This document shows positions 1 through 64,000 of a DNA stretch of 64,000 nt, piece by piece. The stretch comes from Acidovorax sp. A79. Its GTDB lineage: Bacteria > Pseudomonadota > Gammaproteobacteria > Burkholderiales > Burkholderiaceae_C. How positions within the stretch are numbered: position 1 is the stretch's first letter; every line of letters starts with the position of its first letter. The notes under the pieces are model-generated. The model saw only the letters and a list, made by a program, of their open reading frames with translations, was not told where the DNA came from and ran no database searches. A program made the position numbers and the translations under genes. The stretch lies in the NCBI RefSeq assembly GCF_041154505.1, contig NZ_AP028672.1, forward strand, positions 5,248,501 to 5,312,500, given 5' to 3'.

Positions 1-81
1 GGGTGCACCCCGACCGAATTTCGCAGCAGGCAGACGGCCAACCAGCAGGGGATGGCGGAGCGCCTGCAGGCAACGGGGTGA
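1..81 (+). CDS. 3' end of an unidentified CDS (partial)
   Basis: Frame 1 is open from the first base of the window and ends in TGA at 79-81, giving a 26-residue C-terminal tail rich in Gln and Arg that ends in RLQATG. It runs in the same direction as the hydrolase that follows 57 bases later. The fragment is too short to assign a family, and it could be a chance open frame. The rest lies outside the window. Confidence 0.35.
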   Translation, partial: GCTPTEFRSRQTANQQGMAERLQATG

Positions 82-138
82 GGCACAGAAGGCGATTTCA
101 TCGTGGCGTGCCGACCAGACCCCGTGCAGAATGAAACG

Positions 139-1020
139 ATGAGCACCACCACCTCCTCCTTCCAGTCCAACGCAGACGGCACCCAGGCCACCACCTACAC
201 CTGGGCCCAAACCCCGGGCCAACCTGTGGGCGTCGTGCAAATCTCCCACGGCCTTGCCGAGCATGGCGAGCGCTACGACCGCTTTGCGCGGGCCCTCAAC
301 GCCGCAGGCTTCATCGTCCACGCCGTGGACCATCGCGGACACGGGCGCACCGCCGGTGGTCGGTTGGGAGACTTTGGCAGCGCTGGTTTCAGCGGCCTCA
401 TTGCCGACGTGGCCCAGTTCGGCGCACTGCTGCGCGCGCAGCACGCCGGCCTGCCGCTCTTCCTATTCGGCCACTCCATGGGCTCCTTCGCAGCGCAGGC
501 GGCCATCCTGGACCACTCCTCCACCTGGTCTGGCGTCATCCTGTCAGGCTCCACCGCCCTCGACCTGCTCGCTGCCGCCATGGCCAACGCCCCCGCTGAT
601 GCGCCCGCCGGGCTCGCGGCCTTCAACGCAGGCTTTGAGCACCGCACCGGCTACGAATGGCTGTCGCGCGACGCTGCGGAGGTAGACGCCTACGTCGCAG
701 ACCCCTGGTGCGGCTGGGACATGCCGGACGACGTGATCCCCTCGCTCTTCGCCCCCGCGCCCCGGCTGGCCGACCCCGCGCTGCTCGCGCGCATTCGCAG
801 CGACCTGCCCATCCTCATCGCATCCGGCGACGCAGACCCGCTGGCGGCAGGCGGGGTCTTGTTGGAGCAACTGGGGCAGCGGTATCGGGATGCGGGAGTG
901 GCCGATGTGACGGTCAAGCTGTACCCGGCGGCGCGGCATGAGATCTTGAACGAGACGAATCGGGATGAGGTGACGGGGGATATCGTGGCGTGGCTGCGGG
1001 CGCGTTCCCGCATTGCGTAG
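139..1020 (+). CDS. alpha/beta hydrolase (serine aminopeptidase S33 / monoacylglycerol lipase-like)
   Basis: A 293-aa cytosolic alpha/beta-hydrolase-fold protein. The nucleophile elbow GHSMG places Ser113 as nucleophile. SGDADP (Asp231/Asp233) supplies the likely acid and RHEI (His267) the base. The early HG motif in QISHGLAEHGERY and the DHRGHGRT segment are typical of the S33/lysophospholipase family, so it probably hydrolyses an ester or a monoglyceride; the substrate is unknown. The ATG at 139 is preferred because family homology starts near it. A GTG at 103 in the same frame, with AAGG about 10 bases upstream, would add 12 residues. A decayed second copy lies at about 2857-3442, beyond an oppositely oriented unrelated gene. 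Confidence 0.85.
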   Translation: MSTTTSSFQSNADGTQATTYTWAQTPGQPVGVVQISHGLAEHGERYDRFARALNAAGFIVHAVDHRGHGRTAGGRLGDFGSAGFSGLIADVAQFGALLRAQHAGLPLFLFGHSMGSFAAQAAILDHSSTWSGVILSGSTALDLLAAAMANAPADAPAGLAAFNAGFEHRTGYEWLSRDAAEVDAYVADPWCGWDMPDDVIPSLFAPAPRLADPALLARIRSDLPILIASGDADPLAAGGVLLEQLGQRYRDAGVADVTVKLYPAARHEILNETNRDEVTGDIVAWLRARSRIA

Positions 1021-1067
1021 TCACGGCTCCCGTAGCAGCAGTCTGTTGAAACAGCTCCCACGCCAGT

Positions 1068-2762
1068 TCATGCGAACAGCTCTGCCACCCTCTCCAGGAA
1101 TGCCTGCATGTTCAGCTCGGCGTCCAGCGTTTCGCGGGTGATGACGTCGGCGTTCCCGTGGCGCGCCCCGTACTCGATGCGAAGCTGCATTTGGCCGTCG
1201 TCGTCCAGTGCGTTGTCGTAGCCCATCCGGTACATACGCCAGATGTCGCCGCGGTGAGCCAGTGCCAAGAATCGATGCTCGTCGAGGCCCGTGATGGGTG
1301 GAAAGCAAAGGCACACCACTTCGATCGCGCCCTCACCAGCCCTGCCGGGCAGAGTGACCACATGGCACCTGAGGCCGTCCGGGGGGATGCGCGCGGAGCC
1401 AGGCAAGGTGGAGGCCTTGTCTTGCCACACGCGCGTGAGCTCGGATGCACCATCCGGACCTCCGAACCTGGCCCAAAAGCCGCCTGGGTCTTTGCGCAGG
1501 TCCTGGTGCAAGGCTTCGGTCACTTCATAGTGGTGACAGCGCCGCCCGCGCGGGTCGGGGGTGTGTGACTGCAGCGATGCAGGAATAGGGCGCAGTGCGG
1601 CCTGCCAGGCAGCTACGTCGTGCCAGCGGGCCAGCGGCGGCGTGTGGGCCAGCGCGGCGCGCACGGCCGCCAGGGCCTCGCGTTCCTGAGGGGCGCGCCA
1701 ATGGCTGCTGTGCTGCCAATGGTCCTCCAGCTCGCGGGCGATGTTGGCTGCCAATGGGTTGCCATTGAGGTGGGCGATGACGAGGCGCTGCGCATGCGGG
1801 AAGACCTCTTCACGCAGGCTGCGCGAGCCGTCGGAGCCGTCAGGGCGGTCCGACCAGGTGTAGGCGTTGCGGTAGGGAGTACGCACCGTGTCGGCGCTGG
1901 CGTCGTTGAGCAGTTGGTCCAGCCCCTGCAGGTCAGTGCACAGACCCGCCAGGGGCAGAACCCGACCACATACCAGCGCAAGGACCGCAGGCAATTGCGA
2001 CAGACGTTCGAGTGTCCAGCGGTGCAGGGAGCCCGGCCCGGGCTCGAAAAACGCCATGCCCAACTCGAAGGCGGTGTCCTGGTGGGGCTCGGGGCCCAGG
2101 GCTTGTGCCAGCACAGCGGTACAAGCGTCATGCCACACACGCAGGGTCAGGTTCAGCACTTCATAGCGCATCAGATTGACGGTCAGCACCTGGCGCACCG
2201 CACCGAGCCGTCGGGCGAGAACGATGGGCGCGCCGGGCTCGTCGGGTGGTGCAGCTTCCAGCTCAAAACCGCTGCCTGCCATAGCGCGCGCCAGGGCAGG
2301 GGCCAAAACTTCTCGCACCTCGCTCTCGCCGCGCAGCGCATCTGGCGGGCGAGCCCCCCAAGGCAGCTTTTCGGGGGGCGCCACAGGCGTGGCGGCTTGC
2401 GCGAACTCGGTCGGCACCACCCGGCCGTCGGGCAGAAAACCTACTCCCAGCGCCGCGTCATACGCCACCAATCCCAGCGCACCGGCAATCTCCACAGCCG
2501 CCTGATATGCGGGCATTTCGTCCACGCTCGGGAGGTCAAACTGCCATGCCGCGCGGCGACAGGCATCGGCCTGTTGCAGCGGTGTGGTGCGGCCCGCTAC
2601 CTTGAAGCGATCCTCGAACCGCAGCGCGAACTCAACGAAGCGCAGGTTCTTGCCATCGGCACGCGCGTGCAGTAACTCGCGCATGGCCTCCAGCGCCGCA
2701 AAGTTGTCGGGCAGCGGCAGGGCATGGCGCTGGGGGTCGAAGAGGTGAAGGCTAGAGGGCAT
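1068..2762 (-). CDS. hypothetical protein, 564 aa
   Basis: I do not recognise the family. The ATG at 2762 gives 564 aa; the frame stays open to 3044, but that extension is antisense to the decayed hydrolase copy and is not credible. The protein has no signal peptide or clear membrane segment. The N-terminal region (about residues 40-120) has the well-ordered feel of a conserved domain (FALRFEDRF, FDLPS, FLPDGRVVP). The C-terminal third is rich in Trp, Arg and Asp. The gene lies exactly between the intact hydrolase gene and its broken copy and is transcribed against both, so it probably arrived with, or caused, the duplication. Large unrecognised single proteins in such spots are sometimes effector or immunity-related, but nothing in the sequence proves that. 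Confidence 0.7.
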   Translation of the reverse strand: MPSSLHLFDPQRHALPLPDNFAALEAMRELLHARADGKNLRFVEFALRFEDRFKVAGRTTPLQQADACRRAAWQFDLPSVDEMPAYQAAVEIAGALGLVAYDAALGVGFLPDGRVVPTEFAQAATPVAPPEKLPWGARPPDALRGESEVREVLAPALARAMAGSGFELEAAPPDEPGAPIVLARRLGAVRQVLTVNLMRYEVLNLTLRVWHDACTAVLAQALGPEPHQDTAFELGMAFFEPGPGSLHRWTLERLSQLPAVLALVCGRVLPLAGLCTDLQGLDQLLNDASADTVRTPYRNAYTWSDRPDGSDGSRSLREEVFPHAQRLVIAHLNGNPLAANIARELEDHWQHSSHWRAPQEREALAAVRAALAHTPPLARWHDVAAWQAALRPIPASLQSHTPDPRGRRCHHYEVTEALHQDLRKDPGGFWARFGGPDGASELTRVWQDKASTLPGSARIPPDGLRCHVVTLPGRAGEGAIEVVCLCFPPITGLDEHRFLALAHRGDIWRMYRMGYDNALDDDGQMQLRIEYGARHGNADVITRETLDAELNMQAFLERVAELFA

Positions 2763-2856
2763 TGCGGGGCGAATACAAAGGGTTGGCTCGCGCAGCTTAG
2801 CCGGGATCAGGGCCGGGCAGCTTCGCCGCACGAGAGGGACTTCACGCTCGCGTCGC

Positions 2857-3442
2857 GTAGCAGCATGCCGGCCTCCCGCTCTTCCTGTTCGGGCACTCCA
2901 TGGGCTAGTTCGCAGCGCAGGCGGCGATTCTGAACCAAGAATCCACCTGGTTCGGCGCGGTCCTGTCAGGCTCCACCGCTCTCGACCTGTTCGCCGCCGG
3001 CATGGCCAGCGCCCCCGCCGACGCGCCCGCCGGGCTCGCTGCATTCAACGCAGGCTTCGAGCACCGCACCGGCGACGAATGGCTGTCGCGCGACGCCGCA
3101 GAGGTGGACGCCTACGTGGCAGACCCGTGGTGCGGCTGGGATGTGCCGGACGATGTGATCCCCGCGCTCTTCGCACCTGCGATGCGGCTGGCCGACCCCG
3201 CGCTGCTCGCGGGCATCCGCAGCGACCTGCCCATCCTGATCGCGTCCGGCGATGCGGACCCGTTGGCTGCAGGCGGGGTTTTATTGGAGTAACTGGGGCA
3301 GCGGTATCGGGATGCCGGTGTGGCTGATGTGACGGTCAAGCTGTATCCGGCGGCGCGGCATGAAATCCTGAATGAGACGGATCGGGATGAGGTGACGGGG
3401 GATGTTGTGGGGTGGCTACGGGGGCGGGTCGACGTGGCTTAG
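2857..3442 (+). pseudogene. 5'-truncated, nonsense-broken second copy of the alpha/beta hydrolase gene
   Basis: From about 2857 the DNA aligns almost base for base with 432-1020 of the intact hydrolase gene, in the same direction and frame. It keeps the GHSMG elbow, but the Ser codon two positions after that motif's Met is replaced by TAG (2906-2908). Further on, the CAA of the EQLGQRY segment is TAA (3290-3292). The frame then runs on to the natural TAG at 3440-3442. The first 40% of the gene is missing. With two stops and no start region it cannot make the enzyme. Substitutions are scattered along the whole length, so the duplication is old rather than recent. Confidence 0.9.
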
Positions 3443-3583
3443 CGTGTGCTCGACGTTTTGATTCCGGTCTGGTCAATGCTTGGTTTCGGATAGGACAGAT
3501 CGGTGCCGCTTTGCAAAGCTGACGCTCAACGTGGGCTTGGCAGCAATCGCGCGGCGCAAGCTTTTCGGAATGTGTGCCCCCGT

Positions 3584-3604
3584 CGGTGGTCATGCTGACC
3601 ACCG
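3584..3604. other. 9-bp inverted repeat just past the 3' end of the next gene
   Basis: CGGTGGTCA and TGACCACCG form a perfect 9-bp stem around a TGC loop. It lies 3 bases beyond the stop codon of the leftward gene at 3607-4260, where a terminator would be expected. There is no run of T on either strand, so a rho-independent terminator is only possible, not shown. Confidence 0.4.
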
Positions 3605-3606
3605 TA

Positions 3607-4260
3607 CTAGGCGCGCTCAGCGCTGAAAATCTCCTGGGCATACTCAAAACCTTTCGGGTTGGTGTTTCCGATTGATAGCAGCGCAACTTGTGCGAGTATG
3701 GTGCGGCTTAGGTATTGGTTTAGCAATTCAAGCACAAGTACGAGGTAGCTCTTCTCTGCTTCATTTTCCACACCCCGACCACGCTCGTTCGACTGCGAAT
3801 ACGTTGCAAACGGAGAGCCGTGGGAATGCTTTGAAAGCAGTCGGTAGATGGGCTTGAAATGACCTCCAATCAAAGAAAACTGCTCTGCCACTTCGTCATC
3901 TGTGAAATACATGTCGGAATGTCCTTTTTTGATTTTATCTGCTTTTGTTTTTGCAAGCTGAGAATATATCGTAGATCCTATTAATTTGGATTTTGCGCGA
4001 GGTAGGTTTTCTTCGAAGCTGTTCAGGATTTCTTGGTTTGCGCCGAATTCTTTGTATAGTCGGTACTTTTCGGAGTTCATGTGATAGAAATATAGTCCCA
4101 TCCGAAATGCTGATTCATCCTCGCTCAACCCAGGCTGGCTCAAATAGAGGTGACGGTGACACGTCTCTATCAAGGCACGGGTCAATGTGGCAACTGATGG
4201 AAAGTCCCAGAGGCCAGTGTTATTGATTTTGTTTCCTGGCAGCAATGCATTGATTGACAT
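3607..4260 (-). CDS. hypothetical protein (DUF5677-like pattern), 5' end uncertain
   Basis: From ATG 4260 this encodes 217 aa: mostly helical, rich in Lys, Ser and Asn, with a YRLLSKHSHG segment that recalls DUF5677-type proteins (weak resemblance). Codon use is much more AT-rich than the neighbours, pointing to transfer. The frame stays open upstream to 4494. The 78 codons between read like real protein (for example KALDKFERLILIAISFSDSS) but contain no ATG, GTG or TTG. So the gene may have lost its true start by deletion or frameshift, may use a rare start codon, or may begin at 4260. No function can be assigned. Confidence 0.55.
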   Translation of the reverse strand: MSINALLPGNKINNTGLWDFPSVATLTRALIETCHRHLYLSQPGLSEDESAFRMGLYFYHMNSEKYRLYKEFGANQEILNSFEENLPRAKSKLIGSTIYSQLAKTKADKIKKGHSDMYFTDDEVAEQFSLIGGHFKPIYRLLSKHSHGSPFATYSQSNERGRGVENEAEKSYLVLVLELLNQYLSRTILAQVALLSIGNTNPKGFEYAQEIFSAERA

Positions 4261-4875
4261 CGCGCTTAACGTTATTCGAGTGTAGACCTTCGTGCTTTCA
4301 ATGCCTAGGGTGGTTGTATGAATTCCGCCGGATGAGTCAGAAAAACTGATTGCAATTAATATTAGTCGTTCGAACTTGTCGAGTGCTTTGCGATAGTTGA
4401 CTTCAAGTGTTTTTGGATCGGAAGCTATGGTGAATTTTGCGTAATATAAATTGGAAAAACTTTGGGGTGAACTGGGCCGTGCGGAATGTAAAAGCTAAAT
4501 TTGGTATTGGTGGCTTGCGGTCTGTGCCTGCAAGCGCGGAGCCGCTTGAATAGTAGATTCAAAAATTCCTTGGCTCCACTAGGGTAAAATCGAAAATCAT
4601 ATCGGATCCGCATAAAGGGCTTGGTCCATCGTCTGGACGTTCCCGCCGTGAATCTGGCGGTTTTCGGAAGAATGCCTAATGTCGGGTTTGTCCTCAAAAA
4701 CACCATTGGGAAAAACTGTCTCAAAGCTAGCGTTGATTCGTAGCCGCTGGCTTGTAATTCGGAGCACGCTGACCGTAAGTCCATGGAGTGTCTAGAATAT
4801 TCCGCAAGGCTCAGCATTTACCCCGCAAGTTCTGCGGGATGCATCACGTCAGACATCATCGAGGGAAGCTGCGGC
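4261..4875. other. AT-rich stretch without a confident gene
   Basis: This 0.6-kb stretch holds the startless 5' extension of the leftward gene (to 4494) and then about 380 bases in which I see no convincing gene. A leftward 130-aa open frame (4425-4817) has no start context or recognisable motif. It is among the most AT-rich DNA in the window. The last 90 bases include in-frame upstream ATGs (from 4783) of the next gene, judged not to be its start. Confidence 0.5.
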
Positions 4876-5334
4876 ATGGTAGCGATTGAAGACCTTTATT
4901 CGACCCTGATCCGAGAAGGCGTACGCCGTAACCTCGACGTCGTGGCGGAGTTCTGCGTTGCGCCCCGCAACCGGCTGTTCGAGAAGAAAATCGATGTCGC
5001 GTGGGTCCGTAAGCGTGAAGACGCAAATCGCTTCGGCTCTCTGAGACGTTGGCAGATCGTGGCTGCGTTCGAAATTGAGGGGTACGACGTGCCTCTTGAT
5101 CGCCTGGAATTGCACACATCACAGATCAAGCAGCTCTGGGAAGAAGAGAGGGAGTGCTTCCCGTGCTTCGTACCCTTGTACACGTGGGCGTTCCACCGCA
5201 CTAATCCTGAATGGGGCAATGACAAGCCGGAACGCAAGATTCGGCAACGTGTTGAAGAGGCTCGGCGTCTGGGTGGCGTCGTGGATGTAAGGGACGGCCG
5301 TGACATGAGTTGGCTTGACGCTGTGGCCCGATGA
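4876..5334 (+). CDS. hypothetical protein with PD-(D/E)XK-like core
   Basis: A 152-aa protein if started at ATG 4876, which follows a good GAGGGAAG ribosome-binding site; an in-frame ATG at 4783 has none. The segment KKIDVAWV, followed about 25 residues later by VAAFEIEG, matches the strand-Asp / strand-Glu-x-Glu pattern of restriction-endonuclease-fold proteins, where an acidic pair lies on a beta-hairpin (inference). A second half rich in Glu, Arg and Trp follows. Its stop codon overlaps the start of the next gene (ATGATG), so the two are translationally coupled. Function unknown; a DNA-binding or nuclease role is a hypothesis. Confidence 0.65.
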   Translation: MVAIEDLYSTLIREGVRRNLDVVAEFCVAPRNRLFEKKIDVAWVRKREDANRFGSLRRWQIVAAFEIEGYDVPLDRLELHTSQIKQLWEEERECFPCFVPLYTWAFHRTNPEWGNDKPERKIRQRVEEARRLGGVVDVRDGRDMSWLDAVAR

Positions 5335-6209
5335 TGTCTACGTTAGGCGCCAAGCCGCGCACAACAATGCACAACGACCAGGCTCCAACCGAGGGAACTT
5401 GCAAGCTAACCGGCAAGACAGGCCCTTTCGTTGCGTCTCACATCATCCCTGAAGCGCTAACGCGACCCTCTGTACGAGGACGTCCCTTGTTTCAGTATGA
5501 GGAAGGTCGGCCTCCTACGCGACGCTGGACGAGTTGGTACGACTCGGCGCTTGTGACGGCGGACGGCGAGAGATATCTTTCTGACTTGGACAGTTGGGTG
5601 ATTTCCGAGCTTCGGAAGCATCGTTTGGTTTGGAGCGGATGGAGGGGCGATCAGCAACTAGGAGAACTGAACACCATCTTCTTCAAGTCTCTTGGTATCA
5701 GATCGGTTGAGAACATGGATACGAAGCGGCTTCGCCTCTTCTTTCACAGCCTTCTCTGGCGCGCGGCTGCAAGCGATGGAGACGAGTTCAGCGAAATTAC
5801 GGTTTCGCCTGAAGATCTTGCGGTACTGCGCGACGAAATATTGGGTTCGCTTGAATCTCCGTTGAGCTTTTTCCCGGTTCAACTGACGCAATTTTCAACA
5901 AAGGGGGTCGTCCACAACCACGCTCCGATTCGCGACGTCAAGTACTTGCCGAATCCGTATATGCCGAATGGCTCCCCGGTCGCGTTGCCGACGTTTCGCT
6001 TTTGCTTCGACGGGCTCATTGCACATATCCACTGTGCGACTCCGCTGGGGTATGGCTGCGAGGCATTGGGCAACCTGTTGCTCGGTAGCTCCACCTCGGT
6101 GGTGATCTCCACGATTCCTTTCGATGATTCCGCCCAGGCGCTCAATTTGTCTAAGGTGTTGTCTGAATCCGACGCCCGATTTGCTCCACCCGATGGGTTC
6201 GTCGCCTGA
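5331..6209 (+). CDS. hypothetical protein with HNH-like N-terminal motif
   Basis: A 292-aa protein beginning in the ATGATG that carries the stop of the upstream gene; starts at 5334 or 5367 are also possible. Near the N-terminus CKLTGKTGPF then VASHIIPEAL resembles the CxLC...SHIIP opening of a family of HNH-like proteins. The second Cys and the later Cys pair expected in that family are missing (the place reads LVTADGERYLSDLDSW), so metal binding and nuclease activity are doubtful. The remaining 200 residues are soluble and unrecognised. Its tight coupling to the PD-(D/E)XK-like gene suggests the two proteins act together. Confidence 0.65.
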   Translation: MMSTLGAKPRTTMHNDQAPTEGTCKLTGKTGPFVASHIIPEALTRPSVRGRPLFQYEEGRPPTRRWTSWYDSALVTADGERYLSDLDSWVISELRKHRLVWSGWRGDQQLGELNTIFFKSLGIRSVENMDTKRLRLFFHSLLWRAAASDGDEFSEITVSPEDLAVLRDEILGSLESPLSFFPVQLTQFSTKGVVHNHAPIRDVKYLPNPYMPNGSPVALPTFRFCFDGLIAHIHCATPLGYGCEALGNLLLGSSTSVVISTIPFDDSAQALNLSKVLSESDARFAPPDGFVA

Positions 6210-6392
6210 TAATTCCGTTGAGGAGATGTCGGTTGCGCTGTCTTGCCACCCTTTATGTCGAGCGTTGAGCGCCCGCTTTAGGCAGCGCCACTTAGTGCGC
6301 TCGGCCTACAGTGCGCGTTCGACGGTTGCTGACTACTAACGCTGTTCGGCTGCCAGTACCCCAACGTTCGATTCAGTGTCTCGCGGACCTCT

Positions 6393-8894
6393 CTACCGCC
6401 CCCGAATCCCTCGCCCTCTCCGCGCAGCCCCCGCGATCTGACAAGCCCTCCGATACGCCCGCAGCGTCAACTCCGCCCGCTGCATCACCGTGTCTTCCAC
6501 CGTAGCCGCCCCCCCGGCCAGCTCATCGGCCTGTGCCTGCAACAACTCCGCCGGGCTCATCCCCGACGCCTCGCCCGTCAGCAGCGCAATTCCCTCGCTC
6601 ACATGCCCCATGGTGTAGACGTGGAACAGGCCTTGCTCCACGGCGGTCAGGATGGGGCGCTCCAGCATCAGGTGGCGGCGGTTGCGGGCGGGGATGAGCA
6701 CGCCCTGTGTGCCGTCCAGGCCCGCCATGGCGCACGCGCGGAACCAGCCTTCTATCTTCTCGTTGATGCCGCCCACGGGCAGCACCTCGCCGTGCTGGTT
6801 GAGCGCGCCGGTCACGGCGATGCCCTGGCGCAGGGGCAGGCCTGACAGGCTGGACAGCAGCGCATACAGCTCGGCGCACGAGGCCGAGTCTCCTTCCACG
6901 CCGCTGTATTCCTGCTCGAACACGATGGACGCATTCAGCGCCAGCGGCGCCACGTGGCTGAACAGCGCGGTGAGGTAGCTGTGCAGGATGAGCACGCCTT
7001 TGTCGTGGATGGGGCCGGACATATCGACCTCGCGCTCGATGTTGAGCAAGCCCTCTTGCCCGGCAAACGTGCGCGCGGTGATGCGCACGGGAAAGCCGAA
7101 GCGGTAGTCGCCCAGGTCGATCTGCGTCATGGCGTTGATCTGGCCGGTGATGGAGCCCGCCAGCGAGATCAGGCGCTCGCCCTCGGTGATGGAGTCGTGC
7201 AGCTCTTCTTCGGGCTGGTTGTGGCGCTGGGTGCGGGCGGCCAGGGCGGCCAACACGTCGGCGGCTTGCACCAGGGTGCCGCCGCGCGCCTTGCACAGGG
7301 CAGCGCTTTCGATGGCCAGCGCTTCGGTGTGCGCAAAGCGTGCGCTCTGGCGGCGCTGGTCGTCGGCCTCGCGGTGGGTTTGCTCCAGCAGCAGGGCCAC
7401 GGCGTCGGAGCCGAAGTGGGGCAGGCCGCGCTTTTTGCAGACTTGGGCCACCAGAATGGCGGTAGCGTAGTGGGTGGCGGGGGTGGCGGCAAAGTGGTCT
7501 GAAAAGTCCACCTTCACGCGAAAGCGGCGCGCGGCGTCGGGGTCGGCGTCTTGCAGCGCGTAGTACTCGTCCACCGATCCGATCAGCACGATCTTCACAT
7601 CCACGTCTACTGGCTCGGGCTGCAGCGCCACGGCGCCGCCGGGGCCGTGGCCCGGGCTGCCGCCGCCTCCTTCTTCGATCTGCAGGCGGCCGCAGCGCAA
7701 AAAGCGGCGCAGGCGCTGCCACAGGCCTTCTTCGGCGGCCAGGTCGTGCAGGTGCAGCAGGATGAAGCCGCCGTGCGCCTTGAGCAGGCTGCCCGCGTGG
7801 ATGCTGGTGTGGTCGGCCTGCACGGTGTCGGCGTCCGATCCGTGCTCAATGCTGCCAAACAGCGTGCGCACGGTGGGGTTGTCTTCCACCACCACGGGCG
7901 CGGCGGTGCGGCCGTGGTTGTCTACCACCAGGTTCACCTGGCAGCGGCCCAGCAGGTCGTCGAGCGCATCTTTGCGGTCGTCTTCGGCGTCGATGTTGTT
8001 CTGCTCGCCGCCCTCCTCGCCGCCGCTGCCGGGCTCGAACAGGTCGATGTCGTCCAGCACCGCATGCTCTACCTGGTCGAGCCAGTGCGTGAGCTTGACG
8101 GTGTCTTTGATCTGCTTGCGCAGGCCCTGGCGGATGTCGTGCAGCGCGTGTTCCACCAGGGGCTTGATGGAGTGGCGGCGCAGGGCAATCAGAGCGTCGT
8201 CGCGGGCGCGCTCCAGCGGGCGGGTGGCTTCGAGAAAGCGGGCGATCTCGGTGCGCAAGGCGTGCTCGGCGGCGTCAATCTCTGCGCGGCGCTCGCGGGG
8301 CAGGGCGCGGGCTTCGGCTTCTGTCAGCGGCTGGCCTTTGGGGCCGGTGAGGGTGAACACCATTTGCCCGCCTTCGCGCGAAATGCGGAACTGGCGCACC
8401 TCGGCGAACGCGTCCAGCACGGCAAAGGCCTCGCTCTCTTGCGCTTGCCAGGTTTTCTCGATGCGTTCGGCGTCGGCCTTGAAGGCGGCGGTTGCGAGGT
8501 GTTTCGGGATATCGGCCTGCAGGTTCTTGGCCATGTCGGCCATGCCTTGGCGCAGCTGGCGGCCCTGGCCCGCAGGCAGGCGCAGGGCGCGGGGCCGGTC
8601 GGGCGTGTCGAAGTTGTGCAGGTAGCACAGGTCGGGCGGCACGGCGCGTTCTGCCGCCGCAGCCTGCATGGCCTGGCGCAGCAGCGACGCGCGCCCGCTG
8701 CCCACTTCGCCCAGCACGAACAGGTGGTAGTCGGGCTGATGCAGCCCCAGGCCGAACTGCGCGGCGGCCTGCGCGCGCTCCTGGCCGATCCAGGGCAGGG
8801 GCAGGTCCTGCAGTTCGGCCGTGCTGGCAAAGCCCAGCGTGGCGGGGTCGATCGTCAGCCGCAGCTGGTGGGGGGCGAGGGCGAAGGCGGGCAT
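6393..8894 (-). CDS. Lon-like AAA+ protease (YcbZ/LonB type)
   Basis: An 833-aa cytosolic protein. An N-terminal substrate-binding/ATPase-like half is followed by a Lon (S16) protease domain from about residue 590. The catalytic dyad is clear: Ser670 in GDSASCAE and Lys713 in GINEKIEG, with the same 43-residue spacing as in the canonical Lon encoded at 42964-45396. The P-loop position reads GEVGSGRAS (residues 62-70), with Arg where Lys is usual, and the Walker B region (GGFILLHLHDL) is also loose, so ATP use may be weak or absent. Members of this family act as single-gene proteases; the substrate is unknown. A 150-base gap with a copy of the dispersed repeat separates it from hemH. Confidence 0.9.
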   Translation of the reverse strand: MPAFALAPHQLRLTIDPATLGFASTAELQDLPLPWIGQERAQAAAQFGLGLHQPDYHLFVLGEVGSGRASLLRQAMQAAAAERAVPPDLCYLHNFDTPDRPRALRLPAGQGRQLRQGMADMAKNLQADIPKHLATAAFKADAERIEKTWQAQESEAFAVLDAFAEVRQFRISREGGQMVFTLTGPKGQPLTEAEARALPRERRAEIDAAEHALRTEIARFLEATRPLERARDDALIALRRHSIKPLVEHALHDIRQGLRKQIKDTVKLTHWLDQVEHAVLDDIDLFEPGSGGEEGGEQNNIDAEDDRKDALDDLLGRCQVNLVVDNHGRTAAPVVVEDNPTVRTLFGSIEHGSDADTVQADHTSIHAGSLLKAHGGFILLHLHDLAAEEGLWQRLRRFLRCGRLQIEEGGGGSPGHGPGGAVALQPEPVDVDVKIVLIGSVDEYYALQDADPDAARRFRVKVDFSDHFAATPATHYATAILVAQVCKKRGLPHFGSDAVALLLEQTHREADDQRRQSARFAHTEALAIESAALCKARGGTLVQAADVLAALAARTQRHNQPEEELHDSITEGERLISLAGSITGQINAMTQIDLGDYRFGFPVRITARTFAGQEGLLNIEREVDMSGPIHDKGVLILHSYLTALFSHVAPLALNASIVFEQEYSGVEGDSASCAELYALLSSLSGLPLRQGIAVTGALNQHGEVLPVGGINEKIEGWFRACAMAGLDGTQGVLIPARNRRHLMLERPILTAVEQGLFHVYTMGHVSEGIALLTGEASGMSPAELLQAQADELAGGAATVEDTVMQRAELTLRAYRRACQIAGAARRGRGIRGR

Positions 8895-8981
8895 CGGTAC
8901 AGGGTGGGTGGGAGAGGGCAGGCCAGCGTGTTGGGGTGCGCAAGCTGCGCGGTTGTCAGGGGCTGCCGTCTCCAGAATTTT

Positions 8982-9038
8982 AATGAAAATGGCCGCTAGA
9001 GCTTGATGGATAAGTGCTAGTAGCTATAAAAATTATAG
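8982..9038 (+). repeat. dispersed intergenic palindromic repeat, copy A
   Basis: Starts with AAAATGGCCGCTAG, then a stem (AGCTTG, ATAAGTGCT), then AGTAGCTATAAAAATTATAG. The same order of blocks occurs at 56524-56585 and 61369-61423, with fragments elsewhere. It lies between the start of the Lon-like gene and the 3' end of hemH. Confidence 0.75.
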
Positions 9039-9045
9039 TGACCGT

Positions 9046-10158
9046 TCAATGGGACACAGGGCAGGGCCCGGCAGGTGCGCCCCCTGCCTGCGCATGGCTG
9101 CGCGCATCGGCCAGCGCCGCGGCGGTGGGCGCCTCGGTGGGCCAGCCCGCCAGGTGCTGCTGCGCCACCCGGCTGAGGGCCGTGATCCAGTGGTTGTTGT
9201 CGTTCAGGCACGGGATGTAGTGGAACTCCTTGCCGCCCGCGTGCAAGAAGGCCTCGCGCACTTCCATGTTGATTTCTTCCAGCGTCTCCAGGCAGTCGCT
9301 GGTGAAGCCGGGGCACACCACGTCCACGCGCCGCGTGCCGGCCTTGCCCAGTGCCTCGATGGTGGGCTGGGTGTAGGGCTCCAGCCACTTGGCCTTGCCA
9401 AAGCGCGACTGGAAGGTGATGCGGTAGCGCTCCGCGCGCAGGCCCAGGCGCTCGGCCAGCAGGCGGCCGGTCTTGCGGGCCTCGCAGTGGTAGGGGTCGC
9501 CCAGGTGCAGGGTGCGCTCGGGCACGCCATGAAAGCTCATCACCAGCTGGTCGGGCTGTCCGTGGTGCTTCCAGTGGGTTTCGATGGTGCGGGCCAGCGC
9601 GTCGATGTAGCCGGGGGCGTCGTGGTAGCGGTTCACGAAGCGCAGTTCGGGCACGTGGCGGGTGCGTGCGGCCCAGGCGTACACCGCGTCGAACAGGCTG
9701 GCCGTGGTGGTGCCGGAGTACTGCGGGTACAGCGGCAGGATCAGGATGCGCGTGGCGCCTTCGGCCTTCAAGGCGTCGAGCTGGCTGTCGATGGAGGGGT
9801 TCCCGTAGCGCATGGCGTGGCGCACCAGCACCGCGTGCCCGGCCTCGCCCAGCCAGCCACGCAGCAGCGTGGCCTGCCTGGCCGTCCACACCGCTAGGGG
9901 CGAGCCCTCGGCCGTCCAGATGCTGGCGTACTTGGCGGCCGACTTGGCGGGGCGGGTGCGCAGGATGATGCCGTGCAGGATGGGCCACCACGCCAGCTTC
10001 GGGATCTCCACCACGCGGTGGTCGCCCAGAAACTGCGCCAGGTAGCGCCGCACGGCGGGCGCGGTGGCGGCGTCGGGTGTGCCCAGGTTGCACAGCAGCA
10101 CTGCGGTTCGCTCGGCCTGGCCGTGGGTGTAAGGGGGTTCGGGGCGGAAGGAGGGCAT
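9046..10158 (-). CDS. hemH: ferrochelatase
   Basis: A 370-aa enzyme that inserts Fe2+ into protoporphyrin IX to make protoheme, the last step of heme synthesis. Family marks are [10 protein letters not shown] near the N-terminus, the metal-site [12 protein letters not shown] with its conserved His, [15 protein letters not shown], and the C-terminal [17 protein letters not shown]. The length is normal. The ATG at 10158 (MPSFRPEPP) fits the family start. It is transcribed away from the ABC transporter operon, and the 150-base divergent region contains the LacI-type operator. Confidence 0.95.
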
Positions 10159-10259
10159 GCGGCATTTTCGCCCACGCGTGGTGCCTGGTGGGGGCTGGGG
10201 GTTGGATGTGGGCCCGGCGCCTGTTTTTGGGGGCGCTCGGGTAATCCCCGATGTGGTTG

Positions 10260-10273
10260 TGAAACCGGTTTCA
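10260..10273 (+). promoter_or_regulatory. LacI-family operator
   Basis: TGAAACCGGTTTCA is a perfect 14-bp palindrome with the central CG typical of LacI/GalR operators. It lies 35 bases upstream of the GTG start of the first transporter gene. The likely ligand is the LacI-type regulator encoded at the end of the same operon (16156-17214). It could also affect hemH, 102 bases away on the other strand. Confidence 0.75.
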
Positions 10274-10308
10274 TAAACTCTGCGCATCCACTCCGAACCA
10301 CCCACGCC

Positions 10309-10980
10309 GTGAATTACCAGTTCCAGTTCGACGCCGTTTTCGCCGCATGGCCGCTGCTGCTCAAAGGCACGTGGATCACCGTGCAGCTGTCGCTCACGGC
10401 CACGGTGCTGGGGCTGGTGGTGGCCGTGTTCTGCGCCTGGGGCAAGACGGGCGGGCCGGCGTGGCTGCGGTTCTTGATCAACGCGTACATCGAGGTCATC
10501 CGCAACACGCCGTTCATCGTGCAGCTGTTTTTCTTCTTCTTCGCGCTGCCGTCCATCGGCCTGCGCTGGTCGCCCTACACCGCGGCGCTGACGGCGATGG
10601 TGGTCAACCTGGGGGCCTACGCGGCAGAGATCGTGCGGGCGGGCATCGAGTCCATCCCCAAGGGGCAGATCGAGGCGGGCAAGGCGCTCAACCTGAAGCC
10701 CTGGGAGATCTTTCGCTTCGTCATCCTCAAACCCGCGCTCAAGGCCATCTACCCCGCGCTCACCAGCCAGTTCATCCTGCTGATGCTCAGCTCGGCCGTG
10801 GTGTCGGTGATCTCGGCGGACGACCTGACCTCGGTGGCGGCGAACCTGCAGTCGCAGACCTTCCGCAGTTTCGAGATCTACATCGTGGTGGCGCTGATCT
10901 ACCTGGTGCTGGCGCTGTCGTTCTCGGCGCTGTTCAAGCTGATCTACCAGCGCGCGCTCAACTACCCCGACCGCCGATAA
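10309..10980 (+). CDS. PAAT-family ABC transporter permease (first)
   Basis: A 223-aa inner-membrane permease. It has hydrophobic segments at the N-terminus ([20 protein letters not shown]), middle and end. The coupling-loop signature [23 protein letters not shown] contacts the ATPase. [19 protein letters not shown] is typical of polar amino acid uptake (HisMQ) permeases. The start is taken as GTG 10309, giving the usual family length; frames further upstream run through hemH antisense and are not credible. A second permease follows 13 bases later, and together they should form the heterodimeric channel. Confidence 0.9.
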
Positions 10981-10993
10981 GGAGACCCGGACC

Positions 10994-11647
10994 ATGCGTA
11001 CCTTCGGACTCTCCGAATTCCTTTTCATCCTGCAGGCCGCGCAGTGGACACTGGCGCTGTCGGCCATTGCCTTCGTCGGCGGGGCGCTGCTGGGCCTTGT
11101 GGTGGCGCTGTCGCGCACGTCCGAGAGCGCCGTGGCGCGCAATGCGTCGCGCGTGTTCATCCAGGTGTTTCAGGGCACGCCGCTGCTGCTGCAGCTGTTT
11201 TTGATCTTCTTCGGCGCGCCGGTGCTGGGGCTGGACATCAACCCCTGGGTGGCGGCGGGCGTGGCGCTGGTGCTCAACAGCGCGGCGTTTCTGGCCGAGA
11301 TATGGCGCGGCTGCATCGAGGCGGTGCCGCGCGGCCAATGGGAGGCCGCGCAGGCCCTGAACCTGAGCTACATCAACCGCATGCGCTTCGTGGTGCTGCC
11401 GCAGGCCTTCAAGATCGCGCTGCCGCCCACCGTGGGCTACACGGTGCAAATCATCAAGGGCACATCGCTGGCCGCCATCATCGGTTTCACCGAGATCACG
11501 CGGGCCGGGCAGATCATCAACAACGCCACCTTCCAGCCGCTGCATGTGTTCACCACCGTGGCGGCGCTGTACTTCGTGATCTGCTGGCCGCTGTCGCTGC
11601 TGGCCGCGCGCATGGAGCGCAAGCGGGCCCGGGCGCTGGCGCGCTGA
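10994..11647 (+). CDS. PAAT-family ABC transporter permease (second)
   Basis: A 217-aa inner-membrane permease homologous to the one before it. [20 protein letters not shown] and [23 protein letters not shown] mark the HisMQ family. An AAGGAG ribosome-binding site overlaps the stop codon of the upstream permease, so the two are translated as a pair. Neighbouring sugar-acid genes suggest the cargo may be a sugar acid or amino sugar rather than an amino acid (inference). Confidence 0.9.
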
Positions 11648-11728
11648 CGGCATCGCCGCCAACACCAACAGCGTCTTCGTTCATTCATTTTTTATCTCTT
11701 GTTCATAACCACTACCTGGAGACATGCC

Positions 11729-12535
11729 ATGACCTTTTCCCTGCACCGCCGCACCGTCACCACCGCCTTGGCCGCACTGGGCCTGGGCGCCGCGCTCACG
11801 GCTTTTGCGCCGCTGGCCTCGGCACAGTCCGTGGCCGACATCAAGAAGAAGGGCGAGCTCACCATCGGCATGCTGGTGGACTTCCCGCCTTACGGCACGA
11901 CCAACGCGCAGAACCAGCCCGACGGCTACGACGCCGACGTGGCCAAGCTGCTGGCCAAGGAGCTGGGCGTCAAAGCCAACATCGTGCCCGTCACCGGCCC
12001 CAACCGCATTCCCTTCCTGCTGACCAACAAGGTCGACGTGCTGGTGGCGTCGCTCGCCATCACGCCCGAGCGCGCCAAGCAGGTGCAGTTCTCGCAACCC
12101 TATGCGGCCGCCACCATCGTGCTGTACGGCAAGACCGGCAGTGCCATCAAGAGCGCGGCGGACCTGAAGGGCGTGCGCGTGGGCGTGGCCCGTGCCAGCA
12201 CGCAGGACGTGGCCGTGACCAAGGCCGCGCCCGAGGGCACCGAAATCCGCCGCTTCGACGACGACGCATCGGCCATGCAGGCACTGATCTCCGGCCAGGT
12301 CGATGCCATCGGCTGCTCGGTCACCGTGGCCGCGCAGATCGCCAAGCGCGTGCCCGCCAACACCTTCGAGAACAAGTTCAACCTGCTGCAGCAGGCCATG
12401 GGCATTGCCCTGCGCCCCGGCCAGGACGAGTTGACCAAGGCGGTGAACGACTTCGTGGTGCGCAACACGGCCAACGGCGAGTTGAACAAGCTGTACCAGA
12501 AGTGGCTGGGCGCGGATCTGCCCAAGCTGCAATAA
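11729..12535 (+). CDS. periplasmic substrate-binding protein of the PAAT-type ABC transporter
   Basis: A 268-aa precursor with a Sec signal peptide (RRTVTTALAALGLGAALTAFA, cleavage likely after PLASA). It is followed by an SBP_bac_3 domain: GELTIGMLVDFPPYGTTN, GYDADVAKLLAKELG, DVLVASLAITPERAKQVQFS. The ATG at 11729 has GGAG 8 bases upstream and yields a clean signal peptide; a start at 11699 would spoil it. The binding pocket keeps the general family framework, so substrate cannot be read from sequence. Confidence 0.9.
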   Translation: MTFSLHRRTVTTALAALGLGAALTAFAPLASAQSVADIKKKGELTIGMLVDFPPYGTTNAQNQPDGYDADVAKLLAKELGVKANIVPVTGPNRIPFLLTNKVDVLVASLAITPERAKQVQFSQPYAAATIVLYGKTGSAIKSAADLKGVRVGVARASTQDVAVTKAAPEGTEIRRFDDDASAMQALISGQVDAIGCSVTVAAQIAKRVPANTFENKFNLLQQAMGIALRPGQDELTKAVNDFVVRNTANGELNKLYQKWLGADLPKLQ

Positions 12536-12583
12536 CCCATATCGCTTGAGCGTGAACCCCAGCCACCCCAGGAGCCTTTGACA

Positions 12584-13372
12584 ATGACGGACGCAGTCAC
12601 GACGACGAAGACCACCGCCGGTGCACCCCCCATCATCACGATGGAGGGGGTCAACAAGTGGTACGACAGCTTTCAGGTGCTGACCGACATCGACCTGTCG
12701 GTGCGGGCCGGCGAGCGCATCGTGATCTGCGGGCCGTCGGGCTCGGGCAAGTCCACGCTGATCCGCTGCATCAACCGGCTGGAGACGGTGCAAAAGGGCC
12801 GCATCGTGGTCGACGGCATCGAGCTGACCGCTGGCGGCAAGAACGTGGACGCCGTGCGTGCCGAGGTGGGCATGGTGTTCCAGCAGTTCAACCTGTTCCC
12901 GCACCTCACCATCCTTGAGAACTGCACGCTGGCACCCATGCGATCGCGCGGCATGGGCAAGGCGGAAGCGGAAGAGGTCGCCATGAAGTACCTCACGCGC
13001 GTGCGCATTCCCGAGCAGGCGCACAAGCACCCCAGCCAGCTGTCGGGCGGGCAGCAGCAGCGCGTGGCCATTGCGCGCGCGCTGTGCATGGCCCCCAAGG
13101 TGATGCTGTTCGACGAACCCACGTCGGCGCTGGACCCGGAGATGGTCAAGGAAGTGCTGGACACCATGATCGGCCTGGCCGAGGACGGCATGACCATGCT
13201 GTGCGTGACGCACGAGATGGGCTTTGCGCGCAGCGTGGCCGACCGCGTGATCTTCATGGCCGACGGCAAGATCCTGGAGCAGGCGCCGCCCGCGCAGTTC
13301 TTCGGCCAGCCGGAGCATGAGAAGACGCGCCAGTTCCTCGGCCAGATCCTGAGCTCCCACCACGCGCACTGA
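12584..13372 (+). CDS. ABC transporter ATP-binding protein (PAAT type)
   Basis: A 262-aa ATPase with Walker [11 protein letters not shown]-loop [13 protein letters not shown], signature LSGGQQQR, Walker [15 protein letters not shown] and H-loop CVTHEMGFA, all intact and typical of the GlnQ/HisP group. The ATG at 12584 has AGGAG 9 bases upstream; a TTG two codons earlier is less likely. It powers the two permeases encoded upstream. Confidence 0.93.
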
Positions 13373-13428
13373 GGCCGTGGTGGCCGCACGTTGACGAAAG
13401 CCCGGCTGACGGGCTTGAAAGAACATCC

Positions 13429-14175
13429 ATGAAGGTATTGATCTCCCTGTCCTCCTTCGGCGCGGCCGAAACGGGACGCCACGGCCAGCTGTGGTGCACC
13501 GACCTGGCCCGCCAGGCGGGCGCCGACGGCGTGGAAGTGCGCGGCGAGCTGCTGCGCGACGCGGCCACCGAGCTGCCCGCGCTGGCGGGCCTGGCCGCGG
13601 TGTATTCCAGTCCCGAGGGCCTGTGGACCGTGCAGGGCCAGTTGGACGAAGCCGCCCTGCAGCGCGGCATTCATGCATCGCAGGTGCTGCACGCGCCGCG
13701 CCTGAAGATGTCCATCGGCGGCTTTGGCGCGCGGTCCGAGGCGTCGCTGCAGCGCCTCAAGGCGCTGCTGGCCGCCACCCCGCAGGTGGAACTGGTGATC
13801 GAAAACGACCAGACCGCCACGGCCGGCACGCTGGCCGCCCTGCAGGCGTTCTTTGCCGCGCAGGCGCAGGCCGGGCTCGACCTGGGCATGACCTTCGACA
13901 TGGGCAACTGGCACTGGCAGGGCGAGTGCCCGCTGCAGGCCGCTCAGGCCCTCGCGCCCCATGTGCGCTACGTGCACTGCAAGGGCGTGCAGCGCCTGCC
14001 GGCCAAGTGGATCGCGGTGCCGCTGGCGGAGTCGGTGGCGCCCTGGCGCGCCGTGCTGCGCGCGCTGCCCGCCGATGTGCCGCATGCCATCGAGTACCCG
14101 CTGGTGGGCGACGACCTGGTGGCCGTCACGCGCGGGCAGGTGGACTTCATCCGTGCGGTGCGGGGTGCTGCATGA
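13429..14175 (+). CDS. sugar phosphate isomerase/epimerase family TIM-barrel protein
   Basis: A 248-aa xylose-isomerase-like (AP_endonuc_2) barrel. It has metal-site features of the family: ADGVEVRGELL near strand 2, LVIENDQT, FDMGNWHW with its conserved Asp and His, and YVHCKGVQ. It probably isomerises or epimerises a keto-sugar or sugar acid. Its stop overlaps the start of the kinase gene by 4 bases (ATGA), linking it to sugar-acid breakdown. The exact reaction is not determinable. Confidence 0.8.
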   Translation: MKVLISLSSFGAAETGRHGQLWCTDLARQAGADGVEVRGELLRDAATELPALAGLAAVYSSPEGLWTVQGQLDEAALQRGIHASQVLHAPRLKMSIGGFGARSEASLQRLKALLAATPQVELVIENDQTATAGTLAALQAFFAAQAQAGLDLGMTFDMGNWHWQGECPLQAAQALAPHVRYVHCKGVQRLPAKWIAVPLAESVAPWRAVLRALPADVPHAIEYPLVGDDLVAVTRGQVDFIRAVRGAA

Positions 14176-15143
14176 GCGACGCTGTTTCCAAATCCGGCGA
14201 CACCGCATTCGATGTGGCCCTGTTCGGCGAAGCCATGCTGCTGCTGGTGGCCAACGAGCCCGGACCGCTGGAGAACGCCACGGGCTTTCACAAGCGCACC
14301 GCGGGGGCCGAGACCAATGTGGCCATTGGCCTGGCGCGCCTGGGGCTGAAGGTGGGCTGGGCCAGCCGCCTGGGTACCGACTCCATGGGCCGCGCGCTGC
14401 TGGCCGCCATGCGCGGCGAGGGTATCGACTGCTCGCACGTGGTCTGCGATGCCACGCAGCGCACGGGCTTTCAGTTCAAGGAGCGCGTGACCGACGGGCG
14501 CGACCCGCAGGTCGAATACCACCGCAAGGGCTCGGCCGCCAGCCAGATGGGCCCGGCCGATGTGGACGAGCCCTGGCTGCGGTCCGCGCGCCACCTGCAC
14601 GCCACGGGCGTGTTCGCGGCCATCTCGGACACCAGCCTGCAGGCAGCCATCCGCACGCTCGAGGTTGCGCGCGCCGCGGGCCGCACCGTCTCGTTCGACC
14701 CCAACCTGCGCCCCACGCTCTGGGCCTCGCCCGAGGCCATGCGCCACTGGATCAACACCCTGGCCGGCTATGCCGACTGGGTGCTGCCGGGCCTGGAAGA
14801 GGGCGTGTTCCTGACCGGCGAAACCACGCCTGAAGGCGTGGCGCGCTTCTACCGCGAGCGGGGCGCCAGGCTGGTGGTCGTGAAGCTCGGGCCCGAGGGC
14901 GCCTACTACGACAGCGACGTGGCCGGCACCGGCCGCGTGCCCGGCGTGCCCGTGGCCCAGGTGGTGGACACGGTGGGTGCGGGCGATGGTTTTGCGGTGG
15001 GCGTCATCAGCGCACTGCTCGGAGGTTTACCCGTGCCCGCTGCCGTGCGCCGCGGCGCCTGGATCGGCGCGCGTGCGGTGCAGGTGCTGGGCGACACCGA
15101 AGGGCTGCCCACGCGGGCTCAGTTGCAGGAGGCAGGCCTGTGA
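14172..15143 (+). CDS. kdgK: PfkB-family sugar kinase, probable 2-dehydro-3-deoxygluconokinase
   Basis: A 323-aa ribokinase-fold enzyme. The N-terminal FDVALFGEAMLLLVA and HKRTAGAETNVAIGLARLG, DPNLRPTLW in the middle and the C-terminal signature VDTVGAGDGFAVG (catalytic Asp) fit KdgK-type kinases, which phosphorylate 2-keto-3-deoxygluconate for the Entner-Doudoroff route. It overlaps both neighbours by 4 bases. Assignment to KDG rather than another keto-sugar is family-based. Confidence 0.8.
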   Translation: MSDAVSKSGDTAFDVALFGEAMLLLVANEPGPLENATGFHKRTAGAETNVAIGLARLGLKVGWASRLGTDSMGRALLAAMRGEGIDCSHVVCDATQRTGFQFKERVTDGRDPQVEYHRKGSAASQMGPADVDEPWLRSARHLHATGVFAAISDTSLQAAIRTLEVARAAGRTVSFDPNLRPTLWASPEAMRHWINTLAGYADWVLPGLEEGVFLTGETTPEGVARFYRERGARLVVVKLGPEGAYYDSDVAGTGRVPGVPVAQVVDTVGAGDGFAVGVISALLGGLPVPAAVRRGAWIGARAVQVLGDTEGLPTRAQLQEAGL

Positions 15144-16159
15144 GCGTGTCCGCATCGGCGGTGCAGGGCAAGCCCGAGCGCAAGAAGGTGCTGGTCTTTC
15201 GTGAACTGCCGCCCGACCAGCTGGCACGCCTGCAGGCCCTGCACGACGTGACGGAGGCCAACCCGCGCAAGCCCGAAGAGCGTGCCCTGTTCGACTCGGC
15301 GCTGGGCCAGGCGCAGGGGTTGATCGGGTCGAGCTACCCCGTCGATGCCGCGCTGCTGGCGCGGGCGCCCCGGCTGGAGGTGGTCTCCAGCGTGTCCGTG
15401 GGCGTGGACAACTACGCGCTCGACGCACTGCAGGCACGCGGTATCGTGCTGTGCCACACGCCCGGCGTGCTGGACGAAACCGTGGCCGACACCGTGTTCG
15501 CGCTGCTCATGGCCACCAGCCGCCGCGTGGTGGAACTGGCGCAGCTGGTGCGCGAGGGCCGCTGGACGAAGAACATCGGCGAAGACCTGTTCGGCAGCGA
15601 TGTGCATGGCAAGACGCTGGGGCTGCTGGGCTTTGGCCGCATCGGCCAGGCCATCGCGCGCCGTGCAGCGCTGGGCTTTGGCATGCCGGTGGTCTACCAC
15701 GCGCGCCGACCGGTGGACCTGGCCGCCACGGCGCCTGAACTGGTGGGCAAGGCTGCGCACGTGCCGCTGGCCGAGCTGCTGGCGCGGTCCGACTTTGTGG
15801 TGGCCATGCTGCCGCTGTCGGACAGCACGCGGGGCCTGGTCAATGCCGACGTCTTTGCAGCCATGAAGCCCGGCGCCATCTTCATCAACGGCGGGCGCGG
15901 CGCCACGGTGGTGGAGCAGGACCTGCTGCACGCGCTCGACCACGGCACGCTGCGCGCGGCGGGACTGGATGTGTTTGCCACCGAGCCGCTGCCGCTCGAC
16001 TCGCCCCTGCGCACCCACCCGCGCGTGACGCCGCTGCCGCACATCGGCTCGGCCACGCACGGCACGCGCCACGCCATGGCGCTGCTTGCCACCACCAGCT
16101 TGCTACAGGCGCTGGCCGGTGAGCGGCCCGCCGCCGTGTATAACGCCGCGCAAGCATGA
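15140..16159 (+). CDS. D-isomer-specific 2-hydroxyacid dehydrogenase (2-ketogluconate/hydroxypyruvate reductase-like)
   Basis: A 339-aa NAD(P)H-dependent oxidoreductase. It has substrate-side SVSVGVDNYALDAL, the Rossmann motif LGLLGFGRIGQAIARR, the conserved Arg region INGGRG, FATEPLP with the catalytic Glu, and LPHIGSAT with the catalytic His. It starts with GTG at 15140 inside the kinase stop (GTGA). In this operon it plausibly reduces a 2-keto sugar acid; glyoxylate or hydroxypyruvate reduction is the alternative. Confidence 0.88.
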   Translation: MSVSASAVQGKPERKKVLVFRELPPDQLARLQALHDVTEANPRKPEERALFDSALGQAQGLIGSSYPVDAALLARAPRLEVVSSVSVGVDNYALDALQARGIVLCHTPGVLDETVADTVFALLMATSRRVVELAQLVREGRWTKNIGEDLFGSDVHGKTLGLLGFGRIGQAIARRAALGFGMPVVYHARRPVDLAATAPELVGKAAHVPLAELLARSDFVVAMLPLSDSTRGLVNADVFAAMKPGAIFINGGRGATVVEQDLLHALDHGTLRAAGLDVFATEPLPLDSPLRTHPRVTPLPHIGSATHGTRHAMALLATTSLLQALAGERPAAVYNAAQA

Positions 16160-17214
16160 CCTCACCGACACCCGCACCATCGACCACGCCCCGCGCCCGC
16201 CCCACCATCGCCGATGTGGCGGCCGAGGCCGGCGTGTCCAAGGCCACGGTGTCGCGCTACTTCAACCACCGCGAGCGCCTGCTCAGCCCCGACATCGCCG
16301 CGCGCGTCGAGGCCGCCATCGCTAAGCTGGCCTATGTGCCCAGCCCCATGGCCCAGGCGCTCAGCCACGGCCGCTCGCGCCTCATCGGGCTGGTGGTGGC
16401 CGACATCACCAATCCGTATTCGGTGGCCGTGCTGCGCGGCGCCGAAAAGGCGTGCCAGGAGGCGGGCTACCTGGTGATGCTGTTCAACCTGGGCAACGAC
16501 CGCGAGCGCGAGCGCGCCGCCATCGATGCGCTGGCGAGCTACCAGGTGGACGGCTTCATCCTCAACACGCTGGGGCAGGGCGAGGGGCTGGCCGACGTGA
16601 CCACCCTGCACGGCAAGCCCGCGGTGCTGGTGGATCGCCGCCATGCGGGCCTGGCGGCGGATTTCGTGGCGCTCGACAACGAAGCCGCCATGCGCGACAC
16701 CTGCGCGCACCTGGTGCAGCAAGGCTGGCAGGACCTGCTCTATGTCACGCAGCCGCTGCAGGGTGTGAGTTCGCGCCTGGAGCGCACGGCGGCCTTTCGC
16801 GCCTGCGTGGCGGCCCAGGGCAGGAATGTGCGCGACGATGTGCTGGAGATCGATGCGCAGCAGGAGGGCGAGGACGCGCTGGCCCAGGCGCTGGCGGCCT
16901 TTCGCCAGCGTGCGGGGCGGGGCGCGCGCTGCGCGGTGGTCGCAGGCAATTCCGTGGTCACGCTGCGCGTGGCGGCCTCGGTGTCGCGCCTGGGCTGGAC
17001 CTTCGGGCTGGAGCTGGGCTTCGTGGGCTTCGACGACCCGGAATGGGCACCGTTGATCCGGCCGGGCCTGAGCACCGTGGCGCAGCCCACCGATGCCATC
17101 GGCCAGCGCGCGGCCCGGTGCCTGCTGGAGCGCATCGGCGGCCTGCAGGGCCCGGTGCGCGAAAACCTGTTGCCCGGCACGCTCATCGTGCGCGGGTCGT
17201 CGCTGGGCACCTGA
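16156..17214 (+). CDS. LacI-family transcriptional regulator
   Basis: A 352-aa repressor. The N-terminal helix-turn-helix and hinge helix (TIADVAAEAGVSKATVSRYF through KLAYVPSPMAQAL) are followed by a periplasmic-binding-protein-like effector domain (GLVVADITNPYSVAVLRGAE, FDDPEWAPLIRPGLSTVAQP). It overlaps the dehydrogenase gene by 4 bases (ATGA), so it is made with the operon. The operator at 10260-10273 is its likely target, giving autoregulation. The inducer should be the transported compound or its catabolite (inference). Confidence 0.92.
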   Translation: MTSPTPAPSTTPRARPTIADVAAEAGVSKATVSRYFNHRERLLSPDIAARVEAAIAKLAYVPSPMAQALSHGRSRLIGLVVADITNPYSVAVLRGAEKACQEAGYLVMLFNLGNDRERERAAIDALASYQVDGFILNTLGQGEGLADVTTLHGKPAVLVDRRHAGLAADFVALDNEAAMRDTCAHLVQQGWQDLLYVTQPLQGVSSRLERTAAFRACVAAQGRNVRDDVLEIDAQQEGEDALAQALAAFRQRAGRGARCAVVAGNSVVTLRVAASVSRLGWTFGLELGFVGFDDPEWAPLIRPGLSTVAQPTDAIGQRAARCLLERIGGLQGPVRENLLPGTLIVRGSSLGT

Positions 17215-17317
17215 CCCCGAAGGGCGTGCGCACAGGCGCTGCGGTATGCTGTGCGGCCGCCGCCCGGCATCCCACCGGGCCTTCCGCCTCCACGCTGTTT
17301 TTTGCAGGTGCGCCCCC

Positions 17318-18025
17318 TTGCCGACCCCCTCCCTGGACATCCCCCGCATCCGCGCCGTCACCATCGACCTGGACGACACGCTGTGGCCCATCTGGCCCAC
17401 CATCGAGCGCGCCGAAGCCGTGCTGCTGCAGTGGATGGCCGAGCATGCGCCCGCCACCGCGCGCCTGTTCCAGAGCACCGAGGCGCTGCGCGCCATCCGC
17501 AACCAGATGGTGAACCTGCGGCCGGACCTGCAGCACGACCTGAGCGCGCTGCGCCGCGAATCCATCCGCCTGGCGCTGACCCAGGCGGGCGATGACGGCG
17601 CGCTGGCCGAGCCCGCGTTCGACCTGTTTTTTGCCGAACGCCAGCGCGTGACGCTGTTCGACGATGCGCACGATGCGCTGGCCTTCCTGTCGTCGCGCTA
17701 CCCGGTGGTGGCGGTGTCCAACGGCAACGCCGACATCCACAAGGTGGGCATCGGCCACTATTTCAAGGACAGCCTGAGCGCATCGGTGCTGGGCGTGGCC
17801 AAGCCCGATGCCCGCATCTTCCAGGCAGCCGCCCAGGCGCTGCAGGTTCCGCCGCACGCGGTGCTGCATGTGGGCGACGATGCCACGCTGGACGCCCGGG
17901 GCGCCATGGAGGCCGGCATGCAGGCGGTGTGGCTGAGTCCCGCCGAGGCCGCCTGGCCCTACGACACCCCGCCGCATGCCACCGTGAGCAATCTCACGGA
18001 GCTGTGCCGGCTGCTGACGGCGTAG
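17318..18025 (+). CDS. HAD-family hydrolase (phosphatase, subfamily IA)
   Basis: A 235-aa cytosolic phosphatase. Motif I is TIDLDDTLWP (nucleophile and acid Asp), motif II VAVSNGNAD, motif III Lys in GVAKPDARIF, motif IV HVGDDATLDARGA. A helical cap lies between motifs I and II. TTG 17318 is chosen as start, with AGG about 11 bases upstream, because it gives the usual length; ATG 17246 would add 24 unlikely residues. It lies 103 bases after the LacI gene and may be transcribed with it. Substrate unknown. Confidence 0.82.
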   Translation: MPTPSLDIPRIRAVTIDLDDTLWPIWPTIERAEAVLLQWMAEHAPATARLFQSTEALRAIRNQMVNLRPDLQHDLSALRRESIRLALTQAGDDGALAEPAFDLFFAERQRVTLFDDAHDALAFLSSRYPVVAVSNGNADIHKVGIGHYFKDSLSASVLGVAKPDARIFQAAAQALQVPPHAVLHVGDDATLDARGAMEAGMQAVWLSPAEAAWPYDTPPHATVSNLTELCRLLTA

Positions 18026-18137
18026 CCCGCGCGCTCCGCGCTATCCGGGGGCAATTTCTTGTCCCAGGTCAAGGGCCCAGCGCGCCGCGGTGTGTGCCGG
18101 CTTGATCCCGGTCACCGATCCGGCCACACTGCAGGCC

Positions 18138-18983
18138 ATGCCGAGAAACCCTCCCGCCTTGCCCGCCATCCGCACCATCGGCCTCATGCAGCCCATGACC
18201 TGGCTCGTCCTGGCCTGGCGCGACATGGCCCGCGCGGGCTGGATCAGCTTTGCCCACGGCCTGGCCCTGGCGCTTTTTGGCGCGGCGATCTTCGCGGTGG
18301 CCCACCACAGGTTCTGGCTGCTGGCCGGGGCACTGTCGGGCTTTCTGGTGATAGCCCCGGTGCTGGCCACCAGCCTGTATGCGCTGAGCCGCGCGCTGGA
18401 GCGTGGCGAGCCCGCGAACCTGGGCGTGGTACTCAAGACCTGGCTGAACTGGCAGGACAGCCACGTCAACAAATGGGGCAACGACTACTGGTGCATGGTG
18501 CAGTTCGGCGCCCTGCTGGCGCTGGCGGCCACGGGCTGGGTCATGACGTCGGCGGCGCTCATCACGCTGCTGGCGCCCGTGCCCATCCAGACGCCCCTGG
18601 ATTTCCTGCGCCATGTGGTACTGGCCCGCGAGGGCTGGCTGTTCGAGATCTGGCTGGCGCTGGGCAGCCTCATGGCGGCGCCGATCTTCGCCTCCAGCGT
18701 GGTGGCCATGCCCCTGCTGCTGGACCGGCGCGCCACCTTGCTGCAGGCCGTGCTCACCAGCTGGCAGGCGGTGATCGGCAACCCGTTGCCGATGGCGTTC
18801 TGGGCGGCGCTGATCCTGGGCTTCACGCTGCTGGGCCTGGGCTCGCTGCTGCTGGGGCTGATCGCCGTCATGCCCATGCTGGGCCACGCGAGCTGGCATG
18901 CCTACCGGGATCTGGTCGATGCCTCCAGCCTGCCCGGGCGGGGGGCGGCAGCGCCCACGCAGAACCGCGGGGTGGCGCCGTGA
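18138..18983 (+). CDS. DUF2189-family inner-membrane protein
   Basis: A 281-aa membrane protein with about six hydrophobic segments (for example WISFAHGLALALFGAAIFAV, FWLLAGALSGFLVIAPVLAT, LPMAFWAALILGFTLLGLGS). The pattern matches DUF2189, a family of integral membrane proteins of unknown role common in proteobacteria. ATG 18138 is preferred over an upstream start at 18090. Its last codon overlaps the start of the next gene (GTGA). Confidence 0.8.
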   Translation: MPRNPPALPAIRTIGLMQPMTWLVLAWRDMARAGWISFAHGLALALFGAAIFAVAHHRFWLLAGALSGFLVIAPVLATSLYALSRALERGEPANLGVVLKTWLNWQDSHVNKWGNDYWCMVQFGALLALAATGWVMTSAALITLLAPVPIQTPLDFLRHVVLAREGWLFEIWLALGSLMAAPIFASSVVAMPLLLDRRATLLQAVLTSWQAVIGNPLPMAFWAALILGFTLLGLGSLLLGLIAVMPMLGHASWHAYRDLVDASSLPGRGAAAPTQNRGVAP

Positions 18984-19192
18984 TCTTCGGTTTCACCGAG
19001 GCGCAGATCTCGGGCTTCTTCCTCACCTACGGCGTGGGTGCGTTCATCCTGTACATGCTGTTCATCATCGGCCAGCTCGCGTGGGAGTCCAAGGCCGGCC
19101 GGTTTGGCACCTTCGTGCTGTTCCTGGGCCTGGGCGTGGGCTTCCTTGGGTTCCTGGCGAAGGTCGTGATCCAGTGGTGGCTGGAGCGGTGA
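18980..19192 (+). CDS. DUF2788-family small membrane protein
   Basis: A 70-aa protein started by GTG 18980, inside the stop of the DUF2189 gene. It has two hydrophobic helices (FFLTYGVGAFILYMLFIIG and FVLFLGLGVGFLGFLAKVVI) around a short charged linker (WESKAGRFG). Sequence and length fit DUF2788, a small two-helix inner-membrane family of unknown function. The 4-base overlap suggests it works with the upstream membrane protein. Confidence 0.82.
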   Translation: MIFGFTEAQISGFFLTYGVGAFILYMLFIIGQLAWESKAGRFGTFVLFLGLGVGFLGFLAKVVIQWWLER

Positions 19193-19267
19193 GGCCGCAG
19201 CGCATCGGCGCCGGGACACGGCCGCAGTGAGGTAAGGTGATGGACCGATCTACCGACCGCCTCGCCC

Positions 19268-20776
19268 ATGTCCTTGCCTTCCGCTCCCTCCCTGCTCACC
19301 CGCGCTGAAACCAGCGGCTACACCGAGACATCGACCCACGCCGACGTGATGCTGTACGTGCGCGGCCTGGCGGCGCTGGGGGATGCCCGATTGCATGTCG
19401 CGGACTTCGGCGCATCGCCCGAGGGCCGCCTGTTGCCGCTGCTGGTGCTGTCCGCGCAAGGCCATTTCACGCCGCAGGCCGCGCAGGCCAGAGGCCTGCC
19501 CGTGGTGCTGATACTGTGCGGCATTCACGCTGGCGAAGTGGAGGGCAAGGAGGCCGCGCTGATGCTGGTGCGCGACCTGCTGCGCGGCGAGCACGGCGAC
19601 GTGCTCTCGCACTGCACCGTGGTGGTGGTGCCGCTGTTCAACCCCGACGGCAATGACCGGCTGGGCACAGACAACCGCCCGCTGGACGTTGCCCACCTGC
19701 GCGGGCAGGACGGCCCGGCGCTCGTGGGCACGCGCAACAATGCGGCGGGGGTGAATCTCAACCGCGACTACATGCGCCATCAGGCTTCCGAGATGCGCCT
19801 GCTGCAGACGCGCGTGTGCCAGCCCTGGAACCCCCACCTCACGCTGGACTGCCACGCCACCAACGGCTCCATCCACCGCTTCGCGCTGACCTACGACATT
19901 CCCCACACCGAGCACACGGGCCGCAGCGAGCCCGTGGCCTATATGCGCGAACGCATGATGCCCGCCGTGCAGGCCGCGGTGAAGCGCACCGAGGGCCTGG
20001 ACACCTTCTGGTATGGCAACTTCGTGCGCGACGAGGGCGGGCAGGGCCAGGGCTGGATCACCTACACCCACCACCCGCGCTTTGGCTGCAACTACCGGGG
20101 GCTGACCAATCGGCTCGACGTGCTGCTGGAGGCCTATTCGTATATCAGCTTCAAGGAGCGCGTGGCGGTGACGTATGCCGTGCTGCGCGAGGCACTGCAC
20201 TACGTCGCCGGCCATGGCACGGAGATCGTGCAGCTGCTGGACGGGTGTGCCGAGCCGCCCGCCGAGGTCGCCATCCGCTATGCATTGCAGCCCATCCCAG
20301 GCACCACGGTGGAGGTTCTCACGCGGGAACCCTATGCGCTGCAAGGCGCCCCCATCAGCGTGCAGGTGCCGCATTTCGCGCACTTCGTCCCCGTGGCCAC
20401 CGTGAAGCGGCCCTGGGCCTATGCGGTGCCTGCCGCCGTGGCCGACTGGCTGGAGGGCCATGGCTTGCGGCGGGCCGCCGTTGCGCCTGGCACGCTGCTC
20501 GATGCAGAAGTCCCGGTGATGCAGCAGCCCGTGGCGGTGCCGGGGCCCGCCATCCTGGAGGCGCAGGCCAGCACGCACTGGCAGGCAAGCTACCGCCGGG
20601 CGCAGCGCGCGTTGCCGCAAGGCTGGTGCGTGGTGCCCACCGGCCAGCGCCACGGCGCGATCGCGGTGTACGCGTGCGAAGCGGAAAGCGACGATGGCCT
20701 GGTGGCCAATGGCATCGTGCCGGAGCCGGTGGCGGGCGGTGAATTCCTGGCATGGCGGGTGCTGGCGCCGGTGTGA
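19268..20776 (+). CDS. M14-family zinc carboxypeptidase
   Basis: A 502-aa protein with the M14 zinc site HxxE (His87 and Glu90 in CGIHAGEVEGKE) and a third ligand at His196 (LDCHATNGS). The substrate-binding segment is NLNRDYMRHQ and the catalytic Glu candidate lies in EAYSYISFKER. No signal peptide is seen, so it is probably cytosolic. After about residue 310 it has a 190-residue extension without a recognised domain. It likely trims peptides or an amino-acyl conjugate; the substrate is unknown. It ends 50 bases before the IS481 target duplication. Confidence 0.85.
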   Translation: MSLPSAPSLLTRAETSGYTETSTHADVMLYVRGLAALGDARLHVADFGASPEGRLLPLLVLSAQGHFTPQAAQARGLPVVLILCGIHAGEVEGKEAALMLVRDLLRGEHGDVLSHCTVVVVPLFNPDGNDRLGTDNRPLDVAHLRGQDGPALVGTRNNAAGVNLNRDYMRHQASEMRLLQTRVCQPWNPHLTLDCHATNGSIHRFALTYDIPHTEHTGRSEPVAYMRERMMPAVQAAVKRTEGLDTFWYGNFVRDEGGQGQGWITYTHHPRFGCNYRGLTNRLDVLLEAYSYISFKERVAVTYAVLREALHYVAGHGTEIVQLLDGCAEPPAEVAIRYALQPIPGTTVEVLTREPYALQGAPISVQVPHFAHFVPVATVKRPWAYAVPAAVADWLEGHGLRRAAVAPGTLLDAEVPVMQQPVAVPGPAILEAQASTHWQASYRRAQRALPQGWCVVPTGQRHGAIAVYACEAESDDGLVANGIVPEPVAGGEFLAWRVLAPV

Positions 20777-20826
20777 GGCGGGTGCTGGGCCGGGCCGGGA
20801 TGCAAACGCCCCATGCCCTGATGCTG

Positions 20827-20832
20827 CCTAGT
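20827..20832. repeat. IS481 target site duplication, left copy (CCTAGT)
   Basis: CCTAGT directly abuts the left end of the element and is repeated at 21858-21863. It fits the NCTAGN target known for IS481. This copy provides the TAG that ends the transposase gene on the minus strand. Confidence 0.88.
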
Positions 20833-21772
20833 TGTTGATTCTCAGGAGGTTGTTCATGGCCGGAATGCGGCTGATGGGCGGCTGATGGTTGAGAGCGGAG
20901 TGTGGTCGACACCAGTTGTAGCCGTCAATGAATGGCTGCAATGCAGCTTGGCGCTGGGCTGAACTCTCGTAGGGTCTGGCATAGGCCCATTCGCGCAAAC
21001 TGGTCTGCACGAAGCGCTCGGCCTTGCCGTTGGTCTTGGGCGTGTAGGGCCGTGTTCGGATGTGCCGGATGCCCAGTTCCTGGCAGGCTGCCCCGAAGGT
21101 GTTCTTGTAGCCCGCGCCGTTGTCGGTCATGACGCGCTCGATGCGCACGCCCAGGCTGGCGTAGTAGTCCACGGCCTGGCGCAGGAACTGCACGCAGCTC
21201 AGGGCCGTCTCATCGCCCAACACCCGGGCGAAGGAGACCCGGGAGTGATCGTCGATGGCCAGATGCACGGCGTCCCAGCCGATGCCTCGGTTGCGGTGCT
21301 GGCGCTGGCCTGTGATTCGGTGGCCCACGCCCTGGATGCGTCCCAGGCGCTTGGTGTCGATGTGCAGCAACTCGCCAGGGCTGGCCCGCTCATAGCGGCA
21401 CACGGGCACGGGCGGTTGCAAGGCGCTCAAGCGGCTCAAGCCCAGGCGGGCCATGTGCCGGGCCACGGTGGACAGGCTGCGGCCGCACTCGCGGGCGATG
21501 CGCCACAACGGCAGGCGTTGTCGGCGGTGCAGTTCGAACTGGCTCACCTGTTCGGGGCGGCAAGCTGTGGGGCTGTGATGCGGTCGCGAGCTTCGATCAC
21601 ACAGCCCTGCTGTGCCTTCGGCCCTGAAGCGGGCCAGCCACTTGAACCCGGTGCGGCAGCTCACGCCCATGGCCTGGGCGGCCGCTGTCACGCACCAGCC
21701 TTCGTCCAATACCCTGCTGACCAGCAGGGCTCGACCCGCAGCCGTCAAGCGGGCATGCTTATGACTGTTCAT
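20828..21772 (-). CDS. IS481-family transposase
   Basis: A 314-aa DDE transposase. An N-terminal helix-turn-helix (VLDEGWCVTAAAQAMGVSCR, then a second one near SLSTVARHMARLGLSR) precedes an integrase-core rve domain with Asp in LLHIDTKRLGRI, Asp in VMTDNGAGYKN and Glu in TPKTNGKAERFVQTS. All three acidic residues are present and the frame is intact, so it looks active. The start is ATG 21772. The reading frame crosses the left inverted repeat and is ended by TAG in the target duplication, outside the element. Confidence 0.93.
   Translation of the reverse strand: MNSHKHARLTAAGRALLVSRVLDEGWCVTAAAQAMGVSCRTGFKWLARFRAEGTAGLCDRSSRPHHSPTACRPEQVSQFELHRRQRLPLWRIARECGRSLSTVARHMARLGLSRLSALQPPVPVCRYERASPGELLHIDTKRLGRIQGVGHRITGQRQHRNRGIGWDAVHLAIDDHSRVSFARVLGDETALSCVQFLRQAVDYYASLGVRIERVMTDNGAGYKNTFGAACQELGIRHIRTRPYTPKTNGKAERFVQTSLREWAYARPYESSAQRQAALQPFIDGYNWCRPHSALNHQPPISRIPAMNNLLRINN
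20833..20857. repeat. IS481 left terminal inverted repeat
   Basis: Begins TGTTGATTCTCAGGAGG and ends GTTGTTCAT. It matches the right end in 19 of 25 positions, with the mismatches in bases 4-7 and 13-14. The last codons of the transposase lie in it. Confidence 0.85.
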
Positions 21773-21832
21773 CCGTCTCTCCTGACTTGAGTTGCTTGGC
21801 CTGGTAACCACAGCTTCCCAAATCCGAGACGG

Positions 21833-21857
21833 ATGAACAACCTATTGAGACATCACA
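21833..21857. repeat. IS481 right terminal inverted repeat
   Basis: Read inward on the minus strand it begins TGTGATGTCTCAATAGG and ends GTTGTTCAT, matching the left end. The transposase start lies 60 bases inside. Confidence 0.85.
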
Positions 21858-21863
21858 CCTAGT
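21858..21863. repeat. IS481 target site duplication, right copy (CCTAGT)
   Basis: This copy of CCTAGT contains the original TAG stop codon (21859-21861, minus strand) of the DUF899 gene, so the insertion left that protein unchanged. Confidence 0.88.
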
Positions 21864-22563
21864 CGTAGCGGAGCCGGGGATACCAGTCGGTGCCGCGGCC
21901 CTCGGGCGTGAGGTCCAGGATGGACCACAGCGCGGCGATGTCGGGCGCATCGCGCGGGTCCTGCCCGGGGTCGGCCATCTCGCGCGCCATCTCGCTGGCC
22001 CAGAACAGGCGCACCTTGTCGCCGTCGCGCCGAAAGATGGTCAGCGCCGGGTACTCGCTGCCGTCGGGCATCAGGATGCCCAGGTCGCGGGCGTAGTCGT
22101 CCCCCACGGTCTGCACGAAGTTCAGGTCGCGCCAACCCCGCTCCTGCGCAAACGCGAGCTGCCGCTCCACCGACGAGCGGCCCAGGACCTTGAGCGCGAC
22201 CCGTTGCTTGATGTCGGCCGCGTTGCCATGGACGGCGCCCAGCCAGTTCGTGCACATGGGGCACGGGCGCTCGCGCTGCGGCCCGTACATCCAGAAGTAG
22301 GCCACCAGGGTTTGCTTGTCGCCAAACAGGTCGATCAGCCCGACCTCGGACCCCTGTTCGTCCTGGAAGCGGTAGTTCTTCGCGATGACCGGGCCGGGCG
22401 GCAGCGCGCGGCGCTGCTCGGTCAGGCGGCTCATGTGCCGGCGGAACTCGATCTCCTCGGCCAGCAGCGCGCGGCGGGCCTCTTCGTATGCGGCCGAGGC
22501 GCCGGGGAAGGGCGTCTTCGCGTTGCGGGCCATTTCGGCCGCGGGCTTCAGTGTGGCGGGCAT
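21859..22563 (-). CDS. DUF899-family thioredoxin-like protein
   Basis: A 234-aa protein. GGAGGA lies 6 bases before ATG 22563, which fixes the start. The core carries a CPMC dithiol in ERPCPMCTNWLGAVHGN within a thioredoxin-like fold (FGDKQTLVAYFWMYGPQ; DDYARDLGILMPDGSEYPAL). This is typical of DUF899, often annotated as thioredoxin-family proteins of unknown partner. Its final TAG is the IS481 target site, so the coding sequence is complete, though any downstream signals have been moved about 1 kb away. Confidence 0.88.
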   Translation of the reverse strand: MPATLKPAAEMARNAKTPFPGASAAYEEARRALLAEEIEFRRHMSRLTEQRRALPPGPVIAKNYRFQDEQGSEVGLIDLFGDKQTLVAYFWMYGPQRERPCPMCTNWLGAVHGNAADIKQRVALKVLGRSSVERQLAFAQERGWRDLNFVQTVGDDYARDLGILMPDGSEYPALTIFRRDGDKVRLFWASEMAREMADPGQDPRDAPDIAALWSILDLTPEGRGTDWYPRLRYD

Positions 22564-22702
22564 GGGCTTCCTCCAGTGCGTGGCGGGTTGTGGGCGCGCG
22601 GTCTTGCACTCTGCCGCCACAGGGGGCGGTTGCAGGTAGGAAAAACCTGCGGCCCCGTGCAGGCGCAGTCCTTCACGGGCGCCTGGAGCGTGTCGGGACG
22701 GC

Positions 22703-23785
22703 TCAGCGTGCCCAGACCCGGAGTCCCAGGTCCTGCGCCAGGCGCCGGTAGTCCGCCAGGCTGCGCTGCACGAAATCTTCGAGCGCCGCGCCCGTCAGCG
22801 CGAACGGGTACAGGCCGTACTGCGTGCACAGCGCGGCGTAGCCGGGGGCGGCCAAGGCATCCCGCAGCGCGGTGGTCCACGCGCGCACCGCCGCATCGGG
22901 CGCGCTGGCGGCCATGTACAGGCCGCGCACCGTGGGCCAGACCAGGTCCAGACCCTGCTCGCGTGCCGTGGGCAGGCCCGCCAGGCTGCCGCCCAGACGT
23001 GCCTGCGAGAGCACCGCCAGCACGCGCAGCGGCGCGCCCTGCGCGGCTGCCTGCAGGGCCTCGGCCGCATCGCCGGTGAAAATGCCGATGTGCCCGCCCC
23101 GCAGGGCCTTGAGCGCCTCGCCGCCGCCCTCGAAGGACACGAAGCGCATGCGCTTGTGGTCCTGCCCCGCCGCACGTACCAGCAGCGCGGCCTTGATCCA
23201 GTCCTGGCTGCCCAGTGTGCCGCCGGCGCCAAACACCACGCGGTTGGAGTCCCTGCGCAGCGCGGCAGCCACGTCCTGCAGGCGCTGGTAAGGCGCATCG
23301 CGGTGCACGGCCACCACGCCGTAGTCGGTGCCCAGCGTGGCGATCCAGCGCACGGTGCCCACCGGATGCGGGCCGAAGCGGCCCTGTGCGATGTTGAGCA
23401 GCGAACCGCTGGAGAAAGCGACCAGGGTGCCCGGGCCGCCCAGGCGCCCGGTGGCCACCTGGTCAAACGCCACGGCCCCGATGCCCCCGGGCAGGTAGCG
23501 GGTGCGCAGCGGGGTGCGCGCGGGCCGCACGGCCTGCAGGGCCTGCCCGGCCAGGCCGCAGGTCAGGTCGAACCCACCGCCGGGGCGTGAGGGCGCGACG
23601 CATTCCGCGGGCTCGGTGGAGGCATCCGCGGCCGCCGCGCGCGCGGGCAGGGCGCCGCCCGCGCCGCCCCAGGCCGCCAGCGTTGCCAGCATCTGCCGGC
23701 GGCTCGGGGCCGCGGCCATGCCGTCTTCGCGCGAGGGGTGGGGGGCAAGGGGTTGCATGGCGGTGTGGCGGGCCGGGTTCTTCAT
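22703..23785 (-). CDS. Bug/TctC-family periplasmic solute receptor (first)
   Basis: A 360-aa exported protein. A twin-arginine-like leader (SRRQMLATLAAWGGAGGALPARA) comes after an unusually long N-region. The Bug fold follows: SRPGGGFDLTCGLAGQALQ, RYLPGGIGAVAFDQVATG, VVFGAGGTLGSQDWIKAALL, FVSFEGGGEALKALRGGHIG. Bug receptors bind small carboxylates in the periplasm. Its start overlaps the stop of the sensor kinase by 4 bases, so it is co-translated with it and may act as the kinase's ligand sensor. No TctA/TctB membrane partners are in the window. Confidence 0.85.
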   Translation of the reverse strand: MKNPARHTAMQPLAPHPSREDGMAAAPSRRQMLATLAAWGGAGGALPARAAAADASTEPAECVAPSRPGGGFDLTCGLAGQALQAVRPARTPLRTRYLPGGIGAVAFDQVATGRLGGPGTLVAFSSGSLLNIAQGRFGPHPVGTVRWIATLGTDYGVVAVHRDAPYQRLQDVAAALRRDSNRVVFGAGGTLGSQDWIKAALLVRAAGQDHKRMRFVSFEGGGEALKALRGGHIGIFTGDAAEALQAAAQGAPLRVLAVLSQARLGGSLAGLPTAREQGLDLVWPTVRGLYMAASAPDAAVRAWTTALRDALAAPGYAALCTQYGLYPFALTGAALEDFVQRSLADYRRLAQDLGLRVWAR

Positions 23786-25179
23786 GGCCGGGGCCACCAG
23801 AGTATGGCCAGCAGGCCGGGGCCGCCGGCGCGGGCCTCCAGCCGCAGCCGGCCCCGGTGGCGTTCCGCGATCGACCGGGCGATGGCCAGGCCCAGGCCCG
23901 AGCCGCCCGCCACGGCCTGCGAGCCGCGCCGGTAGCGGTGGCCCAGGGCGTCGCGCTCTTCGGGCGGGAGGCCCGGGCCGTTGTCTTCCACGCTCAGGCT
24001 CCAGCCCAGGCTGTCGCCAGCGGCCGACACGGTGATGGTGCCTTGCTCCGGGGTGTAGGCGATGGCGTTGGCCGCCAGGTTGGTGAGCGCCTCGCGCAGC
24101 AGCCCGCTGTCCGCTACGGCGGCCAGTTCGGCCGTGGCGGTGTGGATGCCGAAGTCGATCTGCTTGGCGCGGGCCTGCGGCAGCAGTTCCAGTGCCACGG
24201 TGCGCAGCAGCAAGGCCAGGTCGCAGGGTGCGAACTCCACCGCGGCGGTGTCGCTGCGCCCCAGGGCCAGCAGCTGCTGGGTGCTGCGCGTGGCGCGCGC
24301 GATCTCGCCGCCCAGGGCTGCCAGCGTGTCCTGAAGCCGGGCCGCATCGGGTTCGCGGCGTGCGTAGTCGATCTGCATCTGCAGCGTGGTGAGGTGTGTG
24401 CGCAGCTGGTGCGACGCATCGTCGAGGAACTGGCGCTGCTGCGCCACCAGGTCCTGCGTGCGCGCCATCTGCTGGTTGACGGCGGTGACCAGCGGGCGGA
24501 TGTCCGCGGGCAGTTCGGCGCCGGCGACCGGTGTCATGTCGTCAGGGCTGCGGGCCTGCACCTCGCGGGCCAGGCGTGCCAGGGGGCGCAGCGCCAGGGC
24601 CAGCGTGGCCGCCGTGCCCAGCACCATGAGCGCCAGCACAAGGCCATCGCGCAGCGCGGCGCGGCGGACGAAGCGGCGCGTGAACTCCTGCCGCGACTGG
24701 GTGCTTTCCGCCACCTGCACCAGCACGCTGCTTGTCCCGGGGGCGGATGGCGGCCCTTCCATCGCGCGGCGGTAGGCAGCCAGGCGCACGGATTCTCCAA
24801 AGTAGGTCGCATCGTAGAAGCGCGGCACACCGGGCTCCAGCGGCCCCGGCGGCAGGGGCAGGTCGGCGTTGCCCAGCTCCACCAGTCCATCCGACGATGC
24901 CACGCGGAAATACACGTGTCCGCTGGCCGTGAGCTCGAAGAATTCCAGCATGCTGTAGGGCAGCTCGGCCGAGAGCCCGCCCGAGGCGGTGGAGATGTTG
25001 GCATCGATGGACTTGAGCGCGCCCAGCAGCGAGCGGTCGTAGGCCGCGTTGGCGGCCTCCAGCGCGTCGTGCCGGGTCATCCACAGCTCCACGCCCGTCA
25101 CCACGGCCAGCAGCGGCAGCAGCAGGCACGCCAGCATCCGCCACAGGCTGGCACGGCGCAGGCGTGCGGCCAGGCCCAT
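23782..25179 (-). CDS. TctE-like sensor histidine kinase
   Basis: A 465-aa inner-membrane kinase. Helix 1 (MLACLLLPLLAVVTGVELW) and helix 2 (about residues 180-200, DGLVLALMVLGTAATLALAL) enclose a periplasmic 2CSK-type sensor. A HAMP-like linker, the H-box DDASHQLRTHLTTL (phospho-His), the N-box LTNLAANAIAYTP, and G-boxes EDNGPGLP and GGSGLGLAIA follow. It should phosphorylate the regulator encoded just upstream (gap 2 bases). Related TctE/BctE kinases control tricarboxylate uptake. Confidence 0.9.
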   Translation of the reverse strand: MGLAARLRRASLWRMLACLLLPLLAVVTGVELWMTRHDALEAANAAYDRSLLGALKSIDANISTASGGLSAELPYSMLEFFELTASGHVYFRVASSDGLVELGNADLPLPPGPLEPGVPRFYDATYFGESVRLAAYRRAMEGPPSAPGTSSVLVQVAESTQSRQEFTRRFVRRAALRDGLVLALMVLGTAATLALALRPLARLAREVQARSPDDMTPVAGAELPADIRPLVTAVNQQMARTQDLVAQQRQFLDDASHQLRTHLTTLQMQIDYARREPDAARLQDTLAALGGEIARATRSTQQLLALGRSDTAAVEFAPCDLALLLRTVALELLPQARAKQIDFGIHTATAELAAVADSGLLREALTNLAANAIAYTPEQGTITVSAAGDSLGWSLSVEDNGPGLPPEERDALGHRYRRGSQAVAGGSGLGLAIARSIAERHRGRLRLEARAGGPGLLAILWWPRP

Positions 25180-25181
25180 GT

Positions 25182-25850
25182 TCAGTGCGATTCCAGTGCG
25201 TAGCCCAGGCCGCGCAGCGTGACGATGCGCACGCCGCTGCCGTCGAGCCGCTTGCGCAGGCGGTGCACGAACACTTCCACGGCCTCGGGGTGCACGTCGT
25301 CATCGTCGGAGAACACGCGCTCCAGGATCTGCTGCTTGGAGAACGGCTCGCCGCTGCGCTGCACCAGCACGCGCAGCACGGCCTGCTCGCGCGGCGACAG
25401 CGCCAGGGGTTCGCCCTGCAGCACGAATTGCCTGCGCGCGCTGTCGTACGCCAGCGGGCCACATGCCAGGCGCGGGTGGTCGGTGCCGCGCGCGCGGCGC
25501 ACCAGGGCGTGCAGGCGCGCCTCCAGCTCGGCCAGCTCGAACGGCTTGGCCAGGAAGTCGTCCGCCCCGGCATTGAGCAGCCGCACGCGCTCGTCCAGCG
25601 AATCGCGCGCGGTGAGGATCAGCGTGGGCAGGCGCTGGTCGCGGTCGCGCAGGCGCTGCAGCACCGCGTGGCCGTCCAGGCCCGGCAGGCCCAGGTCCAG
25701 GACCAGTGCGTCGTAGTTGTCGTGCTGCTGCAGCGATCGGTCGGCCAGGCGGCCGTCATTCACCCATTCCACCTGGATGCCCGCGTGCTCCAGCGCGCGG
25801 CTGAGCCAGGTGCCCAGGCTGTGTTCGTCTTCGGCCAGAAGGATGCGCAT
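25182..25850 (-). CDS. TctD-like OmpR-family response regulator
   Basis: A 222-aa regulator. The receiver domain begins MRILLAEDEHSLG (acidic pocket), with phospho-acceptor Asp in YDALVLDLGLPGLDGH and Lys in FLAKPFELAEL. The winged-helix DNA-binding domain is LSPREQAVLRVLVQRSGEPF through VEVFVHRLRKRLDG. It is transcribed with the kinase. The 161 bases upstream, before the second Bug gene, show no clear terminator, so all four genes may form one unit. Confidence 0.92.
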   Translation of the reverse strand: MRILLAEDEHSLGTWLSRALEHAGIQVEWVNDGRLADRSLQQHDNYDALVLDLGLPGLDGHAVLQRLRDRDQRLPTLILTARDSLDERVRLLNAGADDFLAKPFELAELEARLHALVRRARGTDHPRLACGPLAYDSARRQFVLQGEPLALSPREQAVLRVLVQRSGEPFSKQQILERVFSDDDDVHPEAVEVFVHRLRKRLDGSGVRIVTLRGLGYALESH

Positions 25851-26011
25851 GGAGGGGATGCTAATGCTGTTGTGCAGTGCCATCGCCGAGGCACGTGCGC
25901 CCGGGCCGCAGGCCTGGCGCGCCCCGCCAGCGCCACCGTGGAACTGGCTTTGCCAGGCCACGGGTGGCGTCCTCCTCTGGGGGGAAGACGCGAAGCAACT
26001 CAAGGGGCTTC

Positions 26012-27025
26012 CTAATCCGGCTTGACCTGCGCGCGCTTGAGCACCTTCTGCCAGCGCGCCTGCTCGGAGGCGATGAACTGCGCGAACTGCGCCGGCGTGC
26101 CGCCGATGGCTTCGGCCGCATCGCCGCTCAGGCGCTTGAGCGATTCCGGCGCCTTGACGGCCTTCATGGTTTCGGCGGCCAGCTTGTCCAGGTGCTCCTG
26201 CGTGAGGCTGGCCGGGGCCAGCATGCCGTACCACTGCGTCATCTCGAAACCCGGGAAGCCCTGCTCGGCCACGGTGGGCACATCGGGCAACTGGGGCAGG
26301 CGCTGGGTCGATCCCGTGGCGATGCAGCGCACCTTGCCCGACTTGATGAAAGGCAGCATGGCGGCGGCGCCCACGGAAGCGGCGTCAAGCCGGCCCGAGA
26401 GCAGGTCGGTCATCATGGGGCCGGTGCCGCGGTAGGGCACGTGCAGCATGAAGATCTCGGCCGTCATCTTCAGGTACTCGAAGGCCAGGTGGCCGGCGCT
26501 GCCGTTGCCCGCCGAGCCGTAGCTGAGCTTGGCGGGGTTCTTCTTGGCGTAGGCGATGAATTCCTTGAGGTTCTTGGCCGGCACGTCGGGGTGCACGACG
26601 TACAGGCTGGGCACCTTGGCCAGCAGGCTCACGGGCTTGAAGTCCTTGTTCGCGTCGTAGGGCAGCTTGTCGAAGATGTACGGGTTCACGGCGAGCGTGC
26701 CGATGTGGCCCAGGATCAGCGTGTGCTGGTCGTCGGCGCGCGCCACCTCCTGCATGGCGATGTTGCCGGCCGCACCGGGCTTGTTGTCCACGAACACGCT
26801 CTGGCCCAGCGTCTTGGTCAGCTCGGCGGCGGTGGAGCGGGCGACGATCTCGGAGCTGCCGCCCGGCGCGAAGGGCACGACGAAACGCACCGACTTGGAA
26901 GGCCATGCGGCCTGTGCCGACACCGATGCGGGCAGCAGGCCGCCCAGCGCCAGGGCGCCGCCGGCACCGAGCAGGTGGCGGCGGTTGGGGTGGAGGGTGT
27001 GGGAATGGGGGGTGTCTGTAGGCAT
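26012..27025 (-). CDS. Bug/TctC-family periplasmic solute receptor (second)
   Basis: A 337-aa exported receptor. The leader NRRHLLGAGGALALGGLLPA (possible Tat substrate) ends near VSAQA. The mature protein opens WPSKSVRFVVPFAPGGSSE and has GQSVFVDNKPGAAGNIAMQE and FMLHVPYRGTGPMMTDLLSG, all standard Bug marks. ATG 27025 has GGAG about 9 bases upstream. It is the promoter-proximal gene of the bug-tctD-tctE-bug set. Ligand unknown, probably a carboxylic acid. Confidence 0.9.
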   Translation of the reverse strand: MPTDTPHSHTLHPNRRHLLGAGGALALGGLLPASVSAQAAWPSKSVRFVVPFAPGGSSEIVARSTAAELTKTLGQSVFVDNKPGAAGNIAMQEVARADDQHTLILGHIGTLAVNPYIFDKLPYDANKDFKPVSLLAKVPSLYVVHPDVPAKNLKEFIAYAKKNPAKLSYGSAGNGSAGHLAFEYLKMTAEIFMLHVPYRGTGPMMTDLLSGRLDAASVGAAAMLPFIKSGKVRCIATGSTQRLPQLPDVPTVAEQGFPGFEMTQWYGMLAPASLTQEHLDKLAAETMKAVKAPESLKRLSGDAAEAIGGTPAQFAQFIASEQARWQKVLKRAQVKPD

Positions 27026-27149
27026 GCTTGTCTCCGTGAAAGCCATCAAGGCGTGACAGCCGCCATGGTGCGCGCCGCGTGCTTTCGGAATGCTGTCAGT
27101 CGGCCTGGGGTTTTCCCGGGGGGCGCGGCCAGGGCGCCCGAGCGCCGGG

Positions 27150-28469
27150 TCAGGGGAGCGCGGCCACCGCGGTGCCGCTGAGCACCGCCCCTTCCAGCGT
27201 GGCGGGGTAGGGGCCGTCCACATAGTCACCGCAGGCCGAGAGCCCGGGCAGCACCTGCATGCCGGGGCGTGCAAGGCCGGGCGTGCAGGCAAAGGTGGCG
27301 CGTTTTTCCACCACCGTCTGTACGGGCGACAGGGAGCCGATGCCCAACTGCGCGGCGGCTTGCCGCAGCACCTGCTGTTCGATGTGGGTGCGCTCGCCTT
27401 CGCTGGCGCTCACCACGAACGCGAGCAGGCCCTGGTTGCCGTCCAGCTGGCCACGGTCGAACACGAACTGCGCGGGGCTGTCCGGGGCGCTGCGCAGCGC
27501 CAGCATGGGCTGGGCCAGGCGCGCACCCGCCCCGTGGGCGTAGACGGTGGTGATGGCCTCGAAGTGCAGGGCGTCGGCCAGGGCGCTCCACCGGCCGGCA
27601 CTGGCCAGCCCCGCCATGCCGGCCACACCCGCCACGAGCCGGCTGGCCTCCCACGAAGGGCATGCGAGGGTCACGTGGTCGAACACCTCCGGTGCATTGT
27701 CCGTGGCGCCCGGCGCACCAGCGGCGCCGACGACCTGCCAGCGCCCGGCGTGCTGCGGCTGCAGCCGCTGCACGCGCTGGCCGGTGAGCACCTGGTGGCG
27801 GCCCTGCGCCTGCAGCCAGCGCGCCGCAGGCTCGGGAAAAAGCGCGCCCAGGTCGGCGCGCGGCAGCAGCAGGTTGGAGCCGCCGCGCCCGCTGAACAGG
27901 CTGTCTTGCAGCACGCGCAGAAACACCTGGCCGCTGGCCTGGTGCGCCGGGGTGTTGAGGGCCGACACACACAGCGGGTCGATGAACTCTGCCATGAGGC
28001 GGGGCGTGAGCGGTGCGCACAGGTCGGCCACCGAGGTCGTGGGCGCGCAGCGGAATCCCCTGATCTGCCAGGCGGTGGCGGTGCGCAGCAGGGCCAGCTT
28101 GTCGCGCCAGCTCCAGCCCCTGGCGCGCGCGATGCCCAGCAAGGCATCCAGTGGGGGCGGCAGGTCGGGCAGCCGCAGTCCCTGGCCATCCGGAAACTGC
28201 AGCGTGAGCGGCAGGCGCAGCAGCGCGGTGCTGGCGTCCACCCCCACCAGGCGCATCAGGCGCAGGCTTTCGGCGTAGGCGCCGATGAGGATGTGCTGGC
28301 CGTTGTCGAGCGTGACCACCTCGCCCCCCGGCAGCGTGGCGGGCACGGCACGCGCCCGGCCGCCCACGGTGCGGGCGGCTTCGAACACCGTGACCTCGCG
28401 GCCCGCCTGGGCGTGCGCGATGGCCGCGGCCATGCCGGCCCAGCCCGCGCCGATGACGGCGACTTTCAT
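27150..28469 (-). CDS. hpnE: hydroxysqualene dehydroxylase HpnE
   Basis: A 439-aa FAD-dependent amine-oxidase/desaturase-fold enzyme. The dinucleotide motif VAVIGAGWAGMAAAIAHAQ is at the N-terminus, followed by VFEAARTVGGRARAV, and ADLGALFPEP and a C-terminal GDYVDGPYPATLEGAVLSG typical of the family. HpnE reduces hydroxysqualene to squalene, the last step before hopanoid cyclisation. It lies 19 bases after hpnD, forming a small operon. Confidence 0.9.
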   Translation of the reverse strand: MKVAVIGAGWAGMAAAIAHAQAGREVTVFEAARTVGGRARAVPATLPGGEVVTLDNGQHILIGAYAESLRLMRLVGVDASTALLRLPLTLQFPDGQGLRLPDLPPPLDALLGIARARGWSWRDKLALLRTATAWQIRGFRCAPTTSVADLCAPLTPRLMAEFIDPLCVSALNTPAHQASGQVFLRVLQDSLFSGRGGSNLLLPRADLGALFPEPAARWLQAQGRHQVLTGQRVQRLQPQHAGRWQVVGAAGAPGATDNAPEVFDHVTLACPSWEASRLVAGVAGMAGLASAGRWSALADALHFEAITTVYAHGAGARLAQPMLALRSAPDSPAQFVFDRGQLDGNQGLLAFVVSASEGERTHIEQQVLRQAAAQLGIGSLSPVQTVVEKRATFACTPGLARPGMQVLPGLSACGDYVDGPYPATLEGAVLSGTAVAALP

Positions 28470-28488
28470 GGATGCTGCCGCACGGCCG

Positions 28489-29328
28489 CTACATCCGTCC
28501 GAGCGCCTGCACCTTCCACGCCAGCCAGAACTTGCGCAGGGGTGTGAGGCGGATGCGCTGGTGCAGCACCTGGAAGTTCTCGTGCTCGATCTCGCGCAGC
28601 AGCGTGCGGTAGATGCTGGCCATCATCAGGCCGGGCTTCTGCGCGCGGCGGTCGGCATCGGGCAAAAGGGCAAACGCCTCGTCGTACAGGCGGTGCGCGC
28701 GCTCGGCCTGGAAGCGCATGAGCGCGGTGAAGCGGTCGGAGTAGGTGCGCTTGAGGACCTCGTGCGCCTTCACGTCGAACTGCTGCAACTCGCTCACGGG
28801 CAGATAGATGCGGCCCAGCATGGCGTCTTCGCCCACGTCGCGGATGATGTTGGTGAGCTGGAAGGCCAGGCCCAGCGTGTGGGCGTACTGCGTGGTGCGC
28901 CCGTCGGTCTGGCCGAAGATGCGCGCCGTGACCTCGCCCACGATGCCGGCCACCAGGTGGCAGTAGCCCTTGAGGCCCGCGAAGTCGAGGTAGCGTGTCT
29001 GCTCCAGGTCCATCTGGCAGCCATCGATGACGGCCTGCAGGTGGCGCTGCTCGATGCCGTATTCGGCGGTGTGCGGCATCAGCGCCAGCATCACGGGGTG
29101 GGCGGGCTGGCCGGCATAGGCCTTGGCCACTTCGGCCTGCCACCAGGCCAGCTTGGTGCGCGCCACGCCGGGGTCACTGACCTCATCGACCACGTCATCC
29201 ACCTCGCGGCAGAACGCATAGAACGCCGTGATGGCCGCGCGGCGCGGCGCGGGCAGGAAGAGAAAGGCGTAATAGAAGCTGCTGCCCGAGGCCACGGCTT
29301 TTTGCTGTACGTACTGCTGCGGTGTCAT
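28489..29328 (-). CDS. hpnD: presqualene diphosphate synthase HpnD
   Basis: A 279-aa trans-isoprenyl diphosphate synthase-fold enzyme. The two Asp-rich motifs are FCREVDDVVDEV and LTNIIRDVGEDAMLGRIYLP. It condenses two farnesyl diphosphates to presqualene diphosphate. ATG 29328 (MTPQQYVQQK) matches the usual family start; ATG 29346 would add six residues. It is followed by hpnE. The third enzyme, hpnC, is 4.4 kb away. Confidence 0.9.
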   Translation of the reverse strand: MTPQQYVQQKAVASGSSFYYAFLFLPAPRRAAITAFYAFCREVDDVVDEVSDPGVARTKLAWWQAEVAKAYAGQPAHPVMLALMPHTAEYGIEQRHLQAVIDGCQMDLEQTRYLDFAGLKGYCHLVAGIVGEVTARIFGQTDGRTTQYAHTLGLAFQLTNIIRDVGEDAMLGRIYLPVSELQQFDVKAHEVLKRTYSDRFTALMRFQAERAHRLYDEAFALLPDADRRAQKPGLMMASIYRTLLREIEHENFQVLHQRIRLTPLRKFWLAWKVQALGRM

Positions 29329-29419
29329 GGGGCGGAATTGTCCCATGGCGCACCCCGCGCGGCGGGGATCCGCGGTTTGGCGCGCTTTTGGCCCCTGGCG
29401 CTCTTCCATCCAGCGCGAG

Positions 29420-29439
29420 TCGCTACTTTTTTGATAGCG
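29420..29439 (-). repeat. fragment of the dispersed repeat (copy E)
   Basis: On the minus strand it reads GCTATCAAAAAAGTAGCGA, matching the AGCTAT-A-run-TAGC arm of the repeat seen in full at 8982-9038. It lies between the 3' end of the serine dehydratase gene and the start of hpnD. Confidence 0.4.
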
Positions 29440-29460
29440 ATGGGGCGGTGTGGTGGCGCC

Positions 29461-30861
29461 TCAGCATTCGACCACGTTCACCGCCAGCCCGCCGCGCGAG
29501 GTCTCCTTGTATTTGACCTTCATGTCCGCGCCGGTCTGCATCATGGTCTTGATGACCTTGTCGAGCGAGACCACGTGCTGGCCGTCGCCGCGCAGCGCCA
29601 TGCGGGCGGCGTTGATGGCCTTGATGGCGCCCATGGCGTTGCGCTCGATGCAGGGAATCTGCACCAGGCCGCCCACGGGGTCGCAGGTCATCCCGAGGTT
29701 GTGTTCCATGCCGATCTCTGCGGCGTTCTCGATCTGCTCGGGGCTGCCACCCATCACGGCGGCCAGCGCGCCGGCGGCCATGGAGCAGGCCACGCCCACC
29801 TCGCCCTGGCAGCCGACCTCGGCGCCCGAGAGCGAGGCGTTCTCCTTGTAGATGATGCCGATGGCGCCGGCGGTGAGCAGGAAGGTGGCGATGCCGTCCT
29901 CGTTCGCGCCTGGAAGAAAGTTCACGTAGTAGTGCAGCACGGCCGGTATCACGCCGGCGGCGCCGTTGGTGGGGGCGGTCACCACGCGGCCGCCAGCGGC
30001 GTTTTCCTCGTTGACGGCCATGGCATACAGGTTCACCCAGTCCAGCATGGACAGCGGGTCGCGCAGGGCGGCCTCGGGCGAGCCGCTCAGGCTCTTGTGC
30101 AGTTCGGCCGCGCGGCGGCGCACCTGCATGGGGCCGGGCAGGTGGCCGGTGCTGGCGCAGCCGCGCTGCACGGCGGCCGCCATGGTCCGCCAGATTGCCA
30201 TGAGCTGGCGCCGCACCTCGCCGGCGCTGCGCCAATGCTCTTCGTTGGCGGCCATGAGCTGGGCCGGTGTGAGGCCGCTGGCCTGGCATTGGGCCAGCAG
30301 CTCGGCCCCGGTGCGAAAGGGGTAGGGCAGGCCCCGGGCGTGGCCCGCGGCATCGGCCCCGCAGGTGGCTGCCAGATTGAGCACGCGCTCCCCCGAGGCG
30401 TCGGTCACGAAGCCGCCACCCACCGAGTAGTACTCGCGCTGGGCAATTTCCCGGCCCTGTGCGTCAAAGGCATGCAGGCACAGCCCGTTGGGGTGCAGCG
30501 GCAGGCTCCTGCGCCTGAACAGCAGATGGTCTTTTTCCACAAAGGCAATGGCGCGCTCGCCCAGCAGGGCCAGCGACTGGCGGCCGCGGATCTCGGCAAT
30601 GGCGGGGGCGATGCGGTCCGGGTCGATGTGGTCGGGCTCGTACCCGGCCAGGCCCAGCAGCACGGCCTTGTCGGTGCCGTGGCCCACGCCCGTGGCCGAC
30701 AGCGACCCGAACAGCTCCACCGTGACACCGTGCACGGCGGCCAGCCCCACGCCATCCCGCAGGTGGCAGGCAAACTGCCGCGCCGCGATCATGGGCCCCA
30801 CGGTGTGGGAGCTGGACGGGCCGATGCCGATCTTGAAGAGGTCGAAAACGCTGACGGACAT
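29461..30861 (-). CDS. sdaA: L-serine ammonia-lyase (iron-sulfur type)
   Basis: A 466-aa enzyme that deaminates L-serine to pyruvate and ammonia using a [4Fe-4S] cluster. The N-terminal beta domain starts [20 protein letters not shown]. The catalytic alpha domain contains [14 protein letters not shown] and the cluster Cys in [15 protein letters not shown] and IPCIERN. The length is normal for the single-chain form. ATG 30861 fits the family; ATG 30873 is also in frame. Neither has a strong ribosome-binding site. A long leader with a perfect hairpin lies upstream. Confidence 0.93.
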
Positions 30862-30927
30862 GGTGTGTGGCATACCGGGTAGGTTTTGGGGATGCGTGGA
30901 ACCCCTGGGGCCCTGGTCCATGGAAAG

Positions 30928-30956
30928 CAGCGATGGCGCGGGTGGCGCCATCGCTG
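30928..30956. other. 12-bp perfect hairpin in the leader of the serine dehydratase gene
   Basis: CAGCGATGGCGC and GCGCCATCGCTG pair perfectly around a 5-base loop, 67 bases before the start codon. There is no U-run after it on either strand, so it is not a standard terminator. It may be an RNA regulatory element or a protein-binding palindrome. I could not match it to a known riboswitch. Confidence 0.5.
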
Positions 30957-31224
30957 TTCTCGAGGCAACAGCATCTTTCGCACTGCCGGTACTCTTGGTG
31001 CCCGCAGTGGGCGCGAGGCTAACCGTGCAGGCGCCGGCCGGCACACGCGTAATCCCTGATGAGCGGGGCCCCGGGTCCATCACCCTGCGCGGCGTTGCAC
31101 GTGCTGAACTTCAATATTGATAGCAAAATATTGAACGGGCAAAAGCGGTAGCGGCGCTTTTGCCGTATCGCTCTGGCCGCTCCCACCAGGCCGCATGGCG
31201 CGGCTTGTCACCCATGAATGTTTC

Positions 31225-31596
31225 TTACAGTGGGGTGGGCCGGGCCGCCACGAGTGCGAGGGACACCGTGGCCTGGGGTGTGCACGGCGAAGGATGCGGC
31301 GTGATGCGGGGGAGTGTGGGCCAGCGCGCGGCCCGTGGGCGCAGCACCGCCAGCACGGCGGCCCGGGCGGCGGGGCCGCGCACGAACACGTCGCACGACA
31401 GGATGCTCCGGGGATCGGCGCCGGCTTCGCGCAGCAGGCGCTCGGCCGCCGCGAGCACCTGCATGAACTGAACATGGTCGTTCTCCCGCCCGCCGGGCGG
31501 TGAATCAGAGGCCATGCAGGCCACGCGGATGGAGAGCGTGGTGCGTGCATGCCATACCCCCACGCACAGGGCCCGCGCGGCATGTCCCGCCGTCAT
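31225..31596 (-). CDS. possible Rid/YjgF-family protein
   Basis: A 123-aa frame from ATG 31596. The stretch VQFMQVLAAAERLLREAGAD followed by PRSILSCDVFVRG matches the helix-then-strand pattern of Rid (YjgF/YER057c) proteins, which deaminate enamines and imines. The first part and the last 30 residues are Pro/Arg-rich and less convincing, so this could be a decayed gene. A shorter start at 31515 is possible. It lies divergently from the LysR gene, a common arrangement, and near serine dehydratase, which makes the enamines Rid proteins remove. Confidence 0.45.
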   Translation of the reverse strand: MTAGHAARALCVGVWHARTTLSIRVACMASDSPPGGRENDHVQFMQVLAAAERLLREAGADPRSILSCDVFVRGPAARAAVLAVLRPRAARWPTLPRITPHPSPCTPQATVSLALVAARPTPL

Positions 31597-31868
31597 GCGG
31601 GGCCTTCGCTGCGGAGGTGCCCCGGTTGCAGCCCGCTCGCGGACAGCGCCCTCGCGGCCTGGGAGGCGGCCCATGGCGCGAAGAACCACCGGGCGTAGCC
31701 TCTGCGCCAGGGCGCTGGCGAGGGCGGACGGCAGGGCACGGCCACCGGTGCCGTGCACACCCGGCACATAATGAGTAAATCTATCCAGTCCGCAGGTGGG
31801 TTTCGATGCATGCCGGTGATCGTACGGAGCACGCCAGCCTGTGACTATCGACAATATTTCGTCCAATC

Positions 31869-32840
31869 ATGAATTCAGCTCATGGAAAAAGCGGTGCCGG
31901 CCTGCCGCCCGCCGGTCCGGGCGGGGGCAACGGCGCACGCCGCCTGCCGCCGCTGAACATGCTGCGTGCGTTCGAGGCGGCAGGGCGCCTGCTGAGCGTG
32001 ACCCATGCGGCCCGCGAAATGAGCGTGACGCAGAGCGCCGTGAGCCACCAGATCAAGGCCCTGGAGTCCTGGCTGGGCGTGGCCCTGGTGGCGCGCGAAG
32101 GCCGTAGGCTGGCGCTCACCACCGCGGGCGCGGCGCTGTTGCCCGGGCTCACCCGCGCACTGGATCTGATGGCGCAATCCACGGCGGGCATCGAGCGGCT
32201 CACGCGGCGCGGCACGCTGGTGGTGAATGCCACGTCCACGCTGGCCTCGCAGTGGCTGATCCCGCGGCTGGCGGGTTTTTGCGCACAGATGCCGGGGCTG
32301 GACGTGCAACTGGTCACCACGCTAGGCCACCTGGATTTCGAGCCCGCCCAGTACGACGTGTCGATCCGCTGCTTCGCCGACAGCGAGCTGGCGGCGCTGC
32401 CCGCGCGCGCGGGCTGGCGGGACGTGGCGCTGGGGCCCTTCATCCCCGACAAGCTCACCCCCGTGTGCAGCCCGACCCTGCTGGCGGGCGATGGGGCGAT
32501 GGAGTCGCCGCAGGGGCTGGCGCGGCATACCCTGCTGCACAGCCGGTCCACGCCGGTGGCCTGGCAGCGGTGGCTGGAAGAGGCGGGCGCGCCAGGCCTG
32601 CAGCCTGCGGGCGACCTGGTGTTCGACCACGCGCACCTGAGCGTGCAAGCCGCCATCCAGGGTCTGGGCGTGGCGCTGGGCAACCCCCGATTTCTGGGCG
32701 ATGCGCTCGCGGGCGGCCTGCTGGTCATGCCGTTTGCCCAGCGCCTGTCGGGCGAGAAGAACTACTACTGGCTGCGGCCCGCGCGCGCGGCGGATGACCC
32801 GGTGTCGGTTGCGTTCTGCGCGTGGCTGGCGGTGGCCTAG
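31869..32840 (+). CDS. LysR-family transcriptional regulator (GcvA-like)
   Basis: A 323-aa regulator. After a Gly/Pro-rich 25-residue N-terminus comes the winged helix-turn-helix (LPPLNMLRAFEAAGRLLSVT, MSVTQSAVSHQIKALESWLG). A type 2 periplasmic-binding fold effector domain follows (STLASQWLIPRLAGFCAQMP, GLGVALGNPRFLGDALAGG). The LNMLRAFEAAGR and AVSHQIKALE text is typical of the GcvA subgroup. It is divergent from the Rid-like gene and may control it. Ligand unknown. Confidence 0.92.
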   Translation: MNSAHGKSGAGLPPAGPGGGNGARRLPPLNMLRAFEAAGRLLSVTHAAREMSVTQSAVSHQIKALESWLGVALVAREGRRLALTTAGAALLPGLTRALDLMAQSTAGIERLTRRGTLVVNATSTLASQWLIPRLAGFCAQMPGLDVQLVTTLGHLDFEPAQYDVSIRCFADSELAALPARAGWRDVALGPFIPDKLTPVCSPTLLAGDGAMESPQGLARHTLLHSRSTPVAWQRWLEEAGAPGLQPAGDLVFDHAHLSVQAAIQGLGVALGNPRFLGDALAGGLLVMPFAQRLSGEKNYYWLRPARAADDPVSVAFCAWLAVA

Positions 32841-32914
32841 CCGGTGAGCGCGGGCAGCCGGCGCACGCCGGTGCTCCATGGGTTCAAGGCAAGGGCGGCC
32901 GCACCGCGTTCGGG

Positions 32915-33634
32915 TTATGGCGCCGGCCGCCGGGCGCGCTTTGACAGATGGTCTTGCAGTATGTAAGCGGCCGTGGTGAGCAGCGTCCATGCCAGCAGGA
33001 TGTCCCAGAACGCCATGAACAGCCACACGGGCGCCAGCAAGGGGCCTGCGAGTGGGATGACGTAGACCGCGAGGCGGTGCGTCCAGAACCCCGGGGCTGA
33101 CATGCAGGGCGACGAGAAAGGGTCGAACGTGCCCGGCGAGCAGCCCAGGGCACCCAGTACTTCCAGCGCCACCCGGTTGCCGAGGATGGGCGTGCCAAAG
33201 GCCATGCAAAAACCGACAAGGCCGAGCAGCAGTACCCAGAAGGCGGCGCGCGATGCCCACCGCCCGGCATCGGCGCCTGTGATGCCGGGGTAGCGTGTTT
33301 TCCCCCGGTCCGGCAGAGCGGCCGTGCTTGCGGCATTGCGCGCCGCCCGGTGTGTGGCAATGAGCGCAACCATCCACACTGCGATCAGCGCCCAGAAGTT
33401 TTGCAGCAGGACGAAGGGGTAGTCCGAAATGCCGCCGGCCGAGAGAAACGGCGCAAGCCTGAGGCCGAGGGCATTGGGCAGCCAGGCGCAGCTGCGCAGC
33501 GCGGGGTTGGCGTGCGGCTGGCACTGCAGCAGCTCCAGCAGGCGCTCTGCCATCGTGCCGCCCACCATGGCGAAGCAGAGGCAAAAGAGGATCAGCCCCC
33601 ACTGGAGGGCCTTGAAGAGATGCCTGTATGGCAA
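32915..33634 (-). CDS. hypothetical inner-membrane protein, 239 aa
   Basis: Five to six hydrophobic segments are seen, for example LQWGLILFCLCFAMVGGTMA, FVLLQNFWALIAVWMVALIA, AAFWVLLLGLVGFCMAFG and VWLFMAFWDILLAWTLLTTA. Several Cys lie in loops. I do not recognise a family. It is convergent with the LysR gene (74 bases between stops) and lies 84 bases downstream of hpnC on the same strand, so it could be read through from there. Confidence 0.7.
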   Translation of the reverse strand: MPYRHLFKALQWGLILFCLCFAMVGGTMAERLLELLQCQPHANPALRSCAWLPNALGLRLAPFLSAGGISDYPFVLLQNFWALIAVWMVALIATHRAARNAASTAALPDRGKTRYPGITGADAGRWASRAAFWVLLLGLVGFCMAFGTPILGNRVALEVLGALGCSPGTFDPFSSPCMSAPGFWTHRLAVYVIPLAGPLLAPVWLFMAFWDILLAWTLLTTAAYILQDHLSKRARRPAP

Positions 33635-33718
33635 TGGATGCTCCCTCTCCGGTATGGCGATGGTGCGGCTGGCCGCTGTTGCCCGAGTGTGCCCCAGGCT
33701 CCGCCTGCACCGCTGTCC

Positions 33719-34618
33719 CTACATCCGCAGTGCGCGTGCCAGCATCACGCACCAGTCCCAGGCGTGCAGCCGGGGGCGGGTGTGCAGGCTGCCGCCCTGG
33801 AGCCCGTCCACCTTGTCGAGAATGCGCAGGCCGCCTTGCACCACCAGCCGCAGTTCCCAGCCTGCACGGCCGGGCAGACGGTGGACCAGGGGGGCGCCGC
33901 TGCGCATGGTGGCGCGCGCCCAGCGCGCGCAGTTGGTGATCAGGCGGGCGTTTTCGGGTGTGCTTTGCAGTGCCAGCAGTTCGGCCTGGCCGGCGCCGTG
34001 GCCCGCGCAGTCGGCGCGCGGCAGGTAGTGGCGTCCTCGGGGGATGTCCACGCTCAGGTCCTGCCAGAAGTTGATCAGCTGCAGCGCGGTGCAGATGGCA
34101 TCGCTCTCCTGCAGCGCCTTGGCATCCGTCACGCCATACAGATGCAGCAGCAGGCGGCCCACCGGGTTGGCCGAGCGGCGGCAATAGTCCAGCAGCTCGC
34201 TGCGGTCGGCGTAGCCCTCGGCGTCGCGGGTTTTCTCCACGTCCTGCACGAAGGCGCTGAGCAGGTCCTGCAGCAGCGGCAGGGGCAGCTGGTGGCTGCG
34301 CAGCACCCCTTGCAGGGGCAGGAAGACGCCGGCCCAGCGGGGCGACGGGGGCCGGCCCTGGGCGATGGCTTGCAGATCGGCGTGGTATGCGGCCAGGTCC
34401 GCCAGGCGGCTGGCGGCCGGGGCATCGCCTTCGTCCGCGATGTCGTCGGCGGTGCGGGCAAAGCCATAGATGGCTGCGATGGGCTGGCGCAGGCGCGGCG
34501 GGCACAGCAGCGATGCCACGGGGAAATTCTCGTAGTGGGTCACGGGCGGCGCGGCCACCGGGGTGGCCGGCGGCGGCGTGGGGGCGGTCGGAGAAGGGGG
34601 GCTGGATCGGTCGTTCAC
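33719..34618 (-). CDS. hpnC: hydroxysqualene synthase HpnC
   Basis: A 299-aa squalene/phytoene synthase-fold enzyme with GFARTADDIADEGD and LINFWQDLSVDIPRGRHYLP as Asp-rich motifs. It converts presqualene diphosphate to hydroxysqualene, between HpnD and HpnE. The start is uncertain: GTG 34618 is used here, and an in-frame ATG at 34657 has no ribosome-binding site and would sit in the RND promoter. The first 35 residues are Pro/Ala-rich. The gene is divergent from the RND operon. Confidence 0.88.
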   Translation of the reverse strand: MNDRSSPPSPTAPTPPPATPVAAPPVTHYENFPVASLLCPPRLRQPIAAIYGFARTADDIADEGDAPAASRLADLAAYHADLQAIAQGRPPSPRWAGVFLPLQGVLRSHQLPLPLLQDLLSAFVQDVEKTRDAEGYADRSELLDYCRRSANPVGRLLLHLYGVTDAKALQESDAICTALQLINFWQDLSVDIPRGRHYLPRADCAGHGAGQAELLALQSTPENARLITNCARWARATMRSGAPLVHRLPGRAGWELRLVVQGGLRILDKVDGLQGGSLHTRPRLHAWDWCVMLARALRM

Positions 34619-34633
34619 ACCCGGGATTGTCGC

Positions 34634-34662
34634 TTGACAAGGCGGGAGGCTTCTCATAGATT
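34634..34662 (+). promoter_or_regulatory. sigma-70 promoter of the RND efflux operon
   Basis: TTGACA at 34634-34639, a 17-base spacer and TAGATT at 34657-34662 form a near-consensus promoter pointing to the adaptor gene 112 bases away. The operator-like palindrome begins at the -10 element. Confidence 0.75.
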
Positions 34663-34682
34663 ACTAACCGGTCAGTCAGTAA
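34661..34682. promoter_or_regulatory. TetR-type operator-like palindrome
   Basis: The 22-bp site is bounded by TTACT and AGTAA and has the core ACTAACC-GGTCAGT, a 6-of-7 palindrome of the kind bound by TetR/AcrR repressors of efflux pumps. It covers the expected transcription start, so a bound repressor would block the promoter. No TetR gene lies in the window. Confidence 0.6.
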
Positions 34683-34774
34683 TCAGAATAATCTTCGACA
34701 GGGACAAGGAGGCTGGCCCGTGCCTGCGTTTGCCCGCAGCTCCTTGCGGCCCTTTTTTACTCACCGGATTTTCC

Positions 34775-35974
34775 ATGCGCACACCTTCCGCTTCGCGGCC
34801 CTTTCAACGGCATTCCAGGTACCTGCTGGTGCTGGCCACGGCGGCCCTGCTGGCCGCCTGTTCGCGCCCCGCTCCGCCCGAGGAGCCCGTGCGCTCCGTG
34901 AAGCTGCTGACGGTGGGCGTGGGCGCGCTGCAATCGAGCCTGGAGTATTCGGGCGAGGTGCGGGCGCGCGTGGAATCGCGCCTGGGTTTCCGCGTGGCCG
35001 GCAAGATCGTGCAGCGCCAGGCCGAACTGGGCCAGCATGTGCGGGCCGGCCAGGTGCTGGCTCAGCTGGACCCCAAGGACTACCAGCTGGCTGCCGACGC
35101 CGCGCGCGCGCAACTCGCATCGGCGACCACGCAGCGCGATCTGGCGGCCGCCGACTACAAGCGCTACCAGGCCCTGAAGGACCAGAACTTCATCAGCGGC
35201 GCCGAGCTCGAGCGCCGCGATGCCACGCTCAAGGCCGCGCAGGCCACGCTGGACCAGGCCCGCGCGCAGCTGTCGTCGCAGGGCAACCAGGCGGCCTACA
35301 CCACGCTGGTGGCCGACGTGTCGGGCGTGGTGACGGGCATCGATGCCGAACCGGGCCAGGTGGTGTCGGCGGGCACGCCCGTGGTGCGCATCGCGCAGGA
35401 CGGCCCCCGCGACGTGGTGTTCGCGGTGCCGGAAGACAAGGTGGCGCAGATTGCCCAAGGCTCCGAGGTGGCGGTGCGCGGCTGGTCGGGCGGCGCCCCC
35501 CTGGCGGGGCGCGTGCGCGAAGTCGCGGCCAGTGCCGACGCCGCCACCCGCACCTACCAGGTGAAGGTGGCCATCGACAGCGGCGGCGCGCCCGCGCTGG
35601 GCTCCACGGTGTATGTGACGCCCAAGGCGTTGAGCCACGCTGGCATCCAGGCGATCAAGCTGCCCACCAGTGCCTTGCGCCAGGAGGGCCAGTCCACGGC
35701 CGTGTGGGTGTACGACGCGGCCAGCAGCACCGTGAAGTCGCAGGTGGTGCAGATCGCCACGGCCGATGGCAACGAGGCCGTGGTGGCCGCGGGCCTCACG
35801 CCCGGCATGCAGGTGGTGGCCACGGGCGTGCACGTGCTCTCACCCGGGCAGAAGGTGCTGGTTTATCAGCCAAAAGTGGCCTCGGCGCCCGCCGGTAAAG
35901 CGCAAACAGCTATAAATTCAGTAGCAAATCCTGCCGCCGCTGCTGTGGCGCCCGCGGCTTCCACTGCCAACTGA
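34775..35974 (+). CDS. RND efflux periplasmic adaptor (membrane fusion) lipoprotein
   Basis: A 399-aa precursor with a lipoprotein signal (YLLVLATAALLAAC, lipid-bearing Cys29). Then come the barrel-sandwich half-motif LGFRVAGKIVQRQAELGQHV, a coiled-coil hairpin (about residues 105-170), the second lipoyl half TLVADVSGVVTGIDAEPGQV, and beta-barrel and membrane-proximal domains. It bridges the inner-membrane pump and an outer-membrane channel, which is not encoded here. The C-terminal tail (TAINSVANPAAAAVAPAA) is partly encoded by a piece of the dispersed repeat. The pump gene follows 8 bases later. Confidence 0.92.
   Translation: MRTPSASRPFQRHSRYLLVLATAALLAACSRPAPPEEPVRSVKLLTVGVGALQSSLEYSGEVRARVESRLGFRVAGKIVQRQAELGQHVRAGQVLAQLDPKDYQLAADAARAQLASATTQRDLAAADYKRYQALKDQNFISGAELERRDATLKAAQATLDQARAQLSSQGNQAAYTTLVADVSGVVTGIDAEPGQVVSAGTPVVRIAQDGPRDVVFAVPEDKVAQIAQGSEVAVRGWSGGAPLAGRVREVAASADAATRTYQVKVAIDSGGAPALGSTVYVTPKALSHAGIQAIKLPTSALRQEGQSTAVWVYDAASSTVKSQVVQIATADGNEAVVAAGLTPGMQVVATGVHVLSPGQKVLVYQPKVASAPAGKAQTAINSVANPAAAAVAPAASTAN
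35906..35928 (+). repeat. fragment of the dispersed repeat inside the adaptor gene (copy D)
   Basis: ACAGCTATAAATTCAGTAGC matches the AGCTATAAA...TAGC arm of the repeat. It is in frame in the last 25 codons of the adaptor gene, where the protein is low-complexity. Confidence 0.5.
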
Positions 35975-35982
35975 GGCCGGCC

Positions 35983-38900
35983 ATGACGCAAGTACAACCC
36001 AAAGAGGGGTTCAACCTCTCCAAGTGGGCGCTCGACCATCCTGCCCTCACGCGCTATCTGATGGTGGTGCTGATGCTGCTGGGCTTCGCGGCCTACTTCC
36101 AGCTCGGGCAGGACGAAGACCCGCCGTTCACCTTCCGTGCCATGGTGGTGCGCACCTACTGGCCCGGCGCCACGGCGCAGCAGGTGGCCGAGCAGGTCAC
36201 CGACAAGATCGAGCGCACCCTGCAGGAAGTGCCCTATGCGGACAAGATCCGCAGCTACTCCAAGCCGGGCGAGTCGCAGATCATCTTCCAGATCAAGGAC
36301 TCCTCCAAGGGCAGCGAGGTGGCCAACGTCTGGTACAGCGTGCGCAAGAAGGTGGGCGACATGCGCTACACCCTGCCGCAGGGCATCCAGGGGCCGTTCT
36401 TCAACGACGACTTCGGTGATGTGTACGGCGTGATCTACGCGCTGGAGTCCGAGGGCTTCAGCTATGCCGAACTCAAACAGTTCGCCGACGACGCGCGCCA
36501 GCAGCTGCTGCGCGTGCCTGACGTGGCCAAGGTCGAACTCTTCGGCGTGCAGGACGAGAAGCTCTTCATCGAAATCTCGCAAAAGCGCCTGTCGCAGCTG
36601 GGCCTGGACATGAACCAGGTGCTGGCCCAGCTGGGCCAGCAGAATGCGGTGGAAAGCGCGGGCGCCATCCAGACGCCGCAGGACCAAGTGCAGGTGCGCG
36701 TGCAAGGGCAGTTCAATGCCGTCGAAGACCTGGGCGCCATGCCGATCCGCGGGCCGTCGGGCGCGCAGCTGCGTCTCTCGGACATCGCCGAGGTCAAGCG
36801 CGGCTATGTGGACCCGGCCTCTGTGAAGGTGCGCCACCAGGGGCAGGAAGTGATCGCGCTCGGGGTGTCCATGGCCAAGGGCGGGGACATCATCGCGCTG
36901 GGCAAGGCACTGCACACGGCCACCGACCGCATTGGCAGCACCCTCCCGGCGGGCGTCAGGCTCGTCAACGTGCAGGACCAGCCCAAGGCCGTGGCGACCT
37001 CGGTGAACGAGTTCGTCAAGGTGCTGATCGAGGCGGTGGTCATCGTGCTGGCGGTGAGCTTCATCGCGCTGGGTTTCCACAGGCGCCCCGGCAAGAATCC
37101 GCTGTGGAAGCGCTGGTACATCGACCCGCGCCCCGGCCTGGTCGTGGGCATCACCATCCCGATGGTGCTGGCCGTGACCTTCCTGGCCATGTGGTACTGG
37201 AGCATCGGCCTGCACAAGATTTCGCTGGGCTCGCTCATCATCGCGCTGGGCCTGCTGGTGGACGACGCGATCATCGCGGTCGAGATGATGGTGCTCAAGC
37301 TCGAGGAGGGCTACGACAAGGTGCGTGCCGCCACCTTCGCCTACGAGATCACGGCCATGCCCATGCTCACGGGCACGCTGATCACGGCGGCGGGTTTCCT
37401 GCCCATCGGCCTGGCCAAGTCCACCACGGGCGAATACACGTTCGCGATCTTTGCCGTGACGGTGATCGCGCTGGTGCTCAGCTGGATCGTGTCGGTGTAC
37501 TTCGTGCCGTACCTGGGCACGCTGCTGCTCAAGGTGCCGCCCCACGTGCTGGCCGCGCAGGCCAGCCAAGGCATCACGGACGATCCCCACGAGGTGTTTG
37601 ACAGCCCGTTCTACCGCACCTTCCGCCGCCTGGTGGACTGGTGCGTGCAGCACCGCTGGCTCACCATCGGCGCCACGGTGCTCACCTTCGCGCTGGGCAT
37701 CGCCGGCATGGGCAAGGTGCAGCAGCAGTTCTTCCCGGATTCGAGCCGCCCGGAGATCCTGGTGGACATCTGGTTCCCCGAGGGCACCTCGTTCGCGGGC
37801 AACGAAGAAGTCACCAAGCGGGTGGAGCAGCGCCTGCTCTCCGAGCATGGGGTCAGCTCCGTGAGCACCTGGGTGGGGTCGGGCGTGCCGCGCTTTTACC
37901 TGCCGCTGGACCAGGTGTTCCCGCAAAGCAATGTGTCGCAGTTCATCGTGCTGCCGCAGGACCTGAAGGTGCGCGAATCGCTGCGCGTGAAATTGCCGGC
38001 GCTGCTGGCGCAGGAGTTTCCGGAGGTGCGCGGCCGGGTGAAGCTGCTGCCCAACGGGCCGCCCGTGCCGTACCCCGTGCAGTTCCGCGTGGTGGGCCCC
38101 GATCCGCTGGTGCTGCGTGAGCGCGCGGACGAGGTGAAAGCCCAGCTGCGCCAGAACCCCGACATGCGCGGCGTGAACGACAACTGGAACGAGTCCGTGA
38201 AGGTGCTGCGCCTGGAAGTGGACCAGGCCAAGGCGCGCGCCCTGGGCGTGACCAGCCAGTCCATCGCCCAGGCCTCCAAGACCATCCTGTCGGGCACGCA
38301 GGTGGGCCAGTTCCGCGAGGGCGACAAGCTCATCGACATCCTGCTGCGCCAGCCGCAGGAGGAGCGCAACGCGATCACCGACATCGCCAATGCCTATCTG
38401 CCCACGGCGTCGGGCAAGTCGATTCCGCTCACGCAGATCGCCAAGCCGGTGTTCACCTGGGAGCCGGGCGTGATGTGGCGCGAGAACCGCGACTACGCCA
38501 TCACCGTGCAGGGCGACGTGACCGAGGGCCTGCAGGGCGCGACGGTGACGGCGGCGTTGCTGCCTGCCCTCAAGGAGATCGAGGCGAAGTGGCGTGCCGC
38601 GGGGCAGGCCGGCTACCGCATCGAGGTGGCGGGTGCCGTGGAGGAAAGCTCCAAGGGCTCGGCATCGATCGCGGCGGGCATTCCGGTCATGCTGTTCATC
38701 ACCTTCACCTTGCTCATGCTGCAACTGCACAGCTTCAGCCGCGCGATGCTGGTGTTCCTGACCGGGCCGCTCGGGCTGGCGGGCGTGGCGGCGGCCTTGC
38801 TGCTGCTCAACCGCCCCTTCGGCTTCGTGGCACTGCTCGGCGTGATCGCGCTCATGGGCATGATCCAGCGCAACTCGGTAATCCTGATCGACCAGATCGA

Positions 38901-39165
38901 GCAGGACCGCGCGCGGGGCGTGCCGGCGTGGGATGCGATCGTCGAATCCGCCGTGCGCCGCCTGCGCCCCATCGTGCTCACGGCCGCGGCCGCGGTGCTG
39001 GCCATGATCCCGCTGTCGCGCAGCGTGTTCTGGGGGCCGATGGCCGTGGCCATCATGGGCGGGCTGGTGGTGGCCACCGTGCTCACGCTGCTGGCGCTGC
39101 CCGCGATGTATGCTGCCTGGTTCCGTGTCAAAAGGCCGGCGCCGGAGGTCCTTGGAGGGGTTTGA
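35983..39165 (+). CDS. RND-family efflux pump, inner-membrane subunit
   Basis: A 1,060-aa AcrB-type proton-driven exporter with an N-terminal helix (TRYLMVVLMLLGFAAYFQLG), two large periplasmic loops and two six-helix bundles. The proton relay Asp pair of TM4 is intact (Asp427-Asp428 in GLLVDDAIIAVEMM). The short lipoprotein adaptor and text such as YWPGATAQQVAEQVTDKIE resemble the two-gene pumps of the heavy-metal/multidrug group rather than AcrAB itself. Substrate not predictable. A terminator-like hairpin follows 50 bases after the stop. Confidence 0.93.
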   Translation: MTQVQPKEGFNLSKWALDHPALTRYLMVVLMLLGFAAYFQLGQDEDPPFTFRAMVVRTYWPGATAQQVAEQVTDKIERTLQEVPYADKIRSYSKPGESQIIFQIKDSSKGSEVANVWYSVRKKVGDMRYTLPQGIQGPFFNDDFGDVYGVIYALESEGFSYAELKQFADDARQQLLRVPDVAKVELFGVQDEKLFIEISQKRLSQLGLDMNQVLAQLGQQNAVESAGAIQTPQDQVQVRVQGQFNAVEDLGAMPIRGPSGAQLRLSDIAEVKRGYVDPASVKVRHQGQEVIALGVSMAKGGDIIALGKALHTATDRIGSTLPAGVRLVNVQDQPKAVATSVNEFVKVLIEAVVIVLAVSFIALGFHRRPGKNPLWKRWYIDPRPGLVVGITIPMVLAVTFLAMWYWSIGLHKISLGSLIIALGLLVDDAIIAVEMMVLKLEEGYDKVRAATFAYEITAMPMLTGTLITAAGFLPIGLAKSTTGEYTFAIFAVTVIALVLSWIVSVYFVPYLGTLLLKVPPHVLAAQASQGITDDPHEVFDSPFYRTFRRLVDWCVQHRWLTIGATVLTFALGIAGMGKVQQQFFPDSSRPEILVDIWFPEGTSFAGNEEVTKRVEQRLLSEHGVSSVSTWVGSGVPRFYLPLDQVFPQSNVSQFIVLPQDLKVRESLRVKLPALLAQEFPEVRGRVKLLPNGPPVPYPVQFRVVGPDPLVLRERADEVKAQLRQNPDMRGVNDNWNESVKVLRLEVDQAKARALGVTSQSIAQASKTILSGTQVGQFREGDKLIDILLRQPQEERNAITDIANAYLPTASGKSIPLTQIAKPVFTWEPGVMWRENRDYAITVQGDVTEGLQGATVTAALLPALKEIEAKWRAAGQAGYRIEVAGAVEESSKGSASIAAGIPVMLFITFTLLMLQLHSFSRAMLVFLTGPLGLAGVAAALLLLNRPFGFVALLGVIALMGMIQRNSVILIDQIEQDRARGVPAWDAIVESAVRRLRPIVLTAAAAVLAMIPLSRSVFWGPMAVAIMGGLVVATVLTLLALPAMYAAWFRVKRPAPEVLGGV

Positions 39166-39214
39166 TTCCCACCCTGCCCGCATCAGGGTAAAATAGAAGG
39201 TTGACCGATTTCAC

Positions 39215-39250
39215 ACAGGCGGCAGTTCGTGCCGCCTGTTTGTTTGTTGT
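39215..39250 (+). terminator. rho-independent terminator after the RND operon
   Basis: ACAGGCGGCA and TGCCGCCTGT form a 10-bp stem with a GTTCG loop, followed by TTTGTTTGTT. It separates the RND operon from tRNA-Leu, which starts 7 bases later. Confidence 0.75.
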
Positions 39251-39256
39251 AGAACC

Positions 39257-39343
39257 GCGCGGGTGGCGAAATTGGTAGACGCACCAGGTTTAGGTCCTGA
39301 CGCCAGCAATGGTGTGGGGGTTCGAGTCCCCCCCCGCGCACCA
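39257..39343 (+). tRNA. tRNA-Leu (UAG anticodon)
   Basis: An 87-base class II tRNA. The acceptor stem GCGCGGG pairs with CCCGCGC, followed by A and an encoded CCA. The D-arm (GGCGAAATTGGTAGACGC), the anticodon loop TTTAGGT with TAG, a variable arm and the T-arm (GGGGGTTCGAGTCCCCC) are present. The outermost anticodon-stem pair is a C-A mismatch. It closely resembles E. coli tRNA-Leu(UAG). tig begins 75 bases downstream. Confidence 0.95.
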
Positions 39344-39418
39344 CCCATGTGAGACTTTGCGGAACACGGCGCCGCTGCGCTGCAGCCAGCACGATCCACA
39401 TTCATAAGAGGAATAGCC

Positions 39419-40732
39419 ATGGCCGTTACTGTTGAAACCCTTGAGAAGCTCGAGCGCAAGATCACGCTGAGCGTGCCCGTCACCCTGATCCAGTCCGAAG
39501 TCGACACGCGCTTGAAGCGCCTGGCCCGCACGGTCAAGATGGACGGTTTCCGTCCCGGCAAGGTGCCCATGAACGTGGTGGCCCAGCGCTACGGCTACTC
39601 GGTGCAGTACGAAGTGCTCAACGACAAGGTCGGTGAAGCCTTCGCCGTGGCCGCCAACGAAGCCAACCTGCGTGTCGCCGGCCAGCCCCGCATCTCCGAG
39701 AAGGACGGCGCTCCCGAGGGCCAGATGACCTTCGACGCCATCTTCGAAGTGTTCCCCGAAGTCAAGATCGCCGATCTGGCGGACGCGGAAGTCGAAAAGC
39801 TGTCGGCCGAAGTGACCGATGCGGCCATCGACAAGACCATCGACATCCTGCGCAAGCAGCGCCGCAGCTTTGCGCAGCGCGCGCTCGAAGCCGCCGCGCA
39901 AGACGGCGACCGCGTGACGGTCGACTTCGAAGGCAAGATCGACGGCGAGCCCTTTGAAGGCGGCAAGGCCGAAGACTTCCAGTTCCTGGTCGGCGAAGGC
40001 CAGATGCTCAAGGAGTTCGAGGAAGCCGTGCGCGGCATGAAGTCGGGCGAAAGCAAGACCTTCCCCCTGGCATTCCCTGCGGAATACCACGGCAAGGACG
40101 TGGCCGGCAAGACGGCGGACTTCCTCGTCACGGTCAAGAAGATCGAAGCGGCCCACCTGCCCGAAGTGAATGACGCCCTGGCCAAGTCGCTGGGCATCGC
40201 CGATGGTTCCGTGGAAGGCCTGCGCGCCGACATCAAGAAGAACCTGGAGCGCGAAGTCAAGTTCCGCCTGCTGGCCCGCAACAAGCAGGCCGTGATGGAC
40301 GCTCTCGTGTCCAAGGCCGAACTGGACCTGCCCAATTCCAGCGTGCAGGCTGAAATCGCCCGCCTGCTCGAAGGCGCCCGTGCAGAACTCAAGCAGCGCG
40401 GCATCAAGGACGCCGACAAGGCCGAAATCCCTGAAGACGTGTTCCGTCCCCAGGCAGAGCGCCGCGTGCGCCTGGGCCTGGTGCTGGCCGAACTGGTGCG
40501 TGCCAACGAACTGCAGGCCAAGCCCGAGCAGCTCAAGGCCCACATCGACGAGCTGGCCGCCAGCTATGAGAAGCCCGAGGACGTGGTGCGCTGGTACTTC
40601 GGTGACCGCCAGCGCCTGGCGGAAGTCGAAGCGGTCGTGATCGAGAACAATGTGACCGAATTCGTGCTGGGCAAGGCCAAAGTGGTCGAAAAGTCCGTGT
40701 CGTTCGACGAACTGATGGCCCAACAAGGCTGA
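39419..40732 (+). CDS. tig: trigger factor (ribosome-associated chaperone)
   Basis: A 437-aa chaperone that meets nascent chains at the ribosome exit. The N-terminal domain has the ribosome-docking signature GFRPGKVP. The middle FKBP-type prolyl isomerase domain begins near [20 protein letters not shown] and includes [15 protein letters not shown]. The C-terminal helical domain (from about residue 250) forms the substrate cradle. It is first in the conserved order tig-clpP-clpX-lon. Confidence 0.97.
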
Positions 40733-40791
40733 TAGGCCTGGCCGGGCGGCTTGTCGGTTACCGAACTGCCCGGTTGTTGCCGACACATACA

Positions 40792-40819
40792 GGGGCTTGT
40801 GCTTTCGTGCACAAGCCCC
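40792..40819 (+). terminator. strong hairpin between tig and clpP
   Basis: GGGGCTTGTGC and GCACAAGCCCC form a perfect 11-bp stem around TTTCGT. The following AATTCATTT is only weakly T-rich, so it may end tig transcription partially and let some polymerase into clpP. A weaker GGCCGGGC/GCCCGG pair lies just before it. Confidence 0.55.
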
Positions 40820-40860
40820 AATTCATTTCTGGGTACAGTACCTGCTTGTCTGGAGAAAAC

Positions 40861-41469
40861 ATGAGCGCATTGGAAACACAAGGCCTGGGCATGGTCCCCA
40901 TGGTCATCGAGCAGTCGGGCCGTGGCGAACGGTCCTATGACATCTACTCGCGCCTGCTCAAGGAGCGTGTGATTTTTCTGGTGGGGCCGGTCAACGACCA
41001 GACCGCCAATCTCGTGGTGGCGCAGCTGCTGTTCCTGGAGAGCGAAAACCCCGACAAGGACATTTCGTTCTACATCAACTCCCCGGGCGGTTCGGTGAGC
41101 GCCGGCATGGCGATCTTCGACACCATGAATTTCGTCAAGCCCGATGTGTCGACCCTGTGCACGGGCATGGCGGCCAGCATGGGTGCCTTCCTGCTGGCGG
41201 CGGGCGCCAAGGGCAAGCGCTTTGCGCTGCCCAACTCGAAAGTCATGATCCACCAGCCGCTGGGCGGCATGCAGGGCCAGGCGACCGAGATCGAGATCCA
41301 TGCGCGCGAGATCCTCAAGACGCGCGAGCAACTGAACAAGATCCTGGCCGAGCGTACGGGCCAGCCGCTGGAGAAGATCCAGCGCGACACCGAGCGCGAC
41401 TATTTCCTGTCGGCCGACGAGTCCAAGGAATACGGCCTGGTCGACCAGGTGATCAGCAAGCGCTCCTGA
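40861..41469 (+). CDS. clpP: ATP-dependent Clp protease proteolytic subunit
   Basis: A 202-aa serine peptidase that forms the double-heptamer chamber served by ClpX. The catalytic triad is Ser106 ([11 protein letters not shown]), His131 (MIHQPLGG) and Asp180 (EYGLVD). The start at ATG 40861 follows a GGAG ribosome-binding site and gives the usual length with a short pro-segment. Confidence 0.97.
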
Positions 41470-41488
41470 TAGCCACAGGGTCGCGCGG

Positions 41489-41524
41489 CGGCGTTTTCCC
41501 TGAGGGAAGACGCCGTTTTTTATT
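41489..41524 (+). terminator. rho-independent terminator after clpP
   Basis: CGGCGTTTTCCC and GGGAAGACGCCG make a 12-bp stem with one G-U pair around TGA, followed by TTTTTTATTT. It is a good terminator between clpP and clpX, so clpX probably has a promoter of its own or depends on read-through. Confidence 0.85.
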
Positions 41525-41571
41525 TGGTTATCATCCCGACAACTTTCCGTAACAAGCAAGGCATTGCCCCC

Positions 41572-42837
41572 ATGGCCGAGAAAAAAGGCTCTTCCAGCGA
41601 AAAAACCCTTTACTGCTCTTTTTGCGGCAAGAGCCAGCATGAAGTGAAGAAGCTGATCGCTGGCCCGTCGGTCTTTATCTGCGACGAGTGCATTGACCTG
41701 TGCAACGAGATCATCCGCGACGAGCTCCCGGCCGGTGACCTGGCGCGCGAAGGCCGCGCCGATCTGCCCACGCCGGTGGAGATCAAGACCAATCTCGACA
41801 ACTATGTGATTGGCCAGGATGTGGCCAAGCGCACGCTGGCGGTCGCGGTGTACAACCACTACAAGCGCCTGCGCCACAAGGACAAGGCCCACAAGGACGA
41901 GGTGGAGCTGTCCAAGAGCAACATCCTGCTGATCGGGCCCACGGGTTCGGGCAAGACGCTGCTGGCGCAGACCCTGGCTCGCATGCTGGATGTGCCTTTC
42001 GTGATGGCCGACGCCACCACGCTGACGGAAGCCGGCTACGTGGGCGAGGATGTGGAGAACATCGTCCAGAAGCTGCTGCAAAGCTGTAACTACGAGGTGG
42101 AGCGCGCGCAGCGCGGCATCGTCTACATCGACGAGATCGACAAGATCTCGCGCAAGTCGGACAACCCCAGCATCACGCGCGACGTGTCGGGCGAGGGCGT
42201 GCAGCAGGCGCTGCTCAAGCTCATCGAAGGCACGATGGCCAGCGTGCCGCCCCAGGGCGGGCGCAAGCACCCGAACCAGGACTTCCTGCAGATCGACACG
42301 ACCAACATCCTGTTCATCTGCGGGGGCGCGTTCGCGGGCCTGGAGAAGGTCATCGAGAACCGCACCGAAGCATCCGGCATCGGCTTCGGCGCGTCGGTCA
42401 AGAGCAAGAAGCAGCGTTCGCTGACCGAGGTGTTCACCGAGATCGAGCCGGAAGACCTGATCAAGTTCGGCCTGATCCCCGAGCTGGTGGGCCGCATGCC
42501 CGTGGTGACGGCCCTGGCCGAGCTCAGCGAGGACGCGCTGGTGCAGATCCTGACCGAGCCGAAGAATGCGCTGGTCAAGCAGTACAGCAAGCTCCTGGCC
42601 ATGGAAGGCGTGGATCTGGAGATCCGCCCCGCCGCGCTGAAGGCCATTGCCCGCAAGGCGCTGGCCAGAAAAACTGGCGCGCGCGGCCTGCGCTCCATCC
42701 TGGAGCAATCGCTGATCGGAACGATGTTCGACCTGCCCAACACCAGCAATGTCGAAAAGGTGGTGGTGGATGAGTCCACCATCGAAGAAAACAAGCCGCC
42801 GCTGCTCGTTTACCGCGAAGCGGCCAAAAAGGCCTGA
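41572..42837 (+). CDS. clpX: Clp protease ATP-binding subunit ClpX
   Basis: A 421-aa AAA+ unfoldase. The N-terminal C4 zinc domain (CSFCGKSQ...[10 protein letters not shown]) is followed by Walker A GPTGSGKT, Walker B IVYIDEID, a pore-loop region [10 protein letters not shown] and the C-terminal sensor-2 segment [13 protein letters not shown]. An IGF-type loop ([10 protein letters not shown]) docks to ClpP. ATG 41572 (MAEKKGSS) is the family start. Confidence 0.97.
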
Positions 42838-42879
42838 AATGCCCGGAGCGGGCGCCTTGTTGCCGCCCCTTGAACCATC

Positions 42880-42913
42880 AACCCTGGCGGCAGTGCGGCT
42901 GCGCGCCAGGGTT
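42880..42913. other. inverted repeat in the clpX-lon intergenic region
   Basis: AACCCTGGCG and CGCCAGGGTT form a 10-bp stem with a 14-base loop, 51 bases before lon. There is no T-run, so it is more likely a weak or rho-dependent signal or a regulatory site than a classical terminator. I could not find a convincing heat-shock promoter here. Confidence 0.4.
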
Positions 42914-42963
42914 GAAAATCCCCACATGTGGACCAACTTCCACAGAGTACTTTGAGGATTTCC

Positions 42964-45396
42964 ATGTCCGGACACACCCCCCTGCCAGCCACCCCCATTG
43001 ACCTGCCGCTGTTGCCCCTGCGCGACGTGGTGGTGTTTCCCCATATGGTCATCCCGCTGTTCGTGGGCCGTCCCAAGAGCATCAAGGCGCTCGAGATGGC
43101 CATGGAGGCGGATCGCCGCATCATGCTGGTCGCCCAGAAGGCCGCGGCCAAGGATGAGCCTTCGGTGTCGGACATGTTCGACGTGGGCTGCGTCTCCACC
43201 ATCCTGCAGATGCTCAAGCTGCCCGATGGCACGGTGAAGGTGCTGGTCGAAGGCCAGCAGCGTGCCATGGTTGCCTCCATCGAGGATGCCGAAACCCATT
43301 TCACGGCCACCGTGACGCCGGTCGAAGCCACGCCCGAGGCCAACAAGCCGAGCGAAATCGAAGCCCTGCGCCGTGCGGTGATGCAGCAGTTCGACCAGTA
43401 CGTCAAACTCAACAAGAAGATTCCGCCAGAGATCCTGACCTCGATCTCCAGCATCGACGACCCCGGCCGCCTGGCCGACACCATTGCGGCCCACCTGCCG
43501 CTCAAACTCGAAAACAAGCAGGTCGTGCTGGATCTCGCCGACGTGAAGGCGCGGCTGGAAAACCTGTTCGAGCAGCTTGACCGCGAAGTCGACATCCTGA
43601 ACGTCGACAAGAAGATCCGTGGGCGCGTGAAGCGCCAGATGGAGAAGAACCAGCGCGACTTCTATCTCAACGAGCAGGTCAAGGCGATCCAGAAGGAACT
43701 GGGCGAAGGCGACGAAGGCGCGGATATCGAGGAGATCGAGAAAAAGATCAAGCTCGCCAAGATGCCCGCCGAGGCGCGCAAGAAGGCCGACGCCGAGCTG
43801 AAGAAACTCAAGCTCATGTCGCCCATGTCGGCCGAGGCCACCGTGGTGCGCAACTACATCGACGTGCTCACGGCGCTCCCCTGGAGCAAGAAGACCAAGA
43901 TCAAGCACGACCTGGTCAATGCCGAGGGCGTGCTCAACGAAGACCATTTCGGCCTGGACAAGGTCAAGGACCGCATCCTTGAATACCTCGCGGTGCAGCA
44001 GCGCGTGGACAAGGTGAAGGCGCCCATCCTGTGTCTGGTGGGACCTCCTGGCGTGGGCAAGACCTCCCTGGGCCAGTCCATCGCCAAGGCCACCGGCCGC
44101 AAGTACGTGCGCATGGCCCTGGGTGGCATGCGCGACGAGGCCGAGATCCGCGGGCACCGCCGCACCTACATCGGCGCGCTGCCGGGCAAGGTGCTGCAGA
44201 GCCTCTCGAAGGTGGGCACGCGCAATCCGCTGTTCCTGCTCGACGAGATCGACAAGCTCGGTACCGACTTCCGGGGCGACCCCTCGAGCGCGCTGCTGGA
44301 GGTGCTGGACCCCGAGCAGAACCACACCTTCGGCGACCACTACGTCGAGGTGGACTTCGACCTCTCCGACGTGATGTTCGTCGCCACCTCGAACTCGATG
44401 AACATCCCGCCGGCCCTGCTCGACCGCATGGAAGTGATCCGCCTGTCGGGTTACACCGAGGACGAGAAGATCAGCATCGCCATGAAGTACCTGCTGCCCA
44501 AGCAGCTCAAGAACAATGGCGTGAAGGACGAGGAGCTCGAGATCACCGAGCCCGCCGTGCGCGACATGGTGCGCTACTACACGCGGGAGGCCGGCGTGCG
44601 CTCGCTCGAGCGCGAGCTGTCCAAGATCTGCCGCAAGGTGGTCAAGGGCCTGCAGCTCAAGAAGCTCGAGCCGAAGGTCATCGTCACCGCCGACAACCTG
44701 CCCGACTTCCTGGGCGTGCGCAAGTACACCTACGGCCGTGCCGAGGCGCAGAACCAGGTGGGCCAGGTGGTCGGCCTGGCATGGACCGAGGTGGGTGGCG
44801 ACCTGCTGACCATCGAGGCCGCCGCCATGCCCGGCAAGGGCGTGATCACGCGCACCGGCTCGCTGGGCGACGTGATGAAGGAATCGGTGGAGGCTGCCCG
44901 CACGGTGGTGCGAAGCCGCTCGCGCATCCTGGGCATCAAGGATGAGACCTTCGAGAAGCGCGACATCCACATCCACGTGCCGGACGGCGCGACGCCCAAG
45001 GACGGTCCGAGTGCGGGTGCCGCGATGACCACCGCGTTCGTTTCGGCGCTCACGGGCATTCCCGTGCGTGGCGACGTCGCGATGACGGGCGAGATCACGC
45101 TGCGTGGCGAGGTCACGGCCATCGGAGGGCTCAAGGAAAAGCTGCTGGCGGCCCTGCGTGGCGGCATCAAGACGGTGCTGATCCCCGAAGAGAACGTCAA
45201 GGACTTGGCCGAGATCCCGGACAACGTGAAGAGCGGCCTGGAGATCGTGCCCGTGCGCTGGATCGACAAGGTGCTCGAGATCGCGCTGGAAACCAAACCC
45301 GTGCCCCTGACGGACGAGGAGGTGGCCGTGGTGGCCGCTGCTGCGGCGGAGAAGAGCGCGGGTTCGGCCGCGGCCACGGATGGCTTGAAGCATTGA
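42964..45396 (+). CDS. lon: ATP-dependent protease Lon
   Basis: An 810-aa cytosolic protease for damaged and regulatory proteins. The N-terminal substrate-binding domain starts PLLPLRDVVVFPHMVIPLFV, a coiled-coil segment follows, then Walker A GPPGVGKTS and Walker B LFLLDEID. The protease domain has the dyad Ser683 (DGPSAGAAM) and Lys726 (LKEKLLAAL). ATG 42964 has GAGG 7 bases upstream. It is the canonical Lon, distinct from the Lon-like protein at 6393-8894. Confidence 0.97.
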   Translation: MSGHTPLPATPIDLPLLPLRDVVVFPHMVIPLFVGRPKSIKALEMAMEADRRIMLVAQKAAAKDEPSVSDMFDVGCVSTILQMLKLPDGTVKVLVEGQQRAMVASIEDAETHFTATVTPVEATPEANKPSEIEALRRAVMQQFDQYVKLNKKIPPEILTSISSIDDPGRLADTIAAHLPLKLENKQVVLDLADVKARLENLFEQLDREVDILNVDKKIRGRVKRQMEKNQRDFYLNEQVKAIQKELGEGDEGADIEEIEKKIKLAKMPAEARKKADAELKKLKLMSPMSAEATVVRNYIDVLTALPWSKKTKIKHDLVNAEGVLNEDHFGLDKVKDRILEYLAVQQRVDKVKAPILCLVGPPGVGKTSLGQSIAKATGRKYVRMALGGMRDEAEIRGHRRTYIGALPGKVLQSLSKVGTRNPLFLLDEIDKLGTDFRGDPSSALLEVLDPEQNHTFGDHYVEVDFDLSDVMFVATSNSMNIPPALLDRMEVIRLSGYTEDEKISIAMKYLLPKQLKNNGVKDEELEITEPAVRDMVRYYTREAGVRSLERELSKICRKVVKGLQLKKLEPKVIVTADNLPDFLGVRKYTYGRAEAQNQVGQVVGLAWTEVGGDLLTIEAAAMPGKGVITRTGSLGDVMKESVEAARTVVRSRSRILGIKDETFEKRDIHIHVPDGATPKDGPSAGAAMTTAFVSALTGIPVRGDVAMTGEITLRGEVTAIGGLKEKLLAALRGGIKTVLIPEENVKDLAEIPDNVKSGLEIVPVRWIDKVLEIALETKPVPLTDEEVAVVAAAAAEKSAGSAAATDGLKH

Positions 45397-45459
45397 AGAA
45401 AAAGTTTTTGGGATGCTTCAAAAAATGCGCTACAATTCATTCCATCGCAGCAAACGTTG

Positions 45460-45474
45460 TACAATGTGAGGCTT
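45460..45474 (+). promoter_or_regulatory. -10 element and GC-rich discriminator of the first tRNA-Gly
   Basis: TACAATGTGAGGCTT lies 9 bases before the tRNA and is nearly the same as TATAATTTGAGGCTT in front of the Cys-Gly spacer region at 45823. A -10 box followed by a GC-rich discriminator is typical of stable-RNA promoters. No good -35 is seen. Confidence 0.5.
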
Positions 45475-45483
45475 CGGTAAAAT

Positions 45484-45559
45484 GCGGGAATAGCTCAGTT
45501 GGTAGAGCGCAACCTTGCCAAGGTTGAGGTCGAGAGTTCGAGACTCTTTTCCCGCTCCA
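45484..45559 (+). tRNA. tRNA-Gly (GCC anticodon), first copy
   Basis: A 76-base cloverleaf with acceptor GCGGGAA/TTCCCGC, discriminator T, encoded CCA, anticodon GCC at 45517-45519 in CTTGCCAAG, and T-arm GAGAGTTCGAGACTC. It is identical in all bases to the copy at 45881-45956. Confidence 0.97.
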
Positions 45560-45567
45560 ATTTCCAC

Positions 45568-45596
45568 AAAAAGGGAAGCAATTGCTTCCCTTTTTT
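45568..45596 (+). terminator. terminator after the first tRNA-Gly
   Basis: A perfect inverted repeat (AAGGGAAGC and GCTTCCCTT around AATT) followed by six T. It lies 8 bases beyond the tRNA, so tRNA-Cys is probably transcribed by read-through or from another start. Confidence 0.8.
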
Positions 45597-45617
45597 GTCA
45601 GAGGAATGTGAATTCCT

Positions 45618-45691
45618 GGCGCGGTAGCAAAGCGGTTATGCCCCGGATTGCAAATCCGGTTAGTCCGGTTCGACTCCGGACCGCGCCTCCA
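45618..45691 (+). tRNA. tRNA-Cys (GCA anticodon)
   Basis: A 74-base tRNA with acceptor GGCGCGG/CCGCGCC, discriminator T, encoded CCA, anticodon GCA at 45650-45652 between CGGAT and ATCCG, and T-arm TCCGGTTCGACTCCGGA. Confidence 0.96.
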
Positions 45692-45822
45692 GATACGGTT
45701 TGTGCCGTCGATGCGGCACAGGATCCTGCGGGATCTTTGCATCGGCCGGATCGTGGAGGATGGATGGTGGTCAGTTGGTTGACTTTTTTGGCTTGCAATC
45801 GAATAGAGCCAAAAAATAGCGA

Positions 45823-45837
45823 TATAATTTGAGGCTT
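45823..45837 (+). promoter_or_regulatory. -10 element and discriminator of the second tRNA-Gly
   Basis: A perfect TATAAT followed by TTGAGGCTT, the same arrangement as before the first tRNA-Gly. The tRNA starts 43 bases after this block. Confidence 0.5.
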
Positions 45838-45880
45838 GCTGATTCATGCAGATGGAAACATCGGCTGCGGTAGGAAAAAT

Positions 45881-45956
45881 GCGGGAATAGCTCAGTTGGT
45901 AGAGCGCAACCTTGCCAAGGTTGAGGTCGAGAGTTCGAGACTCTTTTCCCGCTCCA
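45881..45956 (+). tRNA. tRNA-Gly (GCC anticodon), second copy
   Basis: A 76-base tRNA identical to the first copy, with anticodon GCC at 45914-45916. Together the two form a 76-bp direct repeat, 397 bases apart, around tRNA-Cys. Confidence 0.97.
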
Positions 45957-45963
45957 TATTTGT

Positions 45964-45989
45964 AAGGGAAGCTTCGGCTTCCCTTTTTT
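45964..45989 (+). terminator. terminator after the second tRNA-Gly
   Basis: AAGGGAAGC and GCTTCCCTT around a stable TTCG tetraloop, followed by a run of T. The stem sequence is the same as in the terminator of the first copy. Confidence 0.85.
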
Positions 45990-46111
45990 CTTGGCGGTGC
46001 AGCAAAGGTGGTTTGGCGACCAGCGGCCCTGTGACCAGAGATGCGACAGGGCATTGCGCGCATGCGCTGCCCGGGTTACGCTGCGACGCAGGAGTGCGTT
46101 GGGCAGCCGGC

Positions 46112-46204
46112 GCCCCGATGGTGAAATTGGTAGACACTGCGGACTTAAAATCCGCCGCTTTCCTGAAAAGGGGCGTGCCGGTTCGACCCCGGCTCGGGGC
46201 ACCA
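46112..46204 (+). tRNA. tRNA-Leu (UAA anticodon)
   Basis: A 93-base class II tRNA with acceptor GCCCCGA/TCGGGGC, discriminator A, encoded CCA, anticodon loop CTTAAAA with TAA between GCGGA and TCCGC, a long variable arm, and T-arm GCCGGTTCGACCCCGGC. A conserved hypothetical gene starts 13 bases later. Confidence 0.96.
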
Positions 46205-46217
46205 CTACGATTCAATC

Positions 46218-46850
46218 ATGTCAAGTTACAACGCTCCCTTTGAAATCCACGTCCACGGACAAGTCCAGCTGCGCGCCGATGCCAGCTTCGACCAGCTCCA
46301 GGAGGCGCTCAAACCCTTGTGGAAGTACGCAGGAGCCCGCTCCCTGGCCGACGGCGCCGCCAGCGCCTACGAAGAAGAACCGGGCATCAAGTTCGACACG
46401 CAGGAGCACCTGCTGCAGATGTGCTGGACCGTGCGGGGGGATGAGGATTTTCGCCAATCGCTCGACGAGATGTGCATGAGCCTGAACGAGCTGGCCGAGC
46501 AGGGTGCCGCCATTGAAGTCACGTTCTACGATGCGGACTTCGACGAGGAAGAGGAAGAGCAGGACGCAGAGTCGCGCGATGATTTCGTCATGCTTTTCGT
46601 GGGCCCGACGCCTGCGGCCATCATGCAGGTGCAGCGCGATCTCCTGGTCCAGGACGTGGTGAACATGATGGAGCGCCATTTCGACGGCGCGGAACTCGGC
46701 GGCGTGGTGGCCGAGATCGACAAGCTGTTCAGCCAGCGCTTCGATGCCCTGGTGAACTCGCTGGAAATCGGCAAGCCCCCCAGGGGCCCGGGGGGCTCGG
46801 GCAGCGGACACGGTGGCGGGGGGGGGCGCCGTCCGCGCCACCTCCACTGA
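46218..46850 (+). CDS. conserved hypothetical protein (probably DUF6806)
   Basis: A 210-aa soluble protein. FEIHVHGQVQLRADASFDQL, LKPLWKYAGARSL and ASAYEEEPGIKF are patterns I associate with a beta-proteobacterial family, probably DUF6806. The middle has an acidic run (DADFDEEEEEQDAESRDD), and the tail is Gly/Arg-rich (GSGSGHGGGGGRRPRHLH), likely disordered and able to bind nucleic acid or a partner (inference). No enzyme motif is seen. The gene follows tRNA-Leu by 13 bases. Confidence 0.75.
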   Translation: MSSYNAPFEIHVHGQVQLRADASFDQLQEALKPLWKYAGARSLADGAASAYEEEPGIKFDTQEHLLQMCWTVRGDEDFRQSLDEMCMSLNELAEQGAAIEVTFYDADFDEEEEEQDAESRDDFVMLFVGPTPAAIMQVQRDLLVQDVVNMMERHFDGAELGGVVAEIDKLFSQRFDALVNSLEIGKPPRGPGGSGSGHGGGGGRRPRHLH

Positions 46851-46981
46851 GCGGCCGCCGGCTTTGCATCGCTCCGCTGTTCGTGGGGCCGCAGCGGGCT
46901 CGGGCATCAGCGCGCGGTGCAAGCGCTGGCGCTGAACCGGCACCGTAGTAGCCGCCGCTGCCTCTTCGCTGTTCATGAACC

Positions 46982-47506
46982 ATGACATCCGATCTTCCTT
47001 ACCTGCGCTCCTACCCTGAGTCCCTGCAGGACCAGGCCCGCGACCTGCTCGCGCAAGGGCGCCTGGGGGCGATGCTGTTGCGCAAGTACCCCCGCGCGCA
47101 TGCGGTGCGCAGCGACAAGGCGCTGTACGACTATGCGCTGGAGCTCAAGGCGCGCCACCTGCGCAACGCAGGCACGGTCAACAAGGTGCTTTTCGACAAC
47201 AAGATCCATGTGGTGCGCCATGCGCTGGGCTTGCACACGGCCGTGTCGCGCGTGCAGGGCAACCGGCTCGCAGCGAAGCATGAAATCCGCATTGCCGCAA
47301 TGTTCAAGCAAGCGCCGGACGAGTTTCTGCGCATGATCGTGGTCCACGAGCTGGCGCATCTGCGCGAGAAGAACCACGACAAGGCGTTCTATCAGCTGTG
47401 CACCCACATGGAGCCGCAGTACCACCAGTACGAATTCGACCTGCGTCTGTACCTCACGCACGTGGAGCATGCCGGAGAGCGGCTCTGGAGCGCGGAGCCT
47501 GCGTGA
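46982..47506 (+). CDS. YgjP-like M48-type metallopeptidase domain protein
   Basis: A 174-aa protein with the zinc site HELAHLREKNH (His122, Glu123, His126, His132), close to the C-terminal HExxH-x5-H pattern of the YgjP/DUF45 family. There are no membrane segments. The first 60 residues contain a helical segment before VNKVLFDNKIHVVRHALG. Function in the cell is unknown; the catalytic set is complete. It is convergent with murI (49 bases between stops). Confidence 0.85.
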   Translation: MTSDLPYLRSYPESLQDQARDLLAQGRLGAMLLRKYPRAHAVRSDKALYDYALELKARHLRNAGTVNKVLFDNKIHVVRHALGLHTAVSRVQGNRLAAKHEIRIAAMFKQAPDEFLRMIVVHELAHLREKNHDKAFYQLCTHMEPQYHQYEFDLRLYLTHVEHAGERLWSAEPA

Positions 47507-47555
47507 AGCGGCTCCTGGACGCCAGCGCGATGGCTACGGCCGCGGGCGGTGCGGC

Positions 47556-48497
47556 TCAGGAGATGATGGGCAGGCCTGCGCTGCGCGCGCTGAGGGCCTC
47601 CGAGGCGCCTGGACAAGGCACCGCAACGGTTTCGCAGCAATCCGCGGACAGGCCCAGCCAGCGCTGCGCCGCCGCCTCGAGCATGGCCACCGGACCGGTC
47701 GTGAGCAGGCGGATGTCCGGCGATTGCGCCGCGGTGGCGCTGGAGGGTGTGTTGAGCAATCCCGCTGTTTCCAGGAGCCGCTGCGTCTGCCGTGCCACAG
47801 GCGCGCCGGTTTCGATGAACTGGACGTCAGGCCCCACCAGCGCCCGCAATTCATGCGCCACAAAGATGTAGTGCGTGCAGCCCAGCACCAGCGTGTCGAT
47901 CTGCCCGGCTGAAGCGCCGAACACGCCCATGGCGTGGATGTAGCGCTCACACAGGGCGCCGGTTTCGGTGGCACCGACGGCGCCGCCTGGTGCTGGCATG
48001 GGCTGGGCCACGCCGCGCTCGATGGCATGGGCCAGGCCGTCGCACGGCTGCACCACGAACTCCGCTTGATCCGCCAGCGAACCCAGCAGCTTGCCGAACT
48101 TGCTGCTGGTGAGTGTGCCCCGCGTTCCGATCACGCCCACGCGGCCTGTTCTGGTGGCTGCCAGCGCTGGCTTGATGGCGGGCTCCAGGCCCACCAGGGG
48201 CAGGTCGGGGTGGTTGCTGCGCACCTCGTGGATGGCCGCCGCCGTGGCGGTGTTGCATGCCACCACCAGGGCCTTGATGTGGTGCTGCCCGCGCAGGTAC
48301 TGCGTGATGGCGTGGGTGCGCGCGCTCACGTAGGCATCGCCGCGCTCGCCGTAGGGGGCGTTGGCGCTGTCCGCCAGGTACACGAAACGCTCGTGGGGCA
48401 GCTCGGCCCGCAGGGCGCGCAGCACGCTCAGGCCGCCGACCCCGCTGTCGAACACGCCGATGGGTTGTTGTGGCTGCGGCGGCGTTGGCTGGATCAT
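47556..48497 (-). CDS. murI: glutamate racemase
   Basis: A 313-aa cofactor-free enzyme making D-glutamate for peptidoglycan. It has IGVFDSGVGGLSVLRAL at the N-terminus and the two catalytic Cys in VVACNTATAAAI and LVLGCTHYIF. It is somewhat longer than the usual 265-285 aa because of insertions (GVAQPMPAPGGAVGATETG, and a C-terminal extension after GPVAMLEAAAQRWLG). ATG 48497 is the only reasonable start. Confidence 0.93.
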   Translation of the reverse strand: MIQPTPPQPQQPIGVFDSGVGGLSVLRALRAELPHERFVYLADSANAPYGERGDAYVSARTHAITQYLRGQHHIKALVVACNTATAAAIHEVRSNHPDLPLVGLEPAIKPALAATRTGRVGVIGTRGTLTSSKFGKLLGSLADQAEFVVQPCDGLAHAIERGVAQPMPAPGGAVGATETGALCERYIHAMGVFGASAGQIDTLVLGCTHYIFVAHELRALVGPDVQFIETGAPVARQTQRLLETAGLLNTPSSATAAQSPDIRLLTTGPVAMLEAAAQRWLGLSADCCETVAVPCPGASEALSARSAGLPIIS

Positions 48498-48643
48498 GAA
48501 AAAATCACTGCGATGCTGGGGGAGATGAAGTCGACAGTGTGCCGCAGTCGCGCGCAAAATGCCGCGCGGCGGGAGGCACTCCGGGGAGCGCGTGCCTGGC
48601 GAGGGCCCGAGGAGGCCACCCACCAGGCCGCGCGGGCCGCCTG

Positions 48644-50212
48644 TCAGGCGGTGGCGGCGACCCCGATGCCCTTGAACTCCCCGGTGGCGATGCGCTTTTG
48701 CCACTCGGCCGGGCCGGTGATGTGCGCGCTGGTGCCGCCGGAATCCACGGCCACGGTCACGGGCATGTCCACCACGTCGAACTCGTAGATAGCCTCCATG
48801 CCCAGGTCTTCGAAGCCCACCACCTTGGCGGTCTTGATGGCCTTGGAGACCAGGTAGGCGGCACCGCCCACGGCCATGAGGTACGCGCTCTTGTGGTTCT
48901 TGATGGACTCGATGGCCACCGGGCCGCGCTCGGCCTTGCCGATCATGGCGATGAGCCCGGTCTTCTCCAGCATCATGTCTGTGAACTTGTCCATGCGCGT
49001 GGCGGTGGTGGGGCCGGCGGGGCCCACGGCCTCGTCCTTGACCGGGTCCACGGGGCCCACGTAGTAGATGACGCGGTTCGTGAAGTCCACGGGCAGCTTC
49101 TCGCCCTTGGCCAGCATGTCCTGGATGCGCTTGTGCGCGGCGTCGCGGCCGGTGAGCATCTTGCCGTTGAGCAGCAGCGTGTCGCCGGGCTTCCAGCTGG
49201 CCACTTCTTCCTTGGTCAGCGTGTCCAGGTTAACCTTCTTGCTCTTGTTGTAGTCGGGTGCCCAGTTCACGTCGGGCCACAGGTCCAGGCTGGGCGGCGT
49301 GAGGTAGACGGGCCCCGAGCCGTCCAGCACGAAGTGCGCGTGGCGCGTGGCGGCGCAGTTGGGGATCATCGCGATCGGCTTGCTGGCCGCGTGCGTGGGG
49401 TACATCTTGATCTTGACATCCAGCACAGTGGTCAGGCCGCCCAGGCCCTGCGCGCCGATGCCCAGGGCATTGACCTTCTCGAACAGCTCCAGGCGCAGCG
49501 CTTCGACCTTATCGAGCGCGGGGCCGCCGGTCTTGGCGGCTTCGGCCTTGGCTTGCAGCTCGTACATATCGAGGTCGTCCATCAGGCTCTCCTTGGCCAT
49601 GAGCACGGCCTTTTCCGCTGTGCCGCCGATGCCGATACCCAGCATGCCGGGCGGGCACCAGCCGGCGCCCATGGTGGGCACGGTCTTGAGCACCCAGTCC
49701 ACCACGCTGTCGCTGGGGTTGAGCATGTACATCTTGGACTTGTTCTCCGAGCCGCCGCCCTTGGCCGCCACGGTGATGTCCACGGTGTTGCCGGGCACGA
49801 TCTCGGTGAAGATCACGGCGGGCGTGTTGTCCTTGGTGTTCTTGCGGTCGAACTGCGGGTCGGCCACCACGCTGGCGCGCAGGGTGTTGTCGGGGTGGTT
49901 GTAGCCGCGGCGCACGCCTTCGTTGATGGCGTCGTCCAGGCTGCCCGTGAAGCCGTCCCAGCGCACGTCCATGCCCACCTTCAGGAACACGTTGACGATG
50001 CCGGTGTCCTGGCAGATGGGGCGCTGGCCGGTGGCGCTCATCTTGCTGTTGGTCAGGATCTGCGCGATCGCGTCCTTGGCCGCCGGGCTTTGCTCGCGCT
50101 CGTAAGCGCGGGCCAGGTGGGCGATGTAATCGGTGGGGTGGTAGTAGCTGATGTACTGCAGCGCGGCGGCTACGGATTCGATGAGATCGTCCTGGCGGAT
50201 GGAGGTGGTCAT
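48644..50212 (-). CDS. fumA: fumarate hydratase class I (iron-sulfur)
   Basis: A 522-aa [4Fe-4S] hydro-lyase interconverting fumarate and malate in the TCA cycle. Conserved text includes RPICQDTGIVNVFLKVG, GWCPPGMLGIGIGGTAEKAV, IPNCAATRHAHFVLDG and, in the C-terminal domain, YYVGPVDPVKDEAVGPAGPTT. Cys in the first, second and third motifs are candidate cluster ligands. murI starts 146 bases downstream of its stop on the same strand. A class II enzyme is encoded 3.5 kb away. Confidence 0.94.
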   Translation of the reverse strand: MTTSIRQDDLIESVAAALQYISYYHPTDYIAHLARAYEREQSPAAKDAIAQILTNSKMSATGQRPICQDTGIVNVFLKVGMDVRWDGFTGSLDDAINEGVRRGYNHPDNTLRASVVADPQFDRKNTKDNTPAVIFTEIVPGNTVDITVAAKGGGSENKSKMYMLNPSDSVVDWVLKTVPTMGAGWCPPGMLGIGIGGTAEKAVLMAKESLMDDLDMYELQAKAEAAKTGGPALDKVEALRLELFEKVNALGIGAQGLGGLTTVLDVKIKMYPTHAASKPIAMIPNCAATRHAHFVLDGSGPVYLTPPSLDLWPDVNWAPDYNKSKKVNLDTLTKEEVASWKPGDTLLLNGKMLTGRDAAHKRIQDMLAKGEKLPVDFTNRVIYYVGPVDPVKDEAVGPAGPTTATRMDKFTDMMLEKTGLIAMIGKAERGPVAIESIKNHKSAYLMAVGGAAYLVSKAIKTAKVVGFEDLGMEAIYEFDVVDMPVTVAVDSGGTSAHITGPAEWQKRIATGEFKGIGVAATA

Positions 50213-50456
50213 GGCGGTTCGTGGGGGAGTCTTTTGTGGAGAACGCAAACGCGTTCCTGTCCTGCCCGCCGCACACGCCGCCTGTCGACCAGCGCTGGGC
50301 CGCAAACCGCGCTGCCGATGGCAGGCGGACCGTATTTTGACAGACCCCCGCTGGCGCCACCTTGCGCCCGGGCAAAGGCGGGCGCCGCCGGTCGGCCATT
50401 GGCGTCTGCACGGGGGCGCCAGATACCCCCATGGGGTGGTGTTCGGTCCGCCGTGT

Positions 50457-50897
50457 TCACGGCGCGCCTGTTCCCTCCCCGTCCTCCGGTTCTTCGTCGG
50501 TGTCGCTGCTGCCCGGCAGGTCGTCCGCGCTCAAGGGGGGCGCGCCGGCCTGCCGGTTGCCGCGCCCTGGCGTCTCGCGCTCGGTATCCACGGCGTCGCG
50601 TTCGTCATCCTGCATCCCTTCATCCGGGCCGCCGCCGTCACCGGGACCGCCAGCTTGCATGGTTTCCACATGGTCGGGGAGGATGTCGCGGGCGGTGGGC
50701 TGCGGGTCGGGCTCCACGCTGCCGCGCTCGCCCGTGCCAAAGCGGTCGGTGTCGCTGTCCGATTCCGTGCTGTAGGCCCCTGCGCTGTCGCTGCCGGAGT
50801 CGGAGGCGTCACTGGGCCCCAGGCTGTCGATGCCGGTAGCACTGTGGGCGGGGGGAAGGTTGTCGGCGTCGATGCCGAGAAGGCTGCTGGTGGCCAT
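50457..50897 (-). CDS. acidic, probably disordered hypothetical protein
   Basis: A 146-aa protein from ATG 50897, which has GGAG 10 bases upstream. It is dominated by Ser, Asp, Glu, Gly and Pro (DASDSGSDSAGAYSTESDSD, DTDEEPEDGEGTG) with very few hydrophobic residues, so it is probably unfolded alone. Only the N-terminal SLLGIDADNLPPAHSATG looks like a conserved motif. I do not recognise a family. It is transcribed toward fumA, 244 bases upstream of it. Confidence 0.65.
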   Translation of the reverse strand: MATSSLLGIDADNLPPAHSATGIDSLGPSDASDSGSDSAGAYSTESDSDTDRFGTGERGSVEPDPQPTARDILPDHVETMQAGGPGDGGGPDEGMQDDERDAVDTERETPGRGNRQAGAPPLSADDLPGSSDTDEEPEDGEGTGAP

Positions 50898-51092
50898 GGT
50901 CTGCTCCGATGGTTGAGGAGGGGGCGCGGGCTCCATGCGGATCCGCGGCGCGGAGGCGGAAACACCGCCGCAATGCCATCGTCGGCGTGCACGGCGCTGC
51001 CCCGCGTCAGGCAGCGCTGACATGGGTGTCGTCCATCTTCGCCGGTACCTTCCCAAGGCCTTGAAAAGGTGCCCGTGCGCTGGTTGCCGCGC

Positions 51093-53255
51093 TCAGAAGT
51101 CCGGCAGCGTCCCGATGACGGACGGGGTGAAGTCCGCGCTGCCCACGGGCTTTTCGCCCTGCGACCAGGCCAGCAGTGTGTCTGCCGGCATGGGGCGGGC
51201 GTAGAAGAAGCCCTGCAGCTCGTCACAGCCCATGCCCAGCAGGATGTCGCGCTGGCCGCTGGTCTCCACTCCCTCGGCCACCACGCGCAGGCCTAGGGCA
51301 TGCGCCAGGCTGACCACGGCGGCCACGACGGCGCGGGCGTCCTCGCTGCTTTCCAGGTCGTTCACGAAGCTGCGGTCGATCTTGAGTTGCTGCGCGGGCA
51401 GCTGGCGCAGGTAGTTCAGGCTGGAGTAGCCGGTGCCGAAGTCGTCGATGGACAGGAACACGCCGATGCGCGCCAGCCCGTCGAAAGTGCGCTGGGTGGC
51501 CTTGATGTCTTCCATGGCCACGGATTCGGTGATTTCGCACAGCAGCTGCGAGGCATCCACCCCGTGGCGCAGCAGGGCCTGCCCGATGCGCTCGGCCAGC
51601 CCGCTTTCGCGCAGCTGGTGCACCGACAGGTTGATCGCCACGCGCATGCGCATGCCGCTGCGCGCCCACTCGGCGACCTGGCGGCAGGCCTCGTTGATGA
51701 CCCAGTTGCCCAGCCGCCCGATCAGGCCGAAGCGCTCGGCCAGCGCGATGAACACCACCGGGCTCACCATGCCATGCTTCGGATGGTTCCAGCGCAGCAG
51801 GGCCTCCACGCCGCTGATCTGGCCGCGCGTGCCGTCGATCTTGGGCTGGTAGTGCAGGGCCAGTTCGCCCCGGTCCAGCGCCTGGCGCAGGTCGTTCTGC
51901 AACTCCAGCTGCTCGGATGCATCGGAGCCCATGTGGGGTTCGAACAGCGCATAGCAGCCGCCGCCCGCGCGCTTGGCGGCGTACATGGCGGCATCGGCGT
52001 TGGCCACGAGCTTGTTGCGGTCACCGTGGTCGGGGTGCACCACGACGCCGATGGAGCAGGCGATCTGCACCTGCTTGCCCGACACCTCGAACGGCTGCGA
52101 CAGGGAGGACAGCACCCGGTTGGCCACCGTCACGCAGTCGGCCACGTCGCTCACGTCCTCCAGCAGGATCAGGAATTCGTCGCCCCCCACGCGCGCCACG
52201 GTATCGCCCTCGCGGGCTTCGCGGCGCAGCCGGTCGGCCGCGCTGCGCAGGATCACATCGCCCGCGGCATGGCCGAACGAATCGTTGATGGGCTTGAAGC
52301 CGTCCAGGTCCACGAACAGCACGGCCAGGCGGTCCTCCACGCGGTGGTGGTTGGTGCGGTCCAGGCGCAGCAGCGCGTGGATGAGGCGGTCTTCGAACAG
52401 CAGCCGGTTGGGCAGGCCGGTGAGGGCATCGGCGAATGCGCGTTTTTGCAGTTCGTCGTTGGCCGCCTGCAGGCGGGTGTTGCTGTCCTGCAGCGACCGC
52501 GTCAGACGCTCGGCCGTGGCTTGCAGCCGCGCGTCCAGGATGGAGGTGAACAAGGTGCTCACCAGCAGCATGCCGGTGGCCATGAGCACCATGGCCGTCA
52601 GGCCCGGGCCGCCGAGCTCTCCCGCGCTCAGGCACACGGAGCCCATGGCAAAGCTGGCCGCCGCCATGCCGGTGTAGTGCATGCCGCAGATGGCCACGGC
52701 CATCACGAACGATGCCGCCAGCTGGTAGGGCAGGCGCTGGCTGGGCCGCACCCGGCGCAGCAGCTTGAAGATCAGCAGGGCCGTGGCCGAGGCCAGCACC
52801 GCGATCAGCACCGACAGCGCCACCAGCGGCAGGTTCCACACGATGCCTGGCGCCATTTCCATGGCCGCCATGCCGATGTAGTGCATGCCGCTGATGCCGG
52901 CCCCCATCACCAGCGCGCCCAGCGCCAGTTGCATCCGGCCAAAGTGTGTGCGGCTTGCGAGCTGCAGGGCCATGGCGGAGGCGGCCACGGCGGCCAGCCA
53001 CGACAGCAGCGTGAGCCCGCCGGCAAAGCCGATCTCGATGGGCAGCCGGAAGGCCTGCATGCCCAGGAAATGCATGGACCAGATGCCCGTGCCCATGACG
53101 ATGGACCCTGCGGCCCACCACGCCAGGCCGACGCGGCGCTGCGCGGTGCGCACCCGCCGCGCCAGGTCGAGCGTCACGTACGACGCGAGCATGGCAATGG
53201 CAAAGGAGGCGGCCACCACGAACAGGTTGTAGCTGGAGGGCATGAACGTGTTCAT
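51093..53255 (-). CDS. MHYT-GGDEF-EAL cyclic-di-GMP signalling protein
   Basis: A 720-aa inner-membrane protein. Seven hydrophobic helices carry three MHYT repeats: MHFLGM (61-66), MHYIGM (124-129) and MHYTGM (192-197), proposed in this family to hold copper and sense oxygen, CO or NO. A short coiled coil leads to the GGDEF domain (intact GGDEF 357-361) and the EAL domain (Glu484-Ala-Leu, and DDFGTGYSS). Both active sites are complete, so it could make or break c-di-GMP, with the balance set by the sensor. Confidence 0.95.
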
Positions 53256-53709
53256 GGTGCGAAAGGTGCTGGGGTTGGAAGGGCAGGGTGCATCGGGCGC
53301 GCGGCGCCGTCAAGGGCCTGGGCAGACATGCGGCGAAAGCCTGCAGGGCAGGGGCCGTGCGCGACGGAGTGTAGCCAGGGGCACGAAGCCGCGCCGGAGT
53401 GGGGGTTTGCCCTGGCTGGGCCGGGTCGGGTCGGGGGGCCGGGCGGATGTCCCCACCTGCAGTGGTGGCGGTGCGGGCTGTTTCCTTCCGGGGCAAGGCT
53501 TGCCGCACACTGACTGCTCCACGCTCCCGCACGGGCCATACAAGTCTGTAAATGAGAATGGTTTGTTTTTGCATTATGCTGCCGGTCGCGCCGACATTCC
53601 CCGGCCGCACCCTTTTCCGGCCAGACGCCGGCCCGCCGCCGTGGCCTTCCCGCCACGCCGGGCGTCCGGCGTCCGCCCGCCTGTTGTTTCACTTGGAGAA
53701 CCACTGCCC
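53256..53709. other. 454-base intergenic region between the GGDEF-EAL gene and fumC
   Basis: Divergent promoter region. The left 250 bases are GC-rich, with no credible gene. The last 170 bases hold a short AT-rich block with the Fur-like site at 53548-53566. An in-frame extension of fumC to 53242 is open but is not coding-like. Confidence 0.6.
53548..53566 (+). promoter_or_regulatory. Fur box-like site upstream of fumC
   Basis: GTAAATGAGAATGGTTTGT matches the 19-bp Fur consensus in 11 positions, including the AATGA-AAT core. It lies 144 bases before the class II fumarase start, in the only AT-rich patch of the region. The downstream genes are iron-related, which adds weight. Confidence 0.5.
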
Positions 53710-55095
53710 ATGACCTCCCGTACCGAACGCGACACCTTTGGCCCCATCGAGGTCCCCGCCGACAGGCTCTGGGGCGCGCAGACGCAGCGCTCGCTGCAGA
53801 ACTTCGACATCTCGGGCGAGCAGCAGCCGCGCGAGATCATCAAGGCCCTGGCGCAGGTCAAGCGCGCCTCGGCCGTGGTCAACCAGGCCCTGGGCCTGCA
53901 GGACGCGAAAAAGACCGAGGCCATCGTGGCCGCCGCCGACGAAGTGATCGCCGGCAAGCACCCGGGCGAGTTCCCGCTGGTGGTGTGGCAGACGGGCTCG
54001 GGCACGCAGACCAACATGAACGTGAACGAGGTGCTGGCCAACCGCGCCAGCGAGATCCTGGGCGGCGAGCGCGGCGAAGGCCGCCTGGTGCACCCCAATG
54101 ACGATGTGAACCGCAGCCAGTCGAGCAACGACGTGTTCCCCACCGCCATGCACGTGGCCGCCGTGGAAGCATTCACGCACAGGCTCCTGCCCGCCATCGC
54201 CAGGCTGCGCGCCACGCTGGCGAAGAAGGCGCAGGATTTCGACGGCATCGTCAAGATCGGCCGCACCCACCTGCAGGACGCCACCCCGCTCACGCTGGGC
54301 CAGGAGTTCTCGGGCTATGTGGCCCAGCTCGACCATGGCGAGCGCCACGTGCGCGCCGCGCTGCCCCACCTGTACGAGCTGGCGCTGGGCGGCACGGCCG
54401 TGGGCACGGGCCTGAACGCGCCCAAGGGCTATGCCGAGCAGGCCGCCGCCGAGCTGGCGCGCCTCACGGGCCTGCCCTTTGTCACCGCGCCGAACAAGTT
54501 CGAGGCGCTGGCCTCGGTGGATGGCCTGGTGCACGCCCACGGAGCCCTCAAGACCCTGGCCGCCAGCATGATGAAGATCGCCAACGACGTGCGCTGGCTC
54601 GCCAGCGGCCCGCGCAGCGGCATCGGCGAACTCAGCATCCCCGAGAACGAGCCCGGCTCGTCCATCATGCCCGGCAAGGTCAACCCCACGCAAAGCGAGG
54701 CGGTGACCATGCTGGCTGCCCAGGTGTTCGGCAACGACGTGGCCATCAACTTCGGCGGTGCCTCGGGCAACTTCGAGCTCAATGTCTTCCGCCCCATGGT
54801 GGCCCACAACTTCCTGCAGAGCGTGCGCCTGCTGGCCGACGGCATGGTGAGCTTCAACGACCAGTGCGCCGTGGGCATCGAGCCCAACCGCGAGCGCATC
54901 ACCGAGCTGGTGGACCGCTCGCTCATGCTGGTCACCGCGCTCAACACCCACATCGGCTACGACAAGGCCGCCTACATCGCCAAGAAGGCGCACAAGGAAG
55001 GCACCAGCCTGCGCGAAGCTGCTGTCGCCTCGGGCCACGTCACGGGCGAGCAGTTCGACCAGTGGGTGGTGCCGGGCAACATGGTGGGCCGCTGA
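53710..55095 (+). CDS. fumC: fumarate hydratase class II (iron-independent)
   Basis: A 461-aa member of the fumarase/aspartase superfamily. [40 protein letters not shown] and the signature [16 protein letters not shown] (with its mobile active-site Ser) are intact. It does the same reaction as the class I enzyme encoded nearby but needs no iron-sulfur cluster. It probably serves under iron limitation or oxidative stress, in line with the Fur-like box. A sigma/FecR fusion gene starts only 25 bases after its stop. Confidence 0.95.
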
Positions 55096-55120
55096 TTCCG
55101 CCCGGGTCGGCCTGCACGCC

Positions 55121-56476
55121 ATGGGCACGGGGGCACTGCCGTCATCTCCGCTGCTCGCGAGCTTTCGCGACAGCTACCGCGACCTGCTGCGCTACCTCTC
55201 GCACCGCACCGGCAATGCCGATGACGCGCGCGACGTGGCGCACGACACCTGGCTGCGCCTGGCCGACATGGACCTGCGCGGCGAACGGCCCGCGCTGTGC
55301 GAGGCCGAGGCGCGGGCCTATGTATTCGCCATGGCGCGCAATCTCGTCATCGACCGGCAGCGCCACGCGGGCGTGGTGGCCCGTCATGCGCTGGCCCAGG
55401 CCCATGCGGACTCGGGCGCCGGCACGGCGGCGCGCCACGGCCCCGATGCCGCCGAGGCCCTGATGTACCGGCAGGCGGTGGACGCGGTCGAAGCCGCGCT
55501 CGCCGCCGTGCCAGAGCGCGCGCGCCAGGTCTTCCTGCGCCACCGCATCAACGGCGAAGGCCAGGGCGCGCTCGCGGCCGAATACGGCATCTCGCGCAAC
55601 ATGGTCGAGCGCGACATGATGCTCGCCATGGACCGCGTGCAGGCCGCCATGGAGCAGTGGCACGCGGCGGGCCGCAGCTCTCCTGTGGCACCGGCGTCGC
55701 ACCACGAAGCCCGCCGCACCGGCCGCCGCCGCTCGCTGGCGGCATTGCTGAGTTTTGCCGCAATGGGCGTGGGTGGCGTGGGGGCCTGGCAATGGTGGCG
55801 CACCGCAGTCGCGCAGTGGCAGCAGGTGGCACGCACCGGCCAGGGGCAGACGCTGCGCCACCCGCTGCCCGACGGCAGCCGCATCACGCTCGACGCGCAA
55901 AGCCGCGTGCACATGGCGTACTACGCCGGGCAGCGCCGCGTGAGCCTGCTGGCCGGGGCGGCGTTCTTCGACGTGGTGCGCGACGCGGACCGCCCCTTCG
56001 TGGTGGAGGTGCCCGGTGGCGCCGAGGGGGGCGCCGCGCGCGTGACCGTGCTGGGCACGCGCTTCGGCGTGGAGCACGGCGCCAGCGGGGTCGATGTGCA
56101 GGTGGAGTCGGGCCGCGTGCGGGTGGAGTCGCTGGGGCCGGATGGCCAGCCCCTGGCGGTGCGGGAACTCGCGGGCGGACAGGCGCTGCGGGTGCGGCCG
56201 GGCGAACCGCTTGCCCAGGCCGTCGCCCCGGTGCACGAGGCCGCCGCCTGGCGCCACGGCGTGGTGGCTTTTGCCGATGCGCCGCTGGCCGAGGCCGTGG
56301 ACCGCCTGCGCCGCTACCTGCCGCGCCCGGTTCAGGTGGAGGCCGGTGCCGCCGCGCTGCGCCTGTCGGGGCAGGTGCGCATTGCACAGGCCGAGGACTT
56401 CGTGCGGGCACTGCCTTCCGTCGTGCCGGTGCAGGTGCGGCTCGTGGCGGGGCAATGGCGGGTGGCCGCGCGCTGA
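55121..56476 (+). CDS. ECF sigma factor / FecR-type anti-sigma factor fusion (IutY-like)
   Basis: A 451-aa single chain. Residues about 10-82 are a sigma-70 region 2 (FRDSYRDLLRYLSHRTGNAD, ARAYVFAMARNLVIDR). Residues about 118-175 are region 4 (AVPERARQVFLRHRINGEGQ, AAEYGISRNMVERDMM). A basic linker leads to one membrane helix (205-226), and then a periplasmic FecR domain (about 240-335, LPDGSRITLDAQSRVHM, VTVLGTRFGVEHG) and a C-terminal receptor-signalling part (about 372-445). Separate FecI and FecR proteins are the rule. The Pseudomonas putida IutY hybrid, which must be cleaved by proteases to free the sigma part, is the known parallel. It precedes its likely receptor partner gene. Confidence 0.9.
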   Translation: MGTGALPSSPLLASFRDSYRDLLRYLSHRTGNADDARDVAHDTWLRLADMDLRGERPALCEAEARAYVFAMARNLVIDRQRHAGVVARHALAQAHADSGAGTAARHGPDAAEALMYRQAVDAVEAALAAVPERARQVFLRHRINGEGQGALAAEYGISRNMVERDMMLAMDRVQAAMEQWHAAGRSSPVAPASHHEARRTGRRRSLAALLSFAAMGVGGVGAWQWWRTAVAQWQQVARTGQGQTLRHPLPDGSRITLDAQSRVHMAYYAGQRRVSLLAGAAFFDVVRDADRPFVVEVPGGAEGGAARVTVLGTRFGVEHGASGVDVQVESGRVRVESLGPDGQPLAVRELAGGQALRVRPGEPLAQAVAPVHEAAAWRHGVVAFADAPLAEAVDRLRRYLPRPVQVEAGAAALRLSGQVRIAQAEDFVRALPSVVPVQVRLVAGQWRVAAR

Positions 56477-56523
56477 CGGCCAGGCCGGAGGATGGGGCAG
56501 GACGCGCGACTTTGGGGAATGTT

Positions 56524-56585
56524 GGTGAAAGTGGCCGCCAGCGCTTGCTCCATAAGCGCTGAAAGCTATTGTTTTAATAGCTTTT
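56524..56585 (+). repeat. dispersed intergenic palindromic repeat, copy B
   Basis: GTGGCCGCCAGCGCTTG, then CATAAGCGCTGAAAGCTATT, then a second AATAGCTTT arm. The GCGCTT/AAGCGC and AAAGCTATT/AATAGCTTT pairs make two adjacent stems. It lies between the sigma/FecR gene and the receptor gene. Confidence 0.75.
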
Positions 56586-56667
56586 TGGTCGATCGGGGCG
56601 CTGGCAGGCGCGCCGCCATTCAGGAAGTGGGAGGGCCCATTCGTTGTAGCGGGGAAAGGACTTCACC

Positions 56668-59103
56668 ATGAACCGACAACGGCCCCGCACCCCGGCCCCC
56701 CGGCCTTCCGGCCCCGCACGCACCTCCCGTCCTGCCCGCCACGCACTCGCAGCCGCCATGCTGGCCATGGCGTCGCTGCAGATGGACATGGCCACCGCCC
56801 AGGGCGCACCGGCCCCGGCGGCCTTTGACATTGCCGCCCAGCCCCTGCCTGAGGCGCTGGCGCAATTCGCCCGGCAGTCGGGCGTGCAGCTGATCTACCC
56901 GCCCGAGCTGGTGCAGGGCCGGCATGCCCAGCCCGTGCAGGGCGCGCGCAGCCCCGAGGCGGCGCTGGCCGAACTGCTGCGCGGCAGTGGCCTGCGCATG
57001 CGCCGCGACGGCGCCACCCTGGTGCTGGAACGCGCTCCGGCCGACGGCGCCGCCGCGCTGCCCGAGGTGCGCGTGGCCGCCGAGGCCGAGGTCGAAACCG
57101 CCACCGGCCCCGTGCGCGGACTGGTGGCCCGGCGCAGCGCCAGCGCCACCAAGACGGACACGCCGCTCATGGAAACGCCGCAGACCATCACCGTGGTCAC
57201 GGCCGAGCAGATGCAGGTGCAGCGCGTGCGCGACCTGGAGCAGGCGTTCGAATACTCTGCGGGCGTGCGTCCCGTGTCCGGTTACAGCGGTTCGTACGAC
57301 GCGATCTACAGCCGGGGCTTCTGGGCCGATGCGCGCAATGGCAGCCTGTTTGCCGACGGGCTCAAGGTGTCCGACAACTCCTGGGCCTCGGGCAAGCAGG
57401 AGCCGTACGGGCTGGAGCGCGTGGAGCTGGTCAAGGGCGCGGCGTCGGTGCTGTACGGCATGTCGGCGCCCGGCGGCGTGCTGGCCACGGTGAGCAAGCG
57501 CCCCACGGCCGATGCCGTGCGCGAGGTGGTGGTGGAGGCGGGCACGTATGCGCACCGGCAGGTCGGCGTGGACCTGGGTGGCGAGGTGGCACCGGGCAGC
57601 GACTGGACCTGGCGCCTCACCGCGCTGGCGCGCGACAGCGAGACACCCGTGCGTCCGCTGCAGGACGACGCGGTGTACATCGCGCCCGCGCTGCGCTGGC
57701 AGCCGTCGGCCGCCACATCGCTCACCCTGCTGATGCAGCACCAGAAGCGCCGCCTGGGCTATTCGTACCCGCTGCCGCGGGTGGGCACCCTGTTGCCCGG
57801 CCCCGGCGGCCAGCGCATCGCGCGCTTTCGCTTCGTGGGCGAGCCTGCCTACGACCGGCAGGATGTGCGGCAGACCACGCTCACCGCCTTGTTCGAGCAC
57901 CAGGTGAACGAGCATGCCACCCTGCGCCAGGGGCTGCGGTTCTTCGACTCCGAGGCGGACATCTTCTTCACCAACGCCAGCGTGGAGCCGGCTGCGCCCA
58001 CGCGCGTGCAGCGCCGCGCCATCGACGAGTTCGAGCGCGTGCGCGGCTTCTCGTCCGACACGAGCTGGCAGCAGCGCTGGCGCAGTGGCGAGGTGGAGCA
58101 CACGCTGATCGCCGGCGTGGACTACACCCGCTACCGCTCGGAATCGGAGTGGTACGCGCGCACGCTCGCCCCGCTGGATTTGTACCAGCCGCAATACGGC
58201 GCCGTGCCCGGCGCGCCCGCGCCGATGGCGTTCTCGGACACGTCGCAGCGCTGGCAGGCGGGCCTGTATGCGCAGGACCAGATCAAGCTGGGCGAGCGCT
58301 GGGTGGTGCTGGCCGGCCTGCGGCACGACTGGAGCGACGACCGCTCGCGCCCGTTCTTCACGGCCGCGCCGTGGTCGGTGGAGCGCACCGATGCCTTCAC
58401 CGGCCGCGTGGGCGTGGTCTACCTGGCGCCGGGCGGCTGGGCGCCGTTCGCGGGCTACAGCCAGTCGTTCCAGCCGCAGGGCGGCACGGACGCGCAGGGC
58501 CGGCGCTTCAAGCCCACCGAGGGCGAGCAGTTTGAACTGGGGGTGCGGTGGCAGCCCAACGGCAGCGAGGGGATGATGCTGTCGGCCGCCGTGTACGACC
58601 TGCGCCAGGACAACGTGCTCACGCCCGATCCCGCCCATCCGCAGTTCAGCGTGCAGACGGGGCAGGCACGCTCGCGCGGGGCCGAGCTGGAGGTGCGCGG
58701 GCAGGTGGCGCGCCACCTGGAGGTGGTGGGCGCCTATGCCTACACCGACCGCCGCATCACGCGCAGCAACCTGCCGGACGAAGTGGGCCGCCGTGCGGCC
58801 GAGGTGCCCTACCACCAGGCCTCGGTCTGGGGGCACTACCGCCTGGCGGCCTGGGGCCTTCCGGCGTGGACGCTGGGCACGGGCTTGCGCTACACCGGCG
58901 ACATGGTCGATGGCACGGCCAGCGCCTACCGCATCCCGGGCTATGGACTCGTCGATGCCATGCTCGCCTGGCAGGACGGGCCGTGGCGCGTGGCGCTCAA
59001 CGTGCGCAACCTGTTCGACAAGGCGTTCCTGATCTGCAACGGCGCCCACTGCCGGGACGGCAGCCCGCGCACGGCCACGCTTTCGGCCGCGTACCGCTGG
59101 TGA
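56668..59103 (+). CDS. TonB-dependent siderophore receptor with STN signalling domain
   Basis: An 811-aa outer-membrane receptor. A signal peptide (cleavage near ATAQG, about residue 46) is followed by an STN domain (about 52-105, AAQPLPEALAQFARQSGVQL) that contacts FecR-type proteins. A plug domain with METPQTITVVTAEQMQVQRV and a 22-strand barrel end in aromatic Trp (SAAYRW). The STN domain and the adjacent sigma/FecR fusion predict cell-surface signalling: ligand binding outside turns on transcription of the receptor. The ligand is probably a ferric siderophore; its identity is unknown. Confidence 0.93.
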   Translation: MNRQRPRTPAPRPSGPARTSRPARHALAAAMLAMASLQMDMATAQGAPAPAAFDIAAQPLPEALAQFARQSGVQLIYPPELVQGRHAQPVQGARSPEAALAELLRGSGLRMRRDGATLVLERAPADGAAALPEVRVAAEAEVETATGPVRGLVARRSASATKTDTPLMETPQTITVVTAEQMQVQRVRDLEQAFEYSAGVRPVSGYSGSYDAIYSRGFWADARNGSLFADGLKVSDNSWASGKQEPYGLERVELVKGAASVLYGMSAPGGVLATVSKRPTADAVREVVVEAGTYAHRQVGVDLGGEVAPGSDWTWRLTALARDSETPVRPLQDDAVYIAPALRWQPSAATSLTLLMQHQKRRLGYSYPLPRVGTLLPGPGGQRIARFRFVGEPAYDRQDVRQTTLTALFEHQVNEHATLRQGLRFFDSEADIFFTNASVEPAAPTRVQRRAIDEFERVRGFSSDTSWQQRWRSGEVEHTLIAGVDYTRYRSESEWYARTLAPLDLYQPQYGAVPGAPAPMAFSDTSQRWQAGLYAQDQIKLGERWVVLAGLRHDWSDDRSRPFFTAAPWSVERTDAFTGRVGVVYLAPGGWAPFAGYSQSFQPQGGTDAQGRRFKPTEGEQFELGVRWQPNGSEGMMLSAAVYDLRQDNVLTPDPAHPQFSVQTGQARSRGAELEVRGQVARHLEVVGAYAYTDRRITRSNLPDEVGRRAAEVPYHQASVWGHYRLAAWGLPAWTLGTGLRYTGDMVDGTASAYRIPGYGLVDAMLAWQDGPWRVALNVRNLFDKAFLICNGAHCRDGSPRTATLSAAYRW

Positions 59104-59133
59104 TGCGCTGCGGCGGGCGGGGATGTGCGGGGC

Positions 59134-59919
59134 CTAGCCATGGGGCTCGGCCAGTTCCTGCTGCGCCAGCGCCTCGAGCTGCTCCTGCTGGTAGACCACG
59201 ATGCTGCGCTGGTGGATGCCGATGATGCCTTCGCGTTCCATCCACTTGAGCTCCACGTTGATGCGCTGGCGCGAGCCGCCCAGGAGCTGCGCGAGCTCGT
59301 CCTGCACCAGCGACAGCCCGATGGCGCCGCGCTGGCCGGGCACGGCGGCGCGCTCGCCGAATCGGCGCAGCACGTGCAGCAGCTGCTTGGCCAGCCGCGC
59401 GCGCAGGGGCAGGGTGGCCATGTCTTCCATCATCCAGTACAGGTAGCGCATGCGGCGCGCCTGCAGCGTGAGCAGGGCCTCGCCGAACTCGGAGTGTTCG
59501 CGCAGCAGCTGGCGGAACACGCCCTCGGCCACGCTCAGCACCGTGGTGGGGCCGTGGGCATGCGCGTCGTAGGTGTTGGGGCCGCGGTGCAGCACCTCGG
59601 CCTCGCCCACCCAGATGCCGGGCTCCACGTAGGCCAGCGTCACCTGCTTGCCCGAGGGCGTGGTGCGCCGAAACCGGATGGCGCCGCTGGCGCAGGCAAA
59701 CCAGTCCTGCGCCAGGTCGCCCTGCTCGACGATCATCTGGCCGTGCGTGTAGCGCGTGACGCGCCCCAGCCGGAAGATGTCGTGCCGCAGCGACGGAGTG
59801 AGCGCGGCGAACCAGCGGCCCCGGTTGATGGCTTCACGCTCCGGCGGGCTGAGGAAGGGGCGTTGCTGGTGGCGGTCGGCCAGGGGGTTCTCGGACTCTG
59901 GCAAGGCGGTGGTGGGCAT
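59134..59919 (-). CDS. Crp/Fnr-family transcriptional regulator
   Basis: A 261-aa regulator. The cyclic-nucleotide-binding-like beta-roll is RYTHGQMIVEQGDLAQDWFA through IWVGEAEVLHRGP. A dimerisation helix follows (LLTLQARRMRYLYWMMEDMA), then a winged helix-turn-helix (LVQDELAQLLGGSRQRINVE, LKWMEREGIIGI). It lacks the N-terminal Cys cluster of FNR and the cAMP-contact set of CRP, so its signal is unknown. ATG 59919 is used; an ATG at 60021 is in frame but would overlap the next gene. It is convergent with the receptor gene. Confidence 0.88.
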   Translation of the reverse strand: MPTTALPESENPLADRHQQRPFLSPPEREAINRGRWFAALTPSLRHDIFRLGRVTRYTHGQMIVEQGDLAQDWFACASGAIRFRRTTPSGKQVTLAYVEPGIWVGEAEVLHRGPNTYDAHAHGPTTVLSVAEGVFRQLLREHSEFGEALLTLQARRMRYLYWMMEDMATLPLRARLAKQLLHVLRRFGERAAVPGQRGAIGLSLVQDELAQLLGGSRQRINVELKWMEREGIIGIHQRSIVVYQQEQLEALAQQELAEPHG

Positions 59920-60001
59920 GGCGGCAGGCTGGAGTTGGGCGGGGCCGGCCTGTGCGCGGGGCCGGGCCGACAGGGCGGAGAAAAAGGCGCAGGCGCCAAG
60001 T

Positions 60002-61231
60002 TTAGCGATGCGCCCCGGCATGCCGGGCGCGGCGCGGCACCTGCGCGACAGCGGGCGCTCCAGGCGGGGCCTTCGCGGGCCGTGGATGGGCGCGCGGCTT
60101 GCGCAAGAAGGCCAGGAGCCTGCGCTCGGCCGCGCTCAGCCCCCGGGGCGACGCGCTGCCGCCGATGCGGTCCCACACTTCCTGCAAGCCCGGGCCGGCG
60201 TCGGATGCAAGCCGCGAGCCGAGCTCCAGCACGGCAGGATGCACGTACGACTTCTTGCACACCGCAGGGGTGTTGCCCAGCTGGCGCGCCACCTCGGCCA
60301 GGATGGCCTTGGAGCTGTAGCGCACGTTTTTGTCGGCCGCGCTGGAGGCATCGGTCTGCGCACGTGCCAGGCGGGTCAGCTCCAGCGCCTGCGTGGTGCC
60401 ATGCCAGGTGCGGAAGTCCTTGGCCGTGAAGTGGTCGCCGCCGGTGGCGGCCGTGCCGTGCGTGATCTCGCGCAGGTAGTCGTTCACGTCGCCCGAGCCC
60501 ACGGTGCGTGGGGTGCCGTCTCCGTCCTCGTACTGGAAGAGCTCCTGCCCCGGCAGCTGCTGGCAGCGGCGCACCACCCGGGCCACGCGCGGGTCGTTCA
60601 GCTCGGCCTCCTGCAACACGCCGCTCTTGCCCCGAAAGCGCAGCCTGAGCTGGCTGCCGTGAAGCCGCGCATGCCGGGTGCGCAGCGTGGTCAGGCCGTA
60701 GGACCGGTTGCTGCTGGCGTATTCCTCGTTGCCCACGCGCAGGTAGGTGGTGTCCAGCAGGCGCACCAGCGCGGCCAGCACCAGCGTGCGCGTGAGCGGC
60801 TGGCCGCCGCGGTGCGCGGCCAGGTCGCGCGCCACGCGGGCGCGGATGCGCGGCAGCGCGCGGCCAAAGGCCTGCATGTGCTCGAACTTGCCTTCGTCGC
60901 GCTGCTGGCGCCACTGCGGGTGGTAGCGGTACTGGCGCCGTCCGCGCGCATCCAGCCCCGTGGCCTGCAGGTGGCCGTGGGGCAGGGGGCAGATCCACAC
61001 ATCGGTGTACGCGGGTGGAATGGCCAGGCGCTGGATGCGGGCGATCTCGTCCGGGTCCCGGAGCCATTGGCCGTCGGGCAGGCGGTAGCGAAAAGTCTTG
61101 TCGCCGCCGGGCTCCCGCGTGAGGCCTGGCATAGACGGGGTGACGTACACCAGCCCCCCGGGCAGCTTCTGTGGGCGGGGGGTGGGCCGGGGTGGCGCAG
61201 GTGCGCGGGGCGATGGGCAGGGGGTGGGCAT
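60002..61231 (-). CDS. DNA topoisomerase IB (poxvirus/bacterial type)
   Basis: A 409-aa enzyme that relaxes supercoils through a 3'-phosphotyrosyl intermediate. The N-terminal domain has GGDKTFRYRLPDGQWLRDPD and IPPAYTDVWICP. The catalytic domain has RVGNEEYASSNRSYGLTTLR, the general-acid region DFRTWHGT, and the nucleophile Tyr329 in CKKSYVHPAVL. The Pro/Arg-rich ends are low-complexity. The bacterial homologues are not essential and are often gained by transfer, but composition here is like the host. Confidence 0.92.
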   Translation of the reverse strand: MPTPCPSPRAPAPPRPTPRPQKLPGGLVYVTPSMPGLTREPGGDKTFRYRLPDGQWLRDPDEIARIQRLAIPPAYTDVWICPLPHGHLQATGLDARGRRQYRYHPQWRQQRDEGKFEHMQAFGRALPRIRARVARDLAAHRGGQPLTRTLVLAALVRLLDTTYLRVGNEEYASSNRSYGLTTLRTRHARLHGSQLRLRFRGKSGVLQEAELNDPRVARVVRRCQQLPGQELFQYEDGDGTPRTVGSGDVNDYLREITHGTAATGGDHFTAKDFRTWHGTTQALELTRLARAQTDASSAADKNVRYSSKAILAEVARQLGNTPAVCKKSYVHPAVLELGSRLASDAGPGLQEVWDRIGGSASPRGLSAAERRLLAFLRKPRAHPRPAKAPPGAPAVAQVPRRARHAGAHR

Positions 61232-61368
61232 CGGGGCGAGCAGGTGATAAGGACCAGTGCGTGGCCCCGATCACACCCGTGCCCGGGCGGTGCTGGTGTA
61301 GGTGCGCTGCGTGCGCCGGGGTGAGACAGGGACCGAATCGGCAGCGCCGCCGCGCCGCCATTTGGGGT

Positions 61369-61423
61369 GAATAATGGCCCTTGCGCTTATTGAACAAGCG
61401 CCAATAGCTATAAAAAATGTAGC
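61369..61423 (+). repeat. dispersed intergenic palindromic repeat, copy C
   Basis: ATAATGGCCCTTGCGCTTAT, then GAACAAGCGCCAATAGCTAT, then AAAAAATGTAGC. The blocks follow the order of copies A and B (TGGCC, GCGCTT, AAGCGC, AGCTAT, A-run, TAGC). It lies between the topoisomerase gene and the 3' end of the response-regulator gene. Confidence 0.75.
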
Positions 61424-61445
61424 AATCTGCTCGGTCGGGCCGCGC

Positions 61446-62138
61446 TCAATCGGCCGCAGCCGGTTCCAGCGCAAAACCCACGCCGTACACCGACCGGATC
61501 CAGTCGCAGCCGTCGCCGCTGGCGGCCTTGAGCTTCCTGCGCAGGTTCTTGATGTGGCTGTCGATGGCGCGCTCGTTCACGTCCAGCGTGTCGTCGTAGG
61601 CCTGGTCCAGCAGCTGTGCGCGCGAGAAGATGCGCCCGCGCTGGCGCGCCAGCACCTGCAGCAGCCGGAACTCGCGCCGCGTGAGGCCCAGCGGCGTGCC
61701 GTGCAGCGTGGCCTGCCAGTGCGATTCGTCGAGCACCAGCGCCGATCCGGCGGCGGGCGGCGGTTCCTGCGCGGCGGCCGTGCGGCGCAGCACGGCCCTG
61801 GCGCGGGCGACCACCTCGCGCGGCGAAAACGGCTTGCAGATGTAGTCGTCCGCGCCCAGCTCCAGGCCGATGAGGCGGTCCACCTCTTCCACGCGGGCGG
61901 TCAGCATGATGATGGGGTGCTGCGTGTGGCGCCGCGCCTGGCGCAGGATGGAGAGGCCGTCCATACCGGGCAGCATGATGTCCAGCAGCGTGAGGTCGGG
62001 TGGCGCGGCCAGCAGGCTGGCGAGCGCGGCACGGCCCTCGGCCTGGTGCTCCACGGTGTAGCCCGCGTGGCGCAGGTAGTCGACCACGATGGCGGCGATG
62101 TCGGGTTCGTCTTCGACGACGAGGATGCGGTGGCTCAT
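61446..62138 (-). CDS. BaeR-like OmpR-family response regulator
   Basis: A 230-aa regulator. The receiver is HRILVVEDEPDIAAI with phospho-Asp in LTLLDIMLPGMDG and Lys in YICKPFSPREV. A Pro/Ala linker leads to the winged-helix domain (LTRREFRLLQVLARQRGRIF, NERAIDSHIKNLRRKLKAAS). The text is closest to BaeR, which in enterobacteria controls envelope stress and efflux genes. The start overlaps the stop of the kinase gene by 4 bases (ATGA). Confidence 0.9.
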   Translation of the reverse strand: MSHRILVVEDEPDIAAIVVDYLRHAGYTVEHQAEGRAALASLLAAPPDLTLLDIMLPGMDGLSILRQARRHTQHPIIMLTARVEEVDRLIGLELGADDYICKPFSPREVVARARAVLRRTAAAQEPPPAAGSALVLDESHWQATLHGTPLGLTRREFRLLQVLARQRGRIFSRAQLLDQAYDDTLDVNERAIDSHIKNLRRKLKAASGDGCDWIRSVYGVGFALEPAAAD

Positions 62139-63730
62139 GAAGGGTTGTCCAGCAGGGGCAGTTGCAGGGTGACGCGCAGGCCTCCCAGCGGGGAGGCCTC
62201 GGCCGCGAGGGTGCCGCCATGGGCCAGCACGATGGCGCGGCAGATGGCCAGGCCCAGGCCGGAGCCGCCGTGGTCGCGGTTGCGCGAGGTTTCGGCACGG
62301 TACAGGCGCTCGAAGATGCGCGGCAGCTCGTGCGCGGGCACGCCGGGCGCGCTGTCGTCCAGCTGCACGCGCAGCAGCGGCGCGCCATCGGTGGCCCGTG
62401 TTTCCCCGGCCGTGACGCGCAACTGCCCGCCCGCATCGGTGTAGCGCAGGCTGTTTTCCAGCAGGTTCATGAAGACCTGGTGCAGCTGCTGCGCGTCGCC
62501 CCGCACCAGTGGCGCGGGGGCTTGCGCGGCCAGGGCCTCCAGGCCCGTGGTGTTCACCTCGATGCCGGCCTGGGCCAGGCGCGGGCGCATGGAGGCCAGC
62601 GCCTCGGCCAGCAGCGCGAGCGGGTGCACGGGCACCTGGGCCGACGGTGCACTGGTGCCAGCGGCATCCAGGCTGGCGCGCAGGTCGCCCACCAGCTGGA
62701 TGAGGCGCATCACCTGCCGGTGCAGGCGCAGCGCGGTCTTGTCGTCAAAGGGGCGCACGCCGTCCTGCACGGCTTCGATCTCGGCGCGCATGGCGGCCAG
62801 GGGCGTGCGCAGCTCGTGGGCCACGTCGCCCAGCCACTGGCGGCGCGAAGACTCGATGCTGCTCAGTTGTTCGGCCATGGTGTTGAAGGTGCGGGCCAGT
62901 CGGGCCAGTTCATCGTTGCCGTGCACGGGCACACGGGTGTGCAGGTGGCCCTGTGCAATCTCGCGCGCGCCGGTGGCCAGGGCCTCGACCGGGGCCAGCC
63001 AGCGCCGTGCCAGCCAGCCCGACAGCAGCAGCGCCAGCGCCAGGCCGGCCAGGCCCGTCCACGCCACGAAGCCCAGGTGTTGCGCCAGAAAGGCCTGGTC
63101 GGCCTCGCTGCGCACGCCCTGCGGGGGCGCCAGCACCAGATGGCCGATGGCCTGGCCGTCGGCGCCGGTCAGGGCCACGCGCGCGCTGCCGGGCTGGGGT
63201 GCCGTGCCTGCCACCAGCTTCTGCTGCGCGTCCACCAGGCCCAGGCGGGGAAACAGGTCGTCGGGGTGGCGTTGCGCGGATGGGGGCGGGGGGCCGCTGG
63301 TGCCACGCTCGCCCGGGGGCGGGCCGCCATCGGGGGGCGGGGGCGGCGGCTGCTGCTGCATGCCGCGCTCCGACGCCGGGTTGCCGTTCGCCATCCCGGG
63401 GGGCATGCCGGGCGGCTGTCTGCTGCGGTCGCTGGGCGGGGCGTCTTCCATGCCCTGGTGGCCACCCCGGCGCGGGCTTGCGCCCGGGTGGCTGAGCTGG
63501 CCCCAGAGGCGGGGCTGGCCGCGCAACGTGTCCCAGCCGCCCGTCTGTGTGTGGTGGGCCTGCAGGCGCTCCGCGAGCCAGCCCATGCGGGCCAGTTCGA
63601 TCTCGGCCACGTAGGGCCCCAGGCCCCGCTGCAACCCCAGGCGGGAGAAGCCCGCAAAGATCAGCAGCAAGGCCAGCAGCAGGGCCGCCAGGGCGATGAA
63701 GGCTTTGCGGTGCAGGGTCAGGTGGGGCAT
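62135..63730 (-). CDS. BaeS-like sensor histidine kinase with Pro/Met-rich periplasmic insert
   Basis: A 531-aa kinase. Helix 1 (IALAALLLALLLIFAGF), a periplasmic domain, helix 2 (VAWTGLAGLALALLLSGWLA), HAMP, H-box GDVAHELRTPLAAMRAEIEA (phospho-His), N-box FMNLLENSLRYTD and G-box HGGSGLGLAICRA are all present. The periplasmic domain has a 70-residue low-complexity insert (about 81-152) rich in Pro, Gly and Met, including PPGMPPGM. That makes it longer than ordinary BaeS and may allow metal contact (inference). The partner regulator follows directly. Confidence 0.9.
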   Translation of the reverse strand: MPHLTLHRKAFIALAALLLALLLIFAGFSRLGLQRGLGPYVAEIELARMGWLAERLQAHHTQTGGWDTLRGQPRLWGQLSHPGASPRRGGHQGMEDAPPSDRSRQPPGMPPGMANGNPASERGMQQQPPPPPPDGGPPPGERGTSGPPPPSAQRHPDDLFPRLGLVDAQQKLVAGTAPQPGSARVALTGADGQAIGHLVLAPPQGVRSEADQAFLAQHLGFVAWTGLAGLALALLLSGWLARRWLAPVEALATGAREIAQGHLHTRVPVHGNDELARLARTFNTMAEQLSSIESSRRQWLGDVAHELRTPLAAMRAEIEAVQDGVRPFDDKTALRLHRQVMRLIQLVGDLRASLDAAGTSAPSAQVPVHPLALLAEALASMRPRLAQAGIEVNTTGLEALAAQAPAPLVRGDAQQLHQVFMNLLENSLRYTDAGGQLRVTAGETRATDGAPLLRVQLDDSAPGVPAHELPRIFERLYRAETSRNRDHGGSGLGLAICRAIVLAHGGTLAAEASPLGGLRVTLQLPLLDNPS

Positions 63731-63750
63731 CGGTGGGGGTGCAGGTGTCG

Positions 63751-64000
63751 TCAGCGGGCGGGTGGCGGGCCGCCCGCACCGCCGGGGCCGCCAGGCCCGC
63801 CCGCGGGCATGGCCACCAGGGTGCCGCCCATTGTGCGGCATGTGCCCGCGAGCGATTGGCCGTCGGGCATGGTCAACGTCACGCTGGCGCCTTCGGTCTT
63901 GCCCTTGCAGGCGGCATAGGCCTCGGGCGGCGGCGCCGGCGGGTCCTGCCGGCCGTGGGGTTGCGCCAGCACGGGGGTGGCGGATATTGCAGCCAGCATG
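63751..64000 (-). CDS. secreted hypothetical protein, 5' end outside the window
   Basis: A frame open to the right edge gives at least 82 residues. It begins in what looks like the end of a signal peptide (AAISATPVLA, then QPHGRQ). The mature part has YAACKGKTEGASVTLTMPDG and a Cys in AGTCRTMG, a likely disulfide pair, and ends in a Gly/Pro-rich tail (GGPGGPGGAGG). It lies 20 bases upstream of the kinase start, so it is probably in the same operon and may be a periplasmic accessory to the sensor. The Met at 63999 may or may not be the real start. Confidence 0.7.
   Translation of the reverse strand, partial: MLAAISATPVLAQPHGRQDPPAPPPEAYAACKGKTEGASVTLTMPDGQSLAGTCRTMGGTLVAMPAGGPGGPGGAGGPPPAR

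Follow-up and report, generated by a model that had tools for sequence, protein, structure and literature searches.

A sigma factor-FecR fusion in Acidovorax sp. A79, probably an IutY-type regulator, and its fused relatives without a recognisable anti-sigma domain

The closest described counterpart of the protein analysed here is IutY of Pseudomonas putida, in which cytosolic sigma2-sigma4 regions, one membrane helix and a FecR-like periplasmic part form a single polypeptide, encoded beside a signalling receptor (PMC5411451, PMC9249621). IutY is termed unique in both papers. It is released by the proteases Prc and RseP and is activated by truncation (PMC5411451), and an excess of the signalling domain of IutA blocks its proteolysis (PMC11637429). 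In ECF243, the group to which IutY belongs, 'only certain members' are marked for proteolytic activation (PMC8999054); fused members beyond IutY may therefore already be tabulated. The FecI/FecR, FoxI/FoxR and PupI/PupR systems, by contrast, each consist of two proteins. Residues 9-59 of Escherichia coli FecR bind FecI and render it active (PMC9249621), residues 1-80 of FoxR give the size of its N-terminal domain, and for the corresponding domain of PupR a role in tethering the sigma factor at the membrane has been suggested (both PMC11637429). Finally, ECF48, ECF52 and ECF53 of Actinobacteria are also sigma factors with a membrane regulator of their own, but their extensions carry a zinc-finger domain, and by this description they stand apart from the present fusion (PMC8999054).

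The stretch of DNA analysed (the window) comprises 64,000 nucleotides of the Acidovorax sp. A79 contig NZ_AP028672.1. The features under discussion are, in window coordinates:

53551..53569, + strand: Fur-box-like site before fumC, AATGAGAATGGTTTGTTTT, agreeing at 13/17 positions with a box that fits this genome
53710..55095, + strand: fumC, encoding a class II (iron-free) fumarase and probably opening the operon (TIGR00979 above cut-off; start by comparison with relatives)
55121..56476, + strand: sigma-FecR fusion gene, 451 aa (open frame, Pfam, relatives)
55166..55369, + strand: sigma region 2, aa 16-83 (Pfam PF04542, Sigma70_r2, above curated cut-off)
55484..55633, + strand: sigma region 4, aa 122-171 (Pfam PF08281, Sigma70_r4_2, above curated cut-off)
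55676..55726, + strand: disordered linker without DUF4880, aa 186-202 (pLDDT below 50 in the AlphaFold model)
55724..55729, + strand: twin arginine, Tat-like, aa 202-203, just before the membrane helix
55733..55798, + strand: membrane helix, about aa 205-226 (hydropathy; model helices 203-214 and 218-229)
55829..56122, + strand: FecR periplasmic domain, aa 237-334 (Pfam PF04773, above curated cut-off)
56054..56059, + strand: Gly312-Thr313, at the motif position of the FoxR/FecR GT self-cleavage site, invariant in 57 rows
56246..56470, + strand: STN-like C-terminal subdomain, aa 376-450 (AlphaFold model and match to PupR 6OVK)
56619..56646, + strand: TTCAGGAAG-N14-CGTTG, probably the promoter that the sigma factor targets; 21 bases separate its end from the receptor start
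56668..59103, + strand: TonB-dependent receptor gene (Pfam STN, plug and barrel domains)
56884..57033, + strand: STN domain of the receptor, aa 73-122

Counted from the first start codon that follows a stop, the frame at 55121-56476 (+ strand) stays open for 451 aa. A sequence-only reading had placed sigma regions, a single membrane helix and a FecR domain in this one frame, and Pfam, hydropathy and the structural model all confirmed it, with positions differing by a few residues. The most hydrophobic 19-residue stretch of the fusion is aa 205-223. In the AlphaFold model (20-row alignment, mean pLDDT 85.1) the sigma part forms two helical domains, confidence is very low at aa 186-206, and the periplasmic part is rich in β-structure and ends in an STN-like subdomain. 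The best Foldseek match of the model in the PDB was the cell-surface-signalling domain of PupR (6OVK, TM-score 0.86 by target length), followed by a putative anti-sigma factor of Parabacteroides and by ECF sigma factors. We collected 116 homologous loci (L007-L122, some genomes being represented twice), of which 70 (58 unique) contain a fused frame and 46 do not. The set of 57 fused proteins used below consists of the window and 56 of the 58 unique loci, L095 (the window itself) and L014 (same species) being left out. Sigma region 2, sigma region 4 and FecR were matched in all 57, and the GT sequence motif (G312-T313 in the window) is invariant among them; the periplasmic domain of the fusion thus has the GT self-cleavage motif of the FecIR/FoxIR type. 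With FecI/FecR, FoxI/FoxR and PupI/PupR the fusion shares this motif, the periplasmic FecR fold of PupR, an STN receptor and, apparently, the type of receptor promoter, but it has neither the separate proteins nor the DUF4880 domain of the canonical FecIR/FoxIR systems. With IutY it shares the one-polypeptide architecture, the adjoining STN receptor and the lack of a separate anti-sigma N-domain, which bears out the analogy to the P. putida protein drawn in the sequence-only reading; the comparison rests on the published description (374 aa for IutY, PMC5411451 and PMC9249621).

The fused gene starts 25 bases behind fumC, which ends at 55095. None of 200 shuffles of the stretch upstream of fumC scored as high as the Fur-box-like site at 53551..53569, although this site fits well in its first half only (13/17), which counts against the Fur reading. 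The palindrome AATGAGAATNATTNTCATT, which we take to be the Fur box, had 22 strand-wise matches in the genome when as many as 3 mismatches were allowed (the reversed control had 1), and several of these stand, by eye, before receptor-like, FecR and ExbD-like ORFs. A stricter pattern derived from the fumC box matched the genome at that one site only; a longer Fur consensus of 19 bases failed to separate the fumC lineages described below (10-13/19 versus 8-11/19) and was replaced by AATGAGAATNATTNTCATT. When the 250 bases upstream of each fused gene were scored against 100 shuffles, a Fur-like box was found at p≤0.05 in 47/57 loci, with about 3 expected, and in 39 of these 47 it begins 22-64 bases before the estimated start; because many of the loci are related, neither these counts nor those for the promoter (below) are independent. 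The ten loci without a box of their own are seven fumC-linked loci of the window's clade (L014, L008, L007, L019, L046, L097 and L099), the separate fusions L119 and L120, and L108. All seven fumC-linked loci carry the box before fumC instead, at 12-15/17 positions and with at most 3/200 shuffles equalling it (the boxes of L008, L007, L097 and L099 were read in the longer stretches L015, L016, L246 and L247, respectively). In these seven the fused gene starts within about 40 bases of fumC, the starts being partly estimated. L026, which belongs to another part of the main clade, also follows fumC; its box sits in the gap between the two genes, with none before fumC. The linkage was seen in the window's clade and in L026 only.

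Where the fusion follows fumC in the window's clade, then, the Fur-like box is swapped from the fused gene to fumC. The place behind fumC had been called unusual; it recurs in seven distinct loci of this clade and tracks the place of the box. The linkage might nonetheless be accidental, the fused gene having a promoter of its own within fumC. We consider this unlikely: two relatives of the same clade, L017 and L018, do have no fumC in the fetched stretch, as such a view would have it, but precisely these two carry their own box, which is missing behind fumC in 7/7 loci where fumC bears one.

The box before fumC is also present without the fusion. Two kinds of fumC occur in the genus (L123-L152), 15 loci being 94.5-100% identical to the gene of the window and 15 being 82-91% identical. 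In the close lineage a box precedes fumC (at most 5/200 shuffles) in 14/15 loci, and since 10 of these 14 have no fusion, the fumC box is independent of it; in the distant lineage the box was found in 0/14 scorable loci. A class I fumarase gene is present in the fetched stretch of 14/15 distant-lineage loci. In the window itself, a class I (iron-sulphur) fumarase gene and the class II fumC flank a GGDEF/EAL c-di-GMP gene, all three within 7 kb (48644-55095). Six fusion-free congeners (L126, L128, L129, L130, L132 and L137) have a presumed GGDEF-type gene, fumC and a presumed CRP-like gene together, the CRP-like gene lying 114-712 bases past fumC; the two-gene unit of fusion and receptor occupies this fumC/CRP-like interval in the window. 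As for other species, fumC of P. aeruginosa is stated to be Fur-regulated, and that of Burkholderia cenocepacia, which has no Fur box, increases under low iron (both PMC7377471).

The receptor encoded downstream is nearest in sequence to the solved receptors for enantio-pyochelin, ferrioxamine (FoxA) and ferrichrome (FhuA), from which one might guess at a siderophore of one of these kinds. The search for homologues and their receptor linkage that the sequence-only reading had proposed gave a TonB receptor match on the same strand downstream in 58/58 unique fused loci (tblastn with the receptor of the window). The first matched base lies within 0.71 kb of the fused gene in 56 loci and 1.6-2.1 kb away in two (Vandammella L041 and Allofranklinella L044). 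The STN-bearing partner that had been claimed is likewise borne out: STN and plug domains are present in the receptor of the window and in all 55 receptors scanned, this set being the window and 54 others, some cut by the locus end, after L017 and L035, in which the automatically chosen ORF was a fragment, had also been left out. Behind the fusion of Rhodoferax sp. OV413 (L046, about 11499-13785) the receptor gene matches in two pieces and its frame ends early, so that it may be broken.

Between fused gene and receptor, TTCAGGAAG-N14-CGTTG has its single exact match in the genome; once 2 mismatches are tolerated the genome has 38 matches and the control 21, and weaker sites therefore mean little. 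The looser pattern [CG]AGG[AG][AT]-N12..17-CGT[TC] follows 31/57 fused genes (0.7 expected), occurs inside 0/57 of them (1.1 expected) and follows 19/46 split fecR genes (0.5 expected); it was derived by eye from the fused genes and is biased towards them, the split genes having had no part in deriving it. Fused and split systems therefore appear to use one kind of promoter. The pattern was not found after the remaining 26/57 fused genes, which counts against reading it as the target promoter. We regard 56619-56646 as the probable target promoter of the fused sigma factor. A palindromic element, AGCGCTT...AAGCGCT, lies at 56538-56559, in the interval that separates the fusion from its receptor gene; this pattern has 1 match in the window and 21 across the loci scanned, and similar elements are intergenic in the genus and its neighbours (L014, L015, L097, L099, L128, L132 and L138). 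Scans for sigma-70 promoters and terminators yielded nothing useful.

Two arginines and a hydrophobic residue precede the membrane helix in 57/57 fused rows. In split FecRs the twin-arginine pattern was found in 17/44 and RR alone in 29/44, the scanned stretch being badly placed in several rows; the motif, first considered as a mark of fusion, was dropped as such because split FecRs carry it too. In work by Passmore from 2020, translocation of FecR was reportedly Tat-dependent. The periplasmic part of the fusion is probably exported through the Tat system.

The sequence evidence shows the architecture, the missing domain, the occurrence of fused proteins in separate lineages, the receptor linkage and the conserved DNA sites. 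We interpret the protein, with a probability of roughly 0.8, as an IutY-type cell-surface-signalling regulator, in which a silent, membrane-anchored sigma factor is freed by proteolysis and switches on the receptor. Fur binding, co-transcription, Tat export, proteolysis, siderophore and sigma target are presumptive in this reading. Under iron starvation, Fur would leave the fumC promoter, and fumC and the fused gene would then be transcribed together. The fusion would enter the inner membrane, its periplasmic part by way of Tat, with the sigma domain tethered and inactive. When a ferric siderophore bound the neighbouring receptor, the STN domain of the latter would cease to shield the FecR/STN-like part of the fusion, which would be cut by Prc-like periplasmic proteolysis and then by RseP, and the released sigma domain would start transcription from the receptor promoter at 56619-56646. 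The genome contains one match to RseP (323 bits) and one to Prc (328 bits), both above cut-off. Without Prc, chromosomally encoded IutY has no activity, and the split Fox and Fiu systems lose only part of theirs (PMC5411451); the site-1 protease of the present fusion may thus be Prc or another enzyme.

The tethered sigma factor might instead work at the membrane uncut, with the FecR part altering its conformation or clustering only. IutY, and even its cytosolic sigma domain, is reported to be tightly associated with the membrane (unshown data of the authors, PMC5411451), and cleavage of the present fusion is a step that we infer. Such a mode of action nevertheless seems decidedly improbable: the GT motif and the FecR fold are conserved, all truncated IutY variants needed RseP for activity, with the exception of one without the membrane segment, and even that variant lost some activity without RseP (PMC5411451). 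Release by proteolysis, as for IutY, is the reading that we retain.

Where the fusion departs most clearly from split systems is in what lies between its sigma and membrane segments. DUF4880 was detected (E≤0.01) in 0/57 fused proteins and in 45/46 split FecRs; Sigma70_r2 was matched by a single one of these 46 'split' frames. In the split FecR of L011 the domain occupies aa 42-79 of 400, and DUF4880 would correspond to the cytosolic N-terminal sigma-binding domain of split FecR. The spacing that corresponds to W180-R203 of the window is 2-34 residues in the 57 fused proteins (median 14; 22 in the window), and is thus too short for an anti-sigma domain of about 80 residues. The label 'FecR anti-sigma domain' given to the C-terminal part of the protein in the sequence-only reading was therefore somewhat inexact, since only the membrane anchor and the periplasmic sensor remain. 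The fusion appears to have no recognisable sigma-binding anti-sigma domain, and tethering or occlusion in cis would be its means of inhibition. One could also imagine that another FecR protein of the genome restrains the fused sigma factor in trans through its anti-sigma domain, given that the genome has 4 other FecR matches and that one locus (L001) has separate sigma and FecR matches; as fusions lacking DUF4880 are found in separate lineages and each is followed by a receptor of its own, this is very improbable, and inhibition in cis is preferred.

Fused proteins of this kind are far from confined to the window. The best 120 of 499 homologues listed all have FecR and at least one sigma domain of Pfam. 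In the GTDB family, 47 of 399 genomes match at E≤1e-40; at least 28 of the 399 have an unbroken full-length match (the genome of the window and one of its species included), and in the remaining 19 of the 47 the FecR part alone was matched. These figures, like those for the class and for Pseudomonas, are lower bounds, the 4 best candidates having been scored per genome. The named fused loci come from Acidovorax, Variovorax, Xylophilus, Rhodoferax, Comamonas, Delftia, Corticibacter, Vandammella, Azoarcus, Thauera and Pseudothauera; fused homologues are found in many Comamonadaceae and Zoogloeaceae. The view that such a protein is unusual in a beta-proteobacterium is overturned by these surveys. 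Within the genus the distribution is patchy: an 80% orthologue was found in 2/35 same-genus genomes, and fused relatives at 46-50% identity in 3/35, one of which also holds the 80% orthologue. A class-wide sample of 369 genomes (4 best candidates each) gave no full-length match besides that of the window. Among the matches listed for 398 Pseudomonas genomes there is at least one unbroken fusion (L219); the sequence of IutY was not found among them, and L219 is not established as IutY. L219 has 421 aa, no DUF4880 match and, by eye, no twin arginine, and is flanked by a PepSY_TM gene and an STN receptor. Six further genomes searched with a sigma-FecR profile showed no unbroken full-length match among the matches listed; one of them (that of Pseudomonas sp. 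MRCP1333, L077) has 65 matches to this profile against 15-28 in the other five. Relative to IutY, then, the present family differs in its spread over many Comamonadaceae and Zoogloeaceae, in the twin arginine of 57/57 members and, in the window's clade, in its place behind fumC. A sequencing or assembly error that joined two genes, the outcome that would have undone the reading, is excluded for practical purposes, because another assembly (Acidovorax sp. sif1233, L014, 99% identity), two congeners at 80% (G015 and G020) and dozens of relatives carry the same unbroken gene.

In a tree of 113 periplasmic domains, 54/58 fused rows form one clade (100/99) without any split row. The fused L119/L120 and L051 are nested in a clade of split FecRs (100/96), L051 as sister to split L085 (100/98), and L219 stands apart from the main clade on a long branch. 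The sigma parts agree: the closest relative of that of L051 (60%) is the sigma factor encoded separately in L085, and the sigma parts of L119 and L120 are nearest, besides each other, to separate sigma factors. All three proteins are among the 57 without DUF4880. A single clade of all fusions was rejected by the AU test (p=0.003 with L219; p=0.002 without it, with 3 changes), a rejection that is overstated in that both tests were made after inspection of the tree. The number of changes is itself blind to gain versus loss; we read the changes as gains of fusion because losing a fusion would require regaining the anti-sigma domain. Fusion together with loss of the anti-sigma domain has thus probably recurred several times, which suggests that tethering alone restrains the sigma factor.

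The protein is of a known kind that is more widespread than the sequence-only reading had supposed. The literature searched, which covered few subscription journals, contained no description of the fused family of Comamonadaceae and Zoogloeaceae. What is new is the fusion in separate lineages, with the anti-sigma domain absent in every case scanned, and the exchange of the Fur-like box with fumC; the strongest new point is that fusion and loss of this domain go together. On balance we lean towards a general form of this relation: at each fusion of a FecI-type sigma factor with FecR the anti-sigma domain would be lost, tethering would suffice to silence the sigma factor, the freed sigma factor would work without the domain, and the anti-sigma/pro-sigma domain would be dispensable.

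If the fumC linkage is what it seems, a single iron-controlled transcript would encode both an iron-free metabolic enzyme and a switch that senses siderophores. For the family as a whole, a large group of proteins with fused members in separate lineages and without an anti-sigma domain makes the question of FecR silencing testable. Tethering has already been proposed for split proteins (PMC11637429); the fused lineages would, if our reading is true, be natural deletion experiments on the anti-sigma domain of FecR, and they sharpen the question to whether the sigma factor is silenced because FecR binds it or because FecR retains it at the membrane, for which the fused proteins would be a clean test.
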